The notes under the pieces are model-generated. The model was not told the DNA's origin and did no database searches. It saw only the letters and a list, made by a program, of their open reading frames with translations. Source: Bacteroidales bacterium Bact_23 (GTDB lineage Bacteria; Bacteroidota; Bacteroidia; Bacteroidales; Lentimicrobiaceae). From it: a stretch of DNA of 33,373 nucleotides. Each line of letters opens with the position of its first letter. Position 1 is the first letter of the stretch. The DNA lies in assembly GCA_001603685.1 (NCBI GenBank), contig LUZO01000048.1:1-33373 (forward strand), given 5' to 3'. The position numbers and the translations under genes are program-made. Of this stretch, positions 1 through 33,373 are shown in pieces.

Positions 1-4
1 GTTG

Positions 5-30
5 TAAAGCCAAAGTTTTGATTGGCTTTA
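5..30. repeat. 9-bp perfect inverted repeat at the left edge
   Basis: TAAAGCCAA (5-13) and TTGGCTTTA (22-30) are exact inverted repeats around an 8-base loop. It could be the remains of a terminator of a gene lying left of the window, but the downstream side has no clean T-run. The right arm overlaps the proposed -33 box of the first gene, so an operator role is also possible. Confidence 0.45.
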
Positions 31-52
31 ATTCTCAAAAACTCTATTTTTG
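21..52 (+). promoter_or_regulatory. Bacteroidota-type promoter of the S9 hydrolase gene
   Basis: The -7 element TATTTTTG (45-52) matches TAnnTTTG exactly and lies 18 bases before the ATG at 71. ATTG at 21-24 is a plausible -33 box with a 20-base spacer. The in-frame TTG at 50 is part of this promoter and so is unlikely to be the start codon. Confidence 0.6.
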
Positions 53-70
53 CTAATAAATCCTGTTCCG

Positions 71-1162
71 ATGAAAATAAAAACCGCATTGCTGACGGTA
101 TTTTTGCTCATTTTGGTTACCGTCGCAAATAAAGATCTGGGAGCTCAGACAGAAACGCCCTCGTACGAAGAGCTTACCGGCAAAATCAATGATCTGCAAC
201 ACCGGCTCGACCAGCTTTCCAAGGGAATCGACGATATCCTCTGGTTCCAGCGGGTAGCCGATGTGGCCTTTATCGATAAAATTTTCATCACCGGCCCGCC
301 TCCAGCCAATGTAAAAAATCCAACGGCCATGGGAGCTGCAAACCCCCTGAAGTTTTACAATTATGTTTTTATTCCCAAATGGATAGACCCGAAAGGCAAA
401 TATCCGCTGATTGTGCTTCCACATGGCGGCGTACACGGCGACTTTACCACCTACCATACCCACATAATCCGCGAACTGATGGCACAGGGCTACATCGTGG
501 CGGCCCCCGAATACCGTGGCAGCACCGGATACGGAAAAGCATTCTGGAAACAGATTGATTACGGCGGACTGGAAATTGAAGATGCAAAAGCCGCACGCGA
601 CCATATGGTTGAAAATTACGAAATGGTTGACGGCTCCAGGGTGGGAATCATCGGATGGAGCCATGGAGGACTGATTGCGCTAATGAATGTATTCAACTAT
701 CCCGAAGCATATAAAGCCTGCTTTGCCGGTGTCCCCGTCAGTGATCTGATAGCCAGAATGGGATACTACGACGAAAATTACCGGGAACTTTTTTCAGCTG
801 ATTATCACATCGGAAAAACAGCGCAGGAAAACATTGAGGAATACCGCCGCCGCTCACCCGTCTGGAATGCCCACAAGCTGAAAACTCCCCTGCTTATCCA
901 TACCAATACCATCGACGACGATGTGAATGTGCTGGAAGTGGAACATCTCATCAAATCACTGAAGGCGGAGGGGAAAAAGTTTGAATATGAAATCTTTGAA
1001 AACATCGAAGGCGGCCACTCGTTCGACCGCATCGATACCAAAACGGGCAAGGAGATCCGGCTGAAAATCTACCGCTTCCTCGACAAACACCTGAATCCGC
1101 CCCGTAAAATCAGCTCAGTTTCCGACATGAACAGAGCCGCCTACCGGCCGGCCGGTAACTAA
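71..1162 (+). CDS. Secreted alpha/beta hydrolase, prolyl oligopeptidase (S9) family
   Basis: This is a 363-residue protein starting at the ATG at 71. Residues 1-26 form a signal peptide ending in GAQ, and residues 31-55 look like a short coiled coil. The rest is an S9-type alpha/beta hydrolase domain. It has an HGG oxyanion region at 118-120, the nucleophile elbow GWSHGG with Ser197, an acid in the IDDD stretch (about 282-284) and the catalytic His316 in EGGHSF. Known S9 peptidases carry an N-terminal beta-propeller and are 600-700 residues long. This one lacks the propeller, so it may be a peptidase or esterase acting on small substrates in the periplasm or outside. The substrate cannot be read from the sequence. 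It converges with the TonB gene and the two share a terminator-like hairpin. Confidence 0.85.
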   Translation: MKIKTALLTVFLLILVTVANKDLGAQTETPSYEELTGKINDLQHRLDQLSKGIDDILWFQRVADVAFIDKIFITGPPPANVKNPTAMGAANPLKFYNYVFIPKWIDPKGKYPLIVLPHGGVHGDFTTYHTHIIRELMAQGYIVAAPEYRGSTGYGKAFWKQIDYGGLEIEDAKAARDHMVENYEMVDGSRVGIIGWSHGGLIALMNVFNYPEAYKACFAGVPVSDLIARMGYYDENYRELFSADYHIGKTAQENIEEYRRRSPVWNAHKLKTPLLIHTNTIDDDVNVLEVEHLIKSLKAEGKKFEYEIFENIEGGHSFDRIDTKTGKEIRLKIYRFLDKHLNPPRKISSVSDMNRAAYRPAGN

Positions 1163-1181
1163 GCGGCCCGTTGTTAACCGC

Positions 1182-1232
1182 CAAATCCCGGTGCCTCTCT
1201 TCGCAGGACGGCACCAGGATTTGCCCCGTTTT
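1182..1232. terminator. Bidirectional terminator between convergent genes
   Basis: CAAATCCCGGTGCC (1182-1195) pairs with GGCACCAGGATTTG (1210-1223) over 14 positions with a single C/A mismatch. CCCCGTTTT follows on the plus strand. It sits between the ends of the hydrolase gene and the minus-strand TonB gene. Confidence 0.65.
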
Positions 1233-1238
1233 ATCCGC

Positions 1239-1916
1239 TCAGTTTACAAGCCTGAAAACAACCGGCAGGTTCAACATTACCCGCACCGGTTTCCCGGCCT
1301 GATTGCCCGGCTTCCAGGCAGGCATTGAACCAACTACCCTTACCGCCTCTTCGCTGCATCCTCCTGCCACACCCCGCAATACTTTTACCGATGAAACGCT
1401 TCCATCCTTTTCGATTATAAAAGTGATGTAAACTGTTCCTGAAATTCCGGCTTCTCTGGCCTGGGTCGGATATTTGATGTTTAGTGCAAGATATTTCATT
1501 AACGCAGCCTCTCCGCCCGGGAACTCAGGCATTCTTTCAACTATCACAAAAGGAGCTTCGTCTGTTACATTTGCCTCTTCGGGAAGTGGATCGGGAAAAA
1601 AGATCAGAGAAATGGGTTCGTCAATACCGGTTTCGACATCTATACTGATGTCCTGAAGGTCTTCTGTAATGTCGGCAACCACATTGATCAAAGTGGTATT
1701 CACAGGTTTAGGCATCTCTTTTTTAAAGTTAACCACCTCAATAAGTTCGGTTTCCGGCTCAACGGCGGTCCTCAGGGGCAAATCGATACCGCCCGGGTCG
1801 GGAGTTTTCCACTCAAAAGCCACCAATACGGCAGCAAGCGAAACAGTCATCCCTATCTGAAGAAATACAAAGCGCTTTCTTTCAAGGTTGGCTTTTTTGG
1901 TTTTTCGTGTTTCCAT
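1239..1916 (-). CDS. TonB-type energy transducer, Bacteroidota form
   Basis: This 225-residue protein has a short charged cytoplasmic head, one membrane helix at about residues 18-37, a linker rich in acidic residues and prolines, and a TonB C-terminal domain from about residue 122 to the end. The domain carries PEFPGGE, NIKYP, the GTVYITFIIEKDGS strand and MPAWKPG with NLPV, all hallmarks of Bacteroidota TonB proteins. TonB couples the inner-membrane proton motive force, through ExbB/ExbD, to outer-membrane receptors. No exbB, exbD or receptor gene is nearby. The gene is divergent from the ECF sigma/anti-sigma unit. The anti-sigma protein carries a closely similar C-terminal domain, about 60% identical by a hand alignment without gaps, which points to duplication within this locus. 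Confidence 0.9.
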   Translation of the reverse strand: METRKTKKANLERKRFVFLQIGMTVSLAAVLVAFEWKTPDPGGIDLPLRTAVEPETELIEVVNFKKEMPKPVNTTLINVVADITEDLQDISIDVETGIDEPISLIFFPDPLPEEANVTDEAPFVIVERMPEFPGGEAALMKYLALNIKYPTQAREAGISGTVYITFIIEKDGSVSSVKVLRGVAGGCSEEAVRVVGSMPAWKPGNQAGKPVRVMLNLPVVFRLVN

Positions 1917-2018
1917 GACTTTACATTTTAAAAGGGTGATTTCTTACAGTAATAGATTCACTTAAAGCCGGTTTTCCATAATAAAAGGGTAAATATTTTC
2001 GTTTTCAACATTCTTCAG

Positions 2019-2026
2019 TATCTTTA
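2019..2026 (+). promoter_or_regulatory. Possible -7 element for the sigma-factor operon
   Basis: TATCTTTA is one base from the TAnnTTTG consensus and lies 16 bases before the ATG at 2043, in the 126-base gap between the divergent TonB and sigma genes. TTTTCG at 1996-2001 is about where a -33 box would be. An ECF operon may instead use its own sigma-specific promoter. Confidence 0.35.
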
Positions 2027-2042
2027 CAGATGGCATCGCCCC

Positions 2043-2660
2043 ATGCTTAAAAAACAAACTGCAATGGTTGAAAACTCCCCCGATGGAATTCTGCTAAATA
2101 ATCTGACAGATGAAGAGCTGTCGGAAATGTTCCGTCAGACCGGAGACCGGGGGGCAATTCGCATTTTGTTCGACAGATATGCACATCTGGTTCTCGGCCT
2201 CAGCATGAAGTATCTGGGAAATCGCGAGGATGCCAGGGATGCCGCCGCCGAAGTCTTCCGGAAACTGATTCCCTCGCTGAGCAAATATGAAATCACCAAC
2301 TTCAAGGCCTGGCTGATTACCGTGGCCAAGAATCAATGCGCAATGATGCTGCGCGAACGCAAAAAGGAGGGAATCAGAATAGGCTGGGAAGATTATTTGG
2401 TTAGCGGAATTGTGGAAAACAGGGAAGATTTTCATCTTAATCATGAGGATGTTAATGAAAAAGAGGAGCTCATTCAAAAGTTATACAAAGCCATTGACAA
2501 GCTGCCGCAGAAACAGCAACATTGTCTGCTGCTGTTCTATTTCGAAGGAAAATCGTACCGCGAAATAGAAGAGATGACCGGCTTTACCAACATGGAAGTG
2601 AAAAGCCACATCCAGAATGGTAAGCGGAAACTGAAACTTCTGATTGAAAATCCGGAATAA
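2043..2660 (+). CDS. ECF-type RNA polymerase sigma-70 factor
   Basis: This 205-residue protein has the two-domain plan of extracytoplasmic-function sigma factors. Region 2 spans about residues 35-100, with LFDRYAHLVLGLSMKYLGNR, then DARDAAAEVF and FKAWLITVAKN. Region 4 spans about residues 145-200, with KAIDKLPQKQQ, LLFYFEGKSYREIEEMTG and EVKSHIQNGKRKLK, the DNA-binding helix-turn-helix. It would direct RNA polymerase to a small regulon. The next gene, 10 bases downstream, is its presumed anti-sigma factor. An alternative ATG lies at 2064 and I cannot choose between the two with certainty. Confidence 0.93.
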   Translation: MLKKQTAMVENSPDGILLNNLTDEELSEMFRQTGDRGAIRILFDRYAHLVLGLSMKYLGNREDARDAAAEVFRKLIPSLSKYEITNFKAWLITVAKNQCAMMLRERKKEGIRIGWEDYLVSGIVENREDFHLNHEDVNEKEELIQKLYKAIDKLPQKQQHCLLLFYFEGKSYREIEEMTGFTNMEVKSHIQNGKRKLKLLIENPE

Positions 2661-2670
2661 TCGTTTGAAA

Positions 2671-3786
2671 ATGGAAGAAAAATCAACATATCAGCTGTTT
2701 ACCCGTTCCGGATGCCTGACACCCGAAGGAATGGCTCTTTTTGCCGATAATAAACTCAGCCGCAGGGAGATGGATCTGGTAAACAAGCATCTGGAAGAGT
2801 GCGAGTTGTGCAGCCTGGCCATGGAGGGCTTTATGCTATACCCCCAGGAACAGTTTGATGAAGATCTGCAGGATATTAAAAAAGGTTTTTCTTCGAAGCA
2901 GGCGGTACAACCTGTAGTATATGCTAAAAAACTCATTCCTGAACCATCCGTTTCACTTCATGCAATGGACAGGATAACACCCCAACCCGAAGAAAAGATA
3001 CCTGAAATCCGGCATACCGGTAAATTCCGTACCATCCTGGTTGCTGCAGCGTTTATCCTTCTGTTTACCGTTGCCGGATGGTTTCTGATACTGCTGTATG
3101 AGATAATCCGTCCGCAAAAACAGGCCGATCTGGCAGTGATCACGAAAACGGAAAAGTCAACAGCTCCTGCCGGACCTTCCGATTATCCATCCATCGCTCA
3201 GGAATCCGTGGAAGCCACACAAGAGGCGGAAACATCACATCCTCCCCTTCCACCACCCGCCGCATCTGCAAGAGCAGTTCCCATTGTTCAGCATGATAAA
3301 GAAAAAGAAGCTGTGAAAACCGTACCGGAAATGGCTGCTCATGAAAAGATTCAGGCAAAGGCTGCTGCCGGAGAACGACAAATCTATGCTGATGCACAGG
3401 CTGTTGAGGACGACGGGAAAGATGCCTTATTGCCTGAGGAAATTATGGAAGAAGAAGCGGAAGCCGGAATTTTTATGGTAGTTGAAGAGGCGCCGGCCTT
3501 TCCGGGAGGTGAAGAGGCGCTGAGGAAGTTCTTAAAGGATAATATCAGGTATCCGCAGCAGGCGCTGGATGCTTCGCTACAGGGAACCGTATTTGTAACT
3601 TTTGTTGTTGAGCAGGATGGCAGCATCGGCAATGCACGGGTATTAAGAGGAATCGGAAAGGGATGCGACGAAGAAGCCCTGAGGGTAGTTAAAATGATGC
3701 CCGCATGGAAACCGGGCACACAACGCGGCAAGCCTGTAAAAGTGCAAATAAATTTACCGGTAAGATTTGCTTTGACAAATGATTAA
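2671..3786 (+). CDS. Transmembrane anti-sigma factor fused to a TonB C-terminal domain
   Basis: This is a 371-residue protein from the ATG at 2671; a TTG at 2644 would overlap the sigma gene and is less likely. The N-terminal cytoplasmic part carries His40, Cys44 and Cys47 in the HxxxCxxC pattern of zinc-binding anti-sigma domains, with Cys15 as a possible fourth ligand. A single membrane helix lies at about residues 121-147. It is followed by a long Ala/Glu/Pro-rich periplasmic stretch and a complete TonB C-terminal domain from about residue 268, with PAFPGGE, NIRYP, GTVFVTFVVEQDGS and MPAWKPG. Anti-sigma factors normally bind the neighbouring sigma factor and release it on a periplasmic signal. 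Here the periplasmic end is the domain that normally contacts TonB boxes of outer-membrane receptors. The fusion is directly visible; the signalling role is inferred. Confidence 0.88.
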   Translation: MEEKSTYQLFTRSGCLTPEGMALFADNKLSRREMDLVNKHLEECELCSLAMEGFMLYPQEQFDEDLQDIKKGFSSKQAVQPVVYAKKLIPEPSVSLHAMDRITPQPEEKIPEIRHTGKFRTILVAAAFILLFTVAGWFLILLYEIIRPQKQADLAVITKTEKSTAPAGPSDYPSIAQESVEATQEAETSHPPLPPPAASARAVPIVQHDKEKEAVKTVPEMAAHEKIQAKAAAGERQIYADAQAVEDDGKDALLPEEIMEEEAEAGIFMVVEEAPAFPGGEEALRKFLKDNIRYPQQALDASLQGTVFVTFVVEQDGSIGNARVLRGIGKGCDEEALRVVKMMPAWKPGTQRGKPVKVQINLPVRFALTND

Positions 3787-3810
3787 GACTCAAATTCAGA
3801 AAATCAAGTC

Positions 3811-5070
3811 ATGGGAAACCGCATAAAAGAAAATATTGAAAATCCAGAATTCCTTGAAAGGTTATACCGGGAGGATAAAAAGCATTTTGAACGGGCCTTT
3901 TTTGAAATTTACCCTGAATTATCCGGTTCTCCGATGGCTGATTTCTGGAAAGCAAGGCTTGTTTTCGGAAAACAGCGTGAGGAAAGTACGGGAGTCCTGA
4001 AAAACGAAATTCTGTTTCTGATCATTGCCTGCCTGATTGCAGGATTTCTCATCAAACTTCCGGACATTTTTAACTTCAAGTCCGAAAGCTACCTGTTTTA
4101 TGAGAAAAATGCCGGCCTTGTCGTTTTTCTCGGCTTGTCGGTTTATGCCTTCCTGACAAAGCCCCGGTTCAATTCTAAGCAATTGATTTTCACCATGCTG
4201 ATTTTTGCGGCTTCGGCAGTTTACATTAACCTGCTGCCCAACGATACCAATATTCATTCCGTCAGCCTGGCACTGCTTCATTTCCCTCTGTTTCTATGGT
4301 ATCTCTATGGCCTTTTATTTGCAGATTTCGATTTAAAGAACAAAGCTGCCCGGATTGATTATCTGAGATACAACGGAGATATCGTTATTCTGGCGAACAT
4401 CCTGTTGCTTGCCGGCGTGATTTTAACGGCCATAACCCTGGGACTTTTTTCAGTCATTGGCCTCAATATTGAAGATTTCTACATGGAATATATCGCAACC
4501 ATTGGATTGGTTTCATCGCCGATTGTAGCAACCTACATCATTAAAATCCTCCCGATGGTAACCAATAAGATTGCTCCGATAATTGCCGGTATTTTTAGTC
4601 CGCTGGTACTGATTACCCTGGTTATCTATCTGATAAGCTTTGCTTTAATGGGAAAAGACCCCTACAACGACCGGGATTTTCTCATCATTTTCAATCTTAT
4701 GCTGATCGGGGTCATGGCCCTTATCCTGTTTTCGGTATCTGAAACTTCGGTTGAGAAGAAACAGAGGTTTAACGAGCTGGTGCTGTTTGCATTATCAATC
4801 GTAACGCTGATTGTTGATTTGATCGCTTTGTCAGCCATACTGTACCGGCTTGGAGAATATGGCTTCACCCCCAACAGAACGGCGGTTCTTGGATTAAACC
4901 TCCTGATCTTTGGAAACCTGATTCTGATTATGATCGATTTATTCAAAGTCGGTTTCAGGGGAAAAAGGATTCAGGATGTTGAAAAAACCATTGCATCTTA
5001 CCTTCCTGTCTATCTGGTATGGATCGCCATTGTTACATTTGGATTTCCATTTATTTTCGGGATGAAATAA
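3811..5070 (+). CDS. Polytopic membrane protein, DUF4153-like
   Basis: This 419-residue protein has a soluble N-terminal 65-70 residues rich in charged residues, then roughly ten hydrophobic helices to the C-terminus. A segment near residue 350 (YGFTPNRTAVLGLN) resembles the conserved stretch I associate with the DUF4153 family, whose function is not known. It begins 24 bases after the anti-sigma/TonB gene on the same strand, so it is probably the third gene of the sigma operon. It has no catalytic motif that I recognise. The family assignment is tentative; an integral membrane protein is certain. Confidence 0.6.
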   Translation: MGNRIKENIENPEFLERLYREDKKHFERAFFEIYPELSGSPMADFWKARLVFGKQREESTGVLKNEILFLIIACLIAGFLIKLPDIFNFKSESYLFYEKNAGLVVFLGLSVYAFLTKPRFNSKQLIFTMLIFAASAVYINLLPNDTNIHSVSLALLHFPLFLWYLYGLLFADFDLKNKAARIDYLRYNGDIVILANILLLAGVILTAITLGLFSVIGLNIEDFYMEYIATIGLVSSPIVATYIIKILPMVTNKIAPIIAGIFSPLVLITLVIYLISFALMGKDPYNDRDFLIIFNLMLIGVMALILFSVSETSVEKKQRFNELVLFALSIVTLIVDLIALSAILYRLGEYGFTPNRTAVLGLNLLIFGNLILIMIDLFKVGFRGKRIQDVEKTIASYLPVYLVWIAIVTFGFPFIFGMK

Positions 5071-5107
5071 AACCGCTTAAAATTAGCGGCTATCCATCTC
5101 TCTAAAA

Positions 5108-5129
5108 AAATCCTAAAAAAGTAGGATTT
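5108..5129 (+). terminator. Weak terminator-like hairpin after the sigma operon
   Basis: AAATCCTA (5108-5115) and TAGGATTT (5122-5129) are perfect inverted repeats with an A-rich loop, followed by GTTT. The T-run is poor. A second small hairpin, CCGCT/AGCGG, lies at 5073-5089 just after the stop codon. Confidence 0.4.
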
Positions 5130-5143
5130 GTTTCATTTAATTA

Positions 5144-5151
5144 TATTTTTG
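5144..5151 (+). promoter_or_regulatory. -7 element upstream of the LysM lytic transglycosylase gene
   Basis: TATTTTTG is an exact match to TAnnTTTG and is followed by CA, as in other promoters of this window. It would give a leader of about 130 bases before the ATG at 5286. I found no clear TTTG box at the expected distance. Confidence 0.45.
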
Positions 5152-5285
5152 CATCGGGACATATTTTTCTCAGCCGCAAACATTTGAGTTACTTGTATTT
5201 GACTAATAATCAACAGGTTTAGTATTGTTTCTCAATCAAGATAAGAATGTCCGGTATGGGAGAAATCAGGATTAAAGTATTTGAA

Positions 5286-7121
5286 ATGAAATTTTTAAGA
5301 ATTACCATCATCCTGGTTGCGGCTTTCGGTTTATTACCTGTAAATCGCCTCTTCAGTCAGGTTGAACCGGCTGCAGCCGATACAAGCCGCAGTGAATTTG
5401 AATTTATCAAAGACGATTTTATAGCTGCATCTCTCGACAGTCTGGCCAACCTGAAATATTTTCAGGGCTTTGAATGCCCCGATGATGAGACCCTGAAGAA
5501 TGTATTTGGCTTCACACCAGGTTTTGTTCCTGTTTATGCCGATTCGGTTTATTACAACCGCCTGAAGGTTCTGAGTGCCGGCTCGCCCATAAATCTTACA
5601 TACAACCAGTATGTTAAGGATTACATTGAACTGTATGCCATTAAGAAAAGAGGGTTGACCCAGCGTGTTATGGGCCTTGCCCAGATTTATTTCCCCATGT
5701 TCGAGGAGCAGCTCGACCGCTTCAATATGCCGCTTGAGCTGAAATATCTGGCCATCGTGGAATCGGCGCTCAATCCGGTTGCAAAATCCAGGGTTGGCGC
5801 AACAGGTTTATGGCAGTTTATGTATGGAACCGGCAAAGCTTACAAACTGAATGTAACTTCACTGGTTGACGACCGCCGCGATCCGCTGAAATCGACCATT
5901 GCAGCGTGCGAACACATGAGCGACCTCTACAGAATGTACAACGACTGGCTGCTCGTTCTCGCCGCCTACAATTCCGGTGCCGGCAATGTAAACAAGGCAA
6001 TCCGCCGTTCGGGAGGCAAGATGGACTTCTGGCAGATAAGACCATTCCTGCCCCTTGAAACCAGAGGTTATGTACCCGCCTTCATTGCAGTAAACTATGT
6101 GATGGAATACGCCGCCGAACACAACCTCAGGCCGGTAAGCCCACTGTATCATCATTATGAAATTGATACGGTTATTGTAAAGGATGTGCTGTCGTTCAAC
6201 CAGATATCATCCATGCTCAACATCCCGGTCGAAGAGATCGAATTTCTGAACCCGGCCTATAAAGGGGGAATCATTCCTGCCACCAGGGACAACACTTATG
6301 TGCTGAGGCTTCAGAAAAAGAACATTCCCGATTTTGTAAACAACGAAGCTCAATTGTATGCTTTCCGCTCACAAGCCGAGATCGAGAAAGAACAGGTGAT
6401 GGCAATGATGAAAACCGTTACTCAGGCCGAATATCACAAAGTAAAAAAGGGTGAGTCGCTGGGAAGCATTGCCGGCAAGTACCGTTGTTCGGTAAACGAT
6501 CTGAAACGGTGGAACAAGCTTAAATCAACCAACATCCAGATTGGCCAGCGGCTGATTGTAAGGCCTGAAAGCACACAGCAGGTCAGCTATGCGCAGGCAA
6601 AACCCAAACCCGCCCCCGCTGCCGCTCCTCAGCCGGCAAAAGCCGAAGAACCTGCGAAGGAGACCGTTACAGCTACCACTTCGGAAGAAGTTGCAGCCAA
6701 CACAGCAGCCGACAGCCTGCCGGCTGAAACAGAAGTTAAAATCCATAGAGAAAATAAATACCACAAGGTACGGCCGGGCGAAAATCTCGGAAAGATCGCT
6801 GCAAAATACAATACAACCATTGCAGCTATTCAGAAACTGAACAATATGAAAACTGCTGACATTCAGGCTGGTAAAAACCTGATTGTAGGGGTTACCGAGA
6901 TAAAAACAACCGTTCAGCAGGCCGATACAGGTAAAATATCCAAACCCGGGGATAAAAAAGACACCTATATGTATTATACTGTTCAACAGGGCGATACGCT
7001 GTGGAAAATTGCCAACAAATACGAAGGCGTTACCGTTGACGATATCAAACAGCTCAATAATATTACCGACGAAAAGCAGATAAAACCCGGACAAAAATTA
7101 AAGGTAGTCCCCGTATCCTGA
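5286..7121 (+). CDS. Membrane-associated lytic murein transglycosylase D-like, SLT plus three LysM domains
   Basis: This is a 611-residue protein from the ATG at 5286, chosen because it opens a clean signal peptide (residues 1-25, ending LFSQ). An in-frame ATG at 5247 would add 13 polar residues in front of it. The SLT domain lies at about residues 145-290: the catalytic Glu159 sits in AIVESALNP, followed by GATGLWQFM and LAAYNSGAGNV. Such enzymes cleave the glycan strand of peptidoglycan, leaving 1,6-anhydro ends. Three LysM modules follow at about 387-430, 500-545 and 563-609, each opening with Y(H/Y)xVxxG(E/D), and separated by Ala/Pro/Glu/Thr-rich linkers. A degenerate LysM-like segment lies near 305-350. 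LysM binds N-acetylglucosamine-containing glycans, so this fits an MltD-type wall remodelling enzyme in the periplasm. Confidence 0.92.
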   Translation: MKFLRITIILVAAFGLLPVNRLFSQVEPAAADTSRSEFEFIKDDFIAASLDSLANLKYFQGFECPDDETLKNVFGFTPGFVPVYADSVYYNRLKVLSAGSPINLTYNQYVKDYIELYAIKKRGLTQRVMGLAQIYFPMFEEQLDRFNMPLELKYLAIVESALNPVAKSRVGATGLWQFMYGTGKAYKLNVTSLVDDRRDPLKSTIAACEHMSDLYRMYNDWLLVLAAYNSGAGNVNKAIRRSGGKMDFWQIRPFLPLETRGYVPAFIAVNYVMEYAAEHNLRPVSPLYHHYEIDTVIVKDVLSFNQISSMLNIPVEEIEFLNPAYKGGIIPATRDNTYVLRLQKKNIPDFVNNEAQLYAFRSQAEIEKEQVMAMMKTVTQAEYHKVKKGESLGSIAGKYRCSVNDLKRWNKLKSTNIQIGQRLIVRPESTQQVSYAQAKPKPAPAAAPQPAKAEEPAKETVTATTSEEVAANTAADSLPAETEVKIHRENKYHKVRPGENLGKIAAKYNTTIAAIQKLNNMKTADIQAGKNLIVGVTEIKTTVQQADTGKISKPGDKKDTYMYYTVQQGDTLWKIANKYEGVTVDDIKQLNNITDEKQIKPGQKLKVVPVS

Positions 7122-7131
7122 ATTTAATTTG

Positions 7132-7139
7132 TACTTTTG
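7132..7139 (+). promoter_or_regulatory. -7 element upstream of the DUF4837 gene
   Basis: TACTTTTG matches TAnnTTTG and lies right after the stop codon of the transglycosylase gene, 88 bases before the ATG at 7228. It suggests that the lipoprotein gene has its own promoter as well as any read-through. I saw no -33 box. Confidence 0.35.
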
Positions 7140-7227
7140 GTTCTGGATCGGTTTCCGGCATAGTAGCTTTCTTATATCTGCCGGCGTCCGGAGTTGTTAT
7201 TTGTACAACCTCTTACACAGAACCCAA

Positions 7228-8235
7228 ATGAAACTGTCTTTTTCATCTCCCTTTCAGTTGCTAATGATTGTCGCTGTTTCGGCCGTGCTTTTTTCATGCT
7301 CATCCGACGACAAATCAACCAGAGTTCCCTCAACCGGGCGACCGTCAGAAGTGGTTGTGGTTGCGGAAAACAACCTGTGGCGAAGCTCTGCCGGCGATTC
7401 ACTCCGCGAACTGCTTGGCAGGCCGGTTGAGGGACTTCCCCAGCCTGAACCCTATTACAAACCGGTTCAGATAAAACTCGACGAATTCGGCAGGCTGCTC
7501 AAAACGCACCGCAACATCTTCATAATGACCATTGACAGTTCATATAAAAAGCCCATTGCCGAACTTACCCGCGATATCTGGGCGGCCCCTCAGCGTGTGG
7601 TAAAGATTACTTCACCCTCCATCGAAGGAATAAAAGAGGTTTTGGCAGAGAAAAGCGAGGAAATCCTGAATCTGTATAACAATGCAGAAATTGAGCGTCT
7701 GCAGAAACTATACGCTAAAAGCACCAACCTGGATGCCAAAATAAAAGTGAAAGAAGTTTTTCACCTCGACATGAATATCCCTGCCGACTATTTTCTGGCC
7801 GTTGAAAAAGAGAATTTTATGTGGCTGAGGCACGAAACCAGCAAAACAAGCCAGGGAATCCTCATATACTCGTATCCCTACACCGACACACTGGCTTTTA
7901 AACCAGAAAAAATCAAGTTTATCCGCAACCAGTTTACGCGGATGTATGTTCCCGGACCCAGCGACAGCTCCTATATGGTGGTTGCCGATGAGTTTATACC
8001 CCTTTCCTCAAAACGGATTCAGCTGAAAAATCAGTTTGCCATCGAAACAAGAGGGCTGTGGGAAGTAGAAAAAGATTTTATGGGTGGGCCTTTTATCAAT
8101 TATACCTTTGTTGATACAAAAAACAATATGGTAATCGCCCTCGACTGCTATGTTTATGCGCCGAACGATCCGAAGTTCGATCTCCTGAGACAAGTGCAGG
8201 CAGTATTGCTTACCTTTAAGCTTACCGATGAGTAA
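7228..8235 (+). CDS. DUF4837 family lipoprotein
   Basis: This 335-residue protein starts at the ATG at 7228, which directly precedes a lipoprotein signal: hydrophobic residues, then VLFSCSS with the acylated cysteine near residue 23. The early mature region reads GRPSEVVVV, then the spaced motif GDSLRELL, and then LPQPEP, the pattern I recall for DUF4837. This family is common in Bacteroidota and has no known function. A longer frame open from 7129 contains the promoter-like sequence and is unlikely to be translated. It lies between a wall-cleaving enzyme and a strong terminator, so a periplasmic or outer-membrane-attached role is likely. Confidence 0.8.
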   Translation: MKLSFSSPFQLLMIVAVSAVLFSCSSDDKSTRVPSTGRPSEVVVVAENNLWRSSAGDSLRELLGRPVEGLPQPEPYYKPVQIKLDEFGRLLKTHRNIFIMTIDSSYKKPIAELTRDIWAAPQRVVKITSPSIEGIKEVLAEKSEEILNLYNNAEIERLQKLYAKSTNLDAKIKVKEVFHLDMNIPADYFLAVEKENFMWLRHETSKTSQGILIYSYPYTDTLAFKPEKIKFIRNQFTRMYVPGPSDSSYMVVADEFIPLSSKRIQLKNQFAIETRGLWEVEKDFMGGPFINYTFVDTKNNMVIALDCYVYAPNDPKFDLLRQVQAVLLTFKLTDE

Positions 8236-8242
8236 TTTATTG

Positions 8243-8288
8243 AAAAAAGTGTTGCAGAACTCCTGAATTTCTGCAACACTTTTTTTTC
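8243..8288 (+). terminator. Strong Rho-independent terminator
   Basis: AAAAAAGTGTTGCAGAA (8243-8259) pairs perfectly over 17 bases with TTCTGCAACACTTTTTT (8269-8285), and the T-run extends further. It closes the transglycosylase/DUF4837 unit and also has an A-tract that would work on the opposite strand. Confidence 0.92.
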
Positions 8289-8296
8289 TTCGCCGA

Positions 8297-8318
8297 TTAA
8301 CCATTTGGTTAAACCAAA
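8297..8318. promoter_or_regulatory. Overlapping palindromes, likely operator of the TetR regulator
   Basis: TTAACCATTTGGTTAA (8297-8312) is palindromic except for the central pair. It overlaps TTTGGTTAAACCAAA (8304-8318), a perfect 7-1-7 palindrome. Both lie 28-49 bases before the ATG of the TetR gene. TetR-family repressors commonly bind such sites and repress their own gene. Binding itself is inferred. Confidence 0.6.
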
Positions 8319-8345
8319 ATATCAAAAATTGCAAATAAATTACAA

Positions 8346-8957
8346 ATGCCTGATATAGACCATAATACAGAGAGCGCCATCTTTAGCGCAGCGAAAAGAA
8401 TTTTTACAGACAGGGGTTTTGACGGCACAAGAATGCATTTGATAGCCGACGAAGCCGGTATCAACAAAGCACTGCTCCATTATTACTTCAGAAGTAAGGA
8501 AAAACTGTTTGAAGCGGTAATAAAGGATATCACAAAGACCTACATTCCCGCCATTAACAGAATAACAACGACAGCATTGCCGCTGTTCGAAAAAATCCGG
8601 CTGTTTGTAAACATATTCTCCGATATCCTGTCGCGCAATCCCAATCTGGCCGGCTTTGTTCTGAATGAACTCAGGATAAATCCCGGACGGTTTACAAAAA
8701 TTCTGAAAGAAGCCGGCATTGATCTGGCGCCGGTAAAGGAACAACTGGAAAACGAGATGGCCGCCGGAAATATACGGGCAATTAAAACAAATCATCTGCT
8801 TACCAATCTGATTTCGCTAACGGTATTTCCATTCATCGCCAAATCATTTTATCAGGAATTCGCCGGTATGGATGAAAAACTGTTCAGCCAGTTTACCGAA
8901 GAACGAAAAACGCTGATCCCCGAAATAATAATTCAATCAATTAAGGTATTGAAATAA
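8346..8957 (+). CDS. TetR/AcrR family transcriptional regulator
   Basis: This 203-residue protein is typical in length for the family. The N-terminal helix-turn-helix spans about residues 8-54: IFSAAKRIFTDRGFDGTRM, then IADEAGINKALLHYYFRSKEKLF, which matches the AcrR/TetR DNA-binding pattern. The rest is an all-helical ligand-binding and dimerisation domain with no recognisable ligand motif. These proteins are usually repressors released by small molecules, often next to efflux or lipid genes. No such target gene is adjacent, because a 384-base gap and a DUF2147 gene follow. Palindromes upstream suggest autoregulation. Confidence 0.9.
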   Translation: MPDIDHNTESAIFSAAKRIFTDRGFDGTRMHLIADEAGINKALLHYYFRSKEKLFEAVIKDITKTYIPAINRITTTALPLFEKIRLFVNIFSDILSRNPNLAGFVLNELRINPGRFTKILKEAGIDLAPVKEQLENEMAAGNIRAIKTNHLLTNLISLTVFPFIAKSFYQEFAGMDEKLFSQFTEERKTLIPEIIIQSIKVLK

Positions 8958-9341
8958 GGATTCTGCCCTCCGGATTCCATTTTAATAAATACTTATAATG
9001 GTGATATTCATTGTTTTAACAAGATTATTATCATAATATATGAATGGCATAAGTTTTGGATGTAAAGGAATGCCGGCGTCCAACCCGCAGCCAGGATGGG
9101 ATGTGAAGGCAATTTAAAATGCCACATTCTTATCCTTTTGTGCAGTTAACTGACCGGCGCAGCGCATATTTCTACCCTGACACCTTATTATATGCAGGCA
9201 TTCAAGGTAAAAACAGTTATTCAGAAAGCATGCAAACCGAATAACAAAAGGGTTCAGATGAGAGAAAAATAATTTCGGATGAAATCCATGTAAAATAAAT
9301 AACTATCTTTCGCTGTTCAATAACACAAAAAACCAATCATC
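8958..9341. other. 384-base intergenic region without a recognisable gene
   Basis: I see no open frame with coding character, no clear terminator after the TetR gene and no tRNA. The only notable element is TATCTTTC at 9304-9311, one base from the TAnnTTTG -7 consensus and 31 bases before the start of the DUF2147 gene, which may be its promoter. Confidence 0.5.
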
Positions 9342-9824
9342 ATGAAGAGAGCATTCCTAATCGCCGGCCTGATTCTGGCAATTGCCTTTCCCTCAATACT
9401 GAAAGCGCAGTCGAAAGCCGACAGGGTAATCGGATATTATCTTACTACCGACGAAGACACCGGTAAAGAGAACTCACAGGTGAAAATCTACAAAAATGCC
9501 AATGGAAAATATTATGGTGAGATTGTCTGGCTTAAAGATGCGCACGAAGCCGATGGCAGTGATAAAGTTGACAAACACAACCCGGATGCTAAACTCAGGA
9601 ACAAAAAGCTCATCGGGCTCCAGATCCTGAAGGATTTTAACTACGATCCCAAGGAAGATGAGTGGAGTGGCGGAACCATCTACAACCCGAAAACAGGAAA
9701 AACCTATAACAGCTTTATGAAACTCGACGGAAAGAAAATGTCGTTGAGGGGTTATATTGGTAAGGCCTGGATGGGACTGGGTAAAACAGCCATCTGGATG
9801 AAAGAAGAGACCCAGAGAAAATAA
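9342..9824 (+). CDS. Secreted DUF2147 domain protein
   Basis: This 160-residue protein has a signal peptide (residues 1-22, ending LKAQ). The mature part has GYYLTTDEDTGKENSQVKIYK, then YYGEIVWLKD, DEWSGGTIYNPKTGKTYN and MSLRGYIG, which is the layout of DUF2147 (about 110-130 residues, predicted lipocalin-like beta fold). The family's function is not established. It stands alone, with its own possible promoter and a terminator behind it. Confidence is good for the family and low for any role. Confidence 0.85.
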   Translation: MKRAFLIAGLILAIAFPSILKAQSKADRVIGYYLTTDEDTGKENSQVKIYKNANGKYYGEIVWLKDAHEADGSDKVDKHNPDAKLRNKKLIGLQILKDFNYDPKEDEWSGGTIYNPKTGKTYNSFMKLDGKKMSLRGYIGKAWMGLGKTAIWMKEETQRK

Positions 9825-9847
9825 GGCCATTTTCCTAATATTCTTAT

Positions 9848-9898
9848 ACCGGTATTCAGAGTCGGTTTCAGGCTGATCTGTAAATGCCGGTTTTTTTT
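9848..9898 (+). terminator. Rho-independent terminator after the DUF2147 gene
   Basis: ACCGGTATT (9848-9856) pairs with AATGCCGGT (9883-9891), with one G-U pair, and is followed by a run of eight T. The loop is long at 26 bases, but the position and T-run support termination. Confidence 0.6.
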
Positions 9899-10369
9899 AT
9901 TTCAACCGCTAAATAATACGAATTGTATTTCCAAAATAGTTTGGACTATTCTGGAAATTACAATCGTTAATGCCGGGGGTTAAAATTTTAGAAAAAATCT
10001 CGCTCTGATCAATTGTTCTGTTATATTTTTCCAAGCGGTATAAATCCGATGATTTTTCCGAATAACAAACCACTTTTTAAATTTTTTATAGAAGTAGGCC
10101 ATTAATCTCCACAATGTGTGTATATATCTACACAGCATGAAGCCTTAATCCTTGAAACCGTCAGGAATCGGAAAGCGAACCTGCAGAGGACATAAAACCC
10201 AGTAACGGCAGGTGCTACAGCGCATGCAGATCCCAAAAGAAAACTTTTGGCACGCAAATTGCAAAAGGGGCTCCGTCCTATTTTTCAGGGCATGGTAATT
10301 ATTGGCAGATGCCTGTTGCCTGATAAGTTAACATGGTTCATCTGCTTGGTATTCACCAAATTAACACAA
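9899..10369. other. Non-coding region before the MltF-like gene
   Basis: This stretch of about 470 bases carries no convincing gene. It holds the long hairpin at 9918-9967 and a near-palindrome at 10115-10134 (TGTGTGTATATATCTACACA, nine of ten pairs counting one G-T). No TAnnTTTG promoter is evident. A reading frame open from a TTG at 10247 merges into the MltF-like gene, but its upstream part has no signal-peptide character. Confidence 0.5.
9918..9967. repeat. Long imperfect hairpin with a TTGG loop
   Basis: The left arm ATTGTATTTCCAAAATAGT (9922-9940) pairs with the right arm ACTATTCTGGAAATTACAAT (9945-9964), with one A/C mismatch and one bulged T, around a four-base TTGG loop. ACG and CGT extend the stem past a bulged A. 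There is no T-run after it, so it is not a standard terminator. It may be a structured RNA, an operator or a remnant of a small palindromic element. Confidence 0.7.
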
Positions 10370-11779
10370 ATGCTCAACAAGCTTTTAGTAAAAACAAGCG
10401 GTGCATTACTGATCTTTCTAATTCTGCTCATTCCCCAGTCCTGTACATTTTCCGTCAGGAATGGTTCCACTACTCCAGATGACTTTGGAAATACTCTGAA
10501 AGAGATCCAGCAACGTGGCGAACTTGTAGCCATTACCGATAACGACCCGTTTAATTACATCAGCGATTTCGGTGATTTAAAGGGTTATCAGTACGAGATG
10601 CTGAAAAATTTTACAGCAACTCTTGGAGTGGAGCTCAAGATAATTGTAGAGCCAAATCCCCACAAAGCACTGGTTTACCTGAAACAGCGTAAGGCCGACC
10701 TGGTTGCCATGGAGCTTCCCGCAACCAATGAGGATGTAAATGGTCTGGTTTTTTCCGAACCTTTATTCACCTCATCACAGGTACTGGTACAGCGTAAGTC
10801 TGTTCCAGGCAAAGCAGTTATCCGTGACCTCGCAGAGCTGAAAGACAAATCCATTGTTCTACCCACGGGAAAACAGAAACAATTCTATCTTACTGATATT
10901 CAGCATGAAACCTCATACGATGCAAACATAACCGGTGTCGATCATGTAAGCATCCCCGATCTTATTGAGGCAGTTGCACTGAAGGAGGCCGATTATACCA
11001 TTGCTTATGAACATACTGCAAAAGCGATGTCGCAAATTTATCGCAACCTTGATATCCGTACAACTGTTAGCCCGGAGCTCGAAGTTTCGTGGATAGTGCG
11101 CAAAGGTTCGGCCAACCTGCTGAATGCAATCAACACCTGGATTGACGACAACAAAGATGGCCGTGAGTTTGCAGGTGTTTATTCGAAATACTACAAAAAT
11201 CCCCGTCAGGCCAGACTGGCACTTGGGCACTCCACAAAGAATCAGGCCATTTCTGATTACGATGACATAATCCGCGAGTCAAGCCGCATTATCAACTGGG
11301 ATTGGCGTTTGATTGCAGCACTGATTTACAACGAGTCGAAATTTAATTCAGATGCCGTTTCCAACCGCGGAGCCTTCGGACTGATGCAGCTAATGCCGCA
11401 CACCGCAAAACGCTTTGGCGCCGATGTGAACTCCTCCCCTGCCGAACAGATTTCAGCCGGCCTGAAGCTGATCAAACACCTCGACAACGCCTTTGCCAGG
11501 AGTGTTCCAGACCCTAAAGAGAGGAAGAAGTTTATCCTGGCAGCATACAACATCGGCCTCGCCCATATTCTGGATGCCCAGAAACTGGCTGAGAAACATG
11601 GTAAAGATCCGGCTGTATGGTATGATAATGTGGAATACTTCCTTCTTGCCAAATCAGAACCACAATATTACAACGATCCGGTTGTTAAATTTGGCAAGGT
11701 AAAAGGCACCGAAACACAGCGTTTTGTACGCAATGTACTGGAAAAATACGATCATTACAAAACTCTGGCATCGCTTTGA
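10370..11779 (+). CDS. MltF-like lipoprotein: solute-binding domain plus lytic transglycosylase domain
   Basis: This is a 469-residue protein from the ATG at 10370, where a lipoprotein signal begins (hydrophobic stretch, then LIPQSC with Cys at about residue 25). Residues 45-285 form a bacterial extracellular solute-binding (type 3) domain, with ELVAITDNDPFNYI and GYQYEMLKNF. Residues about 310-450 form an SLT domain: IAALIYNESKFN contains the catalytic Glu, followed by GAFGLMQLMPHTA and LAAYNIGLAHI. This domain pair is that of membrane-bound lytic murein transglycosylase F, in which the binding domain senses muropeptides and controls the enzyme. It probably sits in the periplasm anchored to a membrane. 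Confidence 0.92.
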   Translation: MLNKLLVKTSGALLIFLILLIPQSCTFSVRNGSTTPDDFGNTLKEIQQRGELVAITDNDPFNYISDFGDLKGYQYEMLKNFTATLGVELKIIVEPNPHKALVYLKQRKADLVAMELPATNEDVNGLVFSEPLFTSSQVLVQRKSVPGKAVIRDLAELKDKSIVLPTGKQKQFYLTDIQHETSYDANITGVDHVSIPDLIEAVALKEADYTIAYEHTAKAMSQIYRNLDIRTTVSPELEVSWIVRKGSANLLNAINTWIDDNKDGREFAGVYSKYYKNPRQARLALGHSTKNQAISDYDDIIRESSRIINWDWRLIAALIYNESKFNSDAVSNRGAFGLMQLMPHTAKRFGADVNSSPAEQISAGLKLIKHLDNAFARSVPDPKERKKFILAAYNIGLAHILDAQKLAEKHGKDPAVWYDNVEYFLLAKSEPQYYNDPVVKFGKVKGTETQRFVRNVLEKYDHYKTLASL

Positions 11780-11800
11780 TTTCCAACTCCCTATATTTCC

Positions 11801-11829
11801 AATCCCCTGAAAAATCAGGGGATTTTTTT
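11801..11829 (+). terminator. Strong terminator between convergent genes
   Basis: AATCCCCTGA (11801-11810) and TCAGGGGATT (11815-11824) form a perfect 10-base stem with an AAAA loop, followed by a run of T. It ends the MltF-like gene and lies before the tail of the minus-strand epimerase gene. Confidence 0.93.
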
Positions 11830-11899
11830 ATTTCGTTCCTGTGGAAAATAACGATTAGGAAATCTGAATCAGGATTAGTATTCCGGAGATTGGTGGTGT

Positions 11900-12922
11900 T
11901 TACCTTCTTTCCCTGATCTCATCCGCAATAAGCCGGCAGGTATGTTCAATCACCTGATCAATGGGAGTAAATTCGAAATTCAGGGTGTTTTTCAGCTTTT
12001 TGGCTGAGTAAAGGAAGTTGCCTTTTGATGTCCGGGCCGTTTCACGCGTAATCAGCGGTTTAGCTCCGGTAATTTTGCTGCGAAGCCACTCAATCCGCCA
12101 TACCACATCAAGAGCGGCGGAAGGAATGGGATATTTCGGCTCCTTCTTTCCAAATCCGCGGGCAATCATCGTGAAGAGTTCGCGATAGGTATAATCGCCG
12201 GCCGATACCACAAACCGCTCGTTTGTAACGGGACTCTCCATCAGGCCCGTCATGGCACGCACCACATCCTCAACGCCCACAAAACCATTGATTCCGCGGC
12301 CATAGAACAGGGAATTCTTATGAATGGTATGAAACAGCTCCACACTTCCGCCCTTGCCTGCAGTTCCATAGCCCAGAATCAGACTCGGATTTACAATTAC
12401 CGCATTAAGGCCCTCTGCAATGCCGCGCCAAACCTCCCGTTCACCCAGATATTTGCTGAGCGAGTACCTTGAGTTGTACCGGCTGGTAACAAACTGTGAG
12501 TTTTCATCAATCACATTGCTGTTTTCCGTTCTTCCCAGTGATGCAATGGAACTGACATAGCACAACTTATCCACACCGGCTTCCAGTGCCGCATTCACAA
12601 CATTGGCAGTGCCCTCCACATTCACTTTCATCATCTGCCCGCGGTTCGACGGATCGAATGATACGATGGCCGCACAGTGGTACACCTTGCTTACTCCCTG
12701 CATCGCCCTTTCGAGAATGGAAACATCCAGCACATCCCCTTCAACCCACTCCACCTTCTTCAGAACCACAGCGGGATCAGCCCCGCGACTACGGATGATC
12801 CGTTTGAGCAGACCAAAGCCTGCCTCATTACGATACAGCGCCCTTACAGGCTCTTTCCCGCCAATAAGCGAAAGCAACAAATGTGAACCCACCATTCCGG
12901 TGGCGCCGGTAACAAATATCAT
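11900..12922 (-). CDS. Extended SDR: NAD(P)-dependent epimerase/reductase
   Basis: This 340-residue protein has an N-terminal Rossmann motif, TGATGMVGSH (residues 5-14), an acidic GDVLD at 62-66, an active-site Ser in YVSSIASLG (about 124) and the catalytic Tyr153 and Lys157 in YSLSK. NPSLILGYG and the C-terminal substrate domain match the dihydroflavonol reductase-like and UDP-sugar epimerase groups of extended SDRs. The substrate cannot be named. Candidates are a nucleotide sugar or a hydroxysteroid/aldehyde-type compound. The gene is divergent from tyrS. Its start lies four bases after a TAGCTTTG element, so the mRNA is predicted to be nearly or fully leaderless. Confidence 0.88.
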   Translation of the reverse strand: MIFVTGATGMVGSHLLLSLIGGKEPVRALYRNEAGFGLLKRIIRSRGADPAVVLKKVEWVEGDVLDVSILERAMQGVSKVYHCAAIVSFDPSNRGQMMKVNVEGTANVVNAALEAGVDKLCYVSSIASLGRTENSNVIDENSQFVTSRYNSRYSLSKYLGEREVWRGIAEGLNAVIVNPSLILGYGTAGKGGSVELFHTIHKNSLFYGRGINGFVGVEDVVRAMTGLMESPVTNERFVVSAGDYTYRELFTMIARGFGKKEPKYPIPSAALDVVWRIEWLRSKITGAKPLITRETARTSKGNFLYSAKKLKNTLNFEFTPIDQVIEHTCRLIADEIRERR

Positions 12923-12926
12923 GGTG

Positions 12927-12934
12927 CAAAGCTA
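12927..12934 (-). promoter_or_regulatory. -7 element immediately before the epimerase start
   Basis: On the minus strand TAGCTTTG matches TAnnTTTG, and only CACC separates it from the ATG at 12922. Transcription would then start at or beside the start codon. There is no obvious -33 box. Confidence 0.5.
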
Positions 12935-13131
12935 AGAAAATGATTCGGGATTATTTTTCCGGAACGGAAGATAAATATTTAATACATCTATCTGTTTCAC
13001 AATATCTTACACATCTCTATTTACAGCTATGCCGCTATTACCGTCAGGATATAATATTTGCGTTGCCGGTTTTGCGGGAAACAGTATGGCACATACCAGG
13101 GCAAGGCATATGCCTGCCGGTGAATCCTTTC

Positions 13132-13162
13132 TTTGCCAATTCGGCAGATAAGCGTATTTTTG
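13132..13162 (+). promoter_or_regulatory. Consensus Bacteroidota promoter of tyrS
   Basis: TTTG at 13132-13135 and TATTTTTG at 13155-13162 are separated by exactly 19 bases, the textbook -33/-7 arrangement of this phylum. The predicted leader is about 10 bases, because tyrS starts at 13179. Confidence 0.85.
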
Positions 13163-13178
13163 CAAAAATTTTTATCGG

Positions 13179-14468
13179 ATGAACTTCGTTGAAGAACTGC
13201 GCTGGAGAGGCATGATCCACGATATCATGCCCGGAACAGAAGAATTGATGCAAAAAGAGATGATATCGGCTTATGTGGGGATAGATCCTACAGCCGATTC
13301 GCTGCATATTGGCCATTTGGTAGGAGTAATGATGCTGAAGCACCTTCAGCAGAGCGGCCATCGCCCCATTGTTCTGGTTGGCGGCGCCACGGGTATGATA
13401 GGTGACCCCTCCGGAAAATCGGAGGAACGCAACCTGCTGGATGAAGCCACCCTGAGAAAAAATCAGGAAGGCCTGAAAAAACAACTTCGCAAACTGCTTG
13501 ATTTTGATACCAATGCACTCAACCGCGCCGAGATGGTTAACAACTACGACTGGATGAAGGAGTTTTCATTCCTGAGTTTTATCCGGGATGTGGGAAAGCA
13601 CATTACGGTAAATTACATGATGTCGAAGGATTCGGTGAAAAAGCGCCTTACGGGTGAAGCCGGCGAAGGGATGTCGTTTACCGAATTTACCTATCAGTTG
13701 GTTCAGGGGTACGATTTCCTGCACCTTTACCTGAACAACAACTGCAAGCTGCAGATGGGCGGTTCAGACCAGTGGGGCAACATTACCACCGGCACCGAAC
13801 TGATTCGCCGCAAAACCGGCGGCGAAGCCTTTGCCCTTACCTGCCCGCTGATAACCAAATCAGACGGCGGGAAATTCGGCAAAACCGAGTCGGGTAATGT
13901 GTGGCTGGATCCTGAGAAAACATCGCCCTACAAATTCTATCAGTTCTGGCTCAACACCTCCGATGCCGATGCCGAGAAATACATCAAAATCTTCACCCTG
14001 TACAGTAAGGAAGAGGTAGAGGCAATGGTTGCAGAACATCAGCAGGCTCCCCATTTGCGCATTCTTCAGAAAGCGCTTGCCAAAGACATTACCATCCGCA
14101 TTCACTCCGAAGCAGACTACCATTCTGCCGTGGAAGCCTCTGAGATTCTGTTTGGGAAGGGAACGGCTGAAGCGTTGTATCGCCTTGATGAACAGACCCT
14201 TTTTTCGGTATTTGAAGGTGTTCCGCAATTCGAAATCAGCGCTGCAGAGCTTTCAGCAGGAATTGGCATTGTTGATCTGGTTTCAGAAAAGACCGCTATT
14301 TTCCCCTCGAAGGGCGAAGCGCGCCGCATGCTGAAAGATGGAGGCGTATTGGTAAACAAAACGAAAGTAACCGAAGATTTTACAGCCAGCGCCTCAAACC
14401 TGCTCAATAACAGGTATATGCTGGTGCAGAAGGGAAAGAAAAACTATTATCTGCTAATTGTAAAATAG
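13179..14468 (+). CDS. tyrS: Tyrosyl-tRNA synthetase
   Basis: This 429-residue protein is of normal bacterial length. It is a class I synthetase that charges tRNA-Tyr in the cytoplasm. The HIGH signature is at residues 43-46 (SLHIGH), the tyrosine pocket region includes GGSDQWGN near 194-201, and the second signature is KFGKT at 232-236, the bacterial TyrRS form of KMSKS. The C-terminal 70 residues form an S4 RNA-binding domain ([19 protein letters not shown]). The promoter and start are unambiguous. No T-box-like leader is possible, because the predicted leader is so short. Confidence 0.97.
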
Positions 14469-14477
14469 CCGGGTACG

Positions 14478-14492
14478 GAGGAACCTGTCCTC
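14478..14492. terminator. Short hairpin between convergent tyrS and purN
   Basis: GAGGA (14478-14482) pairs with TCCTC (14488-14492) around a five-base loop, followed by AAATTTGT. It is the only terminator-like structure in the 41-base gap and it is weak. Confidence 0.3.
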
Positions 14493-14509
14493 AAATTTGT
14501 AAAACCGAT

Positions 14510-15076
14510 CTACTCATCTATCAACCGTTCAATGGCTGCCGGAAAGTGCTCGTATTCGAGGTTGTGAATCCGTTCAGCCAGGGAATCGGGCGTATCGCCG
14601 GGCAGTACCGGGCATTTCGCCTGCATCAGGATCTTCCCGCGGTCGTAAACCTCATCAATCAGATGAATGGTGATGCCCGATTCAGCCTCGCCGGCTTCGA
14701 TAACCGCTTTATGAACCGCCATTCCATACATTCCTTTACCTCCGAACTTCGGCAGCAGGGCCGGATGGATGTTTACAATTTTTCCGGCAAAGGCACGGGT
14801 TAGATTTTCAGGCACCAGCCACAGAAAACCCGCCAGCACAATCAGATCTATCCCCCTGGATCTCAAATCATTCAATACCTCATCGCCTGAATAAAACTTC
14901 TCGCGGTTGAACAGCATCAGCGGGATACCTAGCCTATGCGCCCGCTCAATCACAAAAGCCTTCGGATTGTTGCAGTAAAAGGCTTCCACCCTGGCTTTAT
15001 CGCTGTTCCGGAAATAAAGGGCTATATTTTCGGCATTGCTCCCGCTACCCGATGCAAAAATGGCAATTCGTTTCAT
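14510..15076 (-). CDS. purN: Phosphoribosylglycinamide formyltransferase
   Basis: This is a 188-residue protein from the ATG at 15076. A TTG seven codons upstream lies inside the promoter element. GAR transformylase transfers a formyl group from 10-formyltetrahydrofolate to glycinamide ribonucleotide in the third step of purine synthesis. The N-terminus has IAIFASGSGSN, the phosphate-binding loop. NIHPALLPKFGG carries the catalytic Asn102 and His104, and HLIDEVYDRG carries the conserved His138 and Asp145. A short insertion, GGKGMYG, precedes the helix that follows NIHP. No other pur gene is near. Confidence 0.95.
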   Translation of the reverse strand: MKRIAIFASGSGSNAENIALYFRNSDKARVEAFYCNNPKAFVIERAHRLGIPLMLFNREKFYSGDEVLNDLRSRGIDLIVLAGFLWLVPENLTRAFAGKIVNIHPALLPKFGGKGMYGMAVHKAVIEAGEAESGITIHLIDEVYDRGKILMQAKCPVLPGDTPDSLAERIHNLEYEHFPAAIERLIDE

Positions 15077-15094
15077 GTTCAGAATTTTCAACTG

Positions 15095-15102
15095 CAAAGT
15101 TA
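15095..15102 (-). promoter_or_regulatory. -7 element of purN
   Basis: On the minus strand TAACTTTG matches TAnnTTTG and ends 18 bases before the purN ATG at 15076. No TTTG box is seen at the expected distance. No PurR-like operator or purine riboswitch is recognisable in the short gap. Confidence 0.5.
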
Positions 15103-15192
15103 CGCAGATTTGACGGCTTGCGGTGAATGCAGTAATTTTATCCGGAAAGCATCCCTACAATCTGACTGTTTATTGGCGTTTGGTATGATCCT

Positions 15193-15228
15193 AAAAAAAA
15201 TCAGGACACTGTTTCCGGTATCCTGATT
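15193..15228 (-). terminator. Terminator of the acd-etfBA operon
   Basis: Read on the minus strand, AATCAGGATAC and GTGTCCTGATT form an 11-base stem (one G-U pair; plus-strand positions 15218-15228 and 15199-15209), followed by a T-run (plus-strand A-run 15193-15200). It lies 39 bases after the etfA stop codon. Confidence 0.88.
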
Positions 15229-15266
15229 GCTTTGATTGCTGGTTGGTTAGTATTTTCCGTATCGCT

Positions 15267-16229
15267 TTACGCGTTGGCTTTAAATTTCCTGAAAGCCTCG
15301 GTCATTTTGGGGAGAATTTCCTGCAAATCGCCCACGATGCCGTAGTCGGCTGCCGTGAAGATGGGGGCTTCGGCATCTTTATTCACCGCCACAATCACCT
15401 TCGATGAGCTTACGCCGGCAAGATGCTGAATAGCACCTGAGATGCCGAGGGCAAAATAGAGGTTCGGGGCAATGACTTTACCGGTTTGTCCCACATGTTC
15501 GTGGTGAGGACGCCAACCTTCATCGGAAACGGGCCTTGAACAGGCGGTAGCGGCTCCAAGCACCTCAGCAAGTTCCTCCAGGGGTTTCCAGTTTTCGGGG
15601 CCGCGCATTCCTCTGCCGCCAGAAACTACGATTTCGGCTTCAGTAAGCAGAATGGTGCCGGTTTGAACATCGGATGACAGAACCTTCACACTTCCGCTAA
15701 CGGCAGAAACATCAACAGGTTCAACCGTAACATCTCCCGGGAACTCCTCAACCCCAGCGGTGTTCTGAGAAAGGGTAATGACCTTTTTACCGGAAGTAAT
15801 CTCAGCCTGAAGCAATGATTTACCCGAAAATGCCTTTTTACTTACCACAAAAGGCTGATAGGAGAGCGGCAGTCCGTTCACTCCGCTTACCAGACCGGCA
15901 TTCAGTTTAACGGCTACGCGCGGAGCCAGGGCCTTTCCCGTTGAGTTGTTGGCCATAACTACTACTGAAGCATTGCTTTTATTTGCAACTTCTGCAATAA
16001 GTGCTGCGTATGCCTTATCGTCGAGAGCCATATCGGTATTGGCTGACAGAACCTTGCCCGCCCCATAGGCGCCAAGCTTCTTAAGCTCTGTCTCATCCAC
16101 ATTTCCGATTGAAATAATGCTGAGTTCACCACCCAGTCCTGCAGCTATGCGTTTCCCATAAGAAACAAGTTCATAGGTGCTCTTTTTGAACTTTCCGTTC
16201 CAGTTTTCTATATAAACAAGTACTGACAT
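15267..16229 (-). CDS. etfA: Electron transfer flavoprotein, alpha subunit
   Basis: This 320-residue protein is the standard size. It has an N-terminal adenine-nucleotide-like domain (residues about 1-190) and the C-terminal FAD domain. The latter shows SGGRGMRGPENW, SRPVSDEGW, HEHVGQTGKVIAPNLYFALG and AVNKDAEAPIF with ADYGIVGDL, which bind the FAD that accepts electrons from acyl-CoA dehydrogenases. It starts 20 bases after etfB and forms one operon with it and the acyl-CoA dehydrogenase. Electrons probably pass onward to a quinone or another carrier; that acceptor is not encoded here. Confidence 0.97.
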   Translation of the reverse strand: MSVLVYIENWNGKFKKSTYELVSYGKRIAAGLGGELSIISIGNVDETELKKLGAYGAGKVLSANTDMALDDKAYAALIAEVANKSNASVVVMANNSTGKALAPRVAVKLNAGLVSGVNGLPLSYQPFVVSKKAFSGKSLLQAEITSGKKVITLSQNTAGVEEFPGDVTVEPVDVSAVSGSVKVLSSDVQTGTILLTEAEIVVSGGRGMRGPENWKPLEELAEVLGAATACSRPVSDEGWRPHHEHVGQTGKVIAPNLYFALGISGAIQHLAGVSSSKVIVAVNKDAEAPIFTAADYGIVGDLQEILPKMTEAFRKFKANA

Positions 16230-16249
16230 ATCTTATTGAATTAAGGTGA

Positions 16250-16999
16250 TTAAATTACCCTTGCCTCATTGTGGAGAAGGTTTACCAGTTCCTCGATATG
16301 ATCGGGGGCAATCATTTTGCAGGCCGATTTTGCAGGCGGAGCTTCATACGAAACCACCCTGCTGGCAGGTATAACATCCGTTGCCGGTACTACTTTCAGC
16401 GGCTTGGTACGGGCAGTCATGATTCCCCTCATGGAAGGAATACGCGGATTTATGGCGATTCCTTTCTGAACGATCAGCACAACAGGGCCTGCTACTTCAA
16501 TATTCTGCTTTCCGCCATCGATTTCACGGGTTACTTTTATGGTATTGCCATCAAGATTGAGCGAACTTACTGCAGAAACTGAATTGTAATCAAGCAGTTC
16601 AGCCATCATCCCTCCTACTGCCGAGTTGTTGTAATCGCTCGATTCGATTCCGCAGAGGATCACATCATAGGCGTCACCTTTTACGGCATTGGCAAGCTGG
16701 GATGCCGTGTAAAGCGAATCGCCCGAAGCGGCATCCACCCTGATGGCGTCGTCGGCGCCACAGGCCAGGGCTTTACGCAGGGTAGCCTCAACATCAGCCC
16801 GACCGGCGGTAATTACGGTTATTTTCTGAACCAATGCGGGATTGGCTTCCTTCAGTTCAATGGCACGGGTAAGCGCCAGTTCGTCCCAGGGATTGATGAT
16901 CCACTGTACACCCGAATAGTCCACCTCCTTCATATCCGCAGAATATTTAATGCGGGTGGTGGTGTCAGGGACATTGCTTATGCAAACGAGAATGTTCAT
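16250..16999 (-). CDS. etfB: Electron transfer flavoprotein, beta subunit
   Basis: This 249-residue protein matches the family's usual length. NPWDELALTRAIELKE follows the N-terminal strand, and ADVEATLRKALACGADDAIRV with LCGIESSDYNNSAVGGMMAELL are typical EtfB segments that bind AMP, or a second FAD in bifurcating forms. GGKQNIEVAGPVVLIVQKG and PRIPSMRGIMTARTKPL lie before the C-terminal arm. I cannot tell from reading alone whether it is a simple or a bifurcating Etf. It lies between the acyl-CoA dehydrogenase gene (108-base gap) and etfA (20-base gap). Confidence 0.96.
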   Translation of the reverse strand: MNILVCISNVPDTTTRIKYSADMKEVDYSGVQWIINPWDELALTRAIELKEANPALVQKITVITAGRADVEATLRKALACGADDAIRVDAASGDSLYTASQLANAVKGDAYDVILCGIESSDYNNSAVGGMMAELLDYNSVSAVSSLNLDGNTIKVTREIDGGKQNIEVAGPVVLIVQKGIAINPRIPSMRGIMTARTKPLKVVPATDVIPASRVVSYEAPPAKSACKMIAPDHIEELVNLLHNEARVI

Positions 17000-17060
17000 A
17001 TTGTATTGGAATTCAGTGTTATTTGTTGAACAATAAATTATTTTCAGCTGAATAAAGCAA

Positions 17061-17090
17061 GGGAGAACAATTCATATGAACTCCCCTCCC
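17061..17090 (-). repeat. Inverted repeat in the acd-etfB gap
   Basis: GGGAG (17061-17065) and CTCCC (17081-17085) flank the palindrome TTCATATGAA (17071-17080). On the minus strand the structure lies just after the acyl-CoA dehydrogenase stop codon and is followed by TTGCTTTATT. It may act as a weak attenuator or as an RNA stability element that adjusts etf expression relative to the dehydrogenase. Confidence 0.4.
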
Positions 17091-17107
17091 GCTTCTTCCT
17101 TCCGGAA

Positions 17108-18253
17108 TCAGAAATCTTTCAGAACCTGTCGTGAGATAACGATCTGCTGAATTTCAGAGGTACCTTCGTAAATCTGGGTCAGTTTGGCTTCACGCATCAG
17201 GCGTTCCACATGGTACTCCTTCACATAGCCGTATCCGCCATGTATTTGAACAGCCTCAGTAGTGACTTCCATAGCTATTTCGGCGGCATAATATTTGGCC
17301 ATGGCACTGGCATAACCGTAAGGTTTACCCTGATCCTTCAGCCATGCAGCTTTCAGGCAGAGGTTGCGTGCGTTTTCAATTTTCACTGCCATATCAGCCA
17401 GTTTAAAGGCAATTGCCTGGTGGTTGGCTATTTCGGTACCAAATGCTTTTCTCTCTTTGGCATATTTTACAGCTCTTTCAAAAGCGCCTGATGCCAGGCC
17501 CAATGCCTGTGATGCAATGCCGATGCGTCCGCCTTCCAGAGTCATCATCGCGAACTTAAAGCCGAAGCCATCTTCTCCAATGCGGTTTTCCTTTGGCACT
17601 TTCACATCGTTGAACATAACCGAATGGGTATCGGAACTGCGCATTCCCATCTTGTCTTCGTGCGGTCCCACGCTGATTCCTGGGGAGTTGCGGTCAACAA
17701 TCAGCACATTGATTCCTTTGTGGCCTTTCTCAGGATGTGTCTGTGCAATAACCAGATAGGTACCGGCGGTATTACCATTGGTAATCCAGTTCTTCGTTCC
17801 GTTCAACAGATAATAATCACCTTTATCTTCAGCAGTGGTACGCTGCGAGGTGGCATCTGAGCCCGCCTCGGGTTCTGAAAGCAGAAATGCACCGATTTTT
17901 TCACCGCGGGCCAGGGGCTTCAGGTATTTCTCCTTCTGCTCCTTACTTCCAAACTTGTCCAGACCGTAGCAGACCAATGAATTGTTTACCGACATAATCA
18001 CACTGACCGAAGCGTCAACCTTCGAAATCTCTTCCATCGCAAGAACATAGGAAACGGTATCCATCCCTCCCCCATCATACTCGGGATCAACCAGCATGCC
18101 CATAAACCCAAGCTCTGCAAGGGCTTTCACATGCTTTTCAGGATAAATGGCATGGGTGTCGCGTTCAATCACATCCTGAATCAGTTCGCGCTGAGCATAG
18201 TCGCGTGCCGCCTGTTGAATCATCAACTGCTCTTCTGTAAATTCAAAATTCAT
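17108..18253 (-). CDS. Acyl-CoA dehydrogenase, short-chain/butyryl-CoA type
   Basis: This is a 381-residue protein from the ATG at 18253; the longer frame upstream adds 22 residues without family character. It has the three-part fold: N-terminal helices, a beta domain with FLLSEPEAGSDA at 124-134 and WITNG at 156-160 that binds FAD, and a C-terminal helical domain. The catalytic base is Glu363 in IYEGTSEIQ, as in short-chain and butyryl-CoA dehydrogenases. QIHGGYGYVKEYHVERLMREAK is the conserved C-terminal segment. It oxidises an acyl-CoA to the enoyl-CoA and hands electrons to the EtfAB encoded just downstream. Butyryl-CoA or a branched short acyl-CoA is the likely substrate, but chain length cannot be fixed here. 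Confidence 0.94.
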   Translation of the reverse strand: MNFEFTEEQLMIQQAARDYAQRELIQDVIERDTHAIYPEKHVKALAELGFMGMLVDPEYDGGGMDTVSYVLAMEEISKVDASVSVIMSVNNSLVCYGLDKFGSKEQKEKYLKPLARGEKIGAFLLSEPEAGSDATSQRTTAEDKGDYYLLNGTKNWITNGNTAGTYLVIAQTHPEKGHKGINVLIVDRNSPGISVGPHEDKMGMRSSDTHSVMFNDVKVPKENRIGEDGFGFKFAMMTLEGGRIGIASQALGLASGAFERAVKYAKERKAFGTEIANHQAIAFKLADMAVKIENARNLCLKAAWLKDQGKPYGYASAMAKYYAAEIAMEVTTEAVQIHGGYGYVKEYHVERLMREAKLTQIYEGTSEIQQIVISRQVLKDF

Positions 18254-18382
18254 AACAAAAGCTTTTATTATTATTTGGAAAACTGCATGAAATGTCTGAT
18301 AAACAAGAAAACTGTGCAATGTGTTCAGCCCCTGTAAGGTTTTAATGCTTTTAACCGGTTTTAAACACGCAATATTTCAATT

Positions 18383-18495
18383 CAGGGGCGTCCAAATGGA
18401 CAAGAGTACCGGAAGCGACCATTTTTTGGATTACAAACCCAACCGTTAATACCTGATGAACGGTATGTGGGATTAGCCTGTCCTCTCAGGTTTTT
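18383..18495 (+). promoter_or_regulatory. Candidate structured leader with switch-like alternative pairing
   Basis: CCTG at 18477-18480 can pair either with CAGG at 18383-18386, which encloses hairpins 18390-18401 and 18438-18471, or with CAGG at 18487-18490, giving a small stem followed by TTTTT. The inner stem pairs CCCAACCGTT with AACGGT and TGGG past a three-base bulge. The two outer stems are only 4 bases, so the switch idea is speculative. It does not match a riboswitch class that I recognise. Confidence 0.3.
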
Positions 18496-18613
18496 CGCAA
18501 AACCATTCACTTTTGTCCGGAAGAAAGATTCGCCTTTACTTTGAAATAACGGCCTTCTGAGAAATAATCGAGTTTGGAAAACAAAAACCGGTTCTTAATT
18601 CTCAAAATTGCAA

Positions 18614-18621
18614 TACTTTTG
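18614..18621 (+). promoter_or_regulatory. -7 element just before mntP
   Basis: TACTTTTG matches TAnnTTTG and ends eight bases before the ATG at 18630, so the leader would be only a few bases long. The GTG at 18621 shares its first base with this element, which argues for the ATG as the start. Confidence 0.5.
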
Positions 18622-18629
18622 TGCTTCAA

Positions 18630-19211
18630 ATGGGAATTCCTACGCTTTTTCTGCTGGCATTAAGCCTTTCGTTCGACTCGTTTGCCGTTTCGGTAAGCAG
18701 CGGGCTGATGCTGCCCGGTATCAGATTCTGGCGGGCCACCATCATTGCCTTTTCGATGGCTTTTTTTCAGGCTTTGATGCCGCTTCTTGGCTGGGCTGCC
18801 GGTACCGGCGTAAGGGAATACCTTGCCGAATACGACCACTGGATTGCGTTCGGGCTGTTGTCGCTGCTGGGAATCAAGATGATTACCGAAAGCCTGAAGG
18901 CGGATGAGGAAAGAAACGGATTCAACCCGCTGAAGCCGCTTGTGCTGTTTACCATCTCACTGGCTACCAGTATCGATGCCTTTGTGGTGGGCATCAGCTT
19001 CGCACTGATTGAAACCCCCGACACCCCCTTCTGGATGGCCATCCTCTTTCCGGTTTTCATAATCGGAAGCGTAACCTTCATCATGTCGATGCTGGGAATT
19101 CTTTTCGGCAAAAAAGCCGGAAGCCGGCTCGGAAAAAGGATGGAACTGCTGGGCGGTATCATTCTTATTGCCATCGGCCTGAAAATCCTGCTGGAAGATC
19201 TGTACTTCTGA
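18630..19211 (+). CDS. mntP: Manganese efflux pump MntP family protein
   Basis: This 193-residue protein has six predicted membrane helices and the two-fold internal repeat of the family. The first half has LSFDSFAVSVSSG and the second has TSIDAFVVGISFAL, each carrying the membrane-embedded Asp used for metal passage. MntP exports Mn2+ from the cytoplasm across the inner membrane and protects against manganese excess. In other bacteria it is often under a manganese riboswitch (yybP-ykoY) or MntR. I recognise neither here, although an unassigned structured stretch lies upstream. It ends 118 bases before glnS. Confidence 0.9.
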   Translation: MGIPTLFLLALSLSFDSFAVSVSSGLMLPGIRFWRATIIAFSMAFFQALMPLLGWAAGTGVREYLAEYDHWIAFGLLSLLGIKMITESLKADEERNGFNPLKPLVLFTISLATSIDAFVVGISFALIETPDTPFWMAILFPVFIIGSVTFIMSMLGILFGKKAGSRLGKRMELLGGIILIAIGLKILLEDLYF

Positions 19212-19293
19212 GTTCCCGAAAAGTCGGAAAGCCACCGTTTTCCGGGGTTCAATCCCAAACAGAATTCTGAAATCCAAATTCCTTACAATTCAC

Positions 19294-19301
19294 TATCTTT
19301 G
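19294..19301 (+). promoter_or_regulatory. -7 element of glnS
   Basis: TATCTTTG lies 28 bases before the ATG at 19330, within TTCACTATCTTTGCACC. The same 17 bases occur in front of gltX on the opposite strand. There is no clear -33 box. Confidence 0.65.
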
Positions 19302-19329
19302 CACCCTTGAAAAATAAAACGCCAGCAGC

Positions 19330-21033
19330 ATGACTGACAGCAAATCTGTAACCGAAAATACCGGAGAAAACAAGACACCGGTGAATTTTATCCATGCAAT
19401 CATTGATGATGATATCCGCAACGGCAAGCACGGATCGAGGGTACATACCCGTTTTCCTCCGGAGCCGAACGGCTATCTGCATATCGGCCATGCAAAATCC
19501 ATATGCCTTAATTTTGGTACTGCCCTGAAATACAACGGCAAATGCAACCTCCGCTTCGACGATACCAATCCGGTGAAGGAAGATGTTGAGTATGTTGACT
19601 CCATCCGCTACGATGTCCACTGGCTTGGCTTCGACTGGGAAGGGCGCGAATATTACGCTTCGGACTATTTTCCCCAGCTTTATGAATTTGCCGAAAAGCT
19701 GATTCAGAAAGGCAAAGCCTATGTTTGTGAGCTAACAGCTGAGCAGATTGCCGAACAGAAGGGCTCCCCTACCCGTCCGGGCCAGGAAAGTCCGTACCGC
19801 AACCGCAGCATTGAAGAGAATCTCGACCTCTTCCGCCGTATGAAAGCCGGCGAATTTCCCGATGGCAGCAAGGTGTTAAGAGCCAAAATCGATATGGCAT
19901 CCCCCAACATGCACATGCGCGATCCCATACTTTACCGCATTATCCACACCGAACACCACCGGACCGGCAAGTCGTGGTGCATCTACCCGATGTACGACTT
20001 TGCCCACGGACAGAGCGACAGCATCGAGGGCATCACTCACAGCCTCTGCACCCTGGAGTTTGAGGTACACCGCCCGCTTTACGACTGGCTGATTCAGGAA
20101 CTGGAAATCTTTGCCCCTCAGCAGATTGAGTTTGCAAGGCTGAATATGACCTATACGGTTATGAGCAAGCGAAAGTTGCTGGAGCTGGTCAAGAACAACT
20201 ATGTAAATGGCTGGGACGACCCACGCATGCCCACCATTTCGGGGCTTCGCCGCCGCGGCTACACCCCCGCCTCCATCCGCAACTTCTCCGATATCGTGGG
20301 AGTTGCCAAACGCGAAAATGTGATTGATGTGGGTCTGCTGGAGTTCTGCATCCGCGAGGACCTGAACAAAACGGCCCAGCGTGTTATGGGTGTCATCAAT
20401 CCGGTGAAACTCATCATCGACAACTATCCCGAAGGGCTGACCGAGGAGATGCCATCGGCCAACAATCCGGAAGATCCTGAAGCAGGTATACGCAATGTCC
20501 CATTTTCCAGAGAGTTATACATTGAACGGGATGACTTTATGGAAGATCCTCCAGCAAAATTCTTCCGGCTGGCACCGGGTCGCGAGGTCAGGCTCAGATC
20601 GGCCTACATCATCAGGTGCGAATCGGTGGTAAAAGATCCGGAAACTGGCGAAATTACCGGGATTCACTGCACTTACGATCCCGATACGCTGAGCGGGCGC
20701 CCCGGCAGCAACCGAAAGGTGAAAGGAACCCTGCACTGGGTATCGGCCGCTCATGCCATCAAGGCTGAAATCAGGCTCTACGACAGACTATTTATGACTG
20801 AAGACCCCGAAGATGTACCCGAGGGAGAGGACTACAAGAAAAATCTGAATCCCGACTCGCTGAAGGTGATGACGGGATATGTGGAACCGTTTGTAGCCGG
20901 CACCAAACCTCTCGATAAATTCCAGTTCGAAAGGCTTGGCTATTTCTGTACCGACAGCGACTCAACCCCCGAAAAACTTGTATTTAACCGCACTGTGGCG
21001 CTGAAGGATTCGTGGGCAAAAACAAATAAGTGA
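19330..21033 (+). CDS. glnS: Glutaminyl-tRNA synthetase
   Basis: This 567-residue protein is of normal length for bacterial GlnRS. It is a class I synthetase that attaches glutamine to tRNA-Gln. [15 protein letters not shown] holds the HIGH signature at residues 51-54, LRFDDTNP follows, and VMSKRKL at 278-283 is the KMSKS-type signature. The C-terminal 230 residues form the two beta-barrel anticodon-binding domains. Its presence, beside a separate gltX in this window, shows that glutamine is charged directly. Its substrate tRNA-Gln(CUG) is encoded 72 bases downstream on the same strand, though with its own promoter. Confidence 0.97.
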
Positions 21034-21060
21034 TTTTTTGTCAATATTTTGCCTGAAAAG

Positions 21061-21093
21061 TTTGCAAATTAATTAAGTTTTTTACTAATTTTG
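21061..21093 (+). promoter_or_regulatory. Promoter of the tRNA-Gln gene
   Basis: TTTG (21061-21064) and TAATTTTG (21086-21093) are 21 bases apart, close to the usual 19-20, and the -7 element ends 12 bases before the mature tRNA. It shows that the tRNA need not depend on read-through from glnS. Confidence 0.7.
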
Positions 21094-21105
21094 CAGCCCT
21101 GTAAC

Positions 21106-21178
21106 TGACCTATGGTGTAATTGGCAACACGTCTGACTCTGGATCAGAAGAGTCCAGGTTCGATCCCTGGTAGGTCAA
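21106..21178 (+). tRNA. tRNA-Gln (anticodon CUG)
   Basis: The cloverleaf reads directly. Acceptor TGACCTA pairs with TAGGTCA, and the D arm contains GGTGTAATTGGCAACAC. The anticodon stem TCTGA/TCAGA holds loop CTCTGGA with anticodon CTG, and the T arm is CCAGG-TTCGATC-CCTGG. The discriminator base is A, and a full CCA end is not encoded. The anticodon decodes CAG. Confidence 0.96.
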
Positions 21179-21189
21179 CAAGGTAGAGA

Positions 21190-21222
21190 AAGCAGTCAAA
21201 CATAGGTTTTGGCTGCTTTTTT
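21190..21222 (+). terminator. Terminator after tRNA-Gln
   Basis: AAGCAGTCAAA (21190-21200) pairs with TTTGGCTGCTT (21208-21218) over 11 positions with one G-U pair, followed by TTTT. It starts 12 bases after the tRNA. Confidence 0.9.
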
Positions 21223-21353
21223 CGTTTTCTAAATCTTAATTTTGTACTTCCCTTATTCGTTTACCGGTTCATCCTGCTTCCTGGAAACATCCGGATCGGC
21301 CGTCCATAAAAAGCATCTGCAGAAAAACAGCTCTTTTTCACATTTTTTGCAAT

Positions 21354-21361
21354 TATCTTTG
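21354..21361 (+). promoter_or_regulatory. -7 element of the DUF2891 gene
   Basis: TATCTTTG followed by CC lies 38 bases before the ATG at 21400. I found no TTTG box at the expected distance. Confidence 0.5.
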
Positions 21362-21399
21362 CCTTAAAGTCTGTTCCGTTCTCCCAAAATTCAAAATTC

Positions 21400-22476
21400 A
21401 TGAAGCGTTTAATTTCCATACTCCTGATTTTCAGCTCTCTGATTGCAAATTCCCAAAGTCTGCTGACTCAGGAACGGGCGTCGCTCTTTTCGAAGATGGC
21501 GCTGAAGTGCATTCATCAGGAGTATCCGAACAAGCCGGGCGAAGTGCTTGGCAGCGATCGCGATGCGCGACCCGTTCGCGATTACCGGCCTGCATTTTAC
21601 GGTTGTTTCGACTGGCATTCATCGGTTCACGGACACTGGATGCTGGTGAAGCTCCTGAAGGAGTTCCCCGGAATGCCCGAGGGCGCCCGCATCAGGGAAG
21701 CCATCGCCAGAAACATCACTCCCGATCATATTTCCGTGGAGGTAAGCTTCTTTCTCGACAGCAACAACCGCAGTTTTGAGCGCACCTATGGCTGGGCGTG
21801 GCTGCTGAAGCTCGCCACCGAGCTACACACCTGGGATGACCCTCAGGCACGGCAGTGGGAAACGGCGCTGCAGCCGCTAACTGACCTGATTGTGGAAAAT
21901 TACATCGGGTTTCTGCCCAAACTGGTCTATCCCATCCGCGTGGGCGAACATTCAAACACCGCCTTCGGGCTTTCATTTGCCCTGGATTATGCCCGCACCG
22001 TGGAAAATACCGCCCTTGAATCGCTGATTGTTACCCGCTCAAGGGATTTTTACCTGAATGATGTGAACTGCCCCATCTCATGGGAGCCTTCGGGTTATGA
22101 TTTTCTCTCGCCCTGCTTTGCTGAAGCCGAACTGATGGCCAGGGTATTGCCCGGAGCTGAATTCAGCAACTGGCTGCACCATTTTCTGCCTTCCGGCGAT
22201 GGCCACCCTTTGGCTATTCTGAATACTCCGGCAAAGGTAAGCGACCGAACCGACGGTAAGCTGGTTCACCTCGATGGCCTCAACTTCTCACGGGCGTGGG
22301 CCTATGCCATTATCGCCCCTAAGCTGAAACCGGAGTTGCGTGAGCCATTCTTTGAAGCGGCCCTAACCCATGTTCTGCACTCGCTGGAAGCCATCAGCGA
22401 CGGAAATTATATGGGAGAGCACTGGCTGGCTTCTTTTGCCGTGTATGCTCTGGATCAGCTGGACAAAATAAAATGA
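21400..22476 (+). CDS. Secreted DUF2891 family protein
   Basis: This 358-residue protein has a signal peptide (residues 1-19, ending ANSQ). The mature part is rich in Trp, His and aromatic residues, with FYGCFDWHSSVHGHWML, SFFLDSNNRSFERTYGWAWLLKLA, YPIRVGEHSNTAFGL and EPSGYDFLSPCFAEAELM. These are the segments I associate with DUF2891, which is predicted to fold as an alpha/alpha barrel like some glycoside-active enzymes. The conserved His and Asp/Glu residues suggest an enzyme, but no activity is known to me. It is transcribed alone, with its own -7 element, and converges with the MBOAT operon. Confidence 0.85.
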   Translation: MKRLISILLIFSSLIANSQSLLTQERASLFSKMALKCIHQEYPNKPGEVLGSDRDARPVRDYRPAFYGCFDWHSSVHGHWMLVKLLKEFPGMPEGARIREAIARNITPDHISVEVSFFLDSNNRSFERTYGWAWLLKLATELHTWDDPQARQWETALQPLTDLIVENYIGFLPKLVYPIRVGEHSNTAFGLSFALDYARTVENTALESLIVTRSRDFYLNDVNCPISWEPSGYDFLSPCFAEAELMARVLPGAEFSNWLHHFLPSGDGHPLAILNTPAKVSDRTDGKLVHLDGLNFSRAWAYAIIAPKLKPELREPFFEAALTHVLHSLEAISDGNYMGEHWLASFAVYALDQLDKIK

Positions 22477-22508
22477 TTCGCGGAAACAGGAGTTTTTACC
22501 AACTTGTG

Positions 22509-22547
22509 AAACTGAACGGGTGTTTCTTTGCAACCAGTTTTCAGTTT
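22509..22547. terminator. Weak hairpin between convergent DUF2891 and MBOAT genes
   Basis: AAACTGAA (22509-22516) and TTCAGTTT (22540-22547) are perfect inverted repeats with a 23-base loop. It is the best candidate for termination in the 84-base gap, but it lacks a strong T-run on either strand. Confidence 0.35.
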
Positions 22548-22560
22548 TACTGCCAATACA

Positions 22561-24222
22561 TCAAAACTGGAAATAGATAAACGGCTGGAAAGTAGCCGAA
22601 TAGGCCTGATAGCAGATCACTCCCGTGATTACGGCAAATCCGGCCTTTAGCGCAAGCGGGCTTCCGGCCCACAGATTCTCAATTCCTTCCTTTGCCCTTA
22701 CCGGCAGCCAGTGGGTAATGTATCCCAGCAACATCACGATAAAAACCAGCCTGTACTGGTCCAGAACCTTAAGGGCATTTCCCCAGTCCATGTTGGTGGC
22801 AATCTGCCGGTACCAGACCGAGATATGCTCCATGCTTTCACCCCTGAAATAAATCCTGGTGAAGGTAATGAAGGTGAAGGTCAGCATAATTTTCCACATG
22901 ACGGCCAGCCTGTTTTCCGACTGCTCCCAGGGGCTGATGCGGCGCCAGTATTTGTAAACCAGAATGCCAATTCCGTTCAGGCCGCCCCAGATAACAAACT
23001 TCCACGAAGCGCCGTGCCACAGACCGCCAATCAGCATGGTCAGCATTATGTTGATGTTTGTTACAAAATGCTTTCTGGGCTTTTCAAAATCTATGGCAAT
23101 AAGCAGAAAGAGAAATACAATGGGAATTATAATCAGGATGGCAGCCACACTCTTGAATGCCAGTAACACCCCTACAACAATCAGCAGGGTAATCAGAATG
23201 GTGGCCGGGGTCGCTTTCCTGTTTCCGCCCAGCGGAATATAGAGGAAATCCTTCAGGAACGAAGAGAGTGAGATGTGCCATCTGCGCCAGAAATCGGAGG
23301 TATTCCGGGCTTTGTACGGCGAATTGAAGTTTACAGGCAGCCTGAAACCCATCAGCAGCGCCAGCCCGATGGCAATATCGGTATATCCGGAAAAGTCGCC
23401 GTAAATCTGCAGCGAGTAGCCAATGAGCGCCATGATGTTGGTGAATCCCGAAAACATACCCGGCGCATCGAACACCTTGTCCATAAAGTGCATCGCCAGA
23501 TAATCAGCAAATATCATTTTCTTAATTAACCCTTTAAGAATCAGAAATGTACCTGAATTGAAATCCTGAACCGAGATAACGGTAGGCCGGTGTATCTGCG
23601 GGATAAAATCACCGGCGCGAACAATGGGTCCTGCAACCAGTTGCGGAAAGAAGGTGACAAACAGGCCAAAATCGAATATCGATTTCAGCGGCTCAAGTTT
23701 GCCGCGGTAGATATCCACACAATAGGTAATCGTCTGAAAAAGATAAAACGAGATGCCAATCGGCAGAATGATCTTATCCACCGAAAAGTAGTTTACACTC
23801 TGCACCCTGTTGCCCATCTCAGCCAGCCAGTGCGAAACCTGATAATCGGTGCCGAACAGGTAGTTAACAGAATCGACAAAGAAATAGGCATATTTAAAAT
23901 AGCTGAGAATAAACAGGTTAAGCGCCACGCTCAGGGAAACCAGTAGCAGCTTGACCGCCTTGCTTCCGGCTTTGCTGATGCCCGCACCCAGCAGAAAATT
24001 GCTGATGGTGGTAAAAATAAGCAACCCGACAAACAAACCGGAGGTTTTATAATAGAAAAAGAGGGAGACAATCAGCAGATAGACATTCCGAAGCTTGATT
24101 TTGCGATAGATTACCGCAAATATCAGGTATATTACCGTGAAGAATATCCAGAAATCGGCCTGGGTAAAGATGAGCGGAAACTCATCCGAAAAAGTAAATA
24201 TCTCCTTCAGCCTATTATTCAT
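22561..24222 (-). CDS. MBOAT family O-acyltransferase (AlgI/DltB-like)
   Basis: This 553-residue protein has about twelve membrane helices. The family core is clear: FFPQLVAGPIVR near 192-202, YGDFSGYTDIAIGLALLMGF at 274-293, FWRRWHISLSSFLKDFLYIPLGG with His316, and GGLWHGASW with His403, the invariant MBOAT histidine. These proteins move an acyl group, usually acetyl, from a cytoplasmic donor to a periplasmic partner that modifies a polymer. About 50 extra residues with two hydrophobic helices separate the two histidine motifs, more than I recall for AlgI. Its start overlaps the end of the upstream SGNH gene by eight bases, so the two are translationally coupled. The target polymer is unknown. 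Confidence 0.93.
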   Translation of the reverse strand: MNNRLKEIFTFSDEFPLIFTQADFWIFFTVIYLIFAVIYRKIKLRNVYLLIVSLFFYYKTSGLFVGLLIFTTISNFLLGAGISKAGSKAVKLLLVSLSVALNLFILSYFKYAYFFVDSVNYLFGTDYQVSHWLAEMGNRVQSVNYFSVDKIILPIGISFYLFQTITYCVDIYRGKLEPLKSIFDFGLFVTFFPQLVAGPIVRAGDFIPQIHRPTVISVQDFNSGTFLILKGLIKKMIFADYLAMHFMDKVFDAPGMFSGFTNIMALIGYSLQIYGDFSGYTDIAIGLALLMGFRLPVNFNSPYKARNTSDFWRRWHISLSSFLKDFLYIPLGGNRKATPATILITLLIVVGVLLAFKSVAAILIIIPIVFLFLLIAIDFEKPRKHFVTNINIMLTMLIGGLWHGASWKFVIWGGLNGIGILVYKYWRRISPWEQSENRLAVMWKIMLTFTFITFTRIYFRGESMEHISVWYRQIATNMDWGNALKVLDQYRLVFIVMLLGYITHWLPVRAKEGIENLWAGSPLALKAGFAVITGVICYQAYSATFQPFIYFQF

Positions 24223-25510
24223 CGCTCCTTTTTATTAGTCTGATCAACGATTCCGGCTCTCTTCCGGTGCTTCTCTCCCACTGTCCGATAAGTGCGACGG
24301 CAAGCAGGTCGCCTTTCAGGTTGTAGCCGGTCAGGGTAAAGTGAATCCTGTCGTAAACCATCAGTTTCCGGTTATACCACCGCTGCGAAGAGCCCAGGCC
24401 ACCCATCACGGCATAAAAATCCCATACCGCCTGCCTGTGTTTCCTGGCCAGTTCATGGATTACCTGCTGCTGAATCGCAGTATTTTTATTGGGATATTTT
24501 TTTCGGTAATAGGAATCATTTGGCACCGTCAGCAAAATGGCGCATTCCGGATTCACCGCCTGAATAACGGAAATCAATGAATCGTAGTAGCTTCTGAACC
24601 TCTCTGCATCAAAATCTCTGGTGCTTGCGTCGTTTGTTCCAATGGAAATGATAAAAAGATCGGGTCTGAAAAGCTGCAGTTGCCGGTTGAACAGCGTACA
24701 TCTGGAATAACTCCTGAAGCTGGCGCCGTTTACTCCAATGGAATTGTAGGAAATGCCGTGAAATCCGTTCTTCAGTTCCATTCCGCTGAGACTCAGAAAA
24801 GCATTGTCAATGCTGTCATTTTTACTGATTAACAGCCCTGCACTTGAAACGGTATCGTAGAATTCAATATCGCAATAGCCTTTCTCCGGATTGAAAATCA
24901 GGCTCCTGAATTTCAGCAACGAATCGGAAGGAGCAACGGTATAACCCGAGGAGTCGGACTCGATAAAAAGCCTGATTTTATCGAAGGTATATGGTGCTTT
25001 AACATTTACCTTTCTGTTGGCTGAAATTCTCAGGGTGTCGGAATCGCCGTCGAGTGTAACGGAAATCCCGCACAAACCCCACAATCCGGAATCGCCGCTT
25101 CTGGACGACCTCTCGCCTTTCCACTGCTTTCTGTCGCCGGTAATGGCATAATTTGCCGGGTTATTGGTGCCGACCAGGCGGTAGGGAAAAATCAGCCCGC
25201 GCGCAGAGCCGGTAAATGGCGTGATGTTACGAAGATATTCTCTTACCCTGTTCGGATATATATCGGCCTGAATATGGGAGCCGCCGATATGAAATATCTG
25301 AATATCAACCGGGTACCCATTATACAAGCTATCAAGCTTATGAAAAAATCTGTTGAAATTTTCCGAGGAATCGGCAAAGGCGAATGTGTTGAACTCTTCC
25401 TTTATCAGGCTTCCGTTTACCTGCCTGATGCTATCCAGAATAAAGTGCTGGGCATTCAGCGAAGCCGAAAATAGAAGCAGTAAAAGTGCTGGTAGTATCT
25501 TCTTTTTCAT
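24215..25510 (-). CDS. Secreted SGNH/GDSL-hydrolase-like protein, second copy
   Basis: This 431-residue protein has a signal peptide (residues 1-21, ending LNAQ). The SGNH catalytic pieces are HIGGSHIQAD with Ser78, the Gly of GVNGAS near 259-264, IGTND at 290-294, and DRIHF with Asp387 and His390. Between the first and second motif lies an insert of about 170 residues predicted to be beta-rich, as in proteins such as PatB or AlgX/AlgJ that transfer acetyl groups onto wall or exopolysaccharide. It begins in a four-base ATGA overlap with the preceding SGNH gene and overlaps the MBOAT gene at its end. It likely works in the periplasm as the acetyl acceptor and transferase. Confidence 0.88.
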   Translation of the reverse strand: MKKKILPALLLLLFSASLNAQHFILDSIRQVNGSLIKEEFNTFAFADSSENFNRFFHKLDSLYNGYPVDIQIFHIGGSHIQADIYPNRVREYLRNITPFTGSARGLIFPYRLVGTNNPANYAITGDRKQWKGERSSRSGDSGLWGLCGISVTLDGDSDTLRISANRKVNVKAPYTFDKIRLFIESDSSGYTVAPSDSLLKFRSLIFNPEKGYCDIEFYDTVSSAGLLISKNDSIDNAFLSLSGMELKNGFHGISYNSIGVNGASFRSYSRCTLFNRQLQLFRPDLFIISIGTNDASTRDFDAERFRSYYDSLISVIQAVNPECAILLTVPNDSYYRKKYPNKNTAIQQQVIHELARKHRQAVWDFYAVMGGLGSSQRWYNRKLMVYDRIHFTLTGYNLKGDLLAVALIGQWERSTGREPESLIRLIKRSDE

Positions 25511-26949
25511 CGTTTCAGATCAAGGTAAAGGGAAGTAAAAAAGAGTTCACCTATGATGCGCGCTCCCTTTGGCGAAAAGTGGGTGTAGTCGCTGGCTGCA
25601 AGGCCCTGTTCCACCCATGCCGGCATGGAATTCAGGCCACCCATTGCTTTGTACATACTCCAGTAAGCCCATCCGTTCCTGATGCTTGTTTCCCTGAGTT
25701 TCTCATCCAGGTAGGGCAGCAGGGGATAGGTGACCATTTTACCGTTAATCATGGTACTCATATCACCCGGGCCTATAAACATGATCATCGCCTGTGGAAT
25801 CAACCCTTTCACCCGGTTTATGTTAACCGCAAGCGAGCGCATATAGTGATCAACTGAGAGCGAGTCCTTAAGATAGGGCACGGAATTTCCACCATACTGA
25901 AAAATAATGACTTTCGGATTCAGCTTCTGAGCCATAGCCCTGAAACTACTCATATTCAGTTTGTTGAATATGGTTCCCGAAGCGCCCCGCATGGCGATGT
26001 TATCCAGCATGATCCCCCTGCTTCCGTCAAGTGTAAGTCCGTAAACATCAGGGCTTTGCTCCGCTTCAAATTCCATGGTAATCTCTGCCGGGGTTCCGCC
26101 GGCCCTGATTTCTAAACAGTGGTAGGCACTGTCGGCGATAAGCGGGGTATGGCTGATCACCGAATCGTTGCTGCGGACAAGCACTCTGGCCGGTTTTCTC
26201 AGGTTTCCGTAATGCATCCTGATGTGGTTGTAGCGGCGAAGGGCAGGGTAGGAGCGGTATGAGGGTTTTATCCTGATAAAAGTGGATAGAGAGGATTTCT
26301 GTTTTTCAGCTGAATCACTGATAATTGCAGCCTTTCCGGTGAATCTGGAGAGTGTGGTGTAAAGGCCGTAGTTGTTGTTGCTTACCGGCTGCTGGGTCGG
26401 GTCAAAAATGGCATACCTCTCCCAGTTTTCACTTACGGTAACCTCAGCCGAAATCTGGTTATAAACCTGCTTCACCGGTATAAACCCCGGACCACTGCCT
26501 CCGAAAATGCCCTGAAGCCGGTGACGGAGATAGCCTGAAATGCGATCGCCCTCCAGTTGCGAATCGCCAAAATGCAGAATCCTGCATGATTCGCCTTCAA
26601 ACAGGGAGAGCAATTGCTGCGGAAAATCTTTGTCAGCCCCCGGATAACTGATTCTTTCCAGTTGCGAAGTATCTATTTTCGAGAAATCGGGAGGGGCGAT
26701 AACGGTTTCAACCTCGGGTGTACCTACCAGGGTAATGATGGTATCAACACGCACATTAACCTCTGCAACCACTTCATTATTATCACCCAAAAAGGTTTCA
26801 ATGGTCGGATACTTTATCATGGATCCGCCTACTGAAAACCCATCTTCGCTGCGCATGCCTTCCAATACTACCCGGCTACTGAAAAGCGTTGCCAGAAGCA
26901 ACCCACCCATCACCAGTAAAATGAAAAGTGCAATTTTCCAGGGTTTCAT
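25507..26949 (-). CDS. Membrane-anchored SGNH/GDSL-hydrolase-like protein, first copy
   Basis: This 480-residue protein has one N-terminal membrane helix (residues 6-25) without a clear cleavage site, so it is probably anchored in the inner membrane and faces the periplasm. The motifs are LHFGDSQLEGD with Ser130, MRGASG near 320-325, QYGGNS at 351-356 where GxND is expected, and SDYTHF with Asp454 and His457. A long beta-rich insert (about 145-315) interrupts the fold as in the next gene. Shared wording such as GAS and MGGL, with an identical His-Phe after the catalytic Asp, shows the two are paralogues. It heads the SGNH-SGNH-MBOAT operon. A role in polymer O-acetylation or deacetylation is inferred. 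Confidence 0.87.
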   Translation of the reverse strand: MKPWKIALFILLVMGGLLLATLFSSRVVLEGMRSEDGFSVGGSMIKYPTIETFLGDNNEVVAEVNVRVDTIITLVGTPEVETVIAPPDFSKIDTSQLERISYPGADKDFPQQLLSLFEGESCRILHFGDSQLEGDRISGYLRHRLQGIFGGSGPGFIPVKQVYNQISAEVTVSENWERYAIFDPTQQPVSNNNYGLYTTLSRFTGKAAIISDSAEKQKSSLSTFIRIKPSYRSYPALRRYNHIRMHYGNLRKPARVLVRSNDSVISHTPLIADSAYHCLEIRAGGTPAEITMEFEAEQSPDVYGLTLDGSRGIMLDNIAMRGASGTIFNKLNMSSFRAMAQKLNPKVIIFQYGGNSVPYLKDSLSVDHYMRSLAVNINRVKGLIPQAMIMFIGPGDMSTMINGKMVTYPLLPYLDEKLRETSIRNGWAYWSMYKAMGGLNSMPAWVEQGLAASDYTHFSPKGARIIGELFFTSLYLDLKR

Positions 26950-26958
26950 ATAGTCATA

Positions 26959-27092
26959 TTCTCAATATCTGTAGTGGTTCCACAGAAGTTTCGGAAATTA
27001 TCGGCCGGCAATAGATGATTTCTGCCTATTCCCGACTGTTTCCGGAGTTTTTGGAAAAATTGCAGCTATACTACAACATTTTCTCAATATCT
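26959..27092. repeat. 12-bp direct repeat upstream of the SGNH/MBOAT operon
   Basis: TTCTCAATATCT occurs at 26959-26970 and again at 27081-27092 in the 221-base gap before the operon. Two identical copies 122 bases apart in the presumed regulatory region could be binding sites, but chance in AT-rich DNA is also possible. Confidence 0.4.
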
Positions 27093-27125
27093 CAGCACCT
27101 GAATATATATTTTGTTTTAATACCG

Positions 27126-27144
27126 GATTAACGAGCTGTTAATC
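27126..27144 (-). terminator. Possible terminator of the gltX/deacylase unit
   Basis: GATTAAC (27126-27132) and GTTAATC (27138-27144) are perfect inverted repeats around GAGCT. On the minus strand the hairpin lies 27 bases after the deacylase stop codon and is followed by CGGTATTAAAAC, so the T-run is weak. Confidence 0.35.
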
Positions 27145-27170
27145 TGATATTTATTTCCAGGTAGAATATT

Positions 27171-27695
27171 TCAGTCTTCTGTGGCCTGTTCGTTATCTCC
27201 GGAATAGAGTTCCAGAAACTCATAACCATTTCCACAGTGATCGAGGAATTTGATAAAGTCCTTAAAATCAATAACCAGCGATGCGGTATTGTCGTTGGGA
27301 TGGAAGCTGATTCTGGGCAATTTCTTCAGGTTTTCATCAAGAAACAGATAAACATGATGTGCGGTATCATGTATCAGTCCAAAGGGTGAAACAGAGCCGG
27401 GGATAAGGCCAAGATAGCGATTCATGCGCTCGGGCGAGGCAAAGCTGAGCTTTCCCTGTTTCAGCATCTTTTCCAGGTCGTGAATTGCCATCGACTGGCG
27501 ATGGTCGAAAATTACCAGGTAATGCCGGTTTCCTTTATGGTTCCGGAAGAAAAGGTTCTTGCAATGAGAGGTTTCCTTGATGTCCTTCCAGTATTGCACC
27601 GCAATTTCAATGGTTGGTGCAGGCGGATGTTCATGGTACTCAAAGGATATTCCGAGTTCATCCAGTTTCCGGTAAAGCAGGGGATCTCCGTTCAC
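27171..27695 (-). CDS. Prolyl-tRNA editing deacylase, PrdX/ProX type (YbaK fold)
   Basis: This 174-residue protein starts at a GTG (27695), since no ATG lies in the right place. LGISFEYHEHPPAPTIEIA, CKNLFFRNHKGNRHYLVIFDHRQSMAIHDLEKML and LGLIPGSVSPFGLIHD are hallmarks of the free-standing editing proteins that hydrolyse Ala-tRNA(Pro) mischarged by prolyl-tRNA synthetase. The fold is that of YbaK and the ProRS INS domain, with the Lys of the CKNLFF segment as the conserved substrate-binding residue. It follows gltX by 48 bases on the same strand, so the two are probably cotranscribed. Ala-tRNA(Pro) is the likely substrate; a YbaK-like Cys-tRNA(Pro) activity is less likely given the PrdX-type motif set. 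Confidence 0.9.
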   Translation of the reverse strand: MNGDPLLYRKLDELGISFEYHEHPPAPTIEIAVQYWKDIKETSHCKNLFFRNHKGNRHYLVIFDHRQSMAIHDLEKMLKQGKLSFASPERMNRYLGLIPGSVSPFGLIHDTAHHVYLFLDENLKKLPRISFHPNDNTASLVIDFKDFIKFLDHCGNGYEFLELYSGDNEQATED

Positions 27696-27743
27696 AATCG
27701 CAGTAAAGATATTTTAGTTCATAATTCAGCAATATCAGCCATT

Positions 27744-29261
27744 TCAGGCCAGGGCTTCCTTTGCCTTCAGGATGCGGTTAATGGCTTCTTCCTTTCCCAG
27801 CGTGGCGATGATGGCTGCCACTCCCGGCCCGAAGCTGCCACCCACTAATGACAGACGAAGGGTATTCATCACCTGCCCCATGCCCAGGCCGTTCTCCTGG
27901 ATAAAAGCTTTGATCCGTGCCTCAAGGTTATCCGCCGAAAAATCGCTTGTTTCACGCAGCAGGGCGGTAATCCGGTCGAGCAGGGCAGGGGTTTCAGGTT
28001 TCCAGAACTTCTGAACCACCTTTTCGTCATAGCTTTCCGGCGCCCGGAAGAAGAACCACGACTGCTCCCAAAGGTCGGGAATCAGTACTGCCCGTTCTTT
28101 GGTGAATCCAACTACCGTTTCAATATAGCTTTTCTCCGCTTTTATTCCTTTTTCAGCAAGCTGTTTATCAAGCAGTTCCGAAACATATGAGTTATCGAGT
28201 GCCGACAGGTAGTGGTGGTTGAACCATTTTGCCTTTTCGGGATCGAATTTCGAACCCGATTTCCCCACCCGGTCAATGGTAAAGAGGTCAACCAGTTCAT
28301 CCATGCCAAATACCTCCTGCTCGGTTCCCGGGTTCCATCCGAGAAGGGCGAGCATATTGATAAATGCCTCGGGCAGATAGCCTGATTCACGGTAACCCGA
28401 CGACACCTCGCCGCTTTCCGGATCGGTCCATCGCAGCGGAAATACGGGGAAACCAAGACGATCGCCGTCGCGCTTGCTCAGTTTGCCGTTGCCATCGGGT
28501 TTCAGCAGCAACGGCAGGTGGGCAAACTGCGGCGCTTCCCAGCCCAGGCTTCTGTATAGCAAAACATGCAGAGGCGCTGAGGGAAGCCACTCTTCGCCGC
28601 GGATTACATGGGTAATCTCCATCAGGTGGTCGTCAACGATATTTGCCAGATGATAGGTGGGCATGCCATCCGATTTGTAAAGCACCTTGTCGTCAAGCCT
28701 GGAAGTATTGACCACCACCTCGCCGCGGATCAGGTCGTTTACCTTAATCTCTTCATTTTCAGGAATCAGCATTCTGATTACAAAGGGTTCCCCGCTGTTC
28801 AGCCGGCGCTCTGTCTCCTCATTACTGAGTGTCAGAGAGTTGCACATTTCATTCCGGGTAAACAGGTCATACTGCGGAGTGGCTACTCCCCTGGCTTTCA
28901 GCCGTTCGCGCATCTCATCAAGCGCTTCGGGCGTATCAAAGGCATAATAGGCATGGCCATCCCTGACCAGTTGTTCGGCATACTGACGGTACAACTCCTT
29001 GCGCTCACTCTGCCGGTAGGGAGCGTGCGGGCCACCAACCCCGACTCCTTCATCATATTCAATGCCGCACCACTTCAGCGATTCAATGATGTACTCCTCA
29101 GCTCCCGGAACATAACGGGTCTGATCGGTATCTTCAATGCGCAACAGGAATTTACCGTTGTTCTTCCTGGCAAACAAATAGTTATACAAAGCCGTACGAA
29201 CGCCGCCAATATGCAGCGGTCCGGTGGGGCTGGGTGCAAATCTTACTCTTACTTCTTTCAT
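27744..29261 (-). CDS. gltX: Glutamyl-tRNA synthetase
   Basis: This 505-residue protein is of normal length. It is a class I synthetase that charges tRNA-Glu in the cytoplasm. [14 protein letters not shown] holds the HIGH-type signature (residues 17-20), [11 protein letters not shown] follows, and GKLSKRDGD at 259-267 is the KMSKS-type motif. [23 protein letters not shown] is the expected catalytic-domain segment, and the C-terminal third is the helical anticodon-binding region. Because glnS is present in the same genome, this GluRS is probably of the discriminating kind. Its promoter core is identical to that of glnS. Confidence 0.97.
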
Positions 29262-29281
29262 TCATGTTGATTTTGAAGGTG

Positions 29282-29289
29282 CAAAGATA
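29282..29289 (-). promoter_or_regulatory. -7 element of gltX
   Basis: On the minus strand TATCTTTG lies within TTCACTATCTTTGCACC, 20 bases before the ATG at 29261. The same 17 bases precede glnS. No clear -33 box is seen. Confidence 0.65.
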
Positions 29290-29581
29290 GTGAAATCAGC
29301 CGTGGCGATGCCGGTGTGAATTAATGTGAAGGGTATAGGCATTTTTGGGGTTGATTTTTAGGTGGAAGGAGGAAGAAAGAAGTAGCCCTCCGCGGTGGTA
29401 TGAAAGCCGGATATATTTAATCCGACTTCATTGTGTTTCAGTATTTTAACGATAAATTGCAAGAAGATAATCAACAACATAACTTTTCAGACTTTTATTG
29501 ATTAAAACAGAGGAGCATCTGAAATACAAATGGCAGTATTTATTCCCGCAGTGGGCTGTAATACAATAACTCCTGCCGGAA

Positions 29582-29613
29582 TTGGTTTTCAATGCCCCGT
29601 TTGCTTAATTTTG
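29582..29613 (+). promoter_or_regulatory. Promoter of the DUF4175 gene
   Basis: TAATTTTG (29606-29613) matches TAnnTTTG, and TTG at 29582-29584 lies 21 bases upstream as a possible -33 box. The leader before the ATG at 29688 would be about 70 bases. Confidence 0.5.
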
Positions 29614-29687
29614 TATCGGAGAAAACATCGCACCGCCGTTTGCGTTATTTAAAGAATGCCTGTCCGGCAGTGTTGCACCTGAAGAAA

Positions 29688-32600
29688 ATGAACGAAAACT
29701 ACAATATACTAATAGATAAACTGGATGCCTTTATCAGGAAGTATTATACCAACCGGTTAATCAGGGGGATACTGTACAGTATTGCTTTGCTGGGATCGTT
29801 TTTCCTGATTATCGCACTGCTCGAATCGGCCGCCTGGTTTTCTTCACCTGTGCGCACCGTTTTGTTTTACGGCTATCTGGCCGCAGCGCTTTTCATTCTT
29901 GGAAAATTCATCATAAATCCGCTGCTCAAGCTGAACAAAGCCGGAAAACGGATTTCGCACGATATGGCGGCACAGATCATCGGAGAGCACTTTTCAGAGG
30001 TAAAGGACTCACTGCTGAATACGCTACAGTTGCATAAACTCGCCGATTCTGAGGCTGAAAATTACTCCCTGGTTATTGCAGGAATAAACCAGAAAGCGGC
30101 AAACCTGAAGCCGGTACCGTTTCTTTCGGCCATCGACCTGAGTAAAAACAGGAAATACCTGCCTCTGGCACTCCCGCCGGTTCTGATTATCCTGGCGCTG
30201 CTGCTGGTTTCACCCACAAGCATCACCGAACCGGGAAAAAGGCTGATCAGGCATGCCGAGAACTTCGAAAAACCGCTTCCGTTTACTTTCCATATTGAAA
30301 ATGAAAATTTAAAGGCGATACAGCAGGAAGATTTTGAACTCAGGATTTTGGTGGCAGGGGAGGAGTTACCCGAACATGTATATCTGGTTTCGGAAGGCAG
30401 CGAGTTCAGAATGGAAAAGCACTCTAAGCTCGGATATTCCTTTATCTTTAAAAAGGTGAGGAAAAACCAGACTTTCCATTTCCTGGCGGGTGGTTATGAA
30501 TCGCCCGACTACGAGCTGGTTGTCTTGCCAAGGCCTACCATCGTGAATTTTGATCTGGAATTGAATTATCCGGCCTATACCGGCGTAAAACCTGAAACCG
30601 TTTCCAATTCCGGCGATGTTGTCATCCCTCAGGGAACCCAGGTTACCTGGAAATTCTTTACCCGAGATACCAGAAAGGTCAGTTTCAGAATTGGCTCTGA
30701 AAACAGGGAGCTGAAATCGGATAACAATAATGTTTTTCAGACTACGGAGCGGGTTATGGCGCCCGTTGACTACAGTGTGAGCCTGCAAAACGAATTTATG
30801 ACCGGATCTGACTCTATGTCATTCACCATCAATGTTATACCTGATGTTTATCCGGTGATCAATGTGGAGGAATACCGCGATACGATTTATGATAACAGGC
30901 TCTATTTCAGAGGGTTAATTAAGGATGACTATGGCTTTAACAAACTGGAATTCAGGCTGGCGCGAAAGACCGGTTTCAACAGCTATTCTGCGGAAACATC
31001 CGTACCAGTTCCATTCGACAGAAACAATACCCAGCAGACATTCTATCATTTCTTCGACCTCTCCGCCGCCGGGCTGGTTCCAGGTGATGAAGTGGAATAT
31101 TACTTCCAGGTGTGGGACAACGATGCCGTTAATGGCAACAAATCTTCACGCTCACAGAAGATGAGTTTCCGTCTCCCTACGCTTGAAGAGATAGAGGAGA
31201 TGGTAAAAAAGAATCAGGAGAATGTTAAAAGCGAACTCGAAAAAAGCCTGGATGAGGCGCGCGCCATTCAGAAAGAGATAGAGCAACTCAACCTGAATCT
31301 GTTCGACAAAAAAAGCCTGAACTATCAGGAAAAGAAACAGATACAGGATCTGATTGACCGGCAGAAGAACCTGCAGAAACAGGTTGAGCAGATAAGGGAA
31401 CAGCATGCAAAGACAAATCAGAAAGAGCAGCAGTATAAGGAAATAAATGAAAGCATTGCCGAAAAACAGCAGCAGCTGGAGAAGCTTTTCGAACAGATTA
31501 TGACCGATGAAATGAAGCAGCTTTTTGAGGAGCTTCAGAAAATGATGGACGATCTGGATAAGAACAAGCTGAACGAGGTAATGGATAAACTTCAGTTCAA
31601 TGCCGAGGACCTGGAAAAAAGCCTCGATAGAAATCTTGAGCTGTTCAAGCAGCTGGAATTTGATAAGAAATTGACTGAAACCATCGACAAACTTAAGGAA
31701 CTTGCCGATGAGCAGAAAAAACTGTCGGAAGAAACGGCTGCTTCCGATAAAAACGATTCCGATAAATTAAGGGAGGATCAACAGAAAATCAGCGAAAAAT
31801 TCGATAAAATCCGGGAAAACCTTAAAGATCTGGAGAAAATGAACAAGGAGCTGGAAGAGCCAAACAACTTCAAAAATCCGGAAGATCGTCAGCAGGATAT
31901 CAAAAAGGAGCTCGAGCAATCGGATCAGGAGTTGAAAAGCGGCCAGATGAAGAAGGCTTCCGGCAAGCAGAAATCAGCCTCCGACAAAATGGAGGAGCTT
32001 AGCAATATGCTTTTTGATATGCAACAGGCTATGGAGGAGGAAGAGCTGGCAGAGGACATTGATGCACTACGGCTTATCCTCGAGAATCTGGTCAGAACTT
32101 CGTTCGAACAGGAAGATCTGATGAATGTATTATCGAAACTGAAACGGAACGATCCGAAATATCCCAACATTATTGAAAGGCAAACCTCCATCAAGGACAA
32201 CCTGCTGATGATAGAAGACTCGCTGTTTGCCCTGAGTAAACGGCAGGCGGCAATCGGCCAGTTTGTAAACCGCGAAATTGCAGCCATTAACGATAATGTT
32301 GAGAGTGCCATGGAAGCGCTGCACAACCGAATTGTCTCCACGGTGCTTAACAAACAGCAGTTTGTGATGACTTCGGTAAACAATCTTGCACTGATGCTTG
32401 CCGAATCCATGAATCAGATGGAGCAGAATATGATGATGAAGTCATCGGGTAAATCCGGCAAGAGTTGTCCGATGCCGGGGCAGGGAAAACCTTCGATGAA
32501 ATCGATGCGCCAGATGCAGGAGAAACTGAATCAGCAGATGGAGGCAATGAAGAAGAGTATGCAGGAAGGGAAGGACAAGCAGGGAAAAACCAGAAAAAGC

Positions 32601-33038
32601 GGCATGAGCGAACAGCTGGCAAGAATGGCTGCCCAGCAGGAAGCTCTGCGCAGACAGCTTCAGGAGTACAGGGATGAGCTTCAGAAAGAGGGCAGGCTTG
32701 GCGATAAGGGATTGAACAAGATGATTCAGGATATGGAGCGCACCGAATCGGACCTTGTTAATAAGATTCTGAATGAACAGACCATGCGACGCCAGCAGGA
32801 TATTCTCACCAGACTTCTTGAATCGGAGAAGGCAGATATGCAACGGGAACAGGAGGAGAAGCGGGAATCAAACGAAGGAAAAGATCTTCCCAAACCCGAT
32901 CCGGCATCGTTCTTCGACAGCATCGGGCTTCCCGGCAGGGAAACGGAATTGCTGCGAACCATTCCGCCTTCACTTAAGAATTACTACCGCAACAAAGTGA
33001 ATGAGTATTTTATCTCCATTCCGACTCAGGAGAAATAA
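29688..33038 (+). CDS. Large DUF4175 family membrane and coiled-coil protein
   Basis: This is a 1116-residue protein from the ATG at 29688. Two membrane helices lie near residues 25-46 and 56-77 and a third near 157-176. A beta-rich, probably periplasmic region of some 330 residues follows. From about residue 515 nearly to the end is a very long charged coiled coil rich in Glu, Lys, Gln and Leu. Within it a Met/Lys/Ser/Gly-rich stretch near 910-950 breaks the heptads. The layout matches DUF4175 proteins of Bacteroidota, which often lie near moxR-bat (aerotolerance) genes. No such partner is in this window. Its function is unknown; size and layout suggest a structural or scaffolding role in the envelope. 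Confidence 0.8.
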   Translation: MNENYNILIDKLDAFIRKYYTNRLIRGILYSIALLGSFFLIIALLESAAWFSSPVRTVLFYGYLAAALFILGKFIINPLLKLNKAGKRISHDMAAQIIGEHFSEVKDSLLNTLQLHKLADSEAENYSLVIAGINQKAANLKPVPFLSAIDLSKNRKYLPLALPPVLIILALLLVSPTSITEPGKRLIRHAENFEKPLPFTFHIENENLKAIQQEDFELRILVAGEELPEHVYLVSEGSEFRMEKHSKLGYSFIFKKVRKNQTFHFLAGGYESPDYELVVLPRPTIVNFDLELNYPAYTGVKPETVSNSGDVVIPQGTQVTWKFFTRDTRKVSFRIGSENRELKSDNNNVFQTTERVMAPVDYSVSLQNEFMTGSDSMSFTINVIPDVYPVINVEEYRDTIYDNRLYFRGLIKDDYGFNKLEFRLARKTGFNSYSAETSVPVPFDRNNTQQTFYHFFDLSAAGLVPGDEVEYYFQVWDNDAVNGNKSSRSQKMSFRLPTLEEIEEMVKKNQENVKSELEKSLDEARAIQKEIEQLNLNLFDKKSLNYQEKKQIQDLIDRQKNLQKQVEQIREQHAKTNQKEQQYKEINESIAEKQQQLEKLFEQIMTDEMKQLFEELQKMMDDLDKNKLNEVMDKLQFNAEDLEKSLDRNLELFKQLEFDKKLTETIDKLKELADEQKKLSEETAASDKNDSDKLREDQQKISEKFDKIRENLKDLEKMNKELEEPNNFKNPEDRQQDIKKELEQSDQELKSGQMKKASGKQKSASDKMEELSNMLFDMQQAMEEEELAEDIDALRLILENLVRTSFEQEDLMNVLSKLKRNDPKYPNIIERQTSIKDNLLMIEDSLFALSKRQAAIGQFVNREIAAINDNVESAMEALHNRIVSTVLNKQQFVMTSVNNLALMLAESMNQMEQNMMMKSSGKSGKSCPMPGQGKPSMKSMRQMQEKLNQQMEAMKKSMQEGKDKQGKTRKSGMSEQLARMAAQQEALRRQLQEYRDELQKEGRLGDKGLNKMIQDMERTESDLVNKILNEQTMRRQQDILTRLLESEKADMQREQEEKRESNEGKDLPKPDPASFFDSIGLPGRETELLRTIPPSLKNYYRNKVNEYFISIPTQEK

Positions 33039-33056
33039 CAGATTAAAGAAATCAAA

Positions 33057-33084
33057 AACGGCCGGTACTCCCGGCTGTTTTTTT
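33057..33084. terminator. Terminator between convergent genes
   Basis: AACGGCCGG (33057-33065) pairs with CCGGCTGTT (33071-33079), one G-U pair, followed by TTTTT on the plus strand. On the minus strand the stem is followed by TTTTTGAT, so it can serve both the DUF4175 gene and the small lipoprotein gene, whose stop codon overlaps its edge. Confidence 0.85.
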
Positions 33085-33373
33085 ATCTGCTGGCTCGTCC
33101 GCTTCCGCCAAATAAAATTCCGGCGCCCAGTACAAAGCCGAAATCGTACCATCCACCGTTGTTGTTTACGGCATAAAGAGCAATGGAGTCGCTGATCAGG
33201 CTTCCGAAAAAGGATACCGGTGCAATAAAGCCGTGCCACAAGCCGCCGATAAATCCATAAGGCTTTCCGGTAAGGCACTCCCTGACCGGACTCACCTGCG
33301 CACAGGCTGAAAGCAAAAGTGAAACAAGTAAAATAAACGCCGTAGTTTTCAGCGTCTTTTTATCAAGATATTT
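33083..33373 (-). CDS. Small predicted lipoprotein, N-terminus at the window edge
   Basis: The frame is open to the right edge of the window and encodes at least 96 residues. It begins KYLDKKTLKTTAF, then a hydrophobic stretch, then LLLSACAQ, a lipoprotein signal with the acylated Cys. The true start is probably the codon just outside the window. A TTG at 33316 lies inside the signal sequence and is not the start. The mature part has GFIGGLWHGFIAP, then SLISDSIALYAVNNNGGWYDFGF, and a Gly-rich end (GILFGGSG). I recall similar small proteins in diverse bacteria without an assigned function. It converges with the DUF4175 gene. Confidence 0.75.
   Translation of the reverse strand, partial: KYLDKKTLKTTAFILLVSLLLSACAQVSPVRECLTGKPYGFIGGLWHGFIAPVSFFGSLISDSIALYAVNNNGGWYDFGFVLGAGILFGGSGRASR

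Follow-up and report, generated by a model that had tools for sequence, protein, structure and literature searches.

An ECF sigma factor gene paired with an anti-sigma-like protein that ends in a TonB C-terminal domain

What might a protein do that joins an apparent anti-sigma domain on the cytoplasmic side of a membrane helix to a TonB C-terminal domain (TonB_C) on the periplasmic side? The question is raised by a 33,373-nucleotide stretch of DNA (the window; contig C45 of a genome of 3.7 Mb in 677 contigs) from Bacteroidales bacterium Bact_23. A preliminary description of this DNA had placed such a gene 10 bases after an ECF sigma factor gene, and had proposed that the energy transducer and the sigma-holding domain are here one molecule. 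The gene arrangement was borne out: the sigma gene occupies 2043–2660, and after a gap of 10 bases the second gene starts with the ATG at 2671, which was taken as the start in place of a TTG at 2644, considered and set aside.

The gene pair and the two ends of the protein

The features of the locus are as follows.

1239–1916, minus strand: divergent stand-alone TonB, 225 residues (PF03544, 57.8 bits); predicted target of the sigma factor
1955–1981, minus strand: promoter-like motif, TTATGGAA-N14-GAATC, 38 bases upstream of the divergent TonB start
2043–2660, plus strand: ECF sigma factor gene, 205 residues (TIGR02937, 98 bits; Pfam Sigma70_r2 and r4_2)
2671–3786, plus strand: apparent anti-sigma factor with TonB C-terminal domain, 371 residues, ATG at 2671
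2671–2901, plus strand: its apparent zinc-type anti-sigma domain, cytoplasmic, residues 1–77 (alignments, AlphaFold2, fold matches)
2713–2715, 2788–2790, 2800–2802 and 2809–2811, plus strand: codons of the zinc ligands C15, H40, C44 and C47
3025–3108, plus strand: single membrane helix, residues 119–146, lacking the N-terminal segment of stand-alone TonB and S-x3-H
3109–3465, plus strand: periplasmic tether, Pro-rich and predicted to be disordered, residues 147–265 (about 120 residues)
3466–3783, plus strand: TonB C-terminal domain, residues 266–371 (PF03544, 69 bits; Foldseek matches)
3811–5070, plus strand: DUF4153-like protein with 10 helices, between the anti-sigma and LysM/SLT genes
5247–7121, plus strand: LysM/SLT lytic transglycosylase-like protein (Pfam SLT, LysM), placed in the system by synteny only

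The N-terminus of the window protein looks like a zinc-type anti-sigma domain because of its conserved ligands, the presence of an ECF gene next to 104 of 105 relatives (see below) and its weak fold matches to anti-sigma factors. The preliminary description had read His40, Cys44 and Cys47 correctly as an HxxxCxxC motif and had missed the fourth ligand, Cys15; the full arrangement is C15-x24-H40-x3-C44-x2-C47, and all four residues are invariant in 13 genus orthologues and in a 73-sequence alignment. Profile searches, the check it had proposed for both domains, gave TonB_C 69 bits (Pfam cut-off 24.6) and zf-HC2 20.3 bits (E 6e-4), slightly below the Pfam cut-off of 22.2; among relatives, zf-HC2 was matched by 47 of 90 at E 0.01, the best at 1e-7. 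AlphaFold2 predicted four confident helices (residues 18–25, 31–43, 45–56 and 59–74/77; mean pLDDT 83.5), and 10 of the 11 fold matches in the PDB were anti-sigma chains (RsiW, ChrR, RslA), all weak and each with E > 1. A divergent anti-sigma protein in genome G024 (L332/L336, G024:C17) has a TonB_C and lacks the zinc ligands, so zinc would appear to be dispensable in some members.

The C-terminus is a true TonB C-terminal domain (CTD) fold. All significant Foldseek matches were known TonB CTDs, among them that of Helicobacter pylori TonB (2e-5) and Pseudomonas aeruginosa TonB in its complex with FoxA (9e-5), and the full-length AlphaFold2 model contains a confident TonB CTD beyond a tether whose pLDDT is mostly below 60. 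The tether is also the least conserved part among the 13 genus orthologues. The full TonB domain, the single helix (approximately residues 119–146) and the lack of a FecR domain, for which neither Pfam nor NCBIfam profiles gave a match in the window protein, all agree with what had first been described.

The description ‘energy transducer’, unlike the fusion of an anti-sigma-like N-terminus to a TonB CTD fold, was not supported. Stand-alone TonBs of the surveyed genomes, the divergent TonB of the window included, share an N-terminal membrane segment, ADLExKR...FEW, to which an HMM of the segment found no significant match in any of the 105 anti-sigma proteins. Nor does the window protein contain the sequence S-x3-H, found in only one (L058) of the 42 TonB-type proteins scanned, and its helix comes after a cytoplasmic stretch of about 118 residues. 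Conversely, the window TonB_C is 65% identical to that of a stand-alone TonB in its own genome (contig C47), a figure that reaches 85% in relatives. Because the membrane segment is absent and TonB_C stays close to stand-alone TonB, the protein looks to us like a sensor made from the binding domain of TonB rather than a powered TonB.

Gene conversion between the anti-sigma TonB_C and stand-alone TonB was considered as the source of this closeness and rejected; anti-sigma TonB_Cs differ less from stand-alone TonB than among themselves because stand-alone TonB evolves slowly. The only real exchange evident in this comparison was in the contrast of G001 and G003 with G006. A TonB_C tree was too short to resolve origins. 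Elsewhere in the genus, at G001:C1:2562699-2564054 and similar sites, open frames of approximately 700–860 residues carry three to four tandem TonB_C-like domains.

Distribution, exchange of the periplasmic end and gene neighbourhood

A single contig-level scan with the N-terminal domain returned only six loci, and the survey was therefore done by whole-genome searches, in which 87 of 295 genomes searched in the order gave a match, as did 29 of 396 in the phylum. The sigma/anti-sigma pair is present in 15 of 19 genus genomes, far above chance, and the relatives recovered come from genomes named Bacteroidales or Bacteroidetes, among them a Lentimicrobium. An ECF gene lies directly upstream in 104 of 105 distinct relatives, overlapping or within 60 bases in 94. 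The periplasmic ends of these 105 proteins comprise 43 TonB_C, 34 TPR and 12 other; 16 proteins were short or cut at the end of a contig or locus. The preliminary description, which had advised a survey of such fusions beside ECF genes, had missed how common the fusion is, the swapping of its periplasmic half from one lineage to another, and the promoter motif and recurrent set of genes that come with it.

The TPR-tailed sister family (L083–L122; for example L087, L105 and L109) has the same sigma/anti-sigma pair with a C-terminal TPR domain. In a tree of the sigma factors the TonB and TPR labels cluster, yet parsimony requires at least seven exchanges, and two TonB-type members, L113 and L119, are nested within a supported TPR clade. 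The contrast between G001 and G006 locates such an exchange within the gene: identity is 96% in the sigma factor, 89% in the anti-sigma domain, 40% in the tether and 66% in TonB_C, and the DNA sequences cease to align just upstream of the helix, aligning again close to the TonB_C domain. We conclude that the periplasmic half has been swapped between lineages with the sigma factor and anti-sigma domain retained.

Some periplasmic ends depart further from the usual forms. That of L113 (G140, 2993–4207, minus strand) consists of a Plug domain and a weak TonB_C, and that of L128 (G693, 370–1725, minus strand) of CarbopepD_reg and TonB_C; in both, pieces of TonB-dependent transporters are borne by anti-sigma factors. 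Two genus proteins first scored as short (L022 and L023) proved, as whole sequences (L159, 6254–7156, minus strand; L160, 4572–5444, plus strand), to have a degenerate TonB_C from which FPGG...YP has been lost; the domain is probably decaying or has taken on another role.

The usual gene order in the genus is VIT-VWA-TonB_C, stand-alone TonB, then divergently ECF, anti-sigma, LysM/SLT, DUF4837 and TetR, the VIT-VWA-TonB_C protein being approximately 780 residues long with a signal peptide. The divergent stand-alone TonB of the window occupies the same position in most genus relatives. The VIT-VWA gene is absent from the window, and its DUF4153-like gene, which separates the anti-sigma gene from LysM/SLT, is missing at that site from the other genus genomes fetched, where LysM/SLT lies directly 3′ of the anti-sigma gene. 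When each genome contributed a single locus, 34 of 45 TonB-type loci had a stand-alone TonB and/or VIT-VWA gene no more than 4 kb away, as against none of 31 TPR-type loci (Fisher, 2e-12, a value that overstates the evidence because related genomes are not independent, so that what matters is the pattern over many families); outside the genus, 21 of 30 TonB-type loci have such a neighbour. Three anti-sigma proteins that lack TonB_C (L192, L193 and L194) still have the divergent stand-alone TonB beside them.

A promoter-like motif and its predicted targets

Between the divergent genes lies a motif with the consensus TTATGGAA-N14-GCATC, directed at the TonB or VIT-VWA gene. The copy in the window matches 12 of 13 positions, with GAATC as the mismatched block, and taken alone is not significant within 33 kb. 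Across the genus genomes there were 29 exact matches against one in the reversed control; eight of the 29 fall inside sigma genes, owing to the conserved coding sequence for ME-x6-H, and two more inside other genes. Exact matches numbered 46 against seven in reversed controls for TonB-type genomes and 41 against two for TPR-type genomes (both counts including sites within sigma genes), and 11 against three where the pair was not detected. By genome, 27 of 33 TonB-type and 22 of 31 TPR-type had a match, compared with eight of 31 without a detected pair (p values of 1e-5 and 8e-4, subject to the same relatedness of the genomes). Intergenic sites mostly lie 28–76 bases upstream of start codons; when aligned, they show T preceding the first block, GCATC flanked by T-rich sequence and a favoured A approximately nine bases downstream of GCATC, a pattern like that of a promoter, with the transcription start predicted at about the position of this A.

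A motif-like sequence also occurs inside the sigma gene of the window (2410–2436, plus strand), and exactly in many other sigma genes, about 195–240 bases before the anti-sigma start. This is probably a coding coincidence arising from ME-x6-H, a weak internal promoter being also conceivable. No motif directed at the sigma gene was found in the sigma upstream regions; a scheme in which the sigma factor drives its own operon from the motif was considered and is unsupported, because the motif upstream of the sigma gene faces the divergent gene.

The classes of gene that recur downstream of the motif are stand-alone TonBs, VIT-VWA proteins, CarbopepD_reg-like proteins and a protein of 2,000 residues whose MG2, A2M and bMG10 domains make it a bacterial alpha-2-macroglobulin (A2M). 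The gene for the last is unlinked to the sigma/anti-sigma locus. The motif stands before every one of the 14 A2M genes located in genus genomes that have the pair, at 11–13 of 13 positions and 49–136 bases upstream, the window's own genome (C132) among them; these counts leave aside G002 and G016, in which the A2M start was not located. Of three genus genomes without a detected pair, the motif is absent before A2M in two and present in G012. In G007 and G013, where the pair has no flanking TonB gene, the motif precedes an unlinked TonB gene. The motif also precedes A2M and VIT genes in TPR-type genomes, so promoter specificity has seemingly been kept despite the change of tail. In G024, negative by protein profile, motif sites are found at an ECF gene, an anti-sigma–TonB_C gene and a divergent CarbopepD/VIT gene. 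A further candidate target is a secreted protein of 135 residues with the exact motif 41–44 bases upstream (L206 and L229; G003:C58 and G001:C2).

Alpha-2-macroglobulins are protease traps, and VIT-VWA is the arrangement of inter-alpha-inhibitor heavy chains. Together these suggest that the genes preceded by the motif may form an envelope-defence regulon. From the co-occurrence of motif and pair we infer that this sigma factor reads TTATGGAA-N14-GCATC, which other ECF factors may also read.

Possible modes of action and known systems

We think it fairly probable that the locus encodes an ECF sigma factor together with an anti-sigma factor of class I, which senses the state of the envelope through its TonB-like end and releases the sigma factor for an envelope-defence regulon. 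The cytoplasmic domain would hold the sigma factor, while the single helix and the long flexible tether would put the TonB-like domain in the periplasm, within reach of peptidoglycan or of the periplasmic face of the outer membrane. There the domain would act as a swappable sensor, binding either an outer-membrane partner shared with TonB or the cell wall. A change in the bound partner would inactivate the anti-sigma factor, probably by regulated proteolysis, and the freed sigma factor would then transcribe from the motif the genes for stand-alone TonB, VIT-VWA(-TonB_C) and bacterial alpha-2-macroglobulin.

A bolder form of this account, which we offer tentatively, makes the anti-sigma TonB_C a decoy that competes with stand-alone TonB for outer-membrane partners, with occupancy or damage read directly and more TonB, VIT-VWA-TonB_C and alpha-2-macroglobulin made in response. 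If so, this would be an envelope-damage response through TonB mimicry, and exchange of the tail (TonB_C, TPR, or Plug or CarbopepD with TonB_C) would retune the signal while promoter specificity was kept.

It is possible, and in our view unlikely, that TonB_C serves simply as a generic periplasmic fold for anchoring or dimerization, for instance to peptidoglycan or to the TonB_C of neighbouring proteins, the signal being protease damage to the tether. Three different cluster proteins do carry a TonB_C, which in some members is degenerate (L159, L160) or replaced by TPR; the cluster includes the LysM/SLT wall enzyme, and the predicted alpha-2-macroglobulin target belongs to a protease-trap family. 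Unlike the tether, however, TonB_C is strongly conserved in most orthologues and stays near to stand-alone TonB, which suggests a shared ligand over mere bulk.

That another regulator reads the motif, the sigma/anti-sigma pair being merely linked to the TonB and VIT genes, seems rather improbable. The tie between motif and sigma factor is one of co-occurrence, the motif is present in eight of the 31 genomes where the pair was not detected, and no copy directed at the sigma gene was found; but the motif does accompany the pair, by itself recovered the divergent pair of G024, and stands before the unlinked TonB gene in G007 and G013. Least of all do we favour a working TonB energy transducer, coupled to ExbBD and docking with receptors so that receptor contact or loss of energization passes directly to the sigma factor: its true TonB CTD fold (with receptor-bound TonB among the closest solved relatives), its identity to stand-alone TonB and its TonB-like single helix and Pro-rich spacer are outweighed by the missing membrane segment and S-x3-H, the long cytoplasmic stretch before the helix and the TPR-tailed sister proteins, which operate apparently through the same promoter.

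A sensor that releases its sigma factor, as we prefer to see this protein, would matter in Bacteroidota because ECF regulation there is poorly assigned: the gain would be a recognizable anti-sigma family with exchangeable periplasmic sensors and a candidate promoter sequence, and the predicted targets would join TonB, an inter-alpha-inhibitor-like VIT-VWA protein and a bacterial alpha-2-macroglobulin. Class I anti-sigma domains accompany only 6% of Bacteroidetes ECFs (PMC7406223), and TonB goes unmentioned in the text of that study. In the literature searched, which did not take in the main ECF re-classification, there was no match for zf-HC2 with TonB_C, or for anti-sigma with ‘TonB C-terminal domain’ in Bacteroidetes. 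The parts are known; their combination, breadth, exchangeable tails, motif and A2M/VIT/TonB set were absent from that literature, and priority is uncertain.

Among known systems, the FecI/FecR/FecA type of surface signalling shares with this locus an ECF factor, a membrane anti-sigma factor and a conceptual link to TonB. Here, however, FecR is lacking, TonB_C is on the anti-sigma factor itself, and no TonB-dependent receptor was seen among the conserved-cluster genes scanned, which were part of the flanking genes, so that receptor contact is just one possibility. The window protein resembles the class I factors RsiW, ChrR, RslA and RsrA in its Hx3Cx2C motif and the fourth ligand some 25 residues before it, its predicted helical bundle and a gene adjoining that of an ECF factor, and RsiW also in its membrane helix; it differs from them in the TonB CTD at its periplasmic end. 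With TonB energy transducers it has in common the CTD fold, the single helix and the Pro-rich spacer, but it adds an apparent cytoplasmic anti-sigma domain and is without the membrane segment of genuine TonBs.

In layout the window protein resembles the Dma proteins of Bacteroides thetaiotaomicron, also a member of Bacteroidota, which have an N-terminal anti-sigma domain, one helix, a long disordered tether and a folded C-terminal domain that faces the outer envelope (PMC13088901). The Dma proteins end in a beta-barrel, whereas the window protein ends in a soluble TonB CTD; they are linked to vesicle formation, Dma1 with an ECF21 partner (PMC13088901), whereas the targets predicted here are different. 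Given the common layout, the window protein may act in the manner of a Dma although it is not itself a member of that group.
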